Shown: piece after piece, positions 1 to 61,672 of the stretch | Layout of the letters: each line of letters starts with the position of its first letter | Numbering within the stretch: the first letter of the stretch is position 1 | Assembly (NCBI GenBank): GCA_023248995.1 | Contig: JAHFDN010000004.1 | Location: forward strand, 1-61,672 | Direction of reading: 5' to 3' | From: Candidatus Rokuibacteriota bacterium | GTDB lineage: Bacteria > Methylomirabilota > Methylomirabilia > Rokubacteriales > CSP1-6 | DNA length: 61,672 nt | Program-made: the position numbers and the translations under genes | The notes under the pieces: model-generated | What the model was told of the DNA's origin: nothing | What the model saw: only the letters and a program-made list of their open reading frames with translations | The model's database searches: none

Positions 1-1
1 G

Positions 2-475
2 GGGATCGGGGGGAGGCTCGCTCAGGCGACGGAGGTCGGATTCCTAGAGGGAAGTGGCACGCTAGATTTTCTCACTGGTCAGACCGAAATCCACGCCCAG
101 TCGCGGGTCCCATTCGATCCGGCCAACGGTGGGTGGGGCGTCGGTCAGATTTCGGGGGTCTTTAACATCGCGAATGGGTCCAACGGCGCAGTGGTCGGGA
201 AGCTGGAGGGGTCCCTGGACTTTCGTTTGTTCAACGCGAACGTGCCGCTGGCTCCCACGTCCGGGAGCTGGACCACCCTCGGCAAAAAGCGAACGGGCGG
301 CGGGTTCGTAGGGGCTGCCCTTGTCCCGTTCCCCTGCGCTCTTGGACTCGGGTTCTGCTACCTGGAATTGGATTCTAACGGAAATCCTACCGGTGGAATC
401 ACCCCACTCGTTGCGAACGAGTTCAACAAGCACGGAGTGCCGGTGGCGAAGTTCCTGTTCACTCTTTTCCAGTAG
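2..475 (+). CDS. C-terminal part of an unrecognised protein (5' end outside window)
   Basis: The reading frame is open from base 2 with no start codon needed and ends with TAG at 473-475, so it is the last 157 residues of a longer gene. I do not recognise the family. The piece is rich in Gly, Ser, Thr and Asn, with alternating hydrophobic residues (GSLDFRLF, VAKFLFTLF) that suggest beta strands, and it ends in Phe-Gln. This fits a secreted or outer-surface beta protein, but that is inference only. A strong GC hairpin follows at 554-581. An internal ATG-like start would only give a shorter piece; the in-frame upstream sequence has the same composition and no stop. Confidence 0.6.
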   Translation, partial: GIGGRLAQATEVGFLEGSGTLDFLTGQTEIHAQSRVPFDPANGGWGVGQISGVFNIANGSNGAVVGKLEGSLDFRLFNANVPLAPTSGSWTTLGKKRTGGGFVGAALVPFPCALGLGFCYLELDSNGNPTGGITPLVANEFNKHGVPVAKFLFTLFQ

Positions 476-553
476 GGGAGATGCTGGCTGGCCCCAGAGC
501 GGGCTGGCCCGAACGCTCGAGCATGAGGAAACGTCGGAGCTTTCTCCACGCGG

Positions 554-581
554 GGGAGGCCGGGCGACTCCCGGTCCTCCC
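554..581 (+). terminator. GC hairpin after the first gene
   Basis: GGGAGGCCGGG pairs with CCCGG-t-CCTCCC around a 5-base loop, an 11-bp stem with one bulged base. There is no T run after it, so it may be a weak terminator or a processing/stability element for the gene that ends at 475. Confidence 0.4.
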
Positions 582-780
582 TCGCGGCAGTGTGTTTAGT
601 GAACGAGGTGCGGAGACAGAGAGCTAAAACCCTTTAACCCCTCACAGCTATTCAAGAATCTCACCCTCACGTGTTACCCTTTGATCACCTGGGCGATCCG
701 GCCGGGAAGGACTCGTGGGCTCATGGGGGTAACCACCTGCAACCTGTTCCCTCCCCTCACGTAGGGCCTGGCGCTGGCGC
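582..780. other. Gene-free stretch before the GNAT gene
   Basis: About 200 bases of lower GC content than the surroundings. The only open frame is a start at about 522 running into this stretch and encoding 34 residues; it has no ribosome binding site and no family resemblance. No clear -35/-10 pair is visible, though the promoter for the gene at 781 probably lies here. Confidence 0.4.
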
Positions 781-1428
781 ATGGCGGCTCTAGCGCAGCC
801 GGCCGGCTCCTACGGCATCCCCCGCGTCCTCGCCCAGGGCAAGCGCGTGCGCCTCCGCACGTTCACGCGCGGGGACCTCCACTACCTGGGTCAGTGGTCC
901 GACAGCCCGTTCGTGGAGAAGATGGTGGCGAGCGAGTTCCTCTACCAGTACAAGCACATCTACCATCGCCGTAACGACGTGTTCCTGGATTTTCTCCTCC
1001 GGGACTCGACCCAGCTGCCCGCGCTGATCATCCCGCGGGACAGGGAGCCGGAGCAGCCCGTGGGGTTCGTCCGGCTCTTCCAGATCAACCTGATCCACGG
1101 CTACGGCTTTCTCGAGACCGTGATCGTCGACCCCCACTCCTTGCGAAGGGGCTGGGGCATCGAGGCCTCGCGCCTGCTCTTGGCCTACGCCCTCGACCAT
1201 ATCGGGGTCCACCGGGTCGAGGCGAAGGTGTTCGCCTACAACCAGCTCAGCATCAACGCCCTCCGCCGCAACGGGTTCCGCCAGGAAGGGGTGCTCCGGG
1301 AGGCCTGCTTCAACGACGGCAAGTTCTGGGACATCCTTGTGTTCGGCATCCTCAAGGAGGAGATGGAGCAGCAGCGCAAGAAAGACGAGATTGTCCTGTT
1401 CCCTCCCGAGACGGAGGAGCCCCGGTGA
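781..1428 (+). CDS. RimJ/RimL-type GNAT N-acetyltransferase
   Basis: A 215-residue protein of the GNAT fold, acetyltransferase-3 type, which transfers an acetyl group from acetyl-CoA to an amine of a protein, antibiotic or metabolite. The core is visible in order: VRLRTFTRGDL near the start, a VGFVRL beta strand, the acetyl-CoA loop RRGWGIEAS (a variant of RxxGxG/A) near residue 122, and the typical end NxxSINALRRNGFRQEGVLRE. The charged tail after residue 190 is extra. The stop overlaps the start of the histidine kinase by 4 bp (GTGA), so the two are co-transcribed. Substrate unknown; no clear ribosome binding site precedes this ATG. Confidence 0.85.
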   Translation: MAALAQPAGSYGIPRVLAQGKRVRLRTFTRGDLHYLGQWSDSPFVEKMVASEFLYQYKHIYHRRNDVFLDFLLRDSTQLPALIIPRDREPEQPVGFVRLFQINLIHGYGFLETVIVDPHSLRRGWGIEASRLLLAYALDHIGVHRVEAKVFAYNQLSINALRRNGFRQEGVLREACFNDGKFWDILVFGILKEEMEQQRKKDEIVLFPPETEEPR

Positions 1429-3566
1429 CCTTCCACCAGCTCGTTCCCCTGGTCGCCTTCGTCCTGAACCTCACGCTCGTGGCGGTCGTGCTGTACCGCG
1501 ACCACCGGAGCCCGCTCAACCGCGTGTTCGCGGCGTTCGCCTCCGCGCTGGGGGTCTGGAACCTGGGCGTGTTCGTCCTCCGCTCCACGACGGAGGCCGG
1601 GACCGCGTTCGTGGTCGAGAAGTTTCTCCACATCGGCGTCATCCTGGTGCCCGTGCTCTACTACCACTTCGTCGTGATCTTCCTGGAGCTCGGCCCCCGA
1701 CGGCGCGCGGCGCTGGCCCTCACCTACGCCCTGGCGGCGGGCTTCCTGGCCCTGAGCCCCACGCCGCTGTTCCTGCGGGGGGTGGCGCTGACCGAGTGGG
1801 GATTCGCGCCGGCTCCGGGCCCCGTCTACAATCTCTTCTTCGTCTACTTGCTGCTCCCCATCCTGGGCGGGGTGCTCGAGCTGGGGCTGGCCTACCGGGG
1901 CATGGACTCCGCCTTCCGCCGCAACCGCGCCAAGCTGATCATGGCGGGCTCGCTGATCAGTCTCCTGGGCGGGGTCGTGGACATCGCCCGGTTTGGGCTC
2001 AGGATGGAGTGGCTCTACCCGCCCGGGATTCCTGCCAACACGATCTTTGCCCTCCTGCTGGCGGTGTCCATCGTGCGCTACCGCCTGGTGGACGTGGGGA
2101 TCGTGACCAAGCGGGTCGCGATCTTCGGGATGCTGCTCGTGGCCTCCGTCCCCCTCGTGATCGCGCTGGGTACTTTCGCCGAGCAGCGGTGGCAGCTCCG
2201 CTATAGCCTGTCGCTCCGGGAAGATTTCGTGCTGGCCTTCCTCTTGGCCGTGCTGCTGACCCCGCTGCTGCGCAGGGCCGAGGGGTGGCTGGACCGCCTG
2301 ATCTACCGCAAGCGCTATGGCTTTTACGAAACCCTCTCGGACCTCCGGAAGCGGATGGGATCGCTGCTCGACGTCACCCGCCTGGCCGACACCCTGGTCC
2401 AGACCCTCGTCCACCGGATCCCGCTCACCCACGGGGCCCTCTACCTCTTCGACCCCGGCTCCGGCGAGTATCGGGTCCAGCGCGTCGTCTCCGCCGGCGC
2501 TATCGAAGGCAGGTGGCGGCCGCTCGGCGTTCAGGGGCCGCTCATCCGGTGGCTCAGGGACAACGACATCCTCGTGCGGGAGGAGATCGCGCTTCGCCGT
2601 CGCATGGCCGAGGCGCTGGCCGAGGCGGAGGACGATCTGGAGGCCATGCAGGTGGCGCTCCTCTTGCCCCTCAAGTCGGAGGGGCAGCTGATCGGCGTCC
2701 TGGCGCTGGGCGAGAAGCTCTCCGGCGAGATCTTCGACGCCGACGAAATGGAGCTCCTCGCGGTGCTGGCCGGCCAGGCGACCGTCGCGCTCCAGACGAG
2801 CCAGCTCTACGAGCAGCTCAAGCGCTCCAACGAACAGCTGGTGGAGGCCAATCGCCTGAAGTCCAAGTTCCTGGCCCAGTTCTCCCACGAGCTGCGCACG
2901 CCGCTGAACGCGATCATCGGGTTCTCGAAGGTCATGCTGAAGACGTCGGGCGCCGCCCTGTCCCGGGACCAGCAGGAGGACCTCGCGGCGATCCACGGGA
3001 ACGGGCTCCATCTCCTGGCCCTCATCAACGACGTGCTCGACTTCTCGAAGATCGAATCGGGGACCCTGGAGCTGGAGGTTGCCCCGGTGTCGATCGACGA
3101 GCTGATTGACGAGTGCGTCCGGACCACGCTGCCGCTCACCCGGGGCCGCAACCTGACCATCAGCCAGGAGGTCGAGCCGGCGCTGCCGCCCGTCCGCGCC
3201 GACCGGACCAAGGTCCGTCAGGTGCTGTTGAACCTCCTCTCGAACGCCGTGAAGTTCACGCCCGAGGGCAAGGTCACCGTCCGCGCCCGGGCGGAGACGC
3301 ACCGTCTCGTGGTGGGCGTCCAGGACACCGGGATCGGCATTCCCCCGGAGGACCAGTCGAAGCTGTTCCGCGCCTTCCAGCAGCTGAACGGCGGCAAGCT
3401 CCACCTGCCGCTCGGCGGCACGGGGCTCGGGCTCGTGATCTCCAAGTCCTTCGTCGAGCTTCACGGCGGCGAGATCTGGGTGGAAAGCCGCGAGGGGCAG
3501 GGCTCCACGTTCTCGTTCTCGCTGCCGCTCGAGCCGGTCCATGCTCATGAGGTGCGCCGTGGCTGA
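1425..3566 (+). CDS. Membrane-bound GAF sensor histidine kinase
   Basis: 713 residues. The N-terminal ~265 residues hold about seven or eight hydrophobic helices resembling the histidine kinase N-terminal 7TM region, followed by the cytosolic linker LIYRKRYGFYETL. A GAF domain (about 310-450), a short coiled coil (LYEQLKRSNEQL), a HisKA domain with phospho-acceptor His488 in FSHELRTPLNA, and a HATPase domain with an N box (LLNLLSNAVKFTPEG) and G boxes (DTGIGIPPED, GTGLGL) follow. It autophosphorylates and passes the phosphate to a receiver. The GTG start overlaps the upstream stop, and its 3' end overlaps the next kinase gene, so the pair probably forms one relay. The architecture recalls PrsK-like kinases; the signal is unknown. 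Confidence 0.92.
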   Translation: MTFHQLVPLVAFVLNLTLVAVVLYRDHRSPLNRVFAAFASALGVWNLGVFVLRSTTEAGTAFVVEKFLHIGVILVPVLYYHFVVIFLELGPRRRAALALTYALAAGFLALSPTPLFLRGVALTEWGFAPAPGPVYNLFFVYLLLPILGGVLELGLAYRGMDSAFRRNRAKLIMAGSLISLLGGVVDIARFGLRMEWLYPPGIPANTIFALLLAVSIVRYRLVDVGIVTKRVAIFGMLLVASVPLVIALGTFAEQRWQLRYSLSLREDFVLAFLLAVLLTPLLRRAEGWLDRLIYRKRYGFYETLSDLRKRMGSLLDVTRLADTLVQTLVHRIPLTHGALYLFDPGSGEYRVQRVVSAGAIEGRWRPLGVQGPLIRWLRDNDILVREEIALRRRMAEALAEAEDDLEAMQVALLLPLKSEGQLIGVLALGEKLSGEIFDADEMELLAVLAGQATVALQTSQLYEQLKRSNEQLVEANRLKSKFLAQFSHELRTPLNAIIGFSKVMLKTSGAALSRDQQEDLAAIHGNGLHLLALINDVLDFSKIESGTLELEVAPVSIDELIDECVRTTLPLTRGRNLTISQEVEPALPPVRADRTKVRQVLLNLLSNAVKFTPEGKVTVRARAETHRLVVGVQDTGIGIPPEDQSKLFRAFQQLNGGKLHLPLGGTGLGLVISKSFVELHGGEIWVESREGQGSTFSFSLPLEPVHAHEVRRG

Positions 3567-5187
3567 GTCCGGCGGGGCGGGGAAGGCCGTGAAGATCCTC
3601 CACATCGAGGACAACCCGGACAACCGGCGCCTGGTCCTCCGGCTCCTGGCCGCCGAGGGCTACGAGGTCCTGGAGGCGGAGGACGGGCTCGAGGGGATCG
3701 ACAAGGCCGTGCGCGAGAACCCCGACCTCATCCTGCTCGACATCGGTCTCCCGCGCTTCGACGGTTACGAGGCCGCGGCGGCGCTCCGCGCCTTCCCGTC
3801 GCTCGCTACCACGCTCGTCGTGGCGCTCACCGCGTACACGAATCCCGGGGACCGGGAGCGGATCCTCACCGCCGGGTGCAACGGCTACATCCCCAAGCCG
3901 ATCGACGTGGATCGCTTCCCCGGCCAGGTGGCCGAGTTCCTCCGGGGCAAGCGCGAGCACGTGGAGCCGGCCGAGCAGGGCGGCTACCTGCGCGAGCTGA
4001 ACCAGCGGCTGGTCCAGCGGCTATTCAAGAAGATCCAGGAGCTGGAGAAGGCCAACCGGGATGTGACGGCCCGGAGCGCCCAGCTGGAGAGCCTCCATCG
4101 CATCGGGGAGCAGATCACCTCCCAGCTGAGTCTCGTGACGCTGGCGGGCGAGCTCCTGCCCTCGCTGGCGCCCCGCCTGGGCTTCGCGGACCTGGAGGTC
4201 TCGCTCGTGGACTCGGACACCGGGCGGCTGGTCACCTGGCCGGCCCCGGGCCCGCCGAAACCGGCCCCGGCGAAGGAGGCGGAGGGCCGGCTGCTCGAGG
4301 TGCCCCTCGCCATCCAGGGGCGCGTCACCGGACGGCTCCGGGCGCGCGTGGTGTCGCCGGACCTCTCGGCGGCGGATGCCGAGCAGATCCTCCGGATCGT
4401 CGCCAGCCAGGTGGCGGTGGCCGCCGAGAACGCGCGGCTCTACGAGGGGCTCCGGCGGCAGATGGACGAGCTCCGGGCCATGCAGGCCCAGCTGGTCCAG
4501 TCGGCGAAGCTCGCGGCCATCGGCGAGCTGGCCGCCAACGTCGCCCACGAGATCAACAACCCCATGACGAGCATCCTCGGCTACGCCACGCTGCTGCTCG
4601 ATGAGAACGTGGAGAGCGGCACCCGCACCGACTACCTGAAGACGATCCAGAGCGAGGCGCTCCGGATCCGGGAGACCGTGCGGGCGCTCCTGGACTTTTC
4701 CCGCCAGCGGGATTTCACCAAGGAGCGGGTAGACGTGACCCAGGCCGTGAAGGATACCCTGGCGCTGGTCCGCCGCCACGCGACCCTGTCGAACATCGCC
4801 ATCCAGGAAACGTACGATCCGGAGCTGCCGCTGATTGACGTGGACGTTCCCCAGTGTAAGCAGGTGTTCCTCAACCTCATCACGAACGCGCTGGACGCCA
4901 TGCCCCACGGCGGCACGCTCACGGTGGCGGCCGCGCGGGAGGGGGAGCTCGTGCGGGTGGACTTCGGGGACACCGGCGCAGGCATCCCGGCGCCGAACCT
5001 GGGGAAAATCTTCGACCCCTTCTTCACGACGAAGCCCGCGGTGAAGGGGACCGGCCTCGGGCTGTCGGTGAGCCTGGGGATCATCCAGTCCCACGGGGGC
5101 ACGATTGACGTCAAGAGCGAGGTCGGCAAGGGGAGCCTCTTCTCGATCAAGCTCCCCATCCCCACGACGCCCCCGACGTTTACCTGA
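3559..5187 (+). CDS. Receiver-GAF-histidine kinase (soluble hybrid)
   Basis: 542 residues from the chosen GTG start, which has GAGGTG just upstream; an ATG at 3541 is possible but has no ribosome binding site. Domains in order: a CheY-like receiver (IEDNPDN acidic pocket, phospho-Asp in LILLDIGLP, conserved Lys in PKPID), a coiled-coil linker, a GAF-like domain, HisKA with [17 protein letters not shown], and HATPase with [15 protein letters not shown] and [12 protein letters not shown]. No membrane segment is visible. A receiver at the N terminus of a kinase suggests that the membrane kinase just upstream, which overlaps it by 8 bp, phosphorylates it and tunes its own kinase output. The stop overlaps by 8 bp the convergent mutase small-subunit gene. 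Confidence 0.92.
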
Positions 5188-5575
5188 ACCTCGCCTGCAG
5201 CCAGCTGACGATCTCCTGGGTGGAAGAGTCCACCCCCCACAGCTCCACCACCCCCATCGCCTTGAGCTCCCGCATTTCCTTGGGCAGGATGGTGCCGCCG
5301 CCGATCACCGCGATGTGCGTGGCGCCGTGCTCGCGCAGGAGCTCGAGGATGCGGGGGAAGACGATCATCTGGGTGCCGGAGAGGATGGACAGGCCGATGA
5401 CGTCCACGTCCTCTTGCACCGCGGTCGCGACGATCTGCTCCGCGGTCTGGTGAAGACCGGTGTAGATGACTTCGAAGCCGGCGTCGCGGAGCGCCCGCGC
5501 CACGACCTTGGCTCCGCGGTCGTGCCCATCCAACCCCGGCTTGGCCACCAGGATCCGGATCTTGCGCTCTGTCAT
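5180..5575 (-). CDS. hcmB: B12-binding small subunit of acyl-CoA mutase (HcmB-like)
   Basis: 131 residues, a free-standing cobalamin-binding domain of the methylmalonyl-CoA mutase family. The DxHxxG motif whose His ligates cobalt is present as DGHDRG (residues 16-21), followed by LSILSG and the GGG loop, all typical of this Rossmann-like fold. Size and separate coding match HcmB-type small subunits. The Met at 5575 begins the conserved domain; the upstream in-frame codons come from the palindrome at 5586-5633 and are not likely translated. It works with the large subunit encoded at 5650-7335 to carry adenosylcobalamin. The substrate call depends on the large subunit. Confidence 0.88.
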
Positions 5576-5585
5576 GTTGTCCCCC

Positions 5586-5633
5586 CCCTCACCTTCATCC
5601 TCTCCCCCGGTGGGGGAGAGGGCAGGGTGAGGG
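5586..5633. repeat. REP-like palindrome between the mutase genes
   Basis: An imperfect palindrome, CCCTCACC...CCTCTCCCCC facing GGGGGAGAGG...GGTGAGGG with a very short loop. Palindromes of this sequence type recur between genes of many GC-rich bacteria. Here it fills the gap between the large- and small-subunit genes and would form a strong mRNA hairpin. Confidence 0.7.
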
Positions 5634-5649
5634 GGCATCAGAGGCCCGC

Positions 5650-7335
5650 CTAAAAGACGATGGGCTCGCGGTAGACCCCGAACACGTCCTTCAGCGCGCC
5701 GACGATCTCGCCGAGGGTCGCGTGGGCGCGGACGCATTCGAGCGTCACCGGCATCAGGTTCTCGTCCGTCCGCGCGACCTCCCGGAGCTCCTCCAGGAGC
5801 TTGGCGACCCGGGCCGCATCCCGCTCACGCTTCGCCCGGGCGAGCCGCTCCTTCTGGAGCTGCTCCGTCCTCGGGTCCACCGTGTGGAGCGGGATCGTGG
5901 GCTCTTCCGGCTCGGGCTCGCGGTACCGGTTGACGCCGACCACGGTCTTCTCGCCTTTTTCCTTGGCGACCTGATAGCCGTAGGCGGCGTCGGCGATCTC
6001 TTGCTGGAAGAAGTTCCGCTCCAGCGCTGCGACGGTTCCCCCCATCTTGTCGATGCGCTCCAGATACTCCCAGATCTCCTTCTCGGTCTGATCCGTGAGG
6101 CTCTCCAGGAGATAGGAGCCGCCCACCGGGTCAATCGAGCTGGCGACCCCCGTCTCCTCCAGCAAGATCTGCTGGGTGCGGAGGGCGAGCTTCATCGCCT
6201 CTTCGGACGGGATCGCCAGGGCCTCGTCCATGCCGTTCGTGTGGAGCGACTGGCAGCCTCCCAGCACCGCCGCCAGGGCCTGGTACGCGGTGCGCGCGAC
6301 GTTGTTGAGCGGCTGGACCGCCGTGAGGGAGGAGCCGGCCGTCTGGCAGTGGAAGCGCAGGCGCATGGACTCGGGCTTCCGGGCGCCGAACCGCTCTTTC
6401 ATGATCCGGGCCCAGACCCGGCGCGCGGCCCGGAACTTGGCGATCTCCTCGAAAAAGTCCGAGTGCGAGATGAAGTAAAAGGAGAGCCGGGGCGCGAAGG
6501 CGTCCACGTCCAGCCCGCTCTTCCGCACCTCGTCCACGTACGCGATCCCTGCGGCCAGCGTGAACGCCGCCTCCTGGACCGCCGTGCTGCCGGCCTCGCG
6601 GATGTGGTAGCCGGAGATGTTCACGGGGTTGTAGTGCGGCAGGTGGCGGACCGAATAGAGGATCGAGTCGCGCACAATCCGGAGCGACGGCTTGACCGGA
6701 TAGATCCACTCCTTCTGGGCCGTGAACTCCTTGATGATGTCGTTCTGAACCGTTCCCGAAAGCTGGTCCTTGGCAATGCCCCGCCGCTCCGCCAGCGCCA
6801 CGTACATCGCCAGGAGGATCCACGCCGTCGGGTTGATCGTCATGGAGACGCTGATGGAGCTCAGGTCGATCCCGTCGAACAGCTCCTCCACGTCCGCCAG
6901 CGTGTCCACGGCGACGCCCTCCCGGCCCACCTCGCCGGAGGCGCGCGGGTCGTCCGAGTCGTAGCCCATGAGCGTGGGCATGTCGAAGTCCACGCTGAGC
7001 CCGGTCTGCCCCTGGGTGATCAGGAACTTTAAGCGCTCGTTGGTCGCGCGGGCCGTGCCGAACCCGGCGATCTGCCTCATCGTCCAGGGCTGCGCCCGGT
7101 ACATGGTGGGGTAGGGGCCGCGCGTGAACGGGTACTGACCCGGGTACCCGAGCCGTTCGGAGTAGTCGAAGGCCTCGAGGTCCGCCGGCGAGTAGAGCCG
7201 GCGGATCGGCCTCGCCGAGAGCGTCGTGAACGAGCGCTTGCGCTCGGGCTTGCGGGCCTGAAAGCCGGCCAGCTCGTTCTTCTCCCACGCCTGGAGCTCC
7301 CGGCGGATCGCCTCGAGCTTCTTGGGATCAAACAT
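5650..7335 (-). CDS. hcmA: Acyl-CoA mutase large subunit, 2-hydroxyisobutyryl-CoA mutase type
   Basis: 561 residues, the TIM-barrel catalytic subunit of a coenzyme-B12 acyl-CoA mutase without its own B12 domain. Typical motifs are [41 protein letters not shown] and [10 protein letters not shown]. The residues that set substrate choice are not those of methylmalonyl-CoA mutase: the Tyr of RQYAGF is Ile89, the position of human Ala137 is Asp116, and the substrate-carboxylate Arg is Gln207. From family knowledge, Ile/Asp/Gln (90/117/208 in the Aquincola enzyme) marks 2-hydroxyisobutyryl-CoA mutase, which makes 3-hydroxybutyryl-CoA. The length also matches HcmA (about 562). A CoA-ligase gene lies directly upstream. 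It could act on another branched acyl-CoA; automated annotation would say methylmalonyl-CoA mutase. Confidence 0.9.
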
Positions 7336-7357
7336 GGCCGTTCGCGTTCCCTTCTCC

Positions 7358-8749
7358 CTAGCGGGTCGTCAGCTCGCGGAAGAGGTTCCGGTTGTCGATC
7401 ACCCGACGGGCTTTGAACTCGGTGCGCTCGAGCTGATCCGGGGGCACGAGCTGGACGGTCGTCCGGACGCCGAGCACCGCGCGGAGCCGCGTCTCCATCT
7501 CGCGCCGGAGCCCCTCGGGGGCGCCGGCCTCGCCCCGGTATTCGGCCTGGACCACGAGCTCGTCCATGCTCTCCTCCCGGCTCACGATGATCCGGTACTC
7601 CTCGCCGACCCCGCGGATCCCGCGCAGGACCTCCTCGATGGCGCTCGGGTAGATGTTCTCGCCGCGGACGGTGAACATGTCGTCCACGCGCCCGTAGATC
7701 CCCTTCGGCAGTCGCGGATAGGTGCGGCCGCACTCGCACGGGTCGTCGGTCCAGGTGGCGAGGTCCCCCGACCAGAGGCGGATCATGGGCTGGGAGGTGC
7801 GCTCCAGGTGCGTGTAGACCGGCACGCCCTCCTTGCCGAAGGGAATCAGCTCCCGGCTCTCCGGGTGGAGAAGCTCCGCGTAGACGATGTCCTGCCAGAG
7901 GTGCATGCCGGTCCTGAACTCGCACTCGGCGTTGGTCATCCACGGCGTCATCTCGGCCATGGAGCCCGTGTCGAGACAGATGCCGCCGTAGGCCTCCTCG
8001 ATCCGGCGCTTCGTGGACGGGATGCCGGCGCCGGGCTCGCCCGAGAAGAAGAGGATCCGGAGGCCGAACTCCCGGGGGTCGATCCCTTCGCCCCGGGCCT
8101 TGTCGGCGACGTAGAGGCCGTAGGAGGGCGTGCTGTAAAAGGCCGACGGCTTCATCTCCCTGAGCCACTTGATCGCGATCAGCGTCTGCCCGGGGACGCC
8201 GGCCCCGAAGGGAAACGCTGTGGCCCCGAGGCGCTCGGCGCCGGCGAGCGCGCCCCAGCCTCCCATGTAGAGGCTGAAGAAGGAGCCGAAGAAGACCGTG
8301 TCCGAGGGTCGGAGGCCGAATCCCCACATGATCCGCGCGTGCGTGTTGGCGATCCGCCGCCAGTCGTCCCTGCCGATGGCGAACGCGGTGGGCTTGCCGG
8401 TCGTCCCCGAGGTCCCGTGGATGTGAAAGACCTCCTCCCGGGGGATCGCCAGGTAGGAGCCGAACGGCGGATGCGCGGCCTGATCCTCGCGCAGGTCCTC
8501 CTTGGTCACGATGGGGACCTTCCTGAAGTCGTCGAGGCTCTGGATGTCGCCCGGCTCGAGCCCGGCCGCCCGCCACTTCTCTCGATAGAAGGGCGCGCGC
8601 TCCCAGGCCCAGGCCATGACCGCTCTGATCTTTCCGAGGATCCCCTGCTCCCGGGCCTCCGGATCCTGGCGTTCCCGATCCTTGAACCAGTAGCGCGACC
8701 CCGGCGCGGGCCGGTAGCGGTCGTCGTAGACGGGCGGCCAGTCGCTCAT
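7358..8749 (-). CDS. Phenylacetate-CoA ligase-family acyl-CoA synthetase (candidate 2-hydroxyisobutyrate-CoA ligase)
   Basis: 463 residues of the ANL superfamily. The ATP loop HGTSGTTGKPT, the GRVDDMFTVRGENIYPSAIEEVL hinge region (only part quoted: GRVDDMF, NIYPSAIEEV) and the C-terminal lysine in TEFKARRVID are all present, with PaaK-like order. It should activate a carboxylic acid with ATP to the acyl-CoA. It lies 22 bp upstream of the mutase and overlaps the hydrolase gene by ATGA, so it probably supplies the mutase substrate. From established knowledge, the ligase paired with 2-hydroxyisobutyryl-CoA mutase belongs to this same family. The Met at 8749 was chosen over a longer in-frame opening that only shadows the hydrolase gene. 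Confidence 0.88.
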   Translation of the reverse strand: MSDWPPVYDDRYRPAPGSRYWFKDRERQDPEAREQGILGKIRAVMAWAWERAPFYREKWRAAGLEPGDIQSLDDFRKVPIVTKEDLREDQAAHPPFGSYLAIPREEVFHIHGTSGTTGKPTAFAIGRDDWRRIANTHARIMWGFGLRPSDTVFFGSFFSLYMGGWGALAGAERLGATAFPFGAGVPGQTLIAIKWLREMKPSAFYSTPSYGLYVADKARGEGIDPREFGLRILFFSGEPGAGIPSTKRRIEEAYGGICLDTGSMAEMTPWMTNAECEFRTGMHLWQDIVYAELLHPESRELIPFGKEGVPVYTHLERTSQPMIRLWSGDLATWTDDPCECGRTYPRLPKGIYGRVDDMFTVRGENIYPSAIEEVLRGIRGVGEEYRIIVSREESMDELVVQAEYRGEAGAPEGLRREMETRLRAVLGVRTTVQLVPPDQLERTEFKARRVIDNRNLFRELTTR

Positions 8750-9564
8750 GGGGTGACGAACGCGCGGAGGGCGCGTCGGGCCCGGGCGTTGGTTCCGAGG
8801 AGAACGGTGTAATGGTTGGTGCCGGGGACGACGACCAGCCTGGATTTCCGGATGGCCCGGGCCATGGCTTCCGCCTCCTCCTGGGTCATCAGGCAATCGG
8901 TCGCGGTCAGGAGGCCGTCCGGGGCGCGGAGGATGAGGGTCGGGCACTGGATCCGGTGGTGGTGCGCCCAGAGCCGCTCCCGCGCGAGGCTGGCCACCTC
9001 CTCTTCGATCGCGTGCTTGGCCACCTTGGAGCGAACCGCTCCGCCCGGCAGGACTTCCACGTCGTAGCGGAAGTAGCGCTCCAGGTGCTCGTTCCAGCGG
9101 CCGGCGAACATCGGCAGGCCGCGGAGCAGCTCCAGGAACATCTCCATCGAGGGGAACTCCACGTCCAGGCGGTTCACCGCGGGCGCGAGGGAATCGAGCA
9201 CCTCCGCCCTCACGTCGATGCCCCCGTCCACGAGGATCAGCTTCCTGACACGCCGGGGGAAGCGCGCGGCGAATTTGAGCGCGATGCTCGCGCCGAGCGA
9301 ATGTCCCATGAGGACGGCGCTCCGGAGGCCGAACTGATCCAGGAGCCCGGCGAGGTCCTCCCCGTGAATGTCCAGGCTGTAGCCCTTGGGGGGCTTGTCG
9401 CTCTCCCCGCGGCCCCGGAGGTCGTAAGCGATCATCCGGCAGTCGGGGGTGAGGACGCTCGCGAGGCTCTCCCAAGAGGTGTGGTTGGCCGTGAGGCCGT
9501 GGACGCAGACGAGCGTGGAACCTCTCCCCGGCCATTCGCGGACGGCCAAAGACACCCCGTTCAC
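8746..9564 (-). CDS. Alpha/beta hydrolase
   Basis: 272 residues with a full alpha/beta hydrolase signature: oxyanion HG in VCVHGLTANHTSW, YDLRGRGESDKP, nucleophile Ser in GHSLGAS, and the catalytic His in GTNHYTV. No signal peptide, so it is cytoplasmic. It starts with GTG and is the first gene of the ligase-mutase operon, overlapping the ligase by 4 bp. It could hydrolyse an ester, lactone or acyl-CoA that feeds the acid substrate into the pathway; the exact reaction cannot be read from sequence. Confidence 0.82.
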   Translation of the reverse strand: MNGVSLAVREWPGRGSTLVCVHGLTANHTSWESLASVLTPDCRMIAYDLRGRGESDKPPKGYSLDIHGEDLAGLLDQFGLRSAVLMGHSLGASIALKFAARFPRRVRKLILVDGGIDVRAEVLDSLAPAVNRLDVEFPSMEMFLELLRGLPMFAGRWNEHLERYFRYDVEVLPGGAVRSKVAKHAIEEEVASLARERLWAHHHRIQCPTLILRAPDGLLTATDCLMTQEEAEAMARAIRKSRLVVVPGTNHYTVLLGTNARARRALRAFVTP

Positions 9565-9647
9565 CTGGACCTTGAGCAGCGGCGCCCTCCGGGGGAAATG
9601 TCGGTCCGCTTATTCTAGCGTAGATCGCTGGGCGAAGGGCAACCCTC

Positions 9648-10595
9648 CTACGGGGCCTTGAAGAAGCTGGCCACTTCGTGCTGGAAGATGTGGTGCCCCT
9701 TTTGCAGATGCATCATGTGGCCGGCGTCGGGGACGACCACGTACTTCTTGTACCGATTGGGAAGCTGCTGGAAGAACGGCAGGAGGCCGCTGAGGTCCGC
9801 CACGTCGTCGTATTCACCATGGATGATCATCGTGGGAACGGGGATCAGCCGGGGGTTCAGCATGGGCATAATGGTAACCATATCGAGCTGGGGGCCGGTG
9901 GCCGTCTTCCGCTCCACCTGCGCGGCGGCCTTGGCATAGGCGTCAACCACATCGGTGTCGTTGGCCTCCGCCGGGGCCATTGAGTAGAAGCGGGGCTTCC
10001 AGCCGGCTTCGGGGATGCTGACGTAGGGATTCTTCCTGAAAAAGTCGACCCTCGGCCGCCTCTTGGCAATATCCGGGCTGTCCACATGCATCTGGGCGTA
10101 GGTCACGTACTTCTCGACCTTCTTGGGCTGGGCCATGACGAACATCCCGCCGTACTGCGTCCCCCAGGACCAGCCCAGGAGGTTCACCTTCGAGCCTCCC
10201 CTCAGCTTCAGGACGTAATCGACCACGGCGTTGAGGTCCTCGCTCGCCTCCTGGGTGGTCATGTGGGCCTCCGGATGGGTGGAGCGGCCGAATCCTCTGG
10301 TATCGAGGGCAAAGACGTCGAAGCCTTCCCTGGCCAGAAAGTCCATGAGGCTGTATGAAGGTTTCCCGGGAACCCGCAGGTCGAAGCTCTCCTTGCCGGC
10401 CGTGGCCGAGCCGTGGGCCAGGACGACGATCTTCTTGCCGGACGGGCTGCCGGCGTACTTCTCCCAGAGGTAGATCTTCATCCCGCCGTGCTCGAGCCAA
10501 TGCTCGACCCCGACAACTTCCTGGGCCACCGAAGGGGTGAACGAGGTGAGGATCAAAACGGCCAGAGCGAATCCTAGCCAAGCTCCTGGTTTCAT
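9648..10595 (-). CDS. Secreted alpha/beta hydrolase
   Basis: 315 residues with a clear signal peptide (Lys3, hydrophobic core WLGFALAVLILTS, likely cut after SVAQ). The mature part is an alpha/beta hydrolase: LAHGSATAGKES, DTRGFGRS, nucleophile Ser in GWSWGTQ, the sequence IIHGEYDDVAD holding the likely acid, and the final His in PDAGHMMH. It acts in the periplasm or outside. A strong ribosome binding site (AGGAGGAGAG) precedes the ATG. An 83-bp gap separates it from the downstream hydrolase gene, so it may be its own unit. Substrate unknown. Confidence 0.82.
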   Translation of the reverse strand: MKPGAWLGFALAVLILTSFTPSVAQEVVGVEHWLEHGGMKIYLWEKYAGSPSGKKIVVLAHGSATAGKESFDLRVPGKPSYSLMDFLAREGFDVFALDTRGFGRSTHPEAHMTTQEASEDLNAVVDYVLKLRGGSKVNLLGWSWGTQYGGMFVMAQPKKVEKYVTYAQMHVDSPDIAKRRPRVDFFRKNPYVSIPEAGWKPRFYSMAPAEANDTDVVDAYAKAAAQVERKTATGPQLDMVTIMPMLNPRLIPVPTMIIHGEYDDVADLSGLLPFFQQLPNRYKKYVVVPDAGHMMHLQKGHHIFQHEVASFFKAP

Positions 10596-10821
10596 CGATC
10601 TCTCCTCCTGTGTGGAACCGGAAACATCCGTAGGCCCGCGATCCTCTCGTCCGGCGTGGGGAAAGTATGCAAAGCCTAGCCTGAGGCTCAGGAGTGGTCA
10701 AGCACCATCTTGACATCGCCTCCGCAGGAGCATAGCCTGCCTCCACGACCTCGCTCCTCGTGGGGGGGAGCGGAGCGCGCGCGGGCACTTTGGCTTCGTT
10801 CATTACGGGGAGGATGACACC
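10596..10821. other. Divergent intergenic region
   Basis: 226 bp between the divergent secreted-hydrolase and cupin-like genes. It should hold promoters for both; only the plus-strand one (10710-10738) is readable. No gene or RNA is recognised. Confidence 0.5.
10710..10738 (+). promoter_or_regulatory. Candidate sigma-70 promoter for the cupin-like gene
   Basis: A perfect -35 TTGACA at 10710-10715 and a weak -10 TAGCCT at 10733-10738, 17 bp apart, about 80 bp before the ATG at 10822. Confidence 0.45.
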
Positions 10822-11226
10822 ATGGAGCGGCAGGAGCCGGTGGATCTCGATCGCAGGGCAGTGCTGTTGGGGCTGGTAGGCGCGTCGGCGCTCCTCATGG
10901 GCAAGGGCAGCACGGCCCTGGCGCAGGAAGTAAAGGGGGTGAAGGTAAAGGTCATCAAGGAGGCCGGGTCATTGATCCCGGGCTTCCCCAAACTCCAACT
11001 GGTCGAGGCAGCATTCCAACCTGGGGCAGCGTTGCCCCAAGACACGATGAAGCACCCAATGATCTGTGAGTGTACTCTCGGCTCGTTGGAAGTGACGCAG
11101 GACGGTAAGACGTTTGCGGCGAAGAAGGGGCACATCTGGACGTGCAAAGCGGGCACGGTGGAGGGGGCCGTTAACAAAGGGACGACCGTGGCGATCATGC
11201 GTATGTTCTTTCTGATGCCGGCCTAA
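10822..11226 (+). CDS. Tat-exported cupin-like small protein
   Basis: 134 residues. A twin-arginine signal is visible at the start (LDRRAVLLGLVGASALL), with a likely cleavage after ALAQ near residue 35; folded export would suit a metal-binding protein. The mature ~100 residues look like a single cupin barrel: FQPGAALPQ, ICECTLGSLEV, GHIWTCKAGT. Only one clear His-type metal ligand is visible, so metal binding is uncertain. A GGAGG precedes the ATG. Transcribed divergently from the secreted hydrolase. Function unknown; the cupin call is from pattern only. Confidence 0.65.
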   Translation: MERQEPVDLDRRAVLLGLVGASALLMGKGSTALAQEVKGVKVKVIKEAGSLIPGFPKLQLVEAAFQPGAALPQDTMKHPMICECTLGSLEVTQDGKTFAAKKGHIWTCKAGTVEGAVNKGTTVAIMRMFFLMPA

Positions 11227-11321
11227 CCTTGCACACACCGCGACCGGCCAGCGTTCGGACCTCGAGCCGAGCTGGTCCGTCACCGCGCGGACGTATCAGC
11301 CTGCCGTGAGATGCGTTCGCG

Positions 11322-11999
11322 ATGCCCTTGCGGCGGAGTCACCGCTGGCCCTCCACCGTCGCCGAGGCTCGAAGGCTCCAGCTTAGACTTCGTCGCCGCC
11401 TCAAGGTCGGGGGGGGGCCGCGGCGGGTCCGGCTGGTAGCCGGCGGTGACTGCGCGTTTTCCCCCGACGGCCGGAGGATCTGGGCGGGGATTGTCGTCGT
11501 CCGGCTCCCTGAACTCGAGCCCGTCGCCCGCGCGTGGGCAACCGGTCGCGTGACGTTCCCGTACGTCCCCGGCTACCTCTCATTTCGAGAGGGGCCCGTC
11601 TTCATTCGCGCCGCCCGGCGGCTCCGGGTTCGCCCGGACCTCTGGCTCTTCGACGGGCAGGGGATCGCCCACCCGCGCGGTTTCGGTCTCGCCGCCCACC
11701 TGGGAGTCTTGCTGGGGGCGTCGAGCGTGGGGTGCGCCAAATCCCGCCTGGTGGGGGAGCACGCGGAGCCCGGCCGCCGTCGTGGTGAATGGGCCTCGCT
11801 CGTCTTCCGTGGGGAGCGGGTCGGGGCTGTGCTGAGGACGCGGGACGGGGTCCGTCCCCTCTACGTGTCGGTCGGCCACCGGATCTCGCTGACGGGCGCG
11901 CTCCGGTGGGTTCTGCCGTGCTGCCGCTTCCGGGTGCCCGAGCCCATCCGTCTCGCCGAGCAGCTGGTCAACCGGCTGAAGCCGGAGCGGCTCCGCTAA
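11322..11999 (+). CDS. nfi: Endonuclease V (deoxyinosine repair)
   Basis: 225 residues. Endonuclease V nicks DNA near deoxyinosine left by adenine deamination. All known active-site positions are seen: Asp in AGGDCAF, Tyr and Glu in YVPGYLSFREGP, Asp and His in FDGQGIAHPRGFGLAAHLGV (quoted in parts: DGQGIAHPR, GLAAHLGV), and the Lys in GCAKSRLVG. Length is normal. Its stop overlaps by 3 bp the convergent RraA-like gene. The N-terminal ~30 residues are unusually Arg-rich. The DNA ligase gene is close by, though on the other strand. Confidence 0.93.
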   Translation: MPLRRSHRWPSTVAEARRLQLRLRRRLKVGGGPRRVRLVAGGDCAFSPDGRRIWAGIVVVRLPELEPVARAWATGRVTFPYVPGYLSFREGPVFIRAARRLRVRPDLWLFDGQGIAHPRGFGLAAHLGVLLGASSVGCAKSRLVGEHAEPGRRRGEWASLVFRGERVGAVLRTRDGVRPLYVSVGHRISLTGALRWVLPCCRFRVPEPIRLAEQLVNRLKPERLR

Positions 12000-12691
12000 T
12001 AGGTCCCGGGGCGGACCTCGCGATAGAGGGTCTTCAGCTTCTCCGGCGTGAAATCGCCCGCCCGGCAGGCGGCGATGATCCGGCGCTCGGCGGCTTCCAC
12101 CTTCTGGACTCCTTCGGGAATCTTGGCGGCGATCTCGGGCGGGATGAGGACGATCCCGTGCTGGTCTCCGTGGAGCAGGTCGCCGGGCTTCACCCAGAGC
12201 CCGCCGACCTTCACGGGGAGACCGAAGTCCACCATGTGGACCCAGGCGTGGGACACGGAGACGTGGGCGGCTGCGAACTGAAAACCCAGGGCCCGCACCT
12301 CCTCCAGATCCCGAACTGACCCGTCGGTCACCACGCCTACGCAGCCGAGGGCCTTGTGGATGTTGGCCTGCACCTCGCCCCACTGGGCGCCCTGGCCGCG
12401 CGGATCGTCCAGGTCGTGGGCGACGATGACCCGCGGGGCCGGGATCGTCTGGATGAAATCCCACCAGGCAAACGTGCTCGCCCGGTGACCGTCCTGGGGC
12501 GACTGCTCAGCCCGGACCAAGGCCGTGACCGCGTAGCCCACCATGGGCCCCAGCTCGGGGAAGAGGGCGCGGATCTCGGATGACATGAACCCCTCGTGGC
12601 GCGGCCGCACGCCGAAGGTTTCGATGGCGTTGGCCACGCTGGGGCTGGTGATCGTGCCGAGCGCGTCGAGCTCGCGGGGTGTCAGGGGCAT
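11996..12691 (-). CDS. RraA-family protein (aldolase/decarboxylase-like)
   Basis: 231 residues from the Met at 12691, which has AAGGAG upstream; a Met at 12718 is possible but overlaps ligA. The RraA fold is seen in VVTDGSVRDLEEVRALGF (key Asp/Arg) and VKPGDLLHGDQHGIVLIP. Family members include the RNase E inhibitor RraA and metal-dependent 4-hydroxy-4-methyl-2-oxoglutarate aldolases/oxaloacetate decarboxylases. The longer length and the C-terminal helix (EAAERRIIAACRAGDF) fit the enzyme-like branch better than E. coli RraA (161 residues). Located just downstream of ligA on the same strand. Confidence 0.8.
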   Translation of the reverse strand: MPLTPRELDALGTITSPSVANAIETFGVRPRHEGFMSSEIRALFPELGPMVGYAVTALVRAEQSPQDGHRASTFAWWDFIQTIPAPRVIVAHDLDDPRGQGAQWGEVQANIHKALGCVGVVTDGSVRDLEEVRALGFQFAAAHVSVSHAWVHMVDFGLPVKVGGLWVKPGDLLHGDQHGIVLIPPEIAAKIPEGVQKVEAAERRIIAACRAGDFTPEKLKTLYREVRPGTY

Positions 12692-12714
12692 GGCGAGCAC
12701 TCCTTTAAGGGGCG

Positions 12715-14784
<2,070 letters not shown>

Positions 14785-14798
14785 CTACCATAGCGGCG

Positions 14799-15479
14799 AT
14801 GAGCCCGCGCTCGCCCGAGACCACCGCGTCCGTCCAGGACTATCTGGCGGCGATCTACGACCTGGCCGGGAGCGGTAAACCGGTGATCGGGGCGCGGCTG
14901 GCCAAGCACATGAAGATCTCCCCGCCGGCCGTGACCGAAGCGCTCCAGCGCATGGCGCGCTCGGGGTATCTGCGCTTCGCCGCCGGAAAGGAGATCGCCC
15001 TCACCAGGAAGGGCAAGGCCATGGCCGAGGTGATGGCGAGACGCCACCGCCTCCTCGAGCGGTGGCTGACCGACATGCTGGGTCTCGACTGGACCGAGGC
15101 ACACGAGGAGGCCCACCGCCTGGAGCACGCGCTGTCCCCCAAGGTGGAGGATCGGCTGGCCGCGATTCTCGGGATGCCCACCACCTGCCCGCACGGCAAT
15201 CCCATTCCCGGGATGGCCGGCCAGTCCGCCGCGCATCCCTTCCCGCTCGACCAGGCCAAGGAAGGAACCACGGTCGTCGTGGAGCGGATCACCGAGGAGG
15301 CCGAGGCCGACCGGAAGCTCCTCGAGCACCTCTGGCAGAACGGCGTCAGGCCCGGCATGCGGCTCCGGATCCAGGAAGTCGCCCCGTGGGCCGGCACGAT
15401 CACGACCACGAGCGACGGCAAGACGATCGTCCTCGGACTCCCGGCGGCGGGAAAGATCTGGGTCTATCAGCCGAAGTAG
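14799..15479 (+). CDS. DtxR/MntR-family metal-dependent repressor
   Basis: 226 residues from the ATG at 14799 (an upstream ATG at 14733 would add unconserved residues). It begins with a winged helix-turn-helix (SVQDYLAAIYDL, KISPPAVTEALQRMARSGYL), followed by the metal-binding and dimerization domain (RRHRLLERWL, EAHRLEHALS, TTCPHGNPIPG) and a C-terminal FeoA/SH3-like domain (LRIQEVAPWAGTITT). Such proteins sense Fe2+ or Mn2+ and repress uptake genes. It stands alone between ligA (divergent) and the ccm operon (convergent). Iron sensing next to heme-handling genes is suggestive, but direct control of ccm would need binding sites near 22218-22265, which I cannot see. Confidence 0.9.
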   Translation: MSPRSPETTASVQDYLAAIYDLAGSGKPVIGARLAKHMKISPPAVTEALQRMARSGYLRFAAGKEIALTRKGKAMAEVMARRHRLLERWLTDMLGLDWTEAHEEAHRLEHALSPKVEDRLAAILGMPTTCPHGNPIPGMAGQSAAHPFPLDQAKEGTTVVVERITEEAEADRKLLEHLWQNGVRPGMRLRIQEVAPWAGTITTTSDGKTIVLGLPAAGKIWVYQPK

Positions 15480-15498
15480 GGGGGACGAGGCGGGAGTC

Positions 15499-16428
15499 TT
15501 ACCGTCCCTTTTTGGCGAGCCGGCTCCTGGCCTCCTCGATCATCCGGAGCGCGTGGTCGCGATCCTCTCCCTTCGGCATGAGCGCCACGAACTTTTCCCA
15601 GGCCTGAATCGCGCCCCTATCGTCCTGCTTGACCTCGTAGAGGATCCGGGCCTTGTCCCAGTAGGCGTGGGCGTACGTCGGGTCGATGGTGATGGCCTTG
15701 TCGAAGGCCTCGAGCGCGTTGTCGTCGTGGCCGGCGACGGACAAGATGACGCCCAGGTGGGTGATGGCGTCCACGTTTTTCGGATCGCGCTTGAGCACGG
15801 CTCGGTAGGCGGCGATCGCCTCCTGGTAGCGCCCGGCGTCCAGGCTCTGGTGGGCCGCCTCGAGCATGCCGCGGAAGATTTCGGGAGGGATCGGCTTCGA
15901 CGGGTCGAGCGAGGGCCCCGCCGTGCCCGGCGCATCCATCGGCACCGGGAGGCGGCTGCCGGGGGGAGTCGTCGTCCGATCCGGCTCGGTGTAGCGGGCG
16001 ACGCCGAGACCGAGGGTCAGGCCGAACACCAGGAGGAGGACGGCCCCGATGATCAGGGTGACGGGGCTTCTGGTCCACGCGCGCGGCCGGGCAGCGGCCC
16101 CGCCCTCGGCGGGCCGGCCCGGCTTCGTTTTCGGGGGCGCCGGCGGGAGGGTGTCCAGCGCCTGCAAGATCTGGGCGGCGTCCGACTCGTACCGGGACCG
16201 GAGGGACGCGTAGTCGTCGTTCGAGAGGTGGCCGGCCTGGTGATCGAACTCGAGTTCCCTGAGCGCCCGGTAGAGGAGGGATTTCTCCTCGGTGAGCTCG
16301 TCCCGCCGATCCGCCTGAACGGGGAGCAGCCCCGCCGGGGCCCCACCCCGCCGGAAGAAGGGCCAGAGGACGAACGCCGCGGCCGGCAGGGCGATGAGCC
16401 CGATGGCGATGAGGCCCGCGGCCGTCAT
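15499..16428 (-). CDS. ccmI: Cytochrome c maturation protein CcmI-like (TPR)
   Basis: 309 residues. An N-terminal membrane helix (GLIAIGLIALPAAAFVLWPF), a cytoplasmic coiled stretch (ELTEEKSLLYRALRELEFDHQAG, in part), a second helix (LIIGAVLLLVFGLTLGLG) and a C-terminal TPR region (YQEAIAAYRAVLKRDPKN, HDDNALEAFDKAI) give the CcmI/CycH layout. It presents apocytochrome c to the heme ligation complex CcmFH. It is the last gene of the ccm operon and overlaps ccmH by ATGA. The TPR part is shorter than in E. coli-type CcmH. Confidence 0.85.
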   Translation of the reverse strand: MTAAGLIAIGLIALPAAAFVLWPFFRRGGAPAGLLPVQADRRDELTEEKSLLYRALRELEFDHQAGHLSNDDYASLRSRYESDAAQILQALDTLPPAPPKTKPGRPAEGGAAARPRAWTRSPVTLIIGAVLLLVFGLTLGLGVARYTEPDRTTTPPGSRLPVPMDAPGTAGPSLDPSKPIPPEIFRGMLEAAHQSLDAGRYQEAIAAYRAVLKRDPKNVDAITHLGVILSVAGHDDNALEAFDKAITIDPTYAHAYWDKARILYEVKQDDRGAIQAWEKFVALMPKGEDRDHALRMIEEARSRLAKKGR

Positions 16429-16883
16429 TGTCCGAGCTCCGTCATCTCGCGCCGGATCCGCTCCCTCGTGGCGGGATCGACCGGCTCCGCGACCGGGCGC
16501 TCTCGCGTCCGGCGGCTCCACCGCCGCGTCAGCATCAGGATCACCAGGAGGCCCCCTCCGATCCCCGCGAAGGGAAGCGTCCAGACCAGCAGGTTGAACC
16601 CCCGGGGACGCGGGGAGAGGAGGATCCACTCGCCGTACTTCTCCACGAAGTAGGCCATCACCTGGTCGGGCGTGTCGCCGCCCTGAAGGCGCTCGCGGAT
16701 GATCCCGCGCATCTGGTTGGCCATCTCCGAGGGGGAATCGGCCACCGAGAGGTTCTGGCAGACCACGCATCGGAGCTGGGCGGCGATCTGCCGGACGGTC
16801 TCTTCGTTCACGGCGCCGGGCGGAGGCGCGCCCCATGCGAGGACGGGCAGGAGGAGGGCGAGCGCGAGGGCCGCCCGCCTCAT
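16425..16883 (-). CDS. ccmH: Cytochrome c maturation thiol oxidoreductase CcmH
   Basis: 152 residues with a signal peptide (RRAALALALLLPVLAWGA), the redox motif LRCVVCQN that defines CcmH/CycL/NrfF, then a transmembrane helix (VWTLPFAGIGGGLLVILML) and a short charged tail. It keeps the apocytochrome CXXCH cysteines reduced for heme attachment. Overlaps ccmG by 4 bp upstream and ccmI by 4 bp downstream. Confidence 0.95.
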   Translation of the reverse strand: MRRAALALALLLPVLAWGAPPPGAVNEETVRQIAAQLRCVVCQNLSVADSPSEMANQMRGIIRERLQGGDTPDQVMAYFVEKYGEWILLSPRPRGFNLLVWTLPFAGIGGGLLVILMLTRRWSRRTRERPVAEPVDPATRERIRREMTELGQ

Positions 16884-17527
16884 GAGCCTTCCTTCAGGAG
16901 ACGCGCGACCTCGCGCATGAAGACGTCGTCGGTGACGGCGCCCACGTGCTTCTTCCGGATCCGGCCCGCGCGGTCGATGAAGAACGTCTCCGGCACGCCG
17001 TAGACCCCGTAGTCCACCGAAATCTTTCCAGTGGGGTCGGGGCCGTTGGGGAAGGTGATGGAGAACTGCTTGAGGAATTTGCGGGCGGGCTCCTCCGTGT
17101 CCTGGATGTCCACCCCCACCACCACGACGTCCCGATCCTTCCAGGTCTGCCACCCGCGCTCCAGGACCGGCGCCTCCTCGTAGCAGGCCGGGTAGCACCA
17201 GGAGGCCCAGAAGTTCAGCACGACGACCTTGCCCTTGAGATCCCCCAGGTGGAGGCGCCCGCCGTCGAAGAGCGCCACGGAGAACGGGGCGGCGGGTTTG
17301 CCCACGAGGGGCGAGGGGATGGCGCGCGGGTCCGTCCAGAAGCCGTAGGCCAGGAGCACGAGGAGCGGGATGATCGAGAGCGGGATGGCCCACTTCCCCC
17401 GGCGCCAAATTCCCTCGGAGGGGGGCTTCGCCCCCCCTCCGAGGCCTCCCCCCGGAGGGTTGCGCGGGCCGAGCCCGCGCTCGAACGCGTCCGAATCCAC
17501 GTCCGTGGGAGTCCGCTGGGCCGGCAT
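16880..17527 (-). CDS. ccmG: Thioredoxin-like CcmG/DsbE with CX3C active site
   Basis: 215 residues. A membrane anchor (residues 47-63) is followed by a periplasmic thioredoxin fold: NFWASW then the active-site region, and the cis-Pro in YGVPETFFIDRAG. The active site reads Cys111-Tyr-Pro-Ala-Cys115, one residue longer than the usual CXXC; I checked the codons (TGC TAC CCG GCC TGC). The N-terminal ~45 residues before the anchor are unusual: residues 13-39 are encoded by the dispersed hairpin repeat at 17413-17489. There is no later Met before the membrane helix, so the repeat seems to be translated. It supplies electrons to CcmH/apocytochrome c. It begins 4 bp after ccmF. Confidence 0.92.
   Translation of the reverse strand: MPAQRTPTDVDSDAFERGLGPRNPPGGGLGGGAKPPSEGIWRRGKWAIPLSIIPLLVLLAYGFWTDPRAIPSPLVGKPAAPFSVALFDGGRLHLGDLKGKVVVLNFWASWCYPACYEEAPVLERGWQTWKDRDVVVVGVDIQDTEEPARKFLKQFSITFPNGPDPTGKISVDYGVYGVPETFFIDRAGRIRKKHVGAVTDDVFMREVARLLKEGS
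17413..17489. repeat. Dispersed two-hairpin repeat, copy A (inside ccmG)
   Basis: Two adjacent hairpins: GGAGGGGGGC-TTCG-CCCCCCCTCC with flanking CCTC/GAGG, and GCGCGGGC-CGA-GCCCGCGC. A second copy with the same order of parts lies at 21375-21452. Copy A lies in the coding region of ccmG and contributes a Pro/Gly-rich peptide. Confidence 0.85.
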
Positions 17528-17531
17528 GCGC

Positions 17532-19475
17532 TCAGGTCTTCCGCGGCTCGGGGAGAATGGCGAGGGCCGCGCCGAGCGTCAGGATGAACCCGCCGATCCA
17601 GATCAGGGTGACGAAGCGGTTGAGCTGAACCTTGACGGTCGCCTGGCTTCCGTCCCGCGCGAAGTCCCCGAGTACCAGGTAGAGGTCCTCCCGGAGGCCC
17701 ATCAGGTAGTCCACGGCGGCGATGGGGGTCTGCTCCTGGGGATAAAACTTCTTGGCGGGAGTCATCACGGCGAGCGCGCGGCCATTGTTCGCGACCGTGA
17801 AGGTCCCTGTCACCTTGAAGTGGTTCGACTCTTCCGAGGCCGCGAGCCCGTCGAAGCGGACGTTGTACTGTCCGATCTGGAGCGCCTCGCCGCGCCGGAG
17901 CGTGGTCTCCGTCTGGATGCTCCACGCCTGGGACCCCGTCACTCCCAGCGCGACCACCAGGATGCCCAGGTGGACCACGAAACCTCCGTAGCGCCGGTTC
18001 TGCCGCATCAAGAGACCGCCCATCGCCGGGAGGAGCCGTTCTCCCGTCCGGAGCCTGGCCCCCGTGGCGCGGTAGAAGTCCAGCACGATGGTGGCCGCGA
18101 CGAAGACGACCAGGCTCAGGCAGGTCAGCGCCAGAGCGTTGGCCACGCCCAGGAGCCGGAACACGCCGGCCGCGAGGATGCCGGCTCCGACGGGGGCGAG
18201 GAAATTCCGGCGGAGGTTATCCCGGGAGGCGCGCCGCCAGGCGATCAACGGTCCCACGCCCATCAGGAAGATCAGCGCGAGAAAGATGGGGATGTTCACC
18301 AGGTTGAAGAAGGGCGCGCCCACGCTGACCTTGACGCCGCGAATGGCCTCGGAAAGGAGCGGGAAGATGGTGCCGAAGAAGACGGTGAAGGCCGCGGCGA
18401 CGAGGAAGAGGTTGTTCAGGAGGAACGCCGACTCGCGTGAGACGATCGAGTCCAGCTTGCCCTCGGCCCTGAGCCGGTCGCCCCTGGCGGCGACGAGCCC
18501 GAACGCACCCAGGAGGACCAGGGCGATGAAGCCGAGGAAGAAGGCCCCGATCGAGCCCTGGGTGAACGAGTGGACCGAAGAGAGGATCCCCGAGCGGGTC
18601 AGGAAGGTTCCGAAGATGGTGAGGCCGAAGGTCAGGATGATCAGCGTCAGGTTCCAGAGCTTCAGGATGTGCCGCCGCTCCTGGATCATCACCGAGTGCA
18701 GGAACGCGGTGCCCGTCAGCCACGGCATGAAGGCCGCGTTCTCCACCGGGTCCCACGCCCAGTAGCCGCCCCAGCCGAGCACGTGGTAGCTCCACCAGCC
18801 ACCGATCAGGAGCCCCAGGGAGAGGAAGTACCAGGCCACGATGGTCCAGCGCCGGGTCACCCGCATCCATTCGTCGCCGGTCCGGCCCGTGATGAGGGCG
18901 GCCATGGCGAAGGCGAAGGGGACGGTGAAGCCCGTGAAACCCAGGTAGAGCGCCACCGGGTGGGTGATCATCCCGGTGTCCTCCAGGAGCGGGTTGAGGC
19001 CGCGGCCGTCCGGCGGGATCGGCGCGAGCCGCTCGAACGGGGGCGCGGGAATCGTCATCACGAGGAGGAAGAAGGTGAGAATGCCCAGCATGACCGAGAG
19101 CACCCACGGGTAGAACTCCGCCTGCCGGGACCGGTACCGGACGATGATCAAGAGGGTGTAGAGCGACAGCATGGCCGACCAGAGGATGATGGAGCCCTCC
19201 AGCGCGCCCCAGAGCGCGGTGATCCGGTAGTAGAACGGCGTGCCGCGGTTGGTGTTGATCGCGACATAGCGCACGGAGAAATCGAAGGTGAGGAACGCGT
19301 AGACCAGGAGGAGCATCGCGGCGACGATCAGGACGAACGTCCCGATGGCGGCGTGCTGGGCCGACTGGATCAGGACCGGGCGGTTGGTCCGGGCTCCGAT
19401 GGCGCAGGCGGCGCTCCCGTACAGCGCGAGCCCCAGGGCGACCGCGGTCATCGCGTAGCCGATCTCGGCGGTCAT
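17532..19475 (-). CDS. ccmF: Cytochrome c heme lyase CcmF
   Basis: 647 residues with about 14-15 membrane helices. The heme-handling WWD domain is clear (GWGGYWAWDPVENAAFMPWL) and a conserved HPVALYLGFTG segment precedes it; a long periplasmic loop near residues 520-620 and a last C-terminal helix complete the family pattern. CcmF with CcmH attaches heme from holo-CcmE to apocytochromes. The start at 19475 overlaps ccmE by ATGA; a longer in-frame opening upstream only shadows ccmE. Confidence 0.97.
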   Translation of the reverse strand: MTAEIGYAMTAVALGLALYGSAACAIGARTNRPVLIQSAQHAAIGTFVLIVAAMLLLVYAFLTFDFSVRYVAINTNRGTPFYYRITALWGALEGSIILWSAMLSLYTLLIIVRYRSRQAEFYPWVLSVMLGILTFFLLVMTIPAPPFERLAPIPPDGRGLNPLLEDTGMITHPVALYLGFTGFTVPFAFAMAALITGRTGDEWMRVTRRWTIVAWYFLSLGLLIGGWWSYHVLGWGGYWAWDPVENAAFMPWLTGTAFLHSVMIQERRHILKLWNLTLIILTFGLTIFGTFLTRSGILSSVHSFTQGSIGAFFLGFIALVLLGAFGLVAARGDRLRAEGKLDSIVSRESAFLLNNLFLVAAAFTVFFGTIFPLLSEAIRGVKVSVGAPFFNLVNIPIFLALIFLMGVGPLIAWRRASRDNLRRNFLAPVGAGILAAGVFRLLGVANALALTCLSLVVFVAATIVLDFYRATGARLRTGERLLPAMGGLLMRQNRRYGGFVVHLGILVVALGVTGSQAWSIQTETTLRRGEALQIGQYNVRFDGLAASEESNHFKVTGTFTVANNGRALAVMTPAKKFYPQEQTPIAAVDYLMGLREDLYLVLGDFARDGSQATVKVQLNRFVTLIWIGGFILTLGAALAILPEPRKT

Positions 19476-19918
19476 CGAGTTCCCGGTCCCTTCAGGGTGT
19501 TGAGGAGTTCCTTGTAGCCGGCCTGCGCCTCGTTCCCGTGCGGGGCTTTGTACTCCTCGGAGTGCTTGGCCATGATCAGCGAGGCCTTGAAGTAGCCCTC
19601 GCCGCTCCACGTTCCCTCCACCACGGCTCCACGCCCCTCGGCGAAGAGATCCGGCGGGGTGCCCTTGTGCCTCACGGGAACCGAGGTCTTGCCGTCCGAG
19701 AGGACGAAGGAAAGGTCCAGGCTGCGCGCCTCCCACTTGAGTGATCCCGGTGCCACCAACCCCCCGAGCCGGTACGCCTTGCCGGGCACCGGCTGGGCCT
19801 GGAGCTCGCTCGGCGTGACGAAGTACACCACCGACTGGCTCACCCCCGCGTACACCAGGTAGCCGAGCGCCCCCAGGATCACGGCGCCGCCGAGGAGGAA
19901 CTTCCCGCGGTGGCTCAC
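19472..19918 (-). CDS. ccmE: Periplasmic heme chaperone CcmE
   Basis: 148 residues from a GTG at 19918 that overlaps the ccmD stop (GTGA); a GTG at 19948 would add ten residues and overlap ccmD more. One membrane helix (KFLLGGAVILGALGYLVYAG) anchors an OB-fold domain (YRLGGLVAPGSLKW, VPVRHKGTPPDLF, GRGAVVEG). The heme-binding His and nearby Tyr are in MAKHSEEYKAP, the HxxxY form. It takes heme from CcmC and delivers it to CcmF. Confidence 0.95.
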   Translation of the reverse strand: MSHRGKFLLGGAVILGALGYLVYAGVSQSVVYFVTPSELQAQPVPGKAYRLGGLVAPGSLKWEARSLDLSFVLSDGKTSVPVRHKGTPPDLFAEGRGAVVEGTWSGEGYFKASLIMAKHSEEYKAPHGNEAQAGYKELLNTLKGPGTR

Positions 19919-20052
19919 GCGCGCCTGCCCTCCTGGCGGGCCTTCCACTTGTGCAGCTCGGCTTCCCTGCGGATCAGGTGCCGCCAGTAGCCGAACAGCA
20001 CGAGCACCGCGATCCCGTAGGCGGCCGACACGAACCCCCAGTGGTCAGGCAC
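19915..20052 (-). CDS. ccmD: CcmD, small membrane protein of heme export
   Basis: A 45-residue protein that I translated by hand: GTG start, MPDHWGFVSAAYGIAVL as the start of one membrane helix, then YWRHLIRREAELHK, a basic and amphipathic tail. A short N-terminus, one helix and a positive tail after it are exactly CcmD. It overlaps ccmC by 8 bp and ccmE by 4 bp, which fixes its place in the operon. CcmD releases holo-CcmE from the CcmABC complex. Confidence 0.9.
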   Translation of the reverse strand: MPDHWGFVSAAYGIAVLVLFGYWRHLIRREAELHKWKARQEGRRA

Positions 20053-20692
20053 GGAGCTCGTCCTCCAGCCGGCGCACGGTCAGGCGCTTCGACAGCAAGT
20101 AGAGGAAGACAAGAAGGAGGGCGACCACGTTCACCAGCAGCGCGCGGAGCATGGCGGGGGCCATGGGCGCCCGCTCGGGGCTCAAGATCGTGGGGGGCTG
20201 GTGGAGCGTCCGCCACCAGAGCACGGAGAAGTGGACGATCGGAATGTTCACGGCGCCCATGATCCCGACGACGGCGGCGTACCTGGCGCCCCGGTCCCGC
20301 TCCTCGGCCATGCTGCGGAGCAGCAGGTAGCCGACGTAGACGACGAACAGGATGGCCGTGGAGGTCAGGCGCGCGTCCCAGGTCCACCACGTCCCCCAGG
20401 TCGGCTTCCCCCAGATCGAGCCGGAGACCAGGGTGAGCGCGGTGAACACGACCCCGATCTCGCCTGCGGCGTGCGCGAGCCTGTCCCACGCCAGGCGACG
20501 GGTGAAGAGGAACCCCAGACTCCCCGCCAGCACCAGCGCGAAGGCCACGTAGGCGGTCAGGATGGAGGGGACGTGCAGGTACATGATCCGCTGGACGTTC
20601 CCCTGGACGGCGTCCTTCGGGGCGTAACCGAACCCCATGGCGAGTCCCGCCAGGAGGCCCAGTGCCGCGAGCCAGCCGAGCCAGCGCGTCAC
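20045..20692 (-). CDS. ccmC: Heme handling protein CcmC
   Basis: 215 residues, six membrane helices, with the WWD motif TWGTWWTWDARLTS and flanking conserved His residues (YLHVPS, IVHFSVLWW). CcmC loads heme on CcmE. Normal length; 3 bp from the ccmB stop. Confidence 0.96.
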   Translation of the reverse strand: MTRWLGWLAALGLLAGLAMGFGYAPKDAVQGNVQRIMYLHVPSILTAYVAFALVLAGSLGFLFTRRLAWDRLAHAAGEIGVVFTALTLVSGSIWGKPTWGTWWTWDARLTSTAILFVVYVGYLLLRSMAEERDRGARYAAVVGIMGAVNIPIVHFSVLWWRTLHQPPTILSPERAPMAPAMLRALLVNVVALLLVFLYLLSKRLTVRRLEDELRA

Positions 20693-20695
20693 GTC

Positions 20696-21373
20696 CTAGG
20701 CCTCGAGGATGAACTCGAACGTGAGGAGCCCCACGACGAGGTAGATGATGTCGGCGGCGGCGACGAGCTTGAGCCACTGGCCCACCTCGGCGAGCGGCAG
20801 CCCCTGGAGCACGGCCTCCGTGGCCTTCACGGTCGCCAGGAGCACCGGCACCTGGACCGGCAGGAGCAGGAGCGGGAAGAGCAGTTCGCGCGCCCGCACC
20901 CGGGCCGTCATGGCCGCGAAGAGCGTCCCCACCGCCGCCAGACCGGCCGTGCCCAGGATCATGACCACCGAGAGCGGCGCCAGGGCTGACCAGAGGTCCA
21001 CGTTGTAGAAGATTCCGAACAGCGCCAGCAGCACGACCTCGACGATCAGCATGAGGAGAAAATTTCCCGCGAGCTTGCCCAGGTAGATGGCGCTCTTGTC
21101 GCCGGGCGTCAGCACGAGCCCTTCCCAGCAGTCGTTCTCGCGCTCGACGAGGAAGGTCCGGCCCAGCCCCAGGAGCCCGGCCAGCACGAAACCCAGCCAC
21201 AAGAGGCCGGGGAGAGCGGCGGCGAGTCGCTCGCGGTCGGGGCCGAGGGCGAACTCGAAGAGGAGGAGGAGCAGGAAGGCGAAGAAGAACAGCGCGTTCA
21301 AGCTCTCCTTGCTCCGCCGCTCGGTGAGGAGATCCTTCCACAGAACGATCCAGGCGCGCCGCGCGAACATCAT
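20696..21373 (-). CDS. ccmB: Heme exporter membrane protein CcmB
   Basis: 225 residues starting MMFARRAW, six membrane helices, with the conserved ERENDCWEGLVLTPGDKSAIYLGK segment (seen as ERENDCWEGL, GDKSAIYLGK). CcmB is the permease of the CcmABC complex that frees holo-CcmE. The repeat copy B at 21375-21452 fills the gap to ccmA and ends two bases before this start codon, so no ordinary ribosome binding site is present; in mRNA the hairpins sit just upstream of the ATG. Confidence 0.94.
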   Translation of the reverse strand: MMFARRAWIVLWKDLLTERRSKESLNALFFFAFLLLLLFEFALGPDRERLAAALPGLLWLGFVLAGLLGLGRTFLVERENDCWEGLVLTPGDKSAIYLGKLAGNFLLMLIVEVVLLALFGIFYNVDLWSALAPLSVVMILGTAGLAAVGTLFAAMTARVRARELLFPLLLLPVQVPVLLATVKATEAVLQGLPLAEVGQWLKLVAAADIIYLVVGLLTFEFILEA

Positions 21374-21374
21374 G

Positions 21375-21452
21375 CCTCGGAGGGGGGCTTTGCCCCCCTC
21401 CCGATTCCTCCCCCCGAGGGTTGCGCGGGCAAAGCCCGCGCTCGAAAGCGCG
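21375..21452. repeat. Dispersed two-hairpin repeat, copy B (ccmA-ccmB gap)
   Basis: Same design as copy A: a long stem of CCTCGGAGGGGGGC...GCCCCCCTCC with a TTT(G) loop, then GCGCGGGC-AAA-GCCCGCGC and CTCGAAAGCGCG. Loop bases differ while stems are conserved, a sign of base-paired structure. It lies two bases from the ccmB start codon. Confidence 0.85.
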
Positions 21453-21476
21453 TGGTCCAGTTCGGATGCATGTACA

Positions 21477-22217
21477 TCACGCGCCGTTCTCGGTGGAGAG
21501 CGCGTAGAGGCGGTGGAGTTCCTCCAGGTCGAGGGAAGCGCGCGCACGGTCCAGCGCGATCCTGCCGCCGGACAAGATTGCCACCCGATCCGCGACGGAA
21601 AGTCCGCGCCCGAAGCTGTGCGTGGCCACGATCACGGCGCCGCCCTTGCCCTTGAAGTCCAGCATGACCTCCTCGATCCACTTCTTGCCTTTCTGATCGA
21701 GCCCCGCGTACGGCTCGTCGAGCAGCAAGAGGCGCGGGGCACCGAGCAGGATCCGGGCCAGGGCGAGGCGCCGCTTCATCCCGCTGGAGAAGGTCCGCGC
21801 TCGCTCGCCCGCCACCTGATCCAGCTCCACGGCTCTGAGCGCGCTCTGGAGCGAAGCTTGGTCGGCGGGGAGCCCTGCCATGGTAGCCCAGAAGCGGAGG
21901 TTTTCCGCGGCGGTCAGGTCCTCGTACACGTAACTGCCGTGGGCCAAGAGCCCGACGCGCGCGCGAATCGACTCCACGTCTTTCGCCAGATCGAAACCGG
22001 CCACGCGCCCCCGACCGGCCGAGGGCCTGAGGAGCGTGGCGAGGATCTTCAGGAGCGTGGTTTTTCCCGACCCGTTCGCCCCGAGCAGCGCCAGCACCTC
22101 GCCCGCGTCGACGCGGAGATCCACGCGGTCCAGGACGGTATTCGGCCCGAATGCCTTCCGTACCCCCTGGATGTCAACGGCGTGCTGGGGCGCGGGCGGG
22201 GAAAGGTCCCGGGTCAT
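21477..22217 (-). CDS. ccmA: Heme exporter ATPase CcmA
   Basis: 246 residues, an ABC ATPase: Walker A GANGSGKTT, Q-loop region, signature FSSGMKRRLALAR, Walker B LLLLDEPYAGLD, and the switch His in VATHSFG. It powers release of heme-loaded CcmE. First gene of the ccm operon, which runs A to I on the minus strand; the promoter should lie in the 48 bp between it and htpX or inside htpX. Confidence 0.95.
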   Translation of the reverse strand: MTRDLSPPAPQHAVDIQGVRKAFGPNTVLDRVDLRVDAGEVLALLGANGSGKTTLLKILATLLRPSAGRGRVAGFDLAKDVESIRARVGLLAHGSYVYEDLTAAENLRFWATMAGLPADQASLQSALRAVELDQVAGERARTFSSGMKRRLALARILLGAPRLLLLDEPYAGLDQKGKKWIEEVMLDFKGKGGAVIVATHSFGRGLSVADRVAILSGGRIALDRARASLDLEELHRLYALSTENGA

Positions 22218-22265
22218 CGCATTCAGCGCCGATCGTATCAGCCTTGACGGAAGTCTCCGTCGCGA

Positions 22266-23111
22266 TCAGACGCGCATGGCGCGCAGGCGCGCGATCCGCT
22301 CTTCGATGGGCGGGTGGGTCGAGAAGAGCCTGAGCAGCGTCCGGCCGCTCAGCGGGTTGACGATGAAGAGATGCGCCGTCGCCGGGCTCGCGTCCATCGG
22401 GAGTGCCTGGGAGGCGGCTTCGAGTTTCCCCAGGGCCTTGGCGAGCCCCGACGGCTTGCCCGCGAGCCGGGCGCCGCTGGCGTCGGCCTGGTACTCCCGG
22501 GCGCGGGAGACCGCCAACTGGATCAGCATCGCCGCGAAGGGCGCCAGGATCGCCATCAGGAGCGCCCCGAAGACGCCACCCCCCTCCTCCTCGTCGTCCC
22601 GACGCCCGCCGAAGATCGCTGCCCACTGCGCCATGTGGGCCAGATAGGTGATGGCGCCCGCGAGGGTCGCGGCGATCGTCGCGATCAGCACGTCCCGGTT
22701 CTTCACGTGGGACAGTTCGTGGGCCAGCACCCCCTCGAGTTCTTCCTCGTCCAGGATCCGCATGATCCCTTCGGTCACGGCCACGGCGGCGTGCTGAGGG
22801 TTGCGGCCGGTGGCGAAGGCGTTGGCGGTCTCGCTCGGAATCAGGTACACGCGCGGCATGGGGATCGCGGCGCGGGTCGCCAGGGTGCGGACGATCCGGT
22901 AGAGCCCCGGCGCCTGGGACTCCTCGATCGGCTTGGCCCCGTACATGGCGAGGACCATCTTGTCGGAAAACCAGTAGCTGGCGACGTTCATGACCAGGGC
23001 CAGGAAGAACGCGACGAGCATGCCCTGCTGCCCGCCGACGGCCCCGCCGATCAGGACCAACAGGACCGTCAGGACCACCAGGAGCAGGGCCGTCTTGAAG
23101 ATGTTCGACAT
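22266..23111 (-). CDS. htpX: Membrane zinc metalloprotease HtpX
   Basis: 281 residues from the Met at 23111 (GGGGGTGAG upstream). Two N-terminal helices, conserved [13 protein letters not shown], the zinc site HELSH, two further helices, and the third ligand region [15 protein letters not shown]. HtpX degrades damaged membrane proteins under stress. A promoter with TTGACG-N17-TACATT lies upstream. The linker DDEEEGGG after the third helix is typical. Confidence 0.95.
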
Positions 23112-23132
23112 GACACTCACCCCCCGGCTCGA

Positions 23133-23161
23133 AATGTAGCAGGGGACTCCTACCCCGTCAA
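23133..23161 (-). promoter_or_regulatory. Sigma-70 promoter of htpX
   Basis: On the minus strand, -35 TTGACG (23156-23161) and -10 TACATT (23133-23138) are 17 bp apart, about 20 bp before the htpX start. Back to back with the plus-strand promoter at 23177. Confidence 0.6.
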
Positions 23162-23176
23162 GGAACCACCTTTCCC

Positions 23177-23206
23177 TTGACAATCTCGGGCGCGGACGTT
23201 TATACT
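23177..23206 (+). promoter_or_regulatory. Sigma-70 promoter of the yceD-rpmF-plsX-fab operon
   Basis: A perfect -35 TTGACA (23177-23182) and near-perfect -10 TATACT (23201-23206) with an 18-bp spacer, in a locally AT-rich stretch 50 bp before the yceD start. The best promoter in the window, as expected for a ribosome/lipid synthesis operon. Confidence 0.8.
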
Positions 23207-23257
23207 GAGCCGATTTTGAAAAATCCCTTTGTTCATCGAAACTTAAGTTGAGTTTGC

Positions 23258-23797
23258 ATGATCATCCGGGTATCGGAAATTCCCGACGCGGGACTTCAGG
23301 TGGAGGGGGTCCGGGACTTCCCGCATCCCTTCGAAGACCCGGCCTGGGCGCTCGAGGAGCTGTCGCTCTCCGTCCTCCGGGACAAGGACGATGTGCTCGT
23401 CCAGGGGTACCTGCGCGTCCGTGTGCCCCAGACCTGCGGCCGCTGTCTCGAATCCATTCCGGTTGACGTCACCGCCCAGGTGGACTCCCGGTTCTGTCCG
23501 CGTCCCCTCGTCCGCGGCGAGGAGCTCGAGCTGGCTCCGGACGACCTCGAGGTGGATTTCTACGCCGATGACCTCCTCGACCTGGACCGACTGATCCGGA
23601 CGGAGGCCGAGCTCGGGCTCCCGATGAAGCCCGTCTGCCGGAGCGACTGCCGGGGGCTCTGTCCCGTCTGCGGCGGCAACCGGAACGTCACCCCGTGCGC
23701 CTGCGTGGAGCGGCTGCCCGACCCTCGGCTGGCCACCCTCAAGGACTTCGCGGTACGACTGTCCACTGGGGTCTCGGCTCGAACTTCCACACCATAG
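23258..23797 (+). CDS. yceD: YceD/DUF177-family protein (23S rRNA accumulation)
   Basis: 179 residues. The family motif is present: CGRCLE in the middle and the C-terminal [17 protein letters not shown]...CAC, a likely zinc-binding cluster. YceD proteins support 23S rRNA accumulation and nearly always precede rpmF, as here (13 bp gap). Normal length and intact. Confidence 0.92.
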
Positions 23798-23810
23798 GGA
23801 GAAACGCGTC

Positions 23811-23993
23811 ATGCCCCTTCCAAAGCGTCGCCATTCGAAAACCCGCGGCCGGAAGCGCCGGACCCATTACAAGCTGTCGGTTCCCACGCTCTCGGTCTGC
23901 CCCCAGTGCCGCGAGGCCAAGCTGCCCCATCGGGTCTGCCCCCACTGTGGGTACTACAAGGGGCGAGAGATCCTTTCCGTCGAAGGGGCATAG
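23811..23993 (+). CDS. rpmF: 50S ribosomal protein L32
   Basis: 60 residues: [17 protein letters not shown] start, basic body, and four cysteines (CPQC, CPHC) of the zinc-binding form. Typical length. Second gene of the operon, 45 bp before plsX. Confidence 0.97.
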
Positions 23994-24038
23994 TCCGACG
24001 GTCCCCTGGGCTTCGTGCCCGCTTGGAGACCTTGGCCG

Positions 24039-25067
24039 ATGAGGATCGCGGTTGACGCCATGGGAGGCGACTACGGTCCCGCCGTGGTCGTCGAAGGGGC
24101 CGTGGCGGCCGCGCGCGAGTACGGCACCGAGATCGTCCTCGTCGGCGACAAGAGCGCCATCGAGCGGGAAATCTCGCGGCTCCGCGCCGCGAGCCTGTCC
24201 ATCACGATCCGGCACGCCTCCCAGGTTGTCGGCATGGCCGAGGCGGCGTCCCTGGCGCTCCGGCGCAAGCGCGACTCCTCCCTGAGGGTCGCGGCCGAGC
24301 TCGTCAAGGAGGGCGAGGCGACCGCTTTCGTCTCCGCGGGGAACACCGGAGCCGCCATGGCCATCGCCATGTTTGTGCTGGGGGTGCTCCCCGGCGTGGA
24401 TCGTCCCGCCATCGCCGTCGTCCTCCCGAGCCTCACGGGCTACACGGTCCTCATCGACGCCGGGGCCAACCTGGATCCCAAGCCCCGCCAGCTGATCCAG
24501 TTCGCGGTCATGGGGCACGTCTACGCCCGCGACATCCTGGGAAAGCCGAAGCCGCGGGTCGGGCTCCTGTCCGTGGGCGTGGAGGAGGGAAAGGGGACCG
24601 ATCTGACGCGGGAGGCGTTCGAAGAGCTCCGGGCATCGTCGCTGAACTTCATCGGCAACATTGAGGGGCGGGACATCTACAACGGCGAGTGCGACGTGGT
24701 GGTCACCGACGGCTTCACCGGAAACGTGGCCCTGAAGATCTCCGAGAGCATGGCGGAGATGATGGCGGTCATGATCAGGCAGGAGCTCGCCCGCGATCCC
24801 ATCTCGAAGATGGGCGCGCTGCTGACGAAGTCGGCCTTCGCGCGGTTCAAGAAGCGCGTGGATTACACCGAGATGGGCGGCGCGCCGCTCCTCGGAATCA
24901 ACGGGGCCTCGATCATCTGTCACGGCGCCTCTCCGGTGAAGGCGATCAAGAACGCGATTCGGGTGGCGTCGGAGTGGGTCCAGCTGGACGTGAACGAGCA
25001 CATCAAGACCGCCCTGGAGGCCGAGGCCATGCTGGGGCGCGACGGGCGGGAGGGAGGCCGCGAATGA
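24039..25067 (+). CDS. plsX: Phosphate acyltransferase PlsX
   Basis: 342 residues from the ATG at 24039; the in-frame Met at 24015 lacks conservation. It makes acyl-phosphate from acyl-ACP, the first step of phospholipid synthesis in most bacteria. Motifs: IAVDAMGGDYGP, SAGNTGA, DAGAN, VGVEEGKG, DVVVTDGFTGN, PLLGINGASIICHG. Its stop overlaps fabH by 4 bp. Confidence 0.97.
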   Translation: MRIAVDAMGGDYGPAVVVEGAVAAAREYGTEIVLVGDKSAIEREISRLRAASLSITIRHASQVVGMAEAASLALRRKRDSSLRVAAELVKEGEATAFVSAGNTGAAMAIAMFVLGVLPGVDRPAIAVVLPSLTGYTVLIDAGANLDPKPRQLIQFAVMGHVYARDILGKPKPRVGLLSVGVEEGKGTDLTREAFEELRASSLNFIGNIEGRDIYNGECDVVVTDGFTGNVALKISESMAEMMAVMIRQELARDPISKMGALLTKSAFARFKKRVDYTEMGGAPLLGINGASIICHGASPVKAIKNAIRVASEWVQLDVNEHIKTALEAEAMLGRDGREGGRE

Positions 25068-26044
25068 GGCGGGCCAAGATCGTCGGGCTCGGGGCCTACG
25101 CGCCGAAGCGGATCCTGACCAACAAGGATCTCGAGAGGATGGTCCAGACCTCCGACGAGTGGATCGTCCAGCGCACGGGCATCCGCGAGCGCCACATCGT
25201 GGACGAGAGCGAAGCGACCTCGGATCTCGCCGTCCGGGCGGCGCAGCAGGCCCTGGAGCGGGCGGGCGTGGAGCCGGAGGAGGTGGACTTTATCGTCGTC
25301 GGCACCACGTGCGGCGACATGGCCTTTCCGTCGACCGCCAACCTCGTTCAGCACCGTCTGGGATGTCGGACCGCGGGATCCGCGGATATCTACGCCGCCT
25401 GCACGGGGTCGATCTACTCGCTCTCCATCGGCGCCCAGTACATCCAGACGGGCAAGTACCGCACGGTGCTGGCCATCGGCGCCGAGGCGCTCTCGCGGAT
25501 CAGCGACTTCACTGACCGCAGCACGTGCATCCTGTTCGGGGACGCGGCCGGGGCCGCCGTCCTCCGGCCGTCCGACGACGCTTCGGGTATCCTCGACACG
25601 GATCTGTACTCGGACGGGCAGTACTGGGATCTCCTCTACCAGCCTGCCGGTGGTTCCCGGCTCCCCGCGAGCCACGAGACCGTCGAACAGCGACTGCACT
25701 ACGCGAAGATGAAAGGGAGCGAGGTGTTCAAGGTCGCCGTCCGCATGGTCGGGGAGAGCGCCGTGCGCATCCTGGAGCGAAACGGATTCAAGCCGGAGGA
25801 CGTGGATCTCTTCATCCCCCACCAGGCGAACCTCCGCATCATCGAAGCGGCGATGAAGCGCCTCGGGTTCCCGATGGACCGCGTCGTCGTGAACATCGAC
25901 CGCTACGGCAACACCGGCTCGGCCTCCGTCTACGTGGCGCTCGAGGAGGCGTGGTCCTTGGGGCGTGTCAGGCCGGGCGATCTGCTGCTCCTGGCGGCCT
26001 TCGGCGGCGGGTTGACCTGGGGCGCCGCGCTGATCCGCTGGTGA
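25064..26044 (+). CDS. fabH: Beta-ketoacyl-ACP synthase III
   Basis: 326 residues. It starts fatty acid synthesis by condensing acetyl-CoA with malonyl-ACP. Catalytic Cys in YAACTGSIYSL, His in FIPHQANLRI, Asn in RYGNTGSASV; FGDAAGAAVL is also typical. ATGA overlap with plsX and one-base overlap (TGATG) with fabD. Confidence 0.97.
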   Translation: MRRAKIVGLGAYAPKRILTNKDLERMVQTSDEWIVQRTGIRERHIVDESEATSDLAVRAAQQALERAGVEPEEVDFIVVGTTCGDMAFPSTANLVQHRLGCRTAGSADIYAACTGSIYSLSIGAQYIQTGKYRTVLAIGAEALSRISDFTDRSTCILFGDAAGAAVLRPSDDASGILDTDLYSDGQYWDLLYQPAGGSRLPASHETVEQRLHYAKMKGSEVFKVAVRMVGESAVRILERNGFKPEDVDLFIPHQANLRIIEAAMKRLGFPMDRVVVNIDRYGNTGSASVYVALEEAWSLGRVRPGDLLLLAAFGGGLTWGAALIRW

Positions 26045-26979
26045 TGCGTCTGGCTTTCGTCTTCCCCGGGCAGGGCTCGCAGGCGGTGGGGATGGGGCGC
26101 GGCTTCTACGACGGCTCCGCCGCGGTGAAAGCGCTCTACGAGGAGGCGAACGAGGCCCTTGGCTTCGACCTGGCGAGGCTCTCCTTCGAAGGTCCCGAGG
26201 CGGACCTGCAGTTGACCGCCAACACCCAGCCGGCCATCCTCACGGCCAGCGTGGCGGCGGCGACGGTTCTGGCCGAGCGGGACGTGGCGCCGGCGATCGC
26301 GGGCGGGCACAGCCTGGGCGAGTACTCGGCGCTGGTGGTCGCGGGCGCTTTCCACTTCGCCGACGCGGTCCGGATCGTTCGCCGACGCGGAGAATTCATG
26401 CAGGAGGCCGTGCCAGTGGGGACGGGCGCGATGGCCGCCGTCGTGGGATTGGAGCCGGCCGTCGTGAAGCAGATCTGCCTGGAGGCGCGCCAGGACGAGG
26501 TCGCCGAGATCGCCAACATCAACTCCTCGACCCAGATCGTGATCGCGGGGCACAGGGGCGCGGTGCAGCGAGCGCTGGCGCTGGCGGCGGAGCGCGGCGC
26601 CAAGCTGAGCGTGCCGCTTCCCGTGAGCGCCCCCTTCCATTCTCCGCTCATGCGGCCCGCGGCCGAGCGTCTCTCTGCCGCGCTGGCATCGGTCCGCGTG
26701 CGGGCGCCCAAGATCCCGGTGGTCAGGAACGTGGACGCGGGGCTCACGACGACCGCCGAGGACGTGGTGCCGTTTCTCGTTCGGCAGGTTGTCAGCCCCG
26801 TCAGGTGGACGGAATGCGTCGGGCGCATGGTCCGCGAGGGGGCCGACACCTTCGTCGAGGTCGGCCCAGGCCGCGTGCTCACCGGCCTCCTCAAGCGCAT
26901 CACCAAGGACGCGCGGGGGTATTCCGTCGAGGACCCCGAGAGTCTGGAGAAAACCCTGGCCGCGCTGGGGAAGGGCTGA
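26044..26979 (+). CDS. fabD: Malonyl-CoA:ACP transacylase
   Basis: 311 residues: FPGQGSQAVGMG start, nucleophile Ser in GHSLGEYSAL, the Gln/Arg region (RRRGEFMQEA), catalytic His in APFHSPLM, and VEVGPGRVLTGL at the end. It charges ACP with malonate. A single base is shared with each of fabH and fabG. Confidence 0.97.
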   Translation: MRLAFVFPGQGSQAVGMGRGFYDGSAAVKALYEEANEALGFDLARLSFEGPEADLQLTANTQPAILTASVAAATVLAERDVAPAIAGGHSLGEYSALVVAGAFHFADAVRIVRRRGEFMQEAVPVGTGAMAAVVGLEPAVVKQICLEARQDEVAEIANINSSTQIVIAGHRGAVQRALALAAERGAKLSVPLPVSAPFHSPLMRPAAERLSAALASVRVRAPKIPVVRNVDAGLTTTAEDVVPFLVRQVVSPVRWTECVGRMVREGADTFVEVGPGRVLTGLLKRITKDARGYSVEDPESLEKTLAALGKG

Positions 26980-27728
26980 TGGGCGGCAAGGGGCTCGAAG
27001 GGCGCGTGGCCATCGTGACCGGAGGGAGCCGGGGGATCGGCCGCGCGGTGGCGCAGTCCCTGGCGGAGGACGGGGCCTCCGTGGTAGTCTCGGGACGCGA
27101 TGCGGCACGGCTCGCAGCCGCGGCGAAGGAACTGGAGGGGCTGGGTGTGCCGGTGCTCGGCGTGGTCGCCGACGTCGCGCGACGCGAAGATGCGGAGCGG
27201 CTCGTGGCCGAGACCAAGGAGCGGTTCGCGCGCGTTGACGTCCTGGTGAATAACGCGGGGATCACGCGCGACGCGCTCCTCGTCCGCATGAAGGATGAGG
27301 ACTGGGACCTGGTGCTGGGCGTCAACCTTCGGGGCGCCTTCCTCATGACGCGCGCCGTGGCCAAGGTGATGATGCGCCAGAAGAGCGGACGCATCATCAA
27401 CATCGCGTCGGTCGCCGGAGCCATGGGGAACGCCGGGCAGGCCAACTATTCGGCCGCCAAGGCCGGGCTCATCGGCCTGACGAAGACCGCGGCGCGCGAG
27501 CTGGCGCACTGGGGAATCCTCGTCAACGCGGTTGCCCCCGGGCTCATTGACACCGAGATGGCAGCGGCGATTCCCGAAGAAGCCCGCAAGGCGCTCCTGG
27601 CCCAGGTCGCGCTCGGGCGAATCGGAAGCGGGCGAGAGGTGGCGGAGGTGGTGCGCTTTCTGGCCGGCGACGGAGCAACGTATGTGACGGGTCAGGTGCT
27701 TCACGTCAACGGCGGGCTCTACATGTAA
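26979..27728 (+). CDS. fabG: 3-oxoacyl-ACP reductase
   Basis: 249 residues, a short-chain dehydrogenase: TGGSRGIG cofactor loop, NNAG, catalytic Ser ([11 protein letters not shown]), Tyr and Lys (YSAAKAG), and [11 protein letters not shown] at the end. It uses NADPH in the first reduction of fatty acid elongation; place in the fab operon supports FabG over other SDRs. Confidence 0.96.
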
Positions 27729-27777
27729 GGTCCCGGGATTCACTCGACACTCAAACGACCTTGGAGGTGACGGGTCC

Positions 27778-28014
27778 ATGGCGAAACCGGTGGAGGAGCG
27801 GGTCAAGGAGATCATCTGCGAGCAGCTCGGGGTAGAGGAGGACGAGGTGACCCCGACCGCGAAGTTCATCGAGGACCTGGGAGCGGATTCCCTGGACACG
27901 GTCGAGCTCGTGATGGCGTTTGAAGAGGAGTTCGGGCTGGAGATCCCCGACGTGGAGGCGGAGAAGATCGTCATGGTCGGGGACGCCATCCGGTACATCA
28001 AAGACAACACCTAG
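27778..28014 (+). CDS. acpP: Acyl carrier protein
   Basis: 78 residues, acidic, with the phosphopantetheine Ser in [13 protein letters not shown] strong ribosome binding site (GGAGGTGA) is 9 bases before the ATG, in line with high expression. One base separates its stop from the fabF start. Confidence 0.98.
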
Positions 28015-28015
28015 C

Positions 28016-29260
28016 ATGGGCACACGACGCGTCGTCGTCACCGGGCTCGGGGCGCTGACTCCGGTGGGCGGCTCCACCGAGGAGTACTGGGCCGCGCTCG
28101 TCGAGGGACGCTCGGGGATCGGGCCGGTCACGAAGTTCGATCCCAAGAACCTGCCGACGCGCATCGCCGGGGAGGTCAGGGATTTCGACCCCCTCAAGTG
28201 GATGGAGAAGAAGGAGGCGCGTCGGCTCGACCCGTACCTCAAGTACGCGATCGCCGCCGCGGCCATGGCCGTGGAGGACGCCGCGCTGAACGTCGAGAAG
28301 ATCGAGCGCACCCGCTTCGGCGTTCTGGTGGGGTCGGGGATCGGCGGCATCACCACACTGCTCGATTCCCACAAGGACCTGCTGGACCATGGGCCCGGGC
28401 GTGTCTCCCCTTTCTTCATCCCGATGCTGATCATCAACATGGCCTCGGGGCTCATCTCGATGCGCTTCGGCGCCAAGGGGCCCAACTCCGCGGTGGTCAC
28501 CGCCTGCGCCACCGGCAACCACTCGATCGGCGACGCGTTCGAGATCATCCAGCGGAACGATGCCGACCTGATGATCGCCGGCGGTGCAGAGGCCATCATC
28601 ACCGAGCTGACCTTCGCCGGCTTCTGCCAGATGAAGGCCATGTCCACCCGGAACGACGAGCCGACGCGCGCTTCCCGCCCCTTCGACGCGGGCCGGGACG
28701 GCTTCGTCGCGAGCGAAGGCGCAGGCCTCTTGATCCTCGAGTCCCTCGAGCACGCGATCAAGCGGGACGCCCGGATCTACGCCGAGGTCGTCGGGTACGG
28801 CATGACCTCCGACGCCTACCACATGACCGCGCCCGACCCCGACGGCGACGGGGCCGCCCGGTGCATGGCCGAGGCCCTCCGCGACGCCGCCGTCGACCCG
28901 GCCGAGGTGGGCTACATCAACGCCCATGGCACTTCCACCCCTTACAACGACAAGTTCGAGACGATGGCGATCAAGCGAGTCTTCGGCCCCCACGCACGAA
29001 AGCTCGCGGTCTCCTCGACCAAGTCCATGATCGGCCACCTGCTGGGCGCCGCGGGCGGGGTCGAGGCCATCGCCACTATCCTGGCCATTCATCACGGGCT
29101 CTTGCCTCCGACGATCAACTACGAGAAGCCGGACCCCGAGTGCGATCTCGACTATGTGCCGAACCAGGCCCGGAAGCAGGAGCTGGAGGTCGCCCTGTCC
29201 AACGCCTTCGGGTTCGGCGGCACGAACGCCACGCTCGTCTTCCGCCGCTTCAGAGGGTAG
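28016..29260 (+). CDS. fabF: Beta-ketoacyl-ACP synthase II
   Basis: 414 residues, the elongating condensing enzyme. Catalytic Cys in [12 protein letters not shown], His in [11 protein letters not shown], His in [12 protein letters not shown], and gatekeeper-type [11 protein letters not shown]. Normal length. Its stop is directly followed by the GTG of the RNase III-like gene. Confidence 0.97.
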
Positions 29261-29710
29261 GTGTCCCTTCCCGCCGATCCGATCGGGGCGCTGGAAGATC
29301 GGCTCGGGTATCGGTTCAAAGAGCGCGTCCTTGTGCTCCGCGCGCTGACCCACGTCTCCTATGCCAACGAGCAGCCGCCGGAGCGTGACAACGAGAGCCT
29401 GGCCTTCCTGGGCGATGCCGTCCTCTCCCTCGTTGTGGCCGAGCGTCTCTGGGAGACGGCAGCCGACGAGCCGGTGGGAGTCCTGACGCCGCGCCGCGCC
29501 TCGGTGGTCTCCGGGGAGAGCGTGGCGCGCTGGGCCGAGCGCCTCGACGTCGGGCCGCTGCTGCGTCTCGGTCGCGGGGAGGAGCTGACGGGGGGACGGA
29601 CGAAAAGGTCGGTGCTCGCCACGGCGTTCGAGGCCCTGCTGGGCGCCGTGTACCTCGAGGGCGGACTTGCCGCCGCCCGGGCCGTAGTGAACCGATTCGC
29701 CGTGTGGTAA
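29261..29710 (+). CDS. Shortened, probably impaired RNase III-like protein
   Basis: 149 residues that cover only the nuclease domain of RNase III. The family core is present (LEDRLGYRF, ALTHVSYAN, NESLAFLGDAVL, GGRTKRSVL, FEALLGAVYLEGG), and the place after fabF is the common site of rnc. Two catalytic positions differ: Ala48 where E. coli has Glu41 and Thr121 where it has the metal-binding Asp114; Glu45, Asp52 and Glu124 remain. The double-stranded RNA binding domain is missing, and the next gene starts 10 bp later, so no frameshifted remainder exists. It may be inactive, or a dimeric domain with another role. A Mini-III identity is less likely from the motifs. Confidence 0.8.
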   Translation: MSLPADPIGALEDRLGYRFKERVLVLRALTHVSYANEQPPERDNESLAFLGDAVLSLVVAERLWETAADEPVGVLTPRRASVVSGESVARWAERLDVGPLLRLGRGEELTGGRTKRSVLATAFEALLGAVYLEGGLAAARAVVNRFAVW

Positions 29711-29719
29711 CCTTCACCC

Positions 29720-30850
29720 ATGCGCCTCTGGCCGTTCCGGCCCCGCCCGCGCTTCGTTGTTTCCGCGACGCCTCCCGAGGACGTGCTCGCCCTCGAGGAT
29801 CTGCTCCGGCGAAACGTGGAGGATATCCTCATCGTCAAGGAGCGCCAGCTCCGAGGGCTCTCGGTCGCGTTTGGGGGCGAGCTCCTTGTCTCCCCGCCCC
29901 GCGCCCTCGACCTGCTTGAGGCGCGCTTCAAGCCCTTCGGCTACACGCCGTTCCTCCGGCGGGAGCAGGGGATGGTCTTCGTCCGGGCGCTGCCGCTCGC
30001 CGAGGTGACCGAGGCCGGGAACCCGCTGGTCAACCTCTTCCTCTTCCTCGCCACGTGCCTGTCAACGGTGTGGGCGGGCTCCGGGGTGCTGAACCCGTTC
30101 GCGGAGCCGTCGCGGCTGCTCCACGGCGTTCCCTTCGCGTTCACCCTTCTCGCGATCCTCGGCACCCACGAGTTCGGCCACTACTTCACCGCGCGTTACT
30201 ACAAGGCCTCGGTGAGCCTGCCCTACTTCATCCCCGCTCCGCCGCCGTTCATCTTCGGGACCCTGGGCGCGATCATCAAGATGCGCTCTCCCGCCCGCGA
30301 CAGGAATTCGCTCTTCGACATCGCCGTGGCCGGTCCTCTGGCCGGGCTGGTCGTCGCGATTCCGGCGCTTCTCCTCGGCCTGTCCTGGTCTCGCGTGCTC
30401 CCCATCCCGTCGGGTTTCGGTGGTTTGGTCTTCGGCGATTCCCTCCTGATGCGTTTTCTGATTTATCTGACGCTGGGGCCGGTTCCGTCGGGGATGGATG
30501 TCCTGATCCATCCAGTGGGGCTCGCCGGGTGGGTGGGACTCTTCGTCACGGCGCTGAACCTCTTCCCCGTCGGCCAGCTCGACGGAGGACGGATCGCCTA
30601 CGCGCTCTTCGGCGCCTACCACCGGAGAGTGTCCATGGCGACGTTCGTCGCCCTCCTGGCGCTGGGAGTCGTCACCGGGTCGTGGAACTGGATCGTGTGG
30701 GCGGGGCTCCTCTTCTTCCTCATCGGGTTCCACCACAGTCCGCCGCTGGACGACGTGACCCCGCTCGCGCCGGGGCGACGCATTGTCGGGCTCGCCTGCC
30801 TGGCGCTCCTGGTGCTCCTCGTTCCCCCGGTTCCGATCGACGTGAAGTAA
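29720..30850 (+). CDS. Site-2-type M50 membrane metalloprotease
   Basis: 376 residues. A soluble N-terminal domain (about 1-100) precedes at least six helices. Zinc site HEFGH (in ILGTHEFGHYFTA) and the third ligand Asp in NLFPVGQLDGG are intact. The layout and the AGPLAGLVVAIPA segment recall EGY-like site-2 proteases of cyanobacteria and plastids. It cuts membrane-embedded regulators or substrates. Ten bp after the RNase III-like gene, so probably the end of the fab transcript. Confidence 0.88.
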   Translation: MRLWPFRPRPRFVVSATPPEDVLALEDLLRRNVEDILIVKERQLRGLSVAFGGELLVSPPRALDLLEARFKPFGYTPFLRREQGMVFVRALPLAEVTEAGNPLVNLFLFLATCLSTVWAGSGVLNPFAEPSRLLHGVPFAFTLLAILGTHEFGHYFTARYYKASVSLPYFIPAPPPFIFGTLGAIIKMRSPARDRNSLFDIAVAGPLAGLVVAIPALLLGLSWSRVLPIPSGFGGLVFGDSLLMRFLIYLTLGPVPSGMDVLIHPVGLAGWVGLFVTALNLFPVGQLDGGRIAYALFGAYHRRVSMATFVALLALGVVTGSWNWIVWAGLLFFLIGFHHSPPLDDVTPLAPGRRIVGLACLALLVLLVPPVPIDVK

Positions 30851-30929
30851 GTCTCAGGCTTTTGTTCCCTCTCCCGTTGATGTACTATTCTCCCGCTTCA
30901 CCCAGAGCCGCTTTCCGGAGGGACCGGCC

Positions 30930-31739
30930 ATGCGGGTCGCCGTGATCCAGATGAACAGCCGGGACGACAAGCCGGCCAACCTGGCCAAGGCGGACAGGCT
31001 CCTCGCCGAGGCCGCCAGCCGGGGTGCCGAGCTCGCCGTCCTGCCCGAGCTGTGGACCTACCTCGGCCCCAGGGACCGCCACGCGCAGGTGGCCGAGGCC
31101 ATCCCCGGGCCCACCTCCGACTTCCTCGCCGGGATCGCGCGGCGTCACCGCTTCTCGCTCGTCGCCGGCAGTTACCTGGAGCGGGTGGCCGACCAGCCCC
31201 GTTTTTTCAACACCTGCCTCGCCATGACTCCGGACGGGGAGATCGCGGCGCGCTACCGGAAGCTCCACCTTTTCGACGTGGACGTGGACGGCTATTCCTA
31301 CCGCGAGTCGACCACGATGGCCCCCGGCCGGGAGGTGGTCGCCGCGGAACTCTCGGGGATGCCGGTCGGGCTCACGATCTGCTACGACCTCCGCTTTCCA
31401 GAGCTCTACCGCCGGCTGGCCGTCGGGGGGGCGAAGATGATCACGGTACCCTCGGCGTTCACGCGCGAAACCGGGAAGGACCACTGGGAAGTCCTCCTGC
31501 GCGCGCGGGCGGTGGAGAACCAGGTGTTCATCCTGGCCGCCGCCCAGGTGGGGGACCATCCGCCGGGCAAGGCGTGCTACGGCAACGCCTTGATCGCCGA
31601 CCCCTGGGGCGTGGTGCTGGCCCGGGCGGCATACCAGGAGTGCGTGGTGACCGCCGAGCTCAACCTGGACTACCAGGAGCAGGTGCGCAAGGAGCTGCCG
31701 TCGCTGGAGCATCGCCGGAGCGATCTCTTCGGGTTCTGA
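30930..31739 (+). CDS. Carbon-nitrogen hydrolase (nitrilase superfamily amidase)
   Basis: 269 residues with the full Glu-Lys-Cys triad: VLPELWTY, KLHLFDVDV, TICYDLRFPELYR. It hydrolyses an amide C-N bond; overall it resembles Nit2/omega-amidase proteins that act on alpha-keto acid amides or deaminated glutathione. Twelve bp before the glutamine synthetase-like gene. An amidase next to a gamma-glutamyl ligase fits a gamma-glutamylated or amide intermediate. Confidence 0.88.
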   Translation: MRVAVIQMNSRDDKPANLAKADRLLAEAASRGAELAVLPELWTYLGPRDRHAQVAEAIPGPTSDFLAGIARRHRFSLVAGSYLERVADQPRFFNTCLAMTPDGEIAARYRKLHLFDVDVDGYSYRESTTMAPGREVVAAELSGMPVGLTICYDLRFPELYRRLAVGGAKMITVPSAFTRETGKDHWEVLLRARAVENQVFILAAAQVGDHPPGKACYGNALIADPWGVVLARAAYQECVVTAELNLDYQEQVRKELPSLEHRRSDLFGF

Positions 31740-31751
31740 AAGGAGCCGCCG

Positions 31752-33116
31752 GTGCCGGGAAGGCTCGATCTGAAGACGTTGGAGTCGCTGATCCGGAAGG
31801 ATCAGGTGGACACGGTCCTCACAGTCTTTCCCGACGGCCAGGGGCGCCTCATGGGCAAGCGCGTGGTGGGGCGCTACTTCCTCGACCACGTGGCGGGCGA
31901 AGGCGTCCATGCCTGCATCTACCTGTTCACCGTGGACATGGAGATGGAGCCGCTGCCGGGCTTCAAGCTGACCTCGTGGGACCGCGGCTACGGCGATATG
32001 AAGATGGTCCCCGACATGAAAACCCTCCGGCTCATCCCCTGGCTCCCCAAGACCGCGCTCGTGTTCTGCGACGTCTACACCGAGGAGGGCGAGCCGGTCG
32101 AGGAGGCGCCGCGCTGGATCCTCAAGCGACAGGTGGAGCGGGCCGCGCGCGCCGGATACGTGGTGAAGGTGGGCTCGGAGCTCGAGCTCTACATCTTCCG
32201 GGAGACCTTTGAGGGCGCCCGCGGCAGGCGTTACCACGGGCTGACCCCGGTCTCCGGGTACCTGGAGGACTACCATATTTTACAGACCACCAAGGAGGAG
32301 CCGCTGATCCGCGCCATCCGGAATGCCATGGAGGGGGCCGACGTCCCGGTGGAGTTCTCCAAGGGCGAGTGGGGGTGCGGGCAGGAGGAGATCAACCTCC
32401 GGTACGCCGAGGCACTGGAGATGGCCGACCGCCACACGCTCTACAAGCACGGGGTGAAGGAGATCGCCCACCTCCAGGGATGCGCGGTGACCTTCATGGC
32501 CAAGTACTCGAAGGACGCGGCCGGCTCTTCCTGCCACCTCCACTCCTCGCTCTGGGACCGGGCGGGCAAGAAAAATCTCTTCGTCGAGCGGGGCAAGCCG
32601 CACGGCTCGCTCCTCTTCCAGCACTGGCTGGCCGGCCAGATGGCCCTGGCGCGGGAGTTCGCGTATTTCTACGCGCCCACCGTCAACTCCTACAAGCGCT
32701 ACCAGTCGGGCTCCTTCGCGCCGACGCGGATCGTCTCGGGGTGGGACAATCGCACGTGCGGTTTCCGTCTTTGCGGCGAGGGGAGCGGGTTCAGGGTGGA
32801 GAACCGGATCCCCGGGGCCGACGCGAACCCGTATCTGGCCTTCGCCGCGACGATCGCCGCCGGGCTCCACGGCATCAAGAACCGCCTGAAGCCGCCCAAG
32901 CTCTACGAGGGCAACGCCTACGCGGACGCCACGCTCCCCCAGGTCCCCAAGACGCTCAGGGAGGCCATTATGGAACTCGAGCGCTCAAAGGCCGCCCGGG
33001 AGGCGTTCGGCCCCAAGGTGCTGGAGCACTACCTCCACACGGCGCGCCTGGAGCAGCAGGCCTTCGACCAGGTCGTGACCGACTGGGAGCTGATGCGGAA
33101 CTTTGAACGGATCTAG
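31752..33116 (+). CDS. Glutamine synthetase-like amine ligase
   Basis: 454 residues of the GS-I fold, starting at GTG with AAAGGAG upstream. Catalytic core: GSELELYIF, QEEINLRYAEAL, SCHLHSSLWD, NSYKRYQSGSFAP, VENRIPGADANPYLA. The N-terminal beta-grasp domain is divergent, as in gamma-glutamyl-amine ligases (PuuA, GMA synthetase type), and no adenylylation Tyr context is obvious. I read it as an ATP-dependent ligase that joins glutamate to an amine other than ammonia. Its neighbours (amidase, dehydrogenase, aminotransferase, amine-type transporter) support amine catabolism. Which amine is unknown. Confidence 0.85.
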   Translation: MPGRLDLKTLESLIRKDQVDTVLTVFPDGQGRLMGKRVVGRYFLDHVAGEGVHACIYLFTVDMEMEPLPGFKLTSWDRGYGDMKMVPDMKTLRLIPWLPKTALVFCDVYTEEGEPVEEAPRWILKRQVERAARAGYVVKVGSELELYIFRETFEGARGRRYHGLTPVSGYLEDYHILQTTKEEPLIRAIRNAMEGADVPVEFSKGEWGCGQEEINLRYAEALEMADRHTLYKHGVKEIAHLQGCAVTFMAKYSKDAAGSSCHLHSSLWDRAGKKNLFVERGKPHGSLLFQHWLAGQMALAREFAYFYAPTVNSYKRYQSGSFAPTRIVSGWDNRTCGFRLCGEGSGFRVENRIPGADANPYLAFAATIAAGLHGIKNRLKPPKLYEGNAYADATLPQVPKTLREAIMELERSKAAREAFGPKVLEHYLHTARLEQQAFDQVVTDWELMRNFERI

Positions 33117-33259
33117 CGCGCCATGCCGATAACCTTCGCATCCCGGCGTTCTTGGTCGTCGCCGGTCCTCAACGTACAACCGCGTACGCTTCCGGCCGGC
33201 TCCTCCCTCGGGCCTTGGGCTGCTCGGTTCTCGCCATGGCGCAAGAGGGCGTGCATCTG

Positions 33260-34057
33260 ATGGGCGAGTTGCCCGCCGTGGGCGCTGACGGGCTGGGGCC
33301 GAGGCTTAAGGGGAAGGTCGCGTTCATCACGGGCGCCGGGATGGGCATGGGGCGCGAAGCCTCCGTCCTGTTCGGCGTCCACGGCGCCAGGGTTGTCGTC
33401 GCCGACCTCAACAAGGACGCGGCTCACGAGACGGTCGAGGCGGTGAAGAAAGCCGGCGGTCAAGCCTGCGCCGTCCTGGGAGACGTGGCGGTGGAGGCCG
33501 ACGTCCGGCGCATGATCGCCGAAGGCGTGGAGGCGTTCGGCGGGCTTCACGTCCTCTACAACAACGCGGGCGTTCTCTGGAAGGACCGCGACCGCTCCGT
33601 GCTCGAGACCGACGAGACCCAGTGGGAGCGCGTGGTGGCGATCAACCTGAAATCGGTCTTCTGGGTGACGAAGCACGGCATCCCTCATCTCCGGAAGGCC
33701 GGCGGCGGCTCGATCGTCAACGTGGGCTCGGTCTCGGCGCTGGTCGGGTTCACCCGCGCCCAGGACGCGTACACCGCCGCCAAGGGGGCCCTGATCTCGC
33801 TGACGAAGTCGCTCGCCATCCAGTTCGCGAAGGATGGGATCCGCTGCAACATCATCCACCCCGGGATCGTGGAGACCCCGATGCAGGCGCCGTACCTGAC
33901 CGAGGCGCTCAGGAAGGAATTCCAGAGCGGCATCCCGCTGGGGCGAATCGCCCACCCCCGCGAGATCGCCAACGTGGCCCTGTTCCTCGCCTCCGACGAG
34001 TCGTCCTTCATGACGGGCGCCGAGCTTGTCGTGGACGGCGGCTTCACCGCCCAGTAG
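33260..34057 (+). CDS. Short-chain dehydrogenase/reductase
   Basis: 265 residues from the ATG at 33260 (GAGGGCG upstream); ATGs at 33236 and 33152 are in frame but add an unconserved leader. Classic SDR: TGAGMGMG cofactor loop, VADLN with an acidic residue suggesting NAD+, YNNAG, Ser in NVGSVSALVGF, YTAAKGA, and MTGAELVVDGGFTAQ. It should oxidise an alcohol or reduce a carbonyl in the cluster pathway, for instance the hydroxy or aldehyde product after transamination. Substrate unknown. Confidence 0.88.
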   Translation: MGELPAVGADGLGPRLKGKVAFITGAGMGMGREASVLFGVHGARVVVADLNKDAAHETVEAVKKAGGQACAVLGDVAVEADVRRMIAEGVEAFGGLHVLYNNAGVLWKDRDRSVLETDETQWERVVAINLKSVFWVTKHGIPHLRKAGGGSIVNVGSVSALVGFTRAQDAYTAAKGALISLTKSLAIQFAKDGIRCNIIHPGIVETPMQAPYLTEALRKEFQSGIPLGRIAHPREIANVALFLASDESSFMTGAELVVDGGFTAQ

Positions 34058-34064
34058 GGCCCCC

Positions 34065-35027
34065 GTGACGGCGACGGTTTCACTCCCCGAGGTGGACCGG
34101 GTCGAGATCCTCACCGTCCTCGACGTCTCCCTCGATCTCCTGATGGTGGGGAGCGACAGGGTCAAGCGGGTGGACATCGCCGGAACCATCGGAGAGGGGC
34201 GTTCGACCCTCAGGGCGGAGCACGGCTTCTCCAGCCTGGTGACCGTCGTCAAAGGTGACCGGAAAGAGTCCTTCCTCTTCGACGCCGGCTTGACGCGGGA
34301 CGGGCTCCTCCACAACATGGACGTCCTCGAGGTCCGGCCCGGTGACCTCCATGCGGTCGTCCTGAGCCATGGCCACGCCGACCATGTAGGCGGCCTGATG
34401 GGCCTGCTCTCGCGAACCGGACGCCGGCGCTTCCCGCTGGTCCTACATCCGGACGCGTTCCTCCGACGGAAGGTCGCCCGTCCCGACGGCCCCGTGGTGC
34501 TGCTCCCGCCGCCGGACCGGCGGGGGATCGAGCGGGAAGGGGTCGAGATCGTCGAAGAGCGCGGGGCATCCCTTCTCCTCGGGGGCCTCGCGCTGGTCAC
34601 GGGTCAGATCGCTCGAACGACCGAGTTCGAGAAGGGACTCCCGTTCCATTTCGCGCAGGTCAACGGCGAATGGAAGCCGGATCCGCTGATCCACGACGAT
34701 CAGGCCGTCGTGATGAACGTCCGGGGAAAGGGGCTGGTGGTCCTCTCCGGCTGCGGCCACGCCGGGATCATCAATGTCGTGCGTCATTCTATGGCCCTTA
34801 CGGGCGTCGGCGTGATGCACGCCGTCCTGGGGGGCTTCCACCTGACCGGGCGACACTTCGAGCCCCTGATCGGGCCGACGGTCGAGGCGCTCAAGGCGCT
34901 CGGACCGAAGCTGATCGTCCCGTCCCACTGCACCGGGTGGCGGGCGGTTCACGAGATCGCGCGGGCTTTGCCCGACGCCTTCGTTCCCAACAGCGTCGGC
35001 ACCACCTTCCTCATCGGAGCGAACTGA
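34065..35027 (+). CDS. Metallo-beta-lactamase-fold hydrolase (COG1237-like)
   Basis: 320 residues from a GTG at 34065. The metal site is clear: SHGHADHVGGL, with SGCGHAGIINV, GGFHL and IVPSHCTGW downstream. This order matches the group named after dihydropterin-ribofuranosyl-aminobenzene phosphate synthase, most members of which are uncharacterised hydrolases. No signal peptide. Its stop shares one base with the PhnW-like gene, so it belongs to the same operon and could act on a phosphorylated or ester intermediate. Confidence 0.82.
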   Translation: MTATVSLPEVDRVEILTVLDVSLDLLMVGSDRVKRVDIAGTIGEGRSTLRAEHGFSSLVTVVKGDRKESFLFDAGLTRDGLLHNMDVLEVRPGDLHAVVLSHGHADHVGGLMGLLSRTGRRRFPLVLHPDAFLRRKVARPDGPVVLLPPPDRRGIEREGVEIVEERGASLLLGGLALVTGQIARTTEFEKGLPFHFAQVNGEWKPDPLIHDDQAVVMNVRGKGLVVLSGCGHAGIINVVRHSMALTGVGVMHAVLGGFHLTGRHFEPLIGPTVEALKALGPKLIVPSHCTGWRAVHEIARALPDAFVPNSVGTTFLIGAN

Positions 35028-36133
35028 TGACTGAGCGCGCGTGGGTGCTCCTGAACCCGGGGCCGGCCAACACCACGCCGACGGTGAAGCAGGCGCTCGT
35101 GATGCCCGACCTCTGCCACCGGGAGCCGGAGTTCTTCCGGCTCATGCGCGAGTGCCGGGAAGAGCTGGTCCGCCTCGCGGGAGGGGGCCGGGAGTTCGTG
35201 GCGGTGGCCTTCACCGGCTCCGGGACGGCGGCTGTCGAGGCGGTGCTCTGCTCGGTAGTGCGCCCCGACCGGGCGCTCCTGATCGTGGACAATGGGGTCT
35301 ACGGGCGCCGTATGGCTCAGATCGCCCAGGCGCACCAGATCCCCGCGGAGGTGGTCCGGCTCGACAACGTCACCCCGGTCAGCCCGGCCGACGTCGAGGC
35401 GCGGCTCCGGGCCCGGCCGGAGGTGAGCCACGTCGCGCTGGTCCATCACGAGACGACGACGGGATTGCTCAACCCCGTGTCGGCGGTCGTCCACGTCGCC
35501 GCGCGGAATGGTCGCCGGGTGATCGTGGATGCCATGAGCTCGCTCTTCGGGGAGCCGCTCGAGGTCGGGCAGGAGGGGCTGGACTTCGTCGTGGCCAGCG
35601 CCAACAAGTGTCTGCAGGGGATTGCCGGCGTGGCGTTCGCTCTCTGCCGCCGGACCGCCGTGGAGGCGTTGAAGGGGGCCGACCCGCGGAGCGTCTACCT
35701 CGATCTCTACTCCCACTACGTCGCCCAGGAGCAGGACAACACCCCGTTCACCCCGGCGATCCAGGTGTTCCACGCCCTGAGACAGGCGCTCCTGGAGCTG
35801 GAGGCCGAGGGGGTCGGGGCGCGGGTCAAGCGATACGCGGACGATGCCCGCGTGCTCCGGGAGGGGATGGCCCGGCTCGGCTTCGAGATCCTCGTGCCGG
35901 AGAAGGGGCGCTCGAACATCCTGACCACCTTCCGGCTCCTTCCGGGGCTCGAGTACGAGGCCCTCCACGACCAGATGAAACGCCGGGGCTACATCATCTA
36001 CGCGGGGCAGGGAGAGATCCGCAAATTCGCCTTCCGCGTCTCCAACATGGGAACCCTCACCCCGGCCGACATGGAGGGGGTCGTGGCCGCCGTCGAGGCC
36101 TCGCTCATCGAGCTCGGGGTGCGACGGCCGTGA
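35027..36133 (+). CDS. phnW: 2-aminoethylphosphonate-pyruvate transaminase-like (PhnW)
   Basis: 368 residues, class V PLP aminotransferase. It resembles PhnW in NPGPANTTPTVKQA, GSGTAAVEAVL, DNGVYGRRM, VHHETTTGLLNP, VDAMSS and SANKCLQG, whose Lys binds PLP. PhnW moves the amino group of 2-aminoethylphosphonate to pyruvate, giving phosphonoacetaldehyde and alanine. The transporter genes downstream are of the aminoethylphosphonate type, which supports the call. Serine-glyoxylate or other small-amine transaminases share this fold, so substrate identity is probable rather than proven. Confidence 0.78.
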   Translation: MTERAWVLLNPGPANTTPTVKQALVMPDLCHREPEFFRLMRECREELVRLAGGGREFVAVAFTGSGTAAVEAVLCSVVRPDRALLIVDNGVYGRRMAQIAQAHQIPAEVVRLDNVTPVSPADVEARLRARPEVSHVALVHHETTTGLLNPVSAVVHVAARNGRRVIVDAMSSLFGEPLEVGQEGLDFVVASANKCLQGIAGVAFALCRRTAVEALKGADPRSVYLDLYSHYVAQEQDNTPFTPAIQVFHALRQALLELEAEGVGARVKRYADDARVLREGMARLGFEILVPEKGRSNILTTFRLLPGLEYEALHDQMKRRGYIIYAGQGEIRKFAFRVSNMGTLTPADMEGVVAAVEASLIELGVRRP

Positions 36134-36204
36134 GGTGGTAACAGCGCTGTGACGTGTTTCGTGATAGGCTCCTGTCCGTCGCATCTCACACAAAGGAGGC
36201 TTCT

Positions 36205-37224
36205 ATGAGGAGACCCAGCCGCCGTCTTGTCGTCCTCGCTCTGGCCTTGGCCATGCTCTCGGGCGCGGCGCTCGCCGGCCCGGCAGCGGCCAAGGACACC
36301 GTGGTGATCTACACCGCGCTCGAGAACGAGCAGATCACCGACTACAAGCAGGGGTACGAAAAGTCTCTCCCGAACATCGATGTCAAGATGCTGCGGTTCT
36401 CCACCGGCGACATCTCGGCCCGGTTCATGGCCGAGAAAGACAACATGCAGGCCGATGTGATCTGGGGAGTCGCCGCCACCAACATGCTCATCTTCAAGAA
36501 CGCGGGACTGCTGGAGCCGTACGCGCCCAAGGGGCTCGAGCGGATCCAGCCGCTGTTCCGGGACAAGACCACCCCCCCCTCCTGGGTGGGGATTGACATC
36601 TACATGTCGGCCTTCTGTGTCAATACCGAGGTGGGGAAGAAGAATAACCTTCCGATGCCAACCTCGTGGGCCGATCTCACCAAGCCGGTCTACAAGGGGC
36701 ACCTCGTCATGCCCAACCCCAACAGCTCGGGCACCGGCTATCTCTCGGTCGTGTCCATCCTCCAGCGGATGGGCGAGAGCGAGGGTTGGAAGTACCTTGA
36801 TGCTCTCGACAAGAACATCGCCGAGTACACCAAGTCCGGTTCCAAGCCCTGCAAGGACGCGGCGGCCGGCGAGCGGGCCATCGGGGTGTCGTTCGAATAC
36901 GTGGCCCAGGCGATGAAGAAGAAGGGGAGCCCGGTCGAGATGGTGATCCCGAAGGAAGGGGCCGGCTACGAGCTGGAGGCGAACGGCCTGACCCGGAAGG
37001 GCAAGAACAACCCGGCCGCCAAGCAGTTCCTCGACTGGGCGATCTCCAATGAGGCCATGGGTTTCTACGCCAAGTACTGGGCCGCAGTCGCGGTGGCGGG
37101 GTTCCCGGTGCCCGAGGGGCTGCCGAAGGACATCAGCAAGGTCGTGTACCCGAACGACTTCGATTGGTCCGGCAAGAACTACAACCGCATCCTGGCCGAG
37201 TGGACGAAGCGGTACGCGAAGTAG
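36205..37224 (+). CDS. ABC transporter substrate-binding protein, 2-aminoethylphosphonate type
   Basis: 339 residues from the ATG at 36205, which has AAAGGAGG upstream. Signal peptide RRLVVLALALAMLSGAALAG, cut near PAAA. The mature protein is a family-1 binding protein with VVIYTALENEQ, AEKDNMQADVIWG, PTSWADLTKPVYKGHLVMPNP (seen in parts), NSSGTGYLSV and SGSKPCKDAAAGE. This set recalls PhnS2-type proteins assigned to aminoethylphosphonate; related proteins bind Fe3+, so the ligand is inferred from the family and from PhnW next door. Confidence 0.85.
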   Translation: MRRPSRRLVVLALALAMLSGAALAGPAAAKDTVVIYTALENEQITDYKQGYEKSLPNIDVKMLRFSTGDISARFMAEKDNMQADVIWGVAATNMLIFKNAGLLEPYAPKGLERIQPLFRDKTTPPSWVGIDIYMSAFCVNTEVGKKNNLPMPTSWADLTKPVYKGHLVMPNPNSSGTGYLSVVSILQRMGESEGWKYLDALDKNIAEYTKSGSKPCKDAAAGERAIGVSFEYVAQAMKKKGSPVEMVIPKEGAGYELEANGLTRKGKNNPAAKQFLDWAISNEAMGFYAKYWAAVAVAGFPVPEGLPKDISKVVYPNDFDWSGKNYNRILAEWTKRYAK

Positions 37225-37242
37225 CGAAGAGCGCTACCAGGT

Positions 37243-37272
37243 CCCGCCGCCCGTCCTGACGCGGGCGGCGGG
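37243..37272 (+). terminator. Hairpin between binding-protein and ATPase genes
   Basis: A perfect 11-bp stem, CCCGCCGCCCG with CGGGCGGCGGG, 8-base loop, no T run. Such hairpins after binding-protein genes often protect the upstream mRNA and lower read-through, giving more binding protein than transporter. Confidence 0.55.
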
Positions 37273-37283
37273 ATCGTCCCTGC

Positions 37284-38377
<1,094 letters not shown>

Positions 38378-38381
<4 letters not shown>

Positions 38382-40168
38382 CCCCGGTGGCCATCCTCCC
38401 CGCCGACGCTTCCGCCGCGGCAATTCCCGACAGCACGGTCCGCCACCGGCTGGATGGCCAGACCGTGCTGCGCTATGTCCTGATCGGCCTGTTGGGTCTC
38501 TTTCTCTACTTCTTCGTGCTCTATCCGATGAGTCAGGTGCTCTGGCGCAGCCTGCTCGACAACGACGGCGGGTTCATCGGCGCCGCCAACTATGTCCGCT
38601 ACTTCTCGACGCCCGCCATCGCCGCCTCGATCACCAACAGCCTGTACGTGTCGGTGGTGGCGATGATCATCACGGTCGGCCTCGCCTTTGTGTACGCGTA
38701 CGCCCTCACGCGTACCCTCATGCCGTGGCGAGGGGTGTTCCGCGTCATCGCGATGCTCCCCATCTTCGCGCCCTCCATGGTCCAGGCCATCGCGTTCGTG
38801 TTCCTCTTCGGGAACAACGGGATCTGGACGCGCACGACGGGCATCAACATCGGGGTCTACGGCGCCAAGGGCATCGTCATGGCCGAAGTGTTCTACTGCT
38901 TTCCCCACGCCATGCTGATCCTGATTGCCGCGTTGAGTGCCTCAGATGCCCGGCTGTACGAGGCGGCGGCGGCGCTGGGAGCCTCCCGGCTCAAGACGTT
39001 CTTCACGGTGACCCTCCCCGGTGTCAAATACGGGCTGATGAGTGCCTGCTTCGTCGTCTTCACCCTGGTCATCACGGACTTCGGCGCGCCCAAGATCATC
39101 GGAGGGAAATTCTCCGTGATGGCGACCGAGATCTACAACCAGGTGATCGGCCAGCAGAACTTCACCATGGGCGCCACGGTGTCGGTGGTGCTCTTGATTC
39201 CCGCCCTCGTCGCGTTTGTCGTGGACCGCCTGGTCCAGCGGCGGCAGTACGCGTTAGTCAGCTCGTCCGCCAAGCCGCTGGAGCCGAGGAAGAACCCGCT
39301 GGTGGAGGGGGGCCTGTTCGCCTATTGCGTCATCATTGCGGCCAGCATCACGAGCATCTACCTGGTCACTCTGGTTGTATCGCTGGTCGCTCGATGGCCC
39401 TACAACCTCACCCTCACCCTCAAGCATTACAGCTTCGACGCTGTGGGCGTCTGGACGCGCCTGTTTGGCACCGTGTACGTCTACACCCCCTTGCTGAACA
39501 GCATCTACGTCTCGCTCCTCACCGCCGTCGTGGGGACGGCGATCGCCTTTATCGGGGCGTACCTGGTCGAGAAGTGTCGGACCGTCGCGAGCACGCCACT
39601 CTACATGATCTCGCTCCTGCCGTTGTCGATCCCGGGGATGGTGCTCGGGTTGGCCTACATTTTCACGTTCAACGTTTCAGGGAGCATCCTCAACCGCCTG
39701 TACGGGACCCTCGCCATTCTGATCATCTCCAACCTCGTCCACTACTTCACAGTCCCGTTCCTCACCGCCACCACGTCGCTCAAGCAGATGGACGCCGAGT
39801 TCGAGAACGTGGCGGCCTCCATGGGGGTGCCATTCTACAAGACGTTCTGGCGGGTCACGGTGCCCATCGCGCTGCCGTCCATCATCGCGATCAGCATGTA
39901 CTTCTTCCTCAACGCCATGGTCACACTCTCGGCGGTGGTTTTCCTGGTCGCCCCGGGCACGGAGCTCGCTGCAGTGGCCGTGCTGTTGATGGATGACGCC
40001 GGGGACACCGAACAGGCCGCCGCCCTTTCGGTCCTGATCGTGGCGGTGGGCCTGGCGGTGCGATTCGTGTACTGGCTCGCCATGCGCCGGGTCACGCGGC
40101 GCGCCCAGGCCTGGACCCAGACGGCGCCCGACCAGCTCACCGTGATGGGGACCGGGTCGCTGGCATGA
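38378..40168 (+). CDS. Fused double ABC permease, 2-aminoethylphosphonate type
   Basis: 596 residues with twelve or so membrane helices in two halves. Each half has its own ATPase-coupling EAA loop: EAAAALGASRLKTFFTVTLPG (first, seen near residue 205) and ENVAASMGVPFYKTFWRVTVP (second, near 490). Fused permeases of this length go with PhnS2/PhnT-type genes, as here. A TTG start at 38378 overlaps the ATPase stop; a GTG at 38387 is the alternative. Confidence 0.9.
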
Positions 40169-40229
40169 CGACCCGACCGCCGGGATGCCTGGCGGACGCG
40201 CGAGCGGTAGCGAGCGACCTCTACGGGCA

Positions 40230-40248
40230 CCCGACCCTTGCGGTCGGG
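40230..40248 (+). terminator. Small hairpin after the permease gene
   Basis: CCCGACC and GGTCGGG form a 7-bp stem over a 5-base loop, in the 126-bp gap before the flavoprotein gene. No T run; it may reduce read-through. Confidence 0.35.
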
Positions 40249-40294
40249 TCGCGCCTTCGCTCGCATGTTGCGTGAAGTGAGGAGCGGAACCTGA

Positions 40295-42721
40295 ATGGCT
40301 GACCACATACGGGTGGTCATTGTCGGGGGCGGCGTGGCCGGGTGTAGCATCGCCTACCATCTGGCCCGGATGGGCTGGCGCGACGTGGTTGTGCTCGAGA
40401 AGGGCGAGCTGACCTCGGGCTCCACCTTCCACTCCGCCGGCCTCGTGGGGCAGCTCCGATCCTCCGTCGCTCTCACGCGGATCAACATGGCCAGCGTGGA
40501 GCTCTACGACCGGCTCCGGGAGGAGACGGGCCGCGATCCGGGCTGGCGGAAAGTGGGGAGCCTCAGGCTCGCCTCGTCGAGTGCGCGGATGGAGGAGCTC
40601 AAGCGCCAGGCCGGCTGGGCCCGGACCTTCGGCTTCCCCCTGGCCCTGGTCAGCGCGCGCGAGGCCGTGGACCTCTTCCCGCTCATGAGTCCCGACGGCC
40701 TGGAGGGCGCCGCCTACCTCCCGACCGACGGTCACATCGATCCTGCCGGCTTGACGTACGCTCTCTCCGAGGGAGCGCGCCGGCATGGCGTGGCCTTCCG
40801 CACCGGCGTGCGCGTCCAGGCGATCATCGTCACGAAGGGACGGGTCTCGGAGGTCGCGACGGATCACGGCACGATCGCGACCGAGGTGGTCGTCAACGCC
40901 GCGGGAATCTGGGCGCCCGAGATCGGGCGCATGGTCGGCGTCCCTATTCCCGTCGTTCCCATGGCGCACCAGTACCTGACCACCAAGCCGATCGACGGCG
41001 TCCGGCGGGACTTCCCCACGATGCGCGATCCGGATCGGCTCGTCTACTTCCGCGAGGAGGTCGGAGGGCTCCTGATGGGCGGCTACGAACGCGAGCCGGC
41101 GCCCTGGGGACTCGACGGGATCCCCCCGGATTTCACCCATCGCCTCCTGACCCCCGATTGGGAGCGCTTCGGCCCGCTGATGGAGGGTGCGGTGTCCCGC
41201 GTGCCCGACATCGCGAAAGCGGAAGTGATCCGCCTCATCAACGGCCCGGAGGCGTTCACGCCCGACGGCGAGTTTCTTCTGGGCGAGGCGCCGGCGGTGA
41301 GGGGCTTCTTCGTGGCGGCGGGCTTCTGCGCCCACGGGATCGCGGGGGCGGGCGGCGTGGGGAAAGTCATGGCCGAGTGGATCGTGGAGGGAGAGCCGGG
41401 CCTGGACCTCTGGCGGATGGACCTGCGGCGGTTCGGGGGCCAGTACGCCGACGTCGGGCACACACAGAAGCAGGTGGTCGAGACCTACTCCACCTATTAC
41501 GACATCCACTATCCGTTCGAAGAGCGGCAGGCGGGCCGGGGTCTCAGGCTGTCGCCGACCCACCCACGGCTCCGGGCCCTTCGCTGCGCCTTCGGGGAGA
41601 AGGCCGGGTGGGAGCGTCCCAACTGGTTCGAGGTCAACGTGGATGGCTTCACGCCGACGCACCACCCCCGCGGCTGGGAGCGCCGCCACTGGTCGCCGGC
41701 GATCGAGGCCGAGCACCAGTGGACGCGCGCGCGGGCGGGACTCTTCGACGAGACGTCCTTCAGCAAGCTGGAGGTGTCGGGCCCGGGCGCGCTGGCATCG
41801 CTCCAGAGGATCACCGACAACCAGATGGACAAGCCCGCCGGCTCGGTCACCTACACCCAGATGCTGAACGAGCGCGGCGGGATCGAGTGCGACCTCACCG
41901 TGACCCGCCTCGGGCCCGACCGGTTCTTCCTGATCACCGGGAGCGCCTTCGGTCCGCACGACCTGGCGTGGATTCGCTCCCACCTGCCGGGCGACAGCTC
42001 GGTCTCGGCGGAAGACGTCACCGATCGCTACGCGACGATCGGCCTCTGGGGGCCGCGCGCCCGCGAGATCCTCCACCGGACGACCGACGCCGACCTGTCG
42101 AACGCGGCGTTCGCCTACCTCACCGCCCGTCGCATCCGGGTGGGGGGCGTGGAGGTGCTGGCGCTCCGCGTGACCTACGTCGGCGAGCTCGGCTGGGAGA
42201 TCTACGCTCCCATGGCGGACGGCCTCGCCGTCTGGGACGCCCTGTGGGAGGCCGGGCAGGAGTCCGGTCTGGTGGCCGCCGGCTATCGCGCCATCGACTC
42301 GCTCAGGCTGGAAAAGGGATATCGCTACTGGAGCGCCGAGGTCACGCCCGAATACACCCCCTACGAGGCGGGCCTTGGCTTCTGCGTCAAGCTCGACAAG
42401 GGGGACTTCATCGGGCGCGCGGCGCTGGTCGCCCAGCGGGAGCGGGGGATCGAGCGGCGACTCGTCTGTCTGACGCTGGGCGACCCGCTTGCCGTGGCCT
42501 TCGGCGGCGAGCCGATTCTCGGCGACGGGCAGGCCGTCGGCCGAGTCACGAGTGGCGGCTACGGCTACACGGTCGGAACCTCCATCGCCTACGGCTACGT
42601 TCCCGCGGCCGCCGCGACGCCCGGGACAGCCCTCGCAGTCGAGGTGTTCGGACAGGCCGTCCCCGCCGTGGTCAGCGAGGAGCCCCTGTACGACCCCAAG
42701 GGGGAGAAAACCAGGGCCTGA
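40295..42721 (+). CDS. FAD-dependent demethylase of the dimethylglycine/sarcosine dehydrogenase family
   Basis: 808 residues in four parts: an N-terminal FAD domain (VVIVGGGVAGCSIAYHLA), with SGSTFHSAGL near residue 45 where family members bind FAD through the His; a middle FAO_M domain; a GcvT-type folate-binding domain from about 430 (FDETSFSKLEVSGPG, YTQMLNERGGIECDLTVTR in part, YVGELGWEIY); and a GcvT C-terminal barrel. Such enzymes oxidise an N-methyl amine and pass the one-carbon unit to tetrahydrofolate. No mitochondrial-type leader or signal is seen. It follows the aminoethylphosphonate-type transporter, so an N-methylated amine or aminophosphonate substrate is a fair guess. Confidence 0.88.
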   Translation: MADHIRVVIVGGGVAGCSIAYHLARMGWRDVVVLEKGELTSGSTFHSAGLVGQLRSSVALTRINMASVELYDRLREETGRDPGWRKVGSLRLASSSARMEELKRQAGWARTFGFPLALVSAREAVDLFPLMSPDGLEGAAYLPTDGHIDPAGLTYALSEGARRHGVAFRTGVRVQAIIVTKGRVSEVATDHGTIATEVVVNAAGIWAPEIGRMVGVPIPVVPMAHQYLTTKPIDGVRRDFPTMRDPDRLVYFREEVGGLLMGGYEREPAPWGLDGIPPDFTHRLLTPDWERFGPLMEGAVSRVPDIAKAEVIRLINGPEAFTPDGEFLLGEAPAVRGFFVAAGFCAHGIAGAGGVGKVMAEWIVEGEPGLDLWRMDLRRFGGQYADVGHTQKQVVETYSTYYDIHYPFEERQAGRGLRLSPTHPRLRALRCAFGEKAGWERPNWFEVNVDGFTPTHHPRGWERRHWSPAIEAEHQWTRARAGLFDETSFSKLEVSGPGALASLQRITDNQMDKPAGSVTYTQMLNERGGIECDLTVTRLGPDRFFLITGSAFGPHDLAWIRSHLPGDSSVSAEDVTDRYATIGLWGPRAREILHRTTDADLSNAAFAYLTARRIRVGGVEVLALRVTYVGELGWEIYAPMADGLAVWDALWEAGQESGLVAAGYRAIDSLRLEKGYRYWSAEVTPEYTPYEAGLGFCVKLDKGDFIGRAALVAQRERGIERRLVCLTLGDPLAVAFGGEPILGDGQAVGRVTSGGYGYTVGTSIAYGYVPAAAATPGTALAVEVFGQAVPAVVSEEPLYDPKGEKTRA

Positions 42722-42735
42722 CCGAGACCGACCGT

Positions 42736-43521
42736 CTAGGCCTCGCCGTGGATCCCGAACAGAGCGTCCAGTTTCCCGAGGTCCACCGGCTTGTGCAGGT
42801 AGTCCACCGCTCCCATGTCGAGGGTCCGCTGGGCGGTCTCGGCGTCGTCGAGGCCGGAGATCATGACCACGCAGGTCTCATCGAGCAGAGCCTTGATGCG
42901 GCGGAGCGTCGCGACCCCGCTCAGCCCGGGCAGCAGGATGTCCAGCAGGACGACGTGCGGGCGGAACTCCGGGATGCGGCGGAGGGCCTCTTCGCCGTCC
43001 CACACCCCGAGGGCATCGAAGCCGTTCTCGTTCAGGTACTCCGTGAGCATCTCCCGGACCACCGGCTCGTCGTCCACGACCAGGGCGCGGAGCCTGGACG
43101 GGGGCGGGGCTGGTCGGGCCCGGTGGTCGACTCCCGCGGGTGCCTCGGCCGGCCGGATGCCGGCCCTGGCCAGCGCGTCGGAGAGCTGCTCCAGCTCCAC
43201 CGGCTTCGCGAAAGCCCCCGCTACCCGGAGTCCGGCCTCGCCGAGGACTTCCAGCGCTTCGGGAACCCCGCTGATCAGCACCACCACGATCGTGGGGTCG
43301 AGTTTCTTGATGCGTTTCAGCGCCTCGAGGCCGCCGAGGCGGGGAATGAACAGGTCGAGGATGATCGCCCTGGGGCGCCAGCGGGCGACCTGGAGGAACG
43401 CCTCCACGCCGGTGGCGGCCGTGACGACGGCGAACCCCTTCAGGGCGAAGTGATCCTTCAGGAGCTGAAGGACCCCCGAATCGTCGTCAACGCACAGGAG
43501 CGTCGGGGAACGGTCACCCAT
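42736..43521 (-). CDS. Tandem double-receiver response regulator
   Basis: 261 residues made of two CheY-like receivers and nothing else. First: LLCVDDDSG, phospho-Asp in AIILDLFIP, Lys in FAKPVEL; linker rich in Pro/Ala; second: ALVVDDEP, Asp in VVLLDILLP, Lys in LHKPVDL. With no output domain it should act by protein contact or as a phosphate relay/sink. No kinase lies next to it. Convergent to the flavoprotein gene. Confidence 0.92.
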   Translation of the reverse strand: MGDRSPTLLCVDDDSGVLQLLKDHFALKGFAVVTAATGVEAFLQVARWRPRAIILDLFIPRLGGLEALKRIKKLDPTIVVVLISGVPEALEVLGEAGLRVAGAFAKPVELEQLSDALARAGIRPAEAPAGVDHRARPAPPPSRLRALVVDDEPVVREMLTEYLNENGFDALGVWDGEEALRRIPEFRPHVVLLDILLPGLSGVATLRRIKALLDETCVVMISGLDDAETAQRTLDMGAVDYLHKPVDLGKLDALFGIHGEA

Positions 43522-43554
43522 CCTGCGCCACCTCGTAGAATATTGTAACAGGGT

Positions 43555-44100
43555 CTAGGGCCTGATCCCTCGTTTGAGACCCGCGGCCAGGAGGGCCACC
43601 TTGGAGACCGACTCGGTGATCCGGTCGTCCAGCGCCATCGCCAGCGCTTCGCGGAACGGGACGACCCGGCGCTCGAAAAACTCGTCGTGATCGGACGGGA
43701 GCGGGTCGGCCAGAAGCTCTTCGCCCGCGTAGCAGTAGGCGGTCTCGTCGAGGTAGGCGTTGGAAGGGGAGAAGCGGCAGAGGAAAGTGAGGCGGCCGGC
43801 GCGGTAGCCGCCCTCTTCGCGGAGCTCGCGCTGGGCGGCGTCCTCCGGCGACTCGCCCGGGAGCGCCCCGCCGCCGGGCAGCTCCAAGGACTCCTCCCGC
43901 GTCAGGTGGCGGAACTGACGGACGAGCACGACCTGGTCCCGCCCCACGAACGGCACCACGCCGACCGTGACGCCCACCGCCAGGATCGGGTACGTCGCCT
44001 CGTCACCGTTGGGGAGTCGCCAGACGTCCTCTCTGAGCGTGAGCTTCCCGCGAGAGTGAATCGGCGTGGAGCGGACGAACGTCCACCCTTCTCGGCTCAT
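43555..44100 (-). CDS. NUDIX hydrolase, ADP-ribose pyrophosphatase-like
   Basis: 181 residues. The Nudix box is present: G(GALPG)ESPEDAAQRELREEGGY, matching GX5EX7REUXEEXGU, with ELPGGG before it and the VVLVRQFRH strand typical of ADP-ribose pyrophosphatases. It clears ADP-ribose or similar nucleotide sugars in the cytosol. Thirty-three bp from the double-receiver gene on the same strand; divergent from the small gene at 44171. Confidence 0.88.
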   Translation of the reverse strand: MSREGWTFVRSTPIHSRGKLTLREDVWRLPNGDEATYPILAVGVTVGVVPFVGRDQVVLVRQFRHLTREESLELPGGGALPGESPEDAAQRELREEGGYRAGRLTFLCRFSPSNAYLDETAYCYAGEELLADPLPSDHDEFFERRVVPFREALAMALDDRITESVSKVALLAAGLKRGIRP

Positions 44101-44132
44101 GGGCTCCTCCCTCCGCTGTAGGATATCAGGAA

Positions 44133-44161
44133 TTGACAGACCGTGAGGCGACCGGTATGGT
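44133..44161 (+). promoter_or_regulatory. Strong sigma-70 promoter for 44171 and downstream genes
   Basis: Perfect -35 TTGACA (44133-44138), 17-bp spacer, -10 TATGGT (44156-44161). Transcription should begin near 44167-44169, only a few bases before the ATG at 44171. Confidence 0.7.
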
Positions 44162-44170
44162 TATCCCGGG

Positions 44171-44410
44171 ATGCCGCGCGACAGGCACGTTGCCGGACTG
44201 ATGGGAAAGCTGCTCAGGGCCATCGAGTGTTCCCTCGCCGCCACCGAGGCCGCGCGCGAAACCGTGGAAGAAATCCTCAAGCGGGGAGCCGACACGGCGA
44301 TCTTCTTCGCCGGTGCCGGCGCCGAGACCCCCCCAGCCGAAGACGTCGTCCTCACTCCTCAGGATCGGGAGTTCCTCCGGACGCTCTCCATTCGTCCCGA
44401 TTCTGTCTGA
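44171..44410 (+). CDS. Small unrecognised protein, possibly from a leaderless mRNA
   Basis: 79 residues; family not recognised. The middle looks like an amphipathic helix (LLRAIECSLAATEAARETVEEIL in part) followed by AIFFAGAGA and an acidic, Pro-rich tail. Its promoter ends 9 bases before the ATG, so the mRNA would be almost leaderless; a later Met at 44201 has no ribosome binding site. Six bp before the next gene. Codon use resembles neighbours, which favours a real gene. Confidence 0.55.
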   Translation: MPRDRHVAGLMGKLLRAIECSLAATEAARETVEEILKRGADTAIFFAGAGAETPPAEDVVLTPQDREFLRTLSIRPDSV

Positions 44411-44416
44411 TTCCCC

Positions 44417-44683
44417 ATGCGCGGTCTTCTCCTCCTCGGGTGGCTCCTCCTTGTCGCGTTCCTGCTCTGGCCGATCCTCCGGCGCTTCTTGCCGCGCCAA
44501 GGCCGTTCGTCCGGTGGTGCCCGGACGGCGATGGGGAGGCGGGGCGAGCTCGTGAAAGACCCCGTGTGCGACACCTACATCCTCCGCTCGAGGGCCGTGA
44601 CCCGCGAGCTCGCCGGGACCACCCACTACTTCTGCAGCCGCGAATGCGCGGCGCGCTTTGCCGCGATCCGCGGCGAGCGGTGA
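44417..44683 (+). CDS. Membrane-anchored PP0621/TRASH-like small protein
   Basis: 88 residues: an N-terminal helix (LLLLGWLLLVAFLLWPIL), a basic linker, and a small domain with KDPVCDTY and HYFCSRECAARF, the cysteine pattern of YHS/TRASH domains linked to metal binding. Related small proteins sit in many proteobacteria without known function. Likely inner-membrane with the Cys domain in the cytosol. Confidence 0.8.
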   Translation: MRGLLLLGWLLLVAFLLWPILRRFLPRQGRSSGGARTAMGRRGELVKDPVCDTYILRSRAVTRELAGTTHYFCSRECAARFAAIRGER

Positions 44684-44700
44684 GCGAGGGGCCCCCGAGC

Positions 44701-45513
44701 ATGTCCTCCTTCGAGCTTGTCGTCCTTGACCTGGACGGGACGATCCTTGACCGTTCCCTGACGCTGGACCCGGCGCTGGTCACCGCCGTCCGAAGGGCGG
44801 TGGAGCGCGGCTGCGCGGTCACGCTGGCGACGGGGCGCATGCCTGCCGCCACGCGGCCGTACTGGGAGCGGCTTGGCGTCCGGGCGCCGGTGATCCTCTA
44901 CAACGGCGCCCTGGTGCGGGATCCCGGGACGGGAGAAAACCTGTGCATGACCGGGCTCCCCCCCGGGCTCCCGTGGGAGATCTATCCCATCTACGCCAAC
45001 GCGCCGGTGCACCCGCTTTTCTATCGGGACGACGCGCTCTACTGTCTCGAGCTCACGCACCCCGTCCGGACCTACTGTCAGGAGATGGGAGTGACCGCCG
45101 AGACGATCGCCGACCCGGCATCCTTCCTGAAAGCCGGTTCCTTCATCAAGTGCCTCTTCATGGGCCATCCCGCGGATCTTGCCACGCTGCGGGCCGAGCT
45201 CGGGCCGGCCACGGACGCTGCCGGCCGTCTGGTTCTGAGCCGCACCGACTATCTGGAGCTGCTGCCCCGAGGAGTTTCCAAGGGGGAGGCCCTCAGGGTG
45301 GTGGCCGACCACCTGGCAATCCCGCTCGCTCGCGCGATCGCGGTGGGCGACCAGGAGAACGACCTGGAGATGATCCGGGCGGCGGGTCTCGGGATCGCGA
45401 TGCCGACGTCGCCGCCGAACGTGAGGGCCGGAGCCGACCGCGTGGCCCCGTCGCCCGGGGCGGGAGGACTCCTGGCGCTGTTGACGGAGATCTGCCCCCA
45501 GTACTTCGCGTGA
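44701..45513 (+). CDS. Cof-type HAD phosphatase
   Basis: 270 residues. HAD motif I is VLDLDGTILD, motif II in LATGRMPAA, the Lys in GVSKGEALRVV, and motif IV in AVGDQENDLEMI. The cap between motifs II and III is the IIB type. It dephosphorylates a sugar phosphate or cofactor; the exact substrate cannot be told. An alternative GTG at 44680 overlaps the previous stop. It lacks PhnX features. Confidence 0.88.
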   Translation: MSSFELVVLDLDGTILDRSLTLDPALVTAVRRAVERGCAVTLATGRMPAATRPYWERLGVRAPVILYNGALVRDPGTGENLCMTGLPPGLPWEIYPIYANAPVHPLFYRDDALYCLELTHPVRTYCQEMGVTAETIADPASFLKAGSFIKCLFMGHPADLATLRAELGPATDAAGRLVLSRTDYLELLPRGVSKGEALRVVADHLAIPLARAIAVGDQENDLEMIRAAGLGIAMPTSPPNVRAGADRVAPSPGAGGLLALLTEICPQYFA

Positions 45514-45517
45514 GCCG

Positions 45518-46351
45518 ATGGCCCATCACCCGGATCCCTACCGCGCCGTTGATCGCCAGGTCGACCCGCTCAAGATGGTCAAGAGCCTGGAGGCGCGGGG
45601 GAGGACACCAACCCAGGTCCGGCTGCGTCGGCGGTTTCTGGTCTTTGCCGGGCTGCGTCCGGGTTGGAAGGTGCTGGAAGTGGGGAGCGGCACGGGCGTG
45701 GTCTCCCGGGACGTGGCCGCCCTCATCGGACCCACGGGCTCGGTGCTCGGGGTGGACCCGAGCCGCCTCTTCGTGCGGGAGGCCCGGCGGCTGGCACGCG
45801 AGAGCGGCTTGGGCCCCCGCGTCCGCTTCGAGGTCGGTCACGGCGCGCGCCTCCGATTCCGCGACGGTGCCTTCGACGCGACCCTGGCCGTGACCGTCCT
45901 CCTGCACGTTCCGAAGGCCCCGGAGATCGTCAAGGAGATGATCCGCGTCACGCGCCCGGGGGGTGTCGTGGCGATACAGGATCAGGATTTCGGGACGCTG
46001 GCGCTCGACCACCCCGACCGGCCGCTCACCGAAAAAATCTTCGACGGCGTGGCGCGGAAGATCTACGCGGACCCCTGGAGCGGCCGCACCCTCTATCGGA
46101 TGCTGCGGCGCCTCGGCCTCGACTCCGTCCGTCTCCTCACGGATGTCTATCAGGACACGACGTTCGAGCCCTGGAGCCGGACTTTTCTCGAGCGACGCGC
46201 CGAGAACGCGGTGAAGTTCGGCCTCGTCAGCGCACGACAGGCCGAGCGCTGGCTGGCCGGGATCGAGGGACAGGCGTACGCGAGGACCTTCGTCATGACG
46301 CTGAACTTCTACGGCGCCGCCGGGGTCAAGCCGCAGGGGCCGCGCCGGTGA
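45518..46351 (+). CDS. SAM-dependent class I methyltransferase
   Basis: 277 residues. The SAM-binding motif I is VLEVGSGTGVVSRDVA, with VLGVDPS, then VLLHVPKAPEIVKEMIRVTRPGG (seen in parts), as in Methyltransf_11/UbiE-like enzymes. The C-terminal third has an extra domain (EKIFDGVARKIYADPWSG in part). Substrate unknown. Stop overlaps the next start (GTGA). Confidence 0.85.
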   Translation: MAHHPDPYRAVDRQVDPLKMVKSLEARGRTPTQVRLRRRFLVFAGLRPGWKVLEVGSGTGVVSRDVAALIGPTGSVLGVDPSRLFVREARRLARESGLGPRVRFEVGHGARLRFRDGAFDATLAVTVLLHVPKAPEIVKEMIRVTRPGGVVAIQDQDFGTLALDHPDRPLTEKIFDGVARKIYADPWSGRTLYRMLRRLGLDSVRLLTDVYQDTTFEPWSRTFLERRAENAVKFGLVSARQAERWLAGIEGQAYARTFVMTLNFYGAAGVKPQGPRR

Positions 46352-47253
46352 GCCGGCTCCTGGCTGTTCTGGCGACAGCGCTCCTGGCGCCGGTCGCGTT
46401 TGCGGCTGGTCCGGCTTTCGACGGCAAGGCCGCCATGGCGCACGTGGAACGGCTCGTGGGATTCGGCCCGCGCCCGTCGGGGTCGCCGGCCCTGGCCCGG
46501 GCCCGCGCCTACATCGTCCAGGAACTGAAGGGCGCCGGCGCCCGCGTCAGCGAACAGCCCTTCACGGTCCAGACGCCCGATGGCGCCATTCGCATGGTCA
46601 ACGTCGTCGGCGAGTTGCCCGGTCGCGTGCCCGACGTCATCGTGCTGGGCGGCCACTACGACACCAAATTCTTCTCGACGTTCGCGTTCCTAGGGGCGAA
46701 CGACGGGGGCTCCAGCAGCGGGCTGCTCCTCGAGCTGGCCAGGGCGCTCGGCAAGCGTCGCCGCGAGTTCACCTACTGGATCGTCCTGTTCGACGGCGAG
46801 GAGGCGCGCCGGGAGTGGAGCCCCACCGACGGGATTTACGGCTCACGTCATTTCGTCCAGTCCCTCGTCCGGGACGGGCGGTTGACGCGAGTGCGGGCGG
46901 TCGTCGTGGTGGACATGATCGGGGATCGAGAGCTCGACATCCGGCGCGAGGCCGCCTCCACCGCCTGGCTCACCGACGTCCTCTGGGGCAGCGCCCGGCG
47001 GCTCGGTCACCAGTCCCAGTTCCTCGACGAAGTCCTGGCCGTCGAGGATGACCACGTGCCGTTTCTCAAGGCCGGGATCCCGTCGGCGCTCGTCATTGAC
47101 TTCAACTACGGACCCTACTGGCACACGCCCCAGGACACGCTCGACAAGCTGTCGCCCACGAGCCTCCAGATCGTCGGTGACGTCCTGCTCGACGCCCTCC
47201 CCGCGATGGAGGTGCTGCTGCGCCGCGGGGCGGGGCGAGAGGGCCCGCGATGA
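46348..47253 (+). CDS. M28-family enzyme resembling glutaminyl-peptide cyclotransferase
   Basis: 301 residues, GTG start, signal peptide RLLAVLATALLAPVAFAAG. Zinc ligands are visible: GGHYDTK, ANDGGSSSG, FDGEEAR and YWHTPQDT. The sequences DGEEARREWSPTDGIYGSRHF and DDHVPFLKAGIP match animal-type glutaminyl cyclase (DGEEA..WSP.DS.YGSRH, DDHIPFL) more than aminopeptidases. It should act in the periplasm, either cyclising N-terminal Gln or trimming peptides. Close to the methyltransferase gene (4-bp overlap). Confidence 0.82.
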   Translation: MSRLLAVLATALLAPVAFAAGPAFDGKAAMAHVERLVGFGPRPSGSPALARARAYIVQELKGAGARVSEQPFTVQTPDGAIRMVNVVGELPGRVPDVIVLGGHYDTKFFSTFAFLGANDGGSSSGLLLELARALGKRRREFTYWIVLFDGEEARREWSPTDGIYGSRHFVQSLVRDGRLTRVRAVVVVDMIGDRELDIRREAASTAWLTDVLWGSARRLGHQSQFLDEVLAVEDDHVPFLKAGIPSALVIDFNYGPYWHTPQDTLDKLSPTSLQIVGDVLLDALPAMEVLLRRGAGREGPR

Positions 47254-47278
47254 TCCGCCGTGTGGAGTCTCCTTAATC

Positions 47279-47284
47279 TATAAT
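47279..47284 (+). promoter_or_regulatory. Perfect -10 box before the ABC binding-protein gene
   Basis: TATAAT, 46 bp before the ATG at 47331. No good -35 lies 16-18 bp upstream (GC-rich end of the M28 gene), so it may need an activator. Confidence 0.45.
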
Positions 47285-47330
47285 GGGCGCCGGATTGGGC
47301 CGTGACAACCGCCGAATGACCGGAGGGGGT

Positions 47331-48662
47331 ATGCGGGGATGCCTGCGGTTTCTCGCCCTCGGCTTGGTCCTGGTTCTGGAAGCGTCGTCGGCCTCGGCGG
47401 CGACCAAGGAGCTGGTGATCGTCACGTCCTTTCCCAAGGAGCTCTTCGAGGCGTACAAGAAGGCGTTCGAGGCGGCCCGGCCGGGCGTGGGCGTCATTAT
47501 CAAGCCCCAGCAGACCAACGCCGCGATGACCTACCTCCGGGAGACGCGCGCCCGGCCCGACGCCGACATTTTCTGGGCGTCGGCTGTTGACGCCTTCCAG
47601 GTCCTGAAAGCGGAAGGGCTGCTGGAGAAGGTGAGGATGCCGGAGGCCCTCCTCCGACGCATCCCCAAGAGCATCGGGACCTTTCCCATTCACGACCCGG
47701 ACGGGCACTACTTCGGGTTCGCGGTCTCGGGCTATGGTCTCATGTGGAACACGCGGTATCTCGAGCTCCACAAGCTCCCCGCGCCGAAGGAGTGGACCGA
47801 CCTCGCCGACCCGCGCTACCACGGCCACCTGGTGATCTCCGCGCCCAGCCGGAGCGGGACCACGCACCTGACCATCGAGGTGATCCTGCAGGCGTACGGC
47901 TGGGATAAGGGGTGGGCGCTGCTCCTCCAGATGGGCGGCAACATGGGAGCGGTCACCGAGCGGAGCTTCGGCGTGCCGGAGGCCGTCATCTCCGGCCAGT
48001 ACGGGATCGGCGTGGTGATCGACTTCTTCGGTCTGAGCGCGATCGCCTCGGGTCACCCCATCGCGTTCGCCTATCCCTCGCTGACCTCGGTGGTTCCCGC
48101 TTCGGTGGCCGTGGTCAAGGGGGCGCCGAACGGCGAAAACGCGCGCGCCTTCGTCGAGTACCTCCTCTCCGATGAGGGGCAACTGCGGCTCTTCTCTCCC
48201 GAGATCGGCCGGCTCCCGGTGGTGCCGGACCTCTACGCCCGGGCTCCCGCGAGCTACCCGAACCTGTTCACGATGAAGCTCGGCGGGGTCGGTTTCGACT
48301 CCAAGCTTTCCTCCTCGCGGCGGAACGTCGTCAATTCCCTCTACGATCACCTGATCACGTTCCGGCACGCGGACCTCAAAGCCGCGTGGGCGGCGATCTT
48401 CGCCGCGGAGAGCGCGCTTCAACGGGCCAAGGCGTCAGGACGGAGCTTGCCCCAGGCTGAGGCGATGCTGGCGGAGGCCAGAAAGCTCGCGACTTCGATG
48501 CCGGTGGACGCCGCCCGGGCCTCGGACAAGGAAGTGAACGCGGCCTTCAAGGACAAGCCGGAGGTCAAATCGACGCTCGAGACCGAGTGGGATAGCTTTG
48601 CCAAGGTCAGCTACGCCCGGGCCCGGGAATTGGCCGAGCGCGCGCTCCGCGGAGCGCGCTAG
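47331..48662 (+). CDS. Fe3+-type ABC transporter substrate-binding protein with C-terminal helix extension
   Basis: 443 residues from the ATG at 47331 (GGAGGGGG just before it). Signal peptide CLRFLALGLVLVLEASSASAA. Binding-protein features: VIVTSFPKELFEAYKKAFE (part), DADIFWASAVDAFQVL, GYGLMWNTRYLE, DPRYHGHLVISAPSRSG in part, and YLLSDEGQ. After about residue 340 comes an Ala/Glu-rich helical region (AAIFAAESALQRAKASG, AEAMLAEARKLA) not found in typical Fe3+ binding proteins. The matching permease (52116) and ATPase (54995) genes lie beyond a signalling module. Ligand unknown: iron or an organic acid. Confidence 0.85.
   Translation: MRGCLRFLALGLVLVLEASSASAATKELVIVTSFPKELFEAYKKAFEAARPGVGVIIKPQQTNAAMTYLRETRARPDADIFWASAVDAFQVLKAEGLLEKVRMPEALLRRIPKSIGTFPIHDPDGHYFGFAVSGYGLMWNTRYLELHKLPAPKEWTDLADPRYHGHLVISAPSRSGTTHLTIEVILQAYGWDKGWALLLQMGGNMGAVTERSFGVPEAVISGQYGIGVVIDFFGLSAIASGHPIAFAYPSLTSVVPASVAVVKGAPNGENARAFVEYLLSDEGQLRLFSPEIGRLPVVPDLYARAPASYPNLFTMKLGGVGFDSKLSSSRRNVVNSLYDHLITFRHADLKAAWAAIFAAESALQRAKASGRSLPQAEAMLAEARKLATSMPVDAARASDKEVNAAFKDKPEVKSTLETEWDSFAKVSYARARELAERALRGAR
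48640..48659 (+). terminator. Perfect 20-bp palindrome at the end of the binding-protein gene
   Basis: GCGCGCTCCG facing CGGAGCGCGC, abutting the stop codon at 48660. As RNA it would form a tight hairpin with no free loop beyond the central bases. No T run, so attenuation or mRNA end protection rather than a standard terminator. Confidence 0.4.
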
Positions 48663-48792
48663 GGCTGAGGGCAGGGGTCAGCCGGACAATGTCGGTGCCA
48701 CCGTGGCATGGCCACGCCGGGAAGCGTGCTCTAAGCTCGTAAAAGTGCGATGCTTGTCTCGTGGTTGTCGATTTGCATGATGAGACTGGTGG

Positions 48793-49950
48793 ATGAACGC
48801 TAAAATCTTGTTCGCCGACGACGATCCGGTGGTGAGCCAGTACGTGGAGGTGGTCCTGAGACAGGCGGGCTACACGGTGCTGCTGGCAGCCGATGGCGTT
48901 GAGGCGATGGAACGGGTGCGGCAGTCGGCCCCGGATCTGATCCTCCTCGACGTGATCATGCCCGGCCTCGACGGGCTCGAGGTGCTCCGGGCGCTCCGTC
49001 AGAACCCGCATACCTCCCAGATTCCCGTGATCATGCTGACGCAGAAAGCCCACGTCGAGGACCTCGTGAAGGGATTGGAGTCGGGGGCGGACGACTACGT
49101 GCCGAAGCCCTTTGTGCCCGAAGAGCTTCTGGTGCGCATTCATTTGCTCTTGAAGCGCAGCGAGAAAGTCCGGGCCCTCGGACCGCTCATGGGGGTGCTG
49201 GGGGAGTGGTTCTCGGTCCAGGGCATCGAGCAGCTCGGCCACGAGCTGGAGACCGCGCGGGAGATCCAGTTCCGTCTTCTCCCGCCTTCCCTGCCCAATC
49301 TCGCCGGCGTGGACGTCGGGGCCGCCCTGGAGCCGACCAAGAGCGTCGGCGGTGATTTCTACGATTTCATCCCGATGCCGGGCGGCGTCGGGTTCGCGAT
49401 CGGGGACGTTTCCGGCAAGGGGATCCCGGCAGCTCTGCTCATGGTGATGGTCCGGTCGCTGCTGCGCGCCACGGCGTGGGAGCACAGCGAGCCCGGGGAG
49501 ATCATCTCGCGGGTCAATCGCTTCCTCTGCCGGGATATTCCTCCCTCGATGTTCGTGACCCTGATCTTCGGGGTGCTGACGCTGGGCGACGGCCGTCGGC
49601 TGAGCGTGATTAACGCGGGCCATGCCAATCCGCTGCTCCTGCGGCAAGGGGCGGCGCCGCGGCTCCTGACCGCGGGCGGACCGGTCCTGGGCGCTTTCCC
49701 GGAGACGAAGTACACCCACGAGGACCTGCTCCTCGAGGCCGGGGACCTCGTGGCGTTCTACACCGATGGGCTGGTGGAAGCCGTGGATGCGTCGGGGCGA
49801 GCTCTCGGGGTGGACGGCCTCGTGGCCCTGATCGAGCGGCGGCGCGGTGAGCATCCCCAAACGGGCGCACGGGCCGTGCTCGACGAGATCAAGAGCCGCG
49901 GCCGAGGCGGGAGCCGGGACGATTGCGCGCTCCTCATCCTCAAGGCGTAA
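48793..49950 (+). CDS. Receiver-PP2C phosphatase (RsbU-like), first copy
   Basis: 385 residues. Receiver: FADDDPVV, phospho-Asp in LILLDVIMP, Lys in VPKPFVP; a linker; then a SpoIIE/RsbU-type PP2C domain with ETAREIQFRLLPP, SVGGDFYDF, GDVSGKGIPAALLM, NAGHANPLLL and YTDGLVEA. Phosphorylation of the receiver should turn on removal of phosphate from the STAS protein at 51663. Seven bp before a paralog with the same layout. Confidence 0.93.
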   Translation: MNAKILFADDDPVVSQYVEVVLRQAGYTVLLAADGVEAMERVRQSAPDLILLDVIMPGLDGLEVLRALRQNPHTSQIPVIMLTQKAHVEDLVKGLESGADDYVPKPFVPEELLVRIHLLLKRSEKVRALGPLMGVLGEWFSVQGIEQLGHELETAREIQFRLLPPSLPNLAGVDVGAALEPTKSVGGDFYDFIPMPGGVGFAIGDVSGKGIPAALLMVMVRSLLRATAWEHSEPGEIISRVNRFLCRDIPPSMFVTLIFGVLTLGDGRRLSVINAGHANPLLLRQGAAPRLLTAGGPVLGAFPETKYTHEDLLLEAGDLVAFYTDGLVEAVDASGRALGVDGLVALIERRRGEHPQTGARAVLDEIKSRGRGGSRDDCALLILKA

Positions 49951-49957
49951 CGGACCC

Positions 49958-51124
49958 ATGGCTGAGTCGGTTCGCGTCACGAAGATCCTGGTCGTGGACG
50001 ACAACCCCGACAACGTGGAGCTGGGCCGGGTGGTGGTGGAGAGCGGCGGCTATACCGCGGTCACCGCCGCCGACGGGGTCGAGGCGTTGGAGCGGGTCAA
50101 GGAATCGCCGCCCGATCTCATACTGCTGGACGTCATGATGCCACGGCTCGACGGGTTGGGGGTGCTCCAGGCGCTCCGGGAAAACCCGGCCACCGCCCAG
50201 ATCCCCGTGATCATGCTGACCGCGAAGGCGGCGGTCGCCGATCGGGTGCAGGGGCTTCAGCTCGGTGCCGACGACTACGTGCCCAAGCCGTTCGACGCGG
50301 CGGAGCTCCTGGCGCGAATCCAGACGTTGCTCAGGCGCAGCGAGAAGCTCCGTTACCTGAACCCCCTGATGGGCGTCCTCGGCGACTGGTTCTCGGCGCG
50401 CGGGATCGAGCGGCTGTCGCGCGAGCTTGAGGTGGCCCGCGAGATCCAGATGTCCCTCCTCCCCAAGGTGCCGCCGCCTACCCACGGGGTCGAGCTGGGG
50501 GGCGTCCTCTACTCCTCGGAGACCGTGAGCGGGGATTTCTACGACTTTCTGACGATGCCGGACGGGAGCCTGGGGATCTCGGTCGGGGACGTGTCCGGCA
50601 AGGGGATCCCGGCTGCACTCCTCATGATCATGGTGCGAACGCTCTTCCGCGTCACCGCCTCGGACGGCGACGCCCCCGCTCATGTGCTTTCCCGCATCAA
50701 TCGCTACCTCTGCCGCGACATCCCGCCCTCCATGTTCGTCACCATGTTCTTCTGCCTCCTGGGGGCCGACGGGCAGCTGGTCTACGGCGATGCCGGCCAC
50801 GTGAAGCCGATCCTGCTCCGACCGGGCCAGCCCCCCCAGACGCTGGAGGCCGAGGGGATGATTCTGGGCGCGCTGGAGGACGCAGAGTTCGACGAGCGCC
50901 GGATCCAGCTTGGCAAGGGCGACCTGCTCGCGCTGTACACCGACGGCGTTGTGGAGTCCGTGGGCGCGGACGGACGGATGCTGGGGATGGAAGGCTTTTG
51001 CGCCCTGCTCGAGGCGAACCGTCAGAAGCGCCCCCAAGCCATCGCCGAGGCCGTCGCGGCCGAGATCAAGAAAAGCCCGGGTCCTCTCCGCGACGACTTG
51101 ACGCTCCTGGTCCTGCAGGCTTAG
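49958..51124 (+). CDS. Receiver-PP2C phosphatase (RsbU-like), second copy
   Basis: 388 residues from the ATG at 49958. Same layout as its neighbour: VVDDNPDN, LILLDVMMP, VPKPFDA, then EVAREIQMSLLPK, TVSGDFYDFL, GDVSGKGIPAALLM, YGDAGHVKPILL and YTDGVVES. The two are clearly tandem duplicates but differ in many surface positions, so they likely take different inputs while using the same target. Confidence 0.93.
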   Translation: MAESVRVTKILVVDDNPDNVELGRVVVESGGYTAVTAADGVEALERVKESPPDLILLDVMMPRLDGLGVLQALRENPATAQIPVIMLTAKAAVADRVQGLQLGADDYVPKPFDAAELLARIQTLLRRSEKLRYLNPLMGVLGDWFSARGIERLSRELEVAREIQMSLLPKVPPPTHGVELGGVLYSSETVSGDFYDFLTMPDGSLGISVGDVSGKGIPAALLMIMVRTLFRVTASDGDAPAHVLSRINRYLCRDIPPSMFVTMFFCLLGADGQLVYGDAGHVKPILLRPGQPPQTLEAEGMILGALEDAEFDERRIQLGKGDLLALYTDGVVESVGADGRMLGMEGFCALLEANRQKRPQAIAEAVAAEIKKSPGPLRDDLTLLVLQA

Positions 51125-51131
51125 GTGGAGT

Positions 51132-51160
51132 TTGGGGAGTCCCGAGCTCCCTGCTATACT
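51132..51160 (+). promoter_or_regulatory. Extended -10 promoter before the RsbW-like gene
   Basis: TGCTATACT gives an extended -10 (TATACT at 51155-51160 with TG at 51152), and TTGGGG at 51132-51137 is a partial -35 at 17 bp. It starts 39 bp before the ATG at 51199. Confidence 0.6.
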
Positions 51161-51198
51161 CGACAAATGCTGTGGGGAGCATTGAGTGTGACCACGTG

Positions 51199-51642
51199 AT
51201 GACCGACGGGGGTTCGGAGGGGACTTTCGTATTGACGAGCGAGCCGCAGCACCTGGCTCGCCTCCGGGATTGGCTCCGGGAAGAACTCACGCGCCACGAG
51301 GTGGACGGTCGCGAGCAGTTCGGCCTGCAGGTCGCCGTGGGGGAAATCTGTTCCAATTCCATCAAGCACGCGTACGCTGGGCTCGGCGGTAAGCCCATAC
51401 ACGTCTCGGTCCGGTGGGGCGAAGACCGGGTGGTCATCGAGGTGCGAGACTTCGGCCGGAAGTTCGATCCAGAGTTGTATCGCCCGCCCGACCTCGAGGC
51501 GCTGCCCGAGGGAGGGGTCGGCCTCCACATCGCCAAACAATTCGTGGACGAGTTCTCGTTCGACGTGACTCAGGAGCAAGGGACGCGGTGGATACTGGTG
51601 AAGTACCTTCCCGGGGCTGAGCCGAAGTCGCGGACGCCCTAG
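51199..51642 (+). CDS. RsbW/SpoIIAB-like anti-sigma serine kinase
   Basis: 147 residues of the HATPase_c_2 type: FGLQVAVGEICSNSIKHAYAG is the N box (seen as AVGEICSNSIKHA), VEVRDFGRKFDP covers the G1 region, and GGVGLHIAKQFVDEF the G2 region. It should phosphorylate the STAS protein encoded 20 bp downstream. An in-frame GTG at 51196 is a second possible start. No sigma factor gene is nearby, so its final target may be elsewhere or may not be a sigma factor. Confidence 0.88.
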   Translation: MTDGGSEGTFVLTSEPQHLARLRDWLREELTRHEVDGREQFGLQVAVGEICSNSIKHAYAGLGGKPIHVSVRWGEDRVVIEVRDFGRKFDPELYRPPDLEALPEGGVGLHIAKQFVDEFSFDVTQEQGTRWILVKYLPGAEPKSRTP

Positions 51643-51662
51643 TCTCTGGTAAGGAGGCGAGG

Positions 51663-51998
51663 ATGGAAATCCAGGTCACTGAGACGAAGGGGGTCACCGT
51701 CGTGGTTCCCACCGGCGACCTCGACATGGAGGCCGCGGACCAGATCCGGCGGACCCTGACGGAGTTGATCGACAAAGGGCAGCTCAAGCTGGTCATGGAC
51801 CTGGGGAGCGTGGGCTACATTGACAGTTCGGGGCTCGGCACGCTCGTGGCGGCCATGAAACAGGCTCGGGCCGCCGGCGGCAACCTCAAGCTCTGCGCGC
51901 TCCAGGACGACGTCCGTTCCATCTTCGAGATGACCCGTCTCATCAAGGTGATGGCCGTCCACGCCACCCGCCAGGAGGCCGTGGCTTCGTGGGGGTAA
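51663..51998 (+). CDS. STAS-domain anti-anti-sigma factor
   Basis: 111 residues, a single STAS domain: VVPTGDLDMEAADQIR, VMDLGSVGYIDSSGLGTLV with the Ser-Ser pair at the phosphorylation site, and AALQ-like end (LCALQDDVRSIFEMTRL in part). AAGGAGG lies before the ATG. When dephosphorylated by the PP2C phosphatases it should bind the RsbW-like kinase. Confidence 0.92.
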   Translation: MEIQVTETKGVTVVVPTGDLDMEAADQIRRTLTELIDKGQLKLVMDLGSVGYIDSSGLGTLVAAMKQARAAGGNLKLCALQDDVRSIFEMTRLIKVMAVHATRQEAVASWG

Positions 51999-52115
51999 GC
52001 CCACTGACGCGTCGGAGGCCCCGCCGAGTCGACCCGGAGCGGTCTCCCACCCCGCAGCATCTCGAGCAGCGCCTGGCCAAGAACCGTCCCGCTGACGTCC
52101 GTTCCTGATCCCCGC

Positions 52116-53810
52116 GTGAATCGCGTCCTCGTCCGCCGCCCGAGGTTCTGGGACCCGGAGGGGATTCTGCTGCTGGCCCTGCTCCTCTTGCTGGCGGCCG
52201 GGGTCCTCTACCCGCTCCTCCAGGTGCTGCACGTGGCCGTGGCGAGCGAGGGCGGAGGGCTGACCTTCCGCCACCTGGGCGCTTTCTTCCAGCGCCCCCT
52301 GTTCCTGGAGTCCCTGGTCCATACGCTGGCCACGGGTGTTCTGGCGGTCCTCTTCGGCAGCCTGGTCGGCGTGCCCCTGGCGGTCCTGACCGTCCGCTAC
52401 CGGTTCCGCGGCAGGACGACGCTCCAAACCCTGGCCTTGCTGCCTCTGGTGATTCCGCCCTTCGTGGGCGCTGTGGCCTTCCAGCAGATCCTCGGTCGCA
52501 GCGGCGTCATGAACCTGCTGCTCTTGCGGACGTTCGGAACGACCCTCCCGCTGATGGAGGGGCTCACCGGGGTGGTGCTGGTCCAAACCCTTCACTACTT
52601 CCCCTTCATCATGCTCAACACCGCCGCCGCTCTCGCCGGTCTGGATCGCTCCCTGGAAGAGGCGGCGCAGAATCTGGGATGCTCCGGTTTTAGGCTCTTC
52701 CGCCGCGTGCTGCTCCCCCTGGCGCTCCCGGGCTACGCGGCCGGGGCGCTCGTCACGTTCATCCGCGTCATTGACGACCTGGGAACCCCCCTCATGCTGA
52801 ACTACACCACGCTGCTGGCCCCGCAGGCCTACCTCCGCGTCACCACCATGGGCCTGACCGACGTGGACGGCTACGTCATCTGCGTCATGCTCGTGGCGCT
52901 CTCGCTGGCGGCGCTCGCGGGCACGAAGGCGGCGCTCGGCCGCTGGGAGTACGCCGTGCTTCCGAGGAGCGGCGAGGCGGAGCCGCGAGCACTCCACGGC
53001 GCCCGCGCGGTCGGCGCGTGGGTCGTGGCGGCGGCTCTGCTCGTCCCCGCCCTCCTGCCGCACGTCGGCATCCTCGTTCTATCGGTCTCCAAGGTCTGGA
53101 GCCTCTCGCTCCTGCCCACCGTCTACACCCCGGGGAATTACGAGGAAGTCCTGTTCCGGACTCCGGGCTTCATCTGGAACACCCTCCGCTATGCATCGCT
53201 CGCAGCCCTCGTGGACGTGGCGCTGGGGGCTCTGATCGCGTGGCTTCTCCTGCGCGGCAGGGTGCGCGGGCGGGCGTGGCTCGACACGATTGCCACCATG
53301 CCGCTGGCGATCCCGGGGGTCGTGCTGGCGGTGGGCTACCTGCGGGTCTTCCACGGCTGGAACTTCCCCGGTCTGGGGGCGCCGCTCACGGCAACCTGGC
53401 TCATCCTCGTCCTGGCCTACTCCATGCGCAGGCTTCCCTACACCGTGCGCGCCGCGTACGCGTCCCTCCAGCAGCTGCCGGTCGCCCTGGAAGAAGCGGC
53501 CCAGAATCTCGGCGCGAACCGACTCAAGACCTTTGCGCGCGTGACCGGCCCGCTCATGGCCCGGGGGCTCTTGGCCGGCGGTCTCCTTGCCTTCATCACC
53601 TCGGCGGTCGAGCTCTCGTCGACCATCCTCCTGGTGCCGCGCATGGAGCTGGGGCCACTCTCGTACGGGATCTACGTCTACATGCAGTCCGCTGTCGGCC
53701 GGGGACCCGGCGCGGCCCTGGGCGTGATTGCCATCGTCCTGGTGGGGTGCGGGACCTGGCTGGCCCATCGGCTGGCGGCTCGGGGCACCGGGCTCCTCTT
53801 CCGGCTCTAA
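52116..53810 (+). CDS. Fused double ABC permease, Fe3+ type (FbpB-like)
   Basis: 564 residues from a GTG start, around twelve membrane helices in two halves, each with an EAA loop (EEAAQNLGCSGFRLFRRVLLP near 185; EEAAQNLGANRLKTFARVTGP near 465). This is the layout of iron(III)/organic anion permeases. It should serve the binding protein at 47331 and the ATPase at 54995, since no other partner is near. A 117-bp gap without a promoter separates it from the STAS gene, so it may be co-transcribed with the signalling module. Confidence 0.9.
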   Translation: MNRVLVRRPRFWDPEGILLLALLLLLAAGVLYPLLQVLHVAVASEGGGLTFRHLGAFFQRPLFLESLVHTLATGVLAVLFGSLVGVPLAVLTVRYRFRGRTTLQTLALLPLVIPPFVGAVAFQQILGRSGVMNLLLLRTFGTTLPLMEGLTGVVLVQTLHYFPFIMLNTAAALAGLDRSLEEAAQNLGCSGFRLFRRVLLPLALPGYAAGALVTFIRVIDDLGTPLMLNYTTLLAPQAYLRVTTMGLTDVDGYVICVMLVALSLAALAGTKAALGRWEYAVLPRSGEAEPRALHGARAVGAWVVAAALLVPALLPHVGILVLSVSKVWSLSLLPTVYTPGNYEEVLFRTPGFIWNTLRYASLAALVDVALGALIAWLLLRGRVRGRAWLDTIATMPLAIPGVVLAVGYLRVFHGWNFPGLGAPLTATWLILVLAYSMRRLPYTVRAAYASLQQLPVALEEAAQNLGANRLKTFARVTGPLMARGLLAGGLLAFITSAVELSSTILLVPRMELGPLSYGIYVYMQSAVGRGPGAALGVIAIVLVGCGTWLAHRLAARGTGLLFRL

Positions 53811-53822
53811 TGTGCCGCGCCG

Positions 53823-54998
53823 ATGATCCACCGCCGCTTCTTCAAGCCCCCCCGGGTCATTCCGCTGGCGCTCTTTCTCGGGACCTCCGCGTGGTCGTTC
53901 GTGTACGTGAGCCTGCCGTTCTACATCGAACGGATCTCGCCCGGCGATCCTGCCTCCACGCTTCGCTGGACGGGGTGGATCCTCGGGATCTCGCCGCTCG
54001 TCACCGTCCTCACCGGCCCGATCTGGGGCCGGATGGCGGGGAAGGGGAATCCCAAGGCCTTCTACGTGGCGGTTCAGATCATGCAGGGGATCGGCTTCGT
54101 CGGGATGGCCCTGGCGCGGAACCTGCCCGAACTCTTCTTGGCTCGCCTCCTCCTGGGGGCCATGGGGGCGGGCTCGACCTTCGCCTTCATGATCGCGGGG
54201 GGCACCCATGAGGACGACGTGCGTCGTGAAGTCTCGGCGGTTCAGTCGGCCATGACTATGGGCCAGATTCTGGGTCCCCTGGCCGGCGCCGTGGCCGCGG
54301 CCCGTATCGGCTTTGTCCCGTCGTTCGTCTTGGGCGGGGTGATCCTCTGGGGATGCGCTGGTCTGGTCCAGTGGGGGGTCCCGCCTCCAGAGCGCCTGCC
54401 GGGTGCGGGCGATGAACGACGCGCGAGTTCGTGGGGCCTGGTCGTGACGGTATGCTTCCTCGTTCTGGCCGGCTCGATCCAGGTGCTCTTCCTCCCGGCA
54501 GTGCTCCCCCAGATCCTTCCGCCGCTGGGCGTGGGCTCCACCGAGACGCTGGAGGTGGGCGGGCTGATCATCTTCGCGTCGGGGGTCGCCGCCGCGGTCG
54601 GGTCGCTGGCCGCGCCGCGGCTGGCCGACCTGATCGGAGAGCGGCGGACCGTGGTCTCCTTCTTGGCACTCTCCTCCGGCCTTCTCGCCTTGCTCGGGCT
54701 CGCGGGCAATGCCTGGAGTTTCGGGGCGCTGCGTTTCCTCCAGATGCTGGTCGTCGCTCCGATCTTTCCTCTGGCGGTGACGCTGATCGCGCGCCGGGCG
54801 GGGGGGGAGGCGATCGCCCTCGTCAACTCGTCGCGAATCGCGGCTTCATTCGTCGGCCCGGTGGTGGCCACCACGCTCCTGACGTGGACGACGCCGTCCC
54901 TCCTGTTCGCGCTGCTGGCCGTCCCGGGGCTTGCCTGCCTTCCCGTGGTGGGGCGGGGACGGACCTCGCGCCCAGGGGTCCGAGAGGGCACCCGGTGA
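53823..54998 (+). CDS. Major facilitator superfamily transporter
   Basis: 391 residues, twelve predicted helices, with a family-like loop after helix 2 (GPIWGRMAGKGNPK) and DLIGERRTVVSF between the halves. Drug or metabolite efflux type; substrate unknown. It lies 12 bp after the permease and overlaps the ATPase start by 4 bp (GTGA), so it is fully inside the ABC operon, which is unusual. Confidence 0.85.
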   Translation: MIHRRFFKPPRVIPLALFLGTSAWSFVYVSLPFYIERISPGDPASTLRWTGWILGISPLVTVLTGPIWGRMAGKGNPKAFYVAVQIMQGIGFVGMALARNLPELFLARLLLGAMGAGSTFAFMIAGGTHEDDVRREVSAVQSAMTMGQILGPLAGAVAAARIGFVPSFVLGGVILWGCAGLVQWGVPPPERLPGAGDERRASSWGLVVTVCFLVLAGSIQVLFLPAVLPQILPPLGVGSTETLEVGGLIIFASGVAAAVGSLAAPRLADLIGERRTVVSFLALSSGLLALLGLAGNAWSFGALRFLQMLVVAPIFPLAVTLIARRAGGEAIALVNSSRIAASFVGPVVATTLLTWTTPSLLFALLAVPGLACLPVVGRGRTSRPGVREGTR

Positions 54999-56089
54999 GG
55001 GCCAAGCTCTCCTCGGAAGTCAGGCTCGAAGGGGTGGGGAAGCGGTACGGAGCGCTGTGGGCGGTGCAGGGGGTGTCGCTGGACATCCTGCCGGGAGAGT
55101 TCTTCACGCTGCTCGGGCCGTCCGGGTGCGGCAAGACCACGCTCCTGCGGATGATCGCGGGCTTCGCGCTCCCGGACGCCGGCCGGATTGTCGTGGACGG
55201 CCAGCCCATCGACCACATCCCCCCGTGGCAACGGGACGTCGGGCTCGTCTTCCAGCACGGGGCCCTCTGGCCGCACCTGTCGGTGAAGGACAACGTCGCC
55301 TTCGGGCTCCGTGAGCGGAAGCTGCCGCGGGAGGAGATCGCCTCCAGGGTTGCCGCCGCCCTGAGCCAGGTCGGCCTCGAAGGCTTGGAGGCGCGGCGGC
55401 CGTCGCAGCTCTCGGGCGGCCAGCAGCAGCGCGTCGCGCTGGCCCGGACCCTTGCAGTCCAGCCCCGGCTCCTCCTCTTGGACGAGCCGCTCTCCAGTCT
55501 CGATGCCCCGCTGCGCGCCCAGATGCGGCTCGAGCTTGCGCGGTTGCAGCGAGACCTCGCCATCACCACGATCTACGTCACCCACGACCAGGCCGAAGCC
55601 CTCGCCCTGTCCAACCGCGTCGCGGTGCTTCAGGCGGGATCGGTGATCCAGGAAGGAACGCCGGAGGAACTCTACCGGCGGCCCCGTAGCCGGTTCGTCG
55701 CGGAATTCGTGGGGGCGGCCAACCTCGTGCCGGCCGAGATCGTGGAGCTCAGGGAGACCGGGCTCCTGGTCGAGTTCGGCGCCGGCATCCGGCTTCCGGT
55801 CCCGGGCGACCCCGCCCGCTGGCGCTTGGGGAGCCGGACGCTTCTCTGCCTTCGCCCGGAGGCCCTGCGTCTCGAGGAAGCCGCGATCGGGCGAGGGATG
55901 GGGTTCGTCGGAACGGTGGCGTCCCGGGTGTTTGAGGGCGACCGCCACCTCTACGAGCTCCGGATCGGCGAGGGGACACTCCTCCGCGTGGAGATGCCGG
56001 CGCTGGGGGAGGGACGGATCTTCCGGCTGGGCGATCGGGTGCGGGTCGAGCTGAACCCCGAGAGCGCGGTGCTCCTTCCCCCGGAGTGA
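54995..56089 (+). CDS. ABC transporter ATPase, Fe3+/polyamine type
   Basis: 364 residues, GTG start overlapping the MFS stop. Walker A GPSGCGKTT, Q-loop FQHGALWPHL, signature LSGGQQQRVALAR, Walker B LLLLDEPLSSLDA, switch His in VTHDQAEA, and a TOBE domain (RPEALRLEEA, GTVASRVFEGDRHLYEL in part). It completes the importer with 47331 and 52116. The Q-loop HGALWPHL is a common variant in this branch. Confidence 0.92.
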   Translation: MRAKLSSEVRLEGVGKRYGALWAVQGVSLDILPGEFFTLLGPSGCGKTTLLRMIAGFALPDAGRIVVDGQPIDHIPPWQRDVGLVFQHGALWPHLSVKDNVAFGLRERKLPREEIASRVAAALSQVGLEGLEARRPSQLSGGQQQRVALARTLAVQPRLLLLDEPLSSLDAPLRAQMRLELARLQRDLAITTIYVTHDQAEALALSNRVAVLQAGSVIQEGTPEELYRRPRSRFVAEFVGAANLVPAEIVELRETGLLVEFGAGIRLPVPGDPARWRLGSRTLLCLRPEALRLEEAAIGRGMGFVGTVASRVFEGDRHLYELRIGEGTLLRVEMPALGEGRIFRLGDRVRVELNPESAVLLPPE

Positions 56090-56122
56090 CGGTCCCGCGC
56101 GCCGCCGGCGGGAAAGGACCTA

Positions 56123-56391
56123 GTGTTCTGTCTGGAAAGTCATGTTAACGAGAGCTGAAGGGCCAGCGGGTGGCGCAGCGAGCGGGGGGCCCCGCGGCGC
56201 GGAGCGGACCGCCTCTGGGCTGCCGGCATTCGGCATGAGCAGATACGGCGGAGACGAGGCGCCGGCCACGCGGGAGCGAGCACCGTGGGGCTGGGCCCCC
56301 GACGCGCTCACGCTGAAGGCGTGGCGCGTGGGGAGGGGGCGACAGGCCCTGCTGGCCAGCCTGACAGAACGCGACTTACGGGACGGAACAC
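56123..56391. mobile_element. MITE-like element with imperfect terminal inverted repeats and TA flanks
   Basis: 269 bp bounded by GTGTTCTGTCTGGAAAGTC on the left and GACTTACGGGACGGAACAC on the right, 15 of 19 positions matching as inverted repeats, and a TA on each side (56121-56122, 56392-56393). The TA duplication and size fit a non-autonomous relative of IS630/Tc1-mariner elements. The interior has no coding frame that I believe. Its right end is the last base of the convergent gene's stop codon. Confidence 0.7.
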
Positions 56392-57155
56392 TAGAGGGTG
56401 TAGGTCTTGCCCTGCTCGAGGATGTGGATCCGGGCGGGGTCGATCTTCTGAAGCTCCTCGGCGGTTTCCTCGAAGAAGTGCGGCTTGATGTGGTAAATCC
56501 AGAGCGGGAGGTCCGGCGGCATCTTCTTCATCTCCCGGCCGAGCATGGCCGGGGTGAGGTGCTTCGACGCGCGCGCCAGGCCGTCCAGACGGTTGGGGAA
56601 CGCGGTCTCGACGAGCACGACCTTGAGCCCCCGGAGCCCGCGGGCGGTCTCCCAGAGCTTCTCCGTGGGCCCGGTGTCGCCCGAGTAGACGAAGCCGGTC
56701 TCCCCGTCGTGGATGAGGAAGCCCACTGCCGGCACTGTGTGATCCACACCGATGGGGGTGACCCAGAGCTCGCCGACCCGCGACTCCACCTCCTCGGGGA
56801 GAGTCCGGTAGCCGAGGACGGCGTTCCGGGCGGTGGGAATGGTCGTGAAGTCGGGCCAGAGACTGTCGTTGAAGGCGTGCTTCTTGAGATCTTCCACCAC
56901 CGGGGCGATGCTCGCGGCGATCACCGGCCGCGGGCTCGACGTGATGGCGAGCGTGTCGGTGAGGAAGGCCAGGCCCGTAATGTGGTCCAGGTGAGCGTGG
57001 CTGAGCAGGGCGTGCTCGATCTCCCTCTGCTCCTCGACGTTGAGCGCGCCCGGCACGGTGCCCGCGTCCACGAGCACGCGGTCGTTCACGAGGAACGCCG
57101 AGGGCCGCTGCCCCTGCCCCTCGCTGCCGTAGACTCCCAACACCTTGATTTTCAT
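56391..57155 (-). CDS. Class II cAMP phosphodiesterase-like beta-lactamase-fold protein
   Basis: 254 residues with no signal peptide. Metal site LLSHAHLDHITGLAFLTD matches the class II cyclic nucleotide phosphodiesterase signature (HxHLDHxxG). Later metal-site segments: VDHTVPAVGF, YSGDTGPTE, IYHIKP. The class hydrolyses cAMP or related cyclic nucleotides. It is divergent from the adenylate cyclase gene, 97 bp apart. The stop TAG is formed by the TA at the MITE edge plus the element's last base. Confidence 0.82.
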   Translation of the reverse strand: MKIKVLGVYGSEGQGQRPSAFLVNDRVLVDAGTVPGALNVEEQREIEHALLSHAHLDHITGLAFLTDTLAITSSPRPVIAASIAPVVEDLKKHAFNDSLWPDFTTIPTARNAVLGYRTLPEEVESRVGELWVTPIGVDHTVPAVGFLIHDGETGFVYSGDTGPTEKLWETARGLRGLKVVLVETAFPNRLDGLARASKHLTPAMLGREMKKMPPDLPLWIYHIKPHFFEETAEELQKIDPARIHILEQGKTYTL

Positions 57156-57252
57156 TTGACGAATTCTAGTCTAGCAGACCCGGCCGGTCAAGCCTTGGAA
57201 TCCCGCGCGTCCGAGGATGCCCGCGCCCCCCGACCTGTGCTAACCTGCCAGC

Positions 57253-59325
57253 ATGAAGTTTTTCCCCGATGCGGCCCGTCCGTGGCTCATCGGAGCCGGG
57301 GTGGGGGTGGTGGTCGCACTCGTCACCCTGCTCGGCGTTCTCGAGTTCCTGGAACTCAAGAGCCTCGACCTTCGCTTCATCCTGCGCGGGCCCATCCGCC
57401 CGGCGTCCCCGATCGTCATCATTTCCATCGACGAGGACTCCTTCGACGAGCTGGACCTGGCCTGGCCGTTTCCCCGGGCGCTGCACGGCCGGCTGTTGGA
57501 CCTCGTGCATCGCGGGCGTCCCGCCGCAGTCGGCCTGGACCTCCTGTTCAGCGAGCCGAGCCTTCACGGATCCCGCGACGATCAGCTCTTCGGCCAGGCG
57601 ATTCGCCGGAGCGGTGACGTGGTGGTGCTGGCGGCCGACCTCACGGAAACTCCCGGGGAGGGCTTCGTCAAGAAGGACCTGAATCCTCCGATCAAGGCGA
57701 TCCGGCAGGGGGCGTACGCGTTCGGATTCGTGAACTTCCTCACCGATGACGACGGCTTCGTTCGCTCCGGAGAGATCAGCCGCCCGTACCAGAACGGCGT
57801 CGAGTCAAGTTTCGATCACCATCTTTACGACCTTGTGGTCAGGGCGGGCATCCCGGTCAAGCCGCTGCCCGCCGAGCCGTCCATTTTCATCAACTTCCGG
57901 GGGCCGAGGCGTACCTTCCCGGTGATCCCTTACTATCAGGTCGTCAACGGCGAAGTGAGGCCGGAGGCCTTCGCGGGTAAGATCGTCCTGGTGGGCGCCA
58001 CGACTCCCGCTCTCCACGACGAATTTCCCACCCCGTTCTCCGGACAAGAGAAGATGCCCGGGGTCGAAGTCCACGCCAACCTCCTGGAGACGCTGCTCCA
58101 GGGGAACACGATCAGGCGGGTGCACCTCTACGTGGGAGCCCTGCTGGCCCTGTTGGCCGCATTCGTCGCGGCGCTCGTCACCTCCCTGACGCGCCCGATC
58201 CGGGCCTTCCTCCTGATACTGGTGCTGGGCACGATCTACGCCGCGTGCATCTTTTGGGCGTTCTTGACGTGGCACCTGTGGGTGGACGCGGTTCCGATCC
58301 AGGTCGCGCTCTTCCTCGGCTACGGGACGACCGTGGTGGTCGACTTCATCCGCGAGCAGCGCGAGAAGCGCCGGCTCTCCCGGTACTTTTCCCCGGACGT
58401 CATCAAGGAAATCCTCGCGACCCGGAAGGAAGCCTCGCTGGCGGGAAGCCGGCGCCGCGTCACCGTCCTCTTCTCGGACATCCGGGGCTTCACCTCGCTG
58501 TCGGAGCGGCTCGCCCCCGAAGAGGTGGTGGAGATGCTCCGGGAATACCTCACCGTCATGACGGAGATCGTGTTCAAGCACGGAGGGACGGTGGACAAGT
58601 ACATCGGCGATGCGATCATGGCTCTCTACGGCGCCCCGTTCGATCAGCCCGACCACGCCGAGCAGGCGGTCCGGACCGCCCTGGAGTTCCAGGAGCAGGT
58701 CAAGGTTCTCTCCGAGCGCTGGGAAGGCCGGTGTGGGGTCCGGCTCCGCAACGGCGTGGGGGTCAACACGGGGGACGCCGTGGTCGGGACGATCGGGTCC
58801 CAGCAGCGGCTGGAGTACACGGCAATCGGAGACACGGTCAACCTCGCCTCCCGTCTCGAGGGGCTCACCAAAGAATTTCTCTCGCCCATCGTCATCAGCC
58901 AGAGCACCTACGAGGAGGTCAAGCACCTCTTCTACTCGCGCTACCTGGGCGAGGTGAAGGTCAAAGGCAAAGAGATCCCGGTGAAGATCTACGGGGTCGA
59001 GAAGGAAGAAGGCCGCCAGGCCGCGCGCGCGCCCCTCGACGGCCCGCTCACCATCGTGGACGAAGACGTGTCCATCGCGGCGGTGTTGACGGACTTGAGC
59101 CGCACGGGCGTGGCGGCGTGTCAGCTGCCCAAGCAGATTCCGGCGAATCGGATCGTGGGTATCCGGATTGACCTCCCGGGGCTGCCGGAGCCGCTCACGG
59201 TGGACGGCCGGGTGATCTGGAGCAGCGAGGATAAGGCAGGATTCGCGTTCGTGGGCCTTTCCCTCGAGGCCGAGAACCTCCTCGAGGACTTCGTCAAACG
59301 TCGAGGCCCGACCCCCAGTTCCTGA
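57253..59325 (+). CDS. CHASE2 - class III adenylate cyclase - PilZ protein
   Basis: 690 residues. One N-terminal helix, a periplasmic CHASE2 sensor (about 35-290), three helices (about 295-370), and a class III cyclase domain with metal Asp409 (FSDIRGFT) and Asp453 (YIGDAIM), substrate-selecting Lys449 and Thr523 (EYTAIGD), and NLASRLEG. Lys/Thr marks class IIIb, so ATP is the expected substrate. The last ~100 residues form a PilZ-like domain: R588xxxR592 and D614LSRTG619, 22 residues apart, the pair that binds cyclic di-GMP. The enzyme may thus make cAMP in response to an outside signal and be tuned by c-di-GMP. A terminator-like hairpin follows. Confidence 0.9.
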   Translation: MKFFPDAARPWLIGAGVGVVVALVTLLGVLEFLELKSLDLRFILRGPIRPASPIVIISIDEDSFDELDLAWPFPRALHGRLLDLVHRGRPAAVGLDLLFSEPSLHGSRDDQLFGQAIRRSGDVVVLAADLTETPGEGFVKKDLNPPIKAIRQGAYAFGFVNFLTDDDGFVRSGEISRPYQNGVESSFDHHLYDLVVRAGIPVKPLPAEPSIFINFRGPRRTFPVIPYYQVVNGEVRPEAFAGKIVLVGATTPALHDEFPTPFSGQEKMPGVEVHANLLETLLQGNTIRRVHLYVGALLALLAAFVAALVTSLTRPIRAFLLILVLGTIYAACIFWAFLTWHLWVDAVPIQVALFLGYGTTVVVDFIREQREKRRLSRYFSPDVIKEILATRKEASLAGSRRRVTVLFSDIRGFTSLSERLAPEEVVEMLREYLTVMTEIVFKHGGTVDKYIGDAIMALYGAPFDQPDHAEQAVRTALEFQEQVKVLSERWEGRCGVRLRNGVGVNTGDAVVGTIGSQQRLEYTAIGDTVNLASRLEGLTKEFLSPIVISQSTYEEVKHLFYSRYLGEVKVKGKEIPVKIYGVEKEEGRQAARAPLDGPLTIVDEDVSIAAVLTDLSRTGVAACQLPKQIPANRIVGIRIDLPGLPEPLTVDGRVIWSSEDKAGFAFVGLSLEAENLLEDFVKRRGPTPSS

Positions 59326-59680
59326 CCCGGGCCTGACGGCTGCCTCGAGTGGGGGCTGACCGGCTGTCAGGTTTCGGCGGCGAGTGCCCCCCGGCATCCG
59401 CCAATCCTCGTTTCCCCCGTCAAGCGCTAAATCAGGGTGTCATCCTGGCAGAGACACTGCCATTTTGATCTCCGGCAGGGGGGCTGATCTTTATGGCCAC
59501 GAAGTAAATCAATAAGTTGCACGACGCTCGCTGGGGGAAATGGCTGGCATGAAGGCTGCTAGGTTCCTTTCGAGCCTTCAAATCCCCTTCACGGTTAGCC
59601 TGGTCGGTAAGAAGTGAAGGAAGCGCCGGCAGGGCGAGAGAAAGCCCTGGCCGACGGTCGCTGCCCCGGAGACTTCGCGA
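59326..59680. other. Gene-free region before the FecR-domain gene
   Basis: 355 bp. It holds the terminator at 59446-59466 and, near the 3' end, a 6-bp hairpin CAGGGC/GCCCTG (59630-59649) just upstream of the FecR-domain gene, whose GGAG ribosome site is at 59668. A lower-GC patch near 59490-59530 may hold the promoter, but no convincing -35/-10 pair is seen. Confidence 0.4.
59446..59466 (+). terminator. Rho-independent terminator candidate after the cyclase gene
   Basis: TGGCAG-agaca-CTGCCA followed directly by TTTT. A short 6-bp stem, but with a T run, about 120 bp past the cyclase stop. Confidence 0.5.
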
Positions 59681-60424
59681 GTGAGAGGAGTTCAGAGGCT
59701 GTTGCTGGTAGCCCTGGTAGCGGCCTTGGTGGGGGCAGTGGCCCCCGGGTCCGCCCAGTCGGAGACCGGGCGAAGCGCGGGCGCCGTCGCCTTGGTCACG
59801 GGAAAGGTGACGGTGACACGACTTCAGGGGACTCCCAGGCCCCTCAGGCTCCACGACACCCTCCACTGGCACGACGTCATTGACACGGGCAAGGGCAGCA
59901 CGGCCCGGATCCTGCTTGACGGCAAGACGACGGTGACGCTCCGAGAGCTCTCGCGGGTAGAGCTGCGCGGGGAGGCAGTGGCCGAGGGGGTTCGTTACGT
60001 GGTGGACCTCGCGGCGGGGAAGGTTCGGATGTCGGTGGCGCGGATGCTGATGCGCCCGGGCGATCAGGTGGAAGTTCGAACTCGGAACGCGGTCGCCTCG
60101 GTGCGCGGGACGGATTTCATCGTCGAGACTGTTGAGCGGCCCGACCCGGCCAGTGCCTTCGGCGTGCTGGAGCTTCGGCGGGTGGCACCGGGGGTCCTGG
60201 GGGCCGCCACCCGTTCGGACGAAACTCGCGTGATAACCCTCGCCGGCACCGTGGAAGTGACGAGCCGGTTGGCGCCGCCAGGACAGGCGGAGCGCGTTTC
60301 TGCGCATGAGGCTCTGCAGGTAGGGATGCGGCATGATCCGACGCGGCTTCAGATCGAACCCGCCGCCCTCAGAGGGCTTCTCGAGGGGCTGACACCGCCG
60401 CGGCCGGAAGTAATTCCTGAATAA
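59681..60424 (+). CDS. Exported FecR-domain protein, first copy
   Basis: 247 residues, GTG start with GGAG upstream. Signal peptide VQRLLLVALVAALVGAVAPGSA. The mature protein has a FecR domain: VTRLQG, DVIDTGKGSTARILLDGKT (part), LRELSRVEL, and the conserved end NAVASVRGTDFIVE. FecR domains occur in sensory anchors, but this protein lacks the cytosolic anti-sigma part and sits free in the periplasm or on the surface. The tail from about 155 is Pro/Arg-rich. The next gene is a close paralog. Confidence 0.85.
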   Translation: MRGVQRLLLVALVAALVGAVAPGSAQSETGRSAGAVALVTGKVTVTRLQGTPRPLRLHDTLHWHDVIDTGKGSTARILLDGKTTVTLRELSRVELRGEAVAEGVRYVVDLAAGKVRMSVARMLMRPGDQVEVRTRNAVASVRGTDFIVETVERPDPASAFGVLELRRVAPGVLGAATRSDETRVITLAGTVEVTSRLAPPGQAERVSAHEALQVGMRHDPTRLQIEPAALRGLLEGLTPPRPEVIPE

Positions 60425-60618
60425 AGAAAAACGGATTGACAAGGGGCCCTGACTCCCGACTCCTGCAAGGTAAGGAGATCCCCCTCTCATTGATCCCCTC
60501 TTGCCAGGGTAGCCGTTTCATCAAGGTTGCCCTTCACGGCTTCCGCTCGGGAGTCGGGAGGAAGCGTCGCCGGGGTTCACTGGTGCCCCCCGGAGACGGG
60601 CGTGGTCCGGAGGGTCTC
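60425..60618. other. Gap between FecR-domain paralogs with a long-range inverted repeat
   Basis: 194 bp. CTCCCGACTCC (60453-60463) and GGAGTCGGGAG (60550-60560) are perfect complements 86 bases apart, able to close a long stem-loop in the mRNA. A TTGACA at 60436 has no matching -10. The GGAGGG ribosome site of the next gene is at about 60609. Confidence 0.45.
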
Positions 60619-61672
60619 ATGGCAAAGGCTCCTAAGCTCCTCTTGGTCGGAATCGCTGCCCTTATGGGGACAGCGCCCGTGAGCCTGGCGGGTGCCGAGG
60701 GCGTGAACGCCGCCGGTACCGTGACCGCAGTGGCGGGTCCCGTGACGGTGGCGCGTTTCCAGGCCTCTTCCCACCCCTTGAAGTTTCGGGATCCCCTCTA
60801 CTGGCGTGACGTCGTCGAGGCCCAGCGGGACGGCATCGCGCGGATCCTGCTGGGGGGCAAGACGACCGTGACGGTGCGGGAGCTCTCGAGGCTGGAATTG
60901 CGTGAAGAGGCGGTGGCTGAAGGGATCCGGTACTCGGCCGAGCTCGTCGCCGGGAAGGTGCGGGCCTCCGTGGCGCGGATGCTGATGCGTCCCGGTGATG
61001 AAGTGGAGGTTCGGACGCGGAACGTGGTGGCCTCGGTCCGGGGGACGGACTTCATCGTCGAGACAGCGGAGCGGCCGGCCCAGGGGCGGCCGTTCGGTCT
61101 CTTGGGAGCCCGAGAGGTCGTGCAGGCGGTTCTCGATGGCGGAAACCCGTCGGTGGAGACGGTGGTGGTGACCCTGTCTGGCATCGTCCTAGTGTCGAAC
61201 CCTCTGGTGACGGCGGGTCGGCGGGAGCGAATCGGGGCGTATGAGGCGGTGCGGGTCAGCGGGGGACAGGATCCGGCGAGATTCCAGATCACGGCCGGTG
61301 ACCTGCGAGTTCTTCTTCAGGGCTTGACGCCGCCGCGCCCGTCGGAAGCCCGGAGCGGAGATAGGGCGGAAGCGGTGGGCCGGACGATTGAGCGGGCGGC
61401 GTTGGCAGCCTCTAGCCAGAGTGTCCCGCTAGGCTCGGCCCTGAGCAACGGGCAAGCCAGCGGCAGCGGCTCGACGCTTGATCAGGGGAACGGCAAAGCG
61501 AACGGGAACGGCCTGGCGCTCGGCCAGGGCGATGGTAAGGGCCAGGGCAACGGTCTTGCCCTTGGCCACGGCGATGCTCAGGGGTCAGTGGTCCCGCCGA
61601 CGCCCGCCGCTCAGGTCGCCGGCCCTGGCAACGGCCAGGGCTCTGCAAACGGGTTCTGGCAGAGCAGAGGCG
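60619..61672 (+). CDS. Exported FecR-domain protein, second copy (3' end outside window)
   Basis: At least 351 residues; open to the window end. I translated it by hand from the ATG at 60619. Signal peptide APKLLLVGIAALMGTAPVSLAG, then a FecR domain closely like the first copy: DVVEAQRDGIARILLGGKT (part), VRELSRLEL, RMLMRPGDEVEVRTRN (part), VVASVRGTDFIVE. It differs by a longer tail with Gly/Asn/Asp repeats (see 61504-61587). Tandem duplication with a new C-terminal low-complexity domain is the simplest reading. Confidence 0.85.
   Translation, partial: MAKAPKLLLVGIAALMGTAPVSLAGAEGVNAAGTVTAVAGPVTVARFQASSHPLKFRDPLYWRDVVEAQRDGIARILLGGKTTVTVRELSRLELREEAVAEGIRYSAELVAGKVRASVARMLMRPGDEVEVRTRNVVASVRGTDFIVETAERPAQGRPFGLLGAREVVQAVLDGGNPSVETVVVTLSGIVLVSNPLVTAGRRERIGAYEAVRVSGGQDPARFQITAGDLRVLLQGLTPPRPSEARSGDRAEAVGRTIERAALAASSQSVPLGSALSNGQASGSGSTLDQGNGKANGNGLALGQGDGKGQGNGLALGHGDAQGSVVPPTPAAQVAGPGNGQGSANGFWQSRG
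61504..61587 (+). repeat. Two 42-bp tandem units coding for a Gly-rich repeat
   Basis: Each unit encodes 14 residues of the form GNGLALG(Q/H)GD(G/A)(K/Q)G(Q/S). The DNA differs at several third positions, so the protein sequence rather than the DNA is kept. More units may lie beyond the window. Confidence 0.7.

Follow-up and report, generated by a model that had tools for sequence, protein, structure and literature searches.

Gene organization of the locus

The region analysed here (the window) is a stretch of 61,672 nucleotides from a member of the Candidatus Rokuibacteriota, a soil and groundwater bacterium. On its forward strand, an open reading frame (57253..59325) encodes a protein of 690 amino acids in which three Pfam domains score above the curated gathering cut-offs. 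They are a CHASE2 extracytoplasmic sensor domain (aa 18-306, 57304..58170; PF05226, 6e-54), a class III nucleotide cyclase domain (aa 401-574, 58453..58974; PF00211 Guanylate_cyc, 1.2e-28), and a PilZ domain (aa 588-682, 59014..59298; PF07238, 1.4e-13), all on the (+) strand. An earlier reading made from the DNA letters only (the sequence-only reading) had proposed a CHASE2 sensor, a cyclase and a PilZ domain in exactly this frame, and both its coordinates and its content, the sensor included, proved right. In the full-length model, a helix (residues 5-27) lies N-terminal of CHASE2 and three hydrophobic helices (292-312, 315-340, and 347-376) follow it; as read from the model, CHASE2 would sit between the N-terminal helix and the three later ones, which is the topology of CHASE2 receptors. 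Long antisense reading frames over the cyclase were considered as genes and rejected, as they are without support of their own, and we ascribe them to the GC content of 68%. Just 5' of the cyclase ATG lies TGTGCTAACCT (57228-57255), with no clear ribosome site; a similar sequence occurs in the four nearest relatives, and it is possibly an extended -10 box, with a leaderless transcript.

The sequence-only reading left out the genes around the cyclase, which include a cAMP-phosphodiesterase-like gene and genes for FecR proteins. The former (56391..57155, minus strand) is transcribed divergently and encodes a protein of the metallo-beta-lactamase fold, probably a class II cAMP phosphodiesterase judging from its match to PDEase_II (Pfam, 2.1e-9) and its HAHLDH site. 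A PDB sequence search matched it only to 3',5'-cyclic-nucleotide phosphodiesterase 1. The cyclic nucleotide-degrading phosphodiesterase family NF041851 aligns with it nearly end to end, but at 40.8 bits against a cut-off of 400, and so the protein is a relative of that family rather than a member. The divergent pair shares an intergenic region of 97 bases (57156..57252, not assigned to a strand), recognized from the sequence and from its counterparts in relatives. No CRP-like site (TGTGA-N6-TCACA) was found in this region, and the window is no richer in such sites than shuffled sequence; feedback through a CRP-like site at this pair was therefore dropped from consideration.

Downstream of the cyclase, on the (+) strand, are a secreted FecR-domain protein of 247 aa with a hydrophobic leader (59681..60424; Pfam FecR, 1.9e-12) and a second protein with a FecR domain, which shares 56% identity with the first, was located by tblastn, and has a frame running off the window (60634..61344; Pfam FecR, 1.2e-9). 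Among the neighbours scanned with Pfam, namely some of the open reading frames, with the second FecR frame partly masked, there was no gene for a TPR protein. By our count over 36 fusion loci, the phosphodiesterase gene adjoins the cyclase in 22, a FecR gene in 15, and either one in 32; among the matches listed, FecR lies downstream in all four Nitrospirota loci. Beside the phosphodiesterase are MFS and ABC-ATPase genes (53823-56089) whose order is conserved in many relatives, and the cassette thus stands in a stable neighbourhood. Elsewhere in the window, two response-regulator-SpoIIE phosphatase genes lie next to each other (48793-51124).

The cyclase site, the PilZ motif, and the joint between them

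In the cyclase domain, the metal-binding residues were assigned as D409 and D453, the substrate-specifying residues as K449 and T523, and the Asn/Arg transition-state pair as N530 and R534. D409, D453, K449, and N530 are invariant in a 57-sequence alignment, in which T523 is kept in 55 sequences and R534 in 53, and the same catalytic residues are present in CyaB of Pseudomonas aeruginosa. CyaB, Cya2, and CyaC are the nearest solved sequences in a PDB sequence search, and CyaB (3r5g, 1.8e-15) is also the best Foldseek match of the full-length model, with Cya2 among the near structural matches. In class III cyclases, ATP is specified by a Lys paired with Thr or Asp. Having the domain, the metal-binding aspartates, the Asn/Arg pair, and the Lys/Thr pair, the protein qualifies by its sequence as a class III adenylyl cyclase; ATP is its predicted substrate, from K449 and T523, and we infer that it acts on ATP.

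The PilZ tail carries both halves of the c-di-GMP motif, RQAAR (588-592) and DLSRTG (614-619). The second half, D614xSxxG619, lies at 59092..59109 (+). Strict motifs of the form RxxxR-(18-32)-[D/N]xSxxG arise in only 0.2% of shuffles of the C-terminal tail, so that the strict motif is not a product of chance; the Pfam match, the fold, and the conservation likewise rule this out. Among 39 cyclase-PilZ fusions, RxxxR is present in all, the strict motif in 27, and a relaxed second half ([D/N/E]x[S/G/A/T]xxG) again in all 39; in the other 12, the second half is weaker, with S replaced by G/A/T or D by E. By column, the first position of this half is D in 35 of the 39, N in two, and E in two, S is found in 29, and G in all. 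The column count for positions 588 and 592 is 38/39 because the motif of one sequence (L148, RLHSR) is shifted in the alignment, the motif itself being present. Across these fusions, R588, R592, and G619 belong to the best-conserved columns of the PilZ domain. In an 11-sequence alignment, where identity to the window's PilZ copy is mostly 27-44%, only these three, W656, and G663 are invariant; the motif is thus kept across homologues that diverge elsewhere in the domain.

When the PilZ domain was modelled in isolation with AlphaFold2, the mean pLDDT was 80.5 (core >90), and the best PDB matches in Foldseek were PilZ domains, with a probability of 1.00. These include the c-di-GMP-bound structures of MapZ (5xly) and Alg44 (4xrn/4rt0), and BcsA was also matched. 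A profile search aligned R588/R592 and DxSxxG with the same motifs of Alg44 and PA4608. It also aligned W656 with a Trp of PA4608 which we take to stack on the ligand; no open-access paper on a ligand-stacking Trp of PA4608 was found. The sequence-only reading had claimed an intact cyclase site and both halves of the c-di-GMP motif, and had named structure prediction of the tail as a check. The invariant D409, D453, K449, and N530, the presence of R588, R592, D614, S616, and G619, the conservation of the c-di-GMP residues across genera, and the predicted PilZ fold all agree with it.

The two domains are joined closely. The full-length model ends the cyclase with a strand at residues 577-583, shows low confidence over 586-589, and starts PilZ with a strand at 593-603. 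The hinge between the two strands (58999..59028, +), delimited from the model and from the conservation of RxxxR, carries R588xxxR592; in the model, only some five residues separate the start of this motif from the end of the last cyclase strand. The motif sits at the domain joint, a place where a bound ligand could shift one domain relative to the other. The model (pTM 0.52, hinge pLDDT <50) does not give a reliable cyclase-PilZ interface, and the arrangement of the domains is not to be read from it.

In keeping with the proposed joining of c-di-GMP and cAMP, the genome contains both messenger systems, with domain matches to seven GGDEF, 14 PilZ, four class III cyclase, and five cNMP-binding domains. 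PilZ modules seem to be common in this lineage. Other examples include a sigma-54 activator fused to a PilZ domain whose RRRYAR start looks canonical (PilZ-AAA-HTH_8; L005, contig C44 of the same genome, 1492-2928), a response-regulator-PilZ fusion (L007, contig C2, 1480-2226), and a protein with two PilZ stretches (L003, contig C39, 1420-2163).

Distribution and history of the fusion

The fusion is a conserved architecture. By our own count from the table of matches, its full-length form occurs in 40 of the 57 genomes of the window's family (Rokubacteria-type), and one further genome of the same class, outside this family, has it among the 95 genomes of the phylum. Named relatives with the fusion are Candidatus Rokuibacteriota and, among the matches listed, at least four records labelled Nitrospirae. 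Beyond these, a match spanning the fusion was found in two of 246 sampled genomes of the phylum of L069. At E<=1e-85, there was none among about 379 sampled genomes of the phylum of L102 and L100, where two largely identical samples count as one, and among the sampled genomes of the phylum of L072 only the L072 genome itself had one. L072 is probably misbinned, because it falls inside the Rokubacteria-type clade and stands on a 4.4-kb contig. A wide and ancient distribution was rejected, as sampling these last two phyla added no other fusion.

In a tree built from the CHASE2-cyclase part, the presence or absence of PilZ needs six changes, with gain and loss distinguishable only for L149. In this orthologue, VLPTSLDPEWAPTVAEYLSTRAK runs straight from the linker into the last PilZ helix; the PilZ core has been lost by an in-frame deletion and the cyclase is intact. 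Its tree neighbours L037 and L072 have the whole PilZ domain, which, with the linker abutting the last helix, identifies L149 as a natural in-frame loss. PilZ is also absent in some close relatives, and together with the L149 deletion this means that the domain is dispensable in some lineages. In the L149 genome (G018), the phosphodiesterase gene still adjoins the PilZ-deleted cyclase, which offers a ready-made natural control for the fusion. The tail of another sequence, L147, listed as matching to position 314, was found to be TPR-like and not PilZ.

Proposed function and relation to known systems

The protein is real and conserved and looks functional, and the sequence-only reading of a possible link from c-di-GMP to cAMP is supported, in that each of its predictions testable at the level of sequence agrees with what was found. 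We consider it probable that the protein is a two-input cAMP cyclase, whose output would be set jointly by c-di-GMP on PilZ and by the CHASE2 signal and balanced locally by the phosphodiesterase. We are also inclined, if only slightly, to think that c-di-GMP on the PilZ tail directly switches the attached adenylyl cyclase, so that in most members of the family one protein would connect c-di-GMP, and an envelope signal, to cAMP. The enzyme would be a membrane-bound, dimeric class III adenylyl cyclase that takes two inputs. On the outer side of the inner membrane, CHASE2 would read an envelope or external signal, possibly relayed to it by the secreted FecR proteins encoded alongside. PilZ would bind c-di-GMP via R588/R592 and D614-S616-G619. 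As RxxxR lies so few residues past the last cyclase strand, the ligand would reorder the hinge and move PilZ relative to the dimer of catalytic domains, thereby altering cAMP output. The effect could be of either sign; we lean, weakly, towards relief of autoinhibition, as in BcsA. The cAMP formed would act via the cNMP-binding proteins of the genome and would be removed by the divergently transcribed phosphodiesterase. Speaking against this reading are the weakened motif of 12 of the 39 fusions, the absence of PilZ from some close relatives together with its loss in L149, and the unreliable cyclase-PilZ interface of the model.

Many PilZ proteins work through partners, e.g., MapZ with CheR1 (5xly), and the domain may accordingly bind c-di-GMP without gating catalysis, either recruiting a partner or setting the cellular place of cAMP synthesis. 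The intact cyclase of the PilZ-deleted L149 would fit this explanation. However, there is almost no linker between the catalytic domain and PilZ, which suits intramolecular coupling, and no constantly present partner gene was seen among the neighbours of the fusion loci; we regard it as unlikely. It is quite improbable, in our judgement, that PilZ binds no ligand and serves as a module for structure or dimerisation, with the motif as a remnant. Degenerate PilZ domains do exist, and the departure of 12 of the 39 fusions from the strict motif could be taken in this sense, but RxxxR is retained throughout the fusions while most other PilZ positions vary, and the window's own motif is canonical.

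The link would also not run from c-di-GMP to cAMP if the product were cGMP or the cyclase inactive, a thought to which the guanylyl cyclase Cya2 gives rise by its place among the near structural matches. Yet in our alignment the Cya2 chain 2w01 carries Glu in place of the lysine, whereas K449 is invariant and T523 kept in 55 of the 57 aligned sequences, the two forming the class III ATP pair, and the neighbouring gene product resembles a cAMP phosphodiesterase; we hold this explanation to be very improbable. Direct control of an adenylyl cyclase by its own PilZ tail remains the reading that we favour. If it is correct, it would establish the reverse link, from c-di-GMP to cAMP, within one testable protein, and might directly wire together two signalling systems that tend to be studied separately. 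It would show how a PilZ-rich lineage joins the signals of surface life to cAMP control, and the protein would be a natural scaffold on which to build an adenylyl cyclase controlled by c-di-GMP.

The sequence-only reading knew of no studied example of such a protein. This agrees with the open-access PMC literature to the extent that it was accessible, where searches on CHASE2 and PilZ, on cyclases and PilZ, and on c-di-GMP action on cyclases found no paper on a cyclase-PilZ fusion; the accessible part of a review of c-di-GMP and cAMP regulation (PMC11139211) mentions no c-di-GMP-binding adenylate cyclase. The cassette of CHASE2-cyclase, phosphodiesterase, and FecR genes is already known, since the CHASE2 adenylate cyclases of Campylobacterota are reported in gene clusters together with FecR, TPR, and cAMP phosphodiesterase genes (PMC9239204). 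The locus shares with that cassette the CHASE2 sensor, the class III cyclase, and the clustered phosphodiesterase and FecR genes; it differs in the C-terminal PilZ domain of its cyclase and in having no TPR gene in the flank examined. What differs, then, is a PilZ input placed on a known cassette. In Burkholderia, FecR and CHASE2 are also found paired in connection with histidine kinases (PMC5192318). In Sinorhizobium meliloti, the membrane CHASE2 cyclases CyaD1, CyaD2, and CyaK act with the outer-membrane protein NsrA and, comparably, make cAMP on an outside signal via the envelope, but PilZ is not mentioned for them (PMC13001267).

Other CHASE2 cyclases share the CHASE2-cyclase core and have a C-terminal module of similar size (~95 residues), but theirs is TPR-like, looks helical, and ends in PPxxWDGV...K, where the window protein has PilZ. 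This module is found in many CHASE2 cyclases without PilZ (e.g., L083, L087, and L096) and seems to occupy the place of PilZ; some other CHASE2 cyclases are without any C-terminal module. With the cellulose synthase BcsA and other enzyme-PilZ fusions, the protein shares a C-terminal PilZ domain and an RxxxR at the junction with the catalytic domain. In contrast to them, its enzyme is a nucleotide cyclase, and its output would consequently be another second messenger. The closest single-protein link between the two messengers, in the accessible part of the literature, is the EAL c-di-GMP phosphodiesterase Bd1971 of Bdellovibrio, which senses cAMP (PMC6717892); it too links cAMP and c-di-GMP in one polypeptide, but in the opposite direction, with cAMP controlling the breakdown of c-di-GMP.
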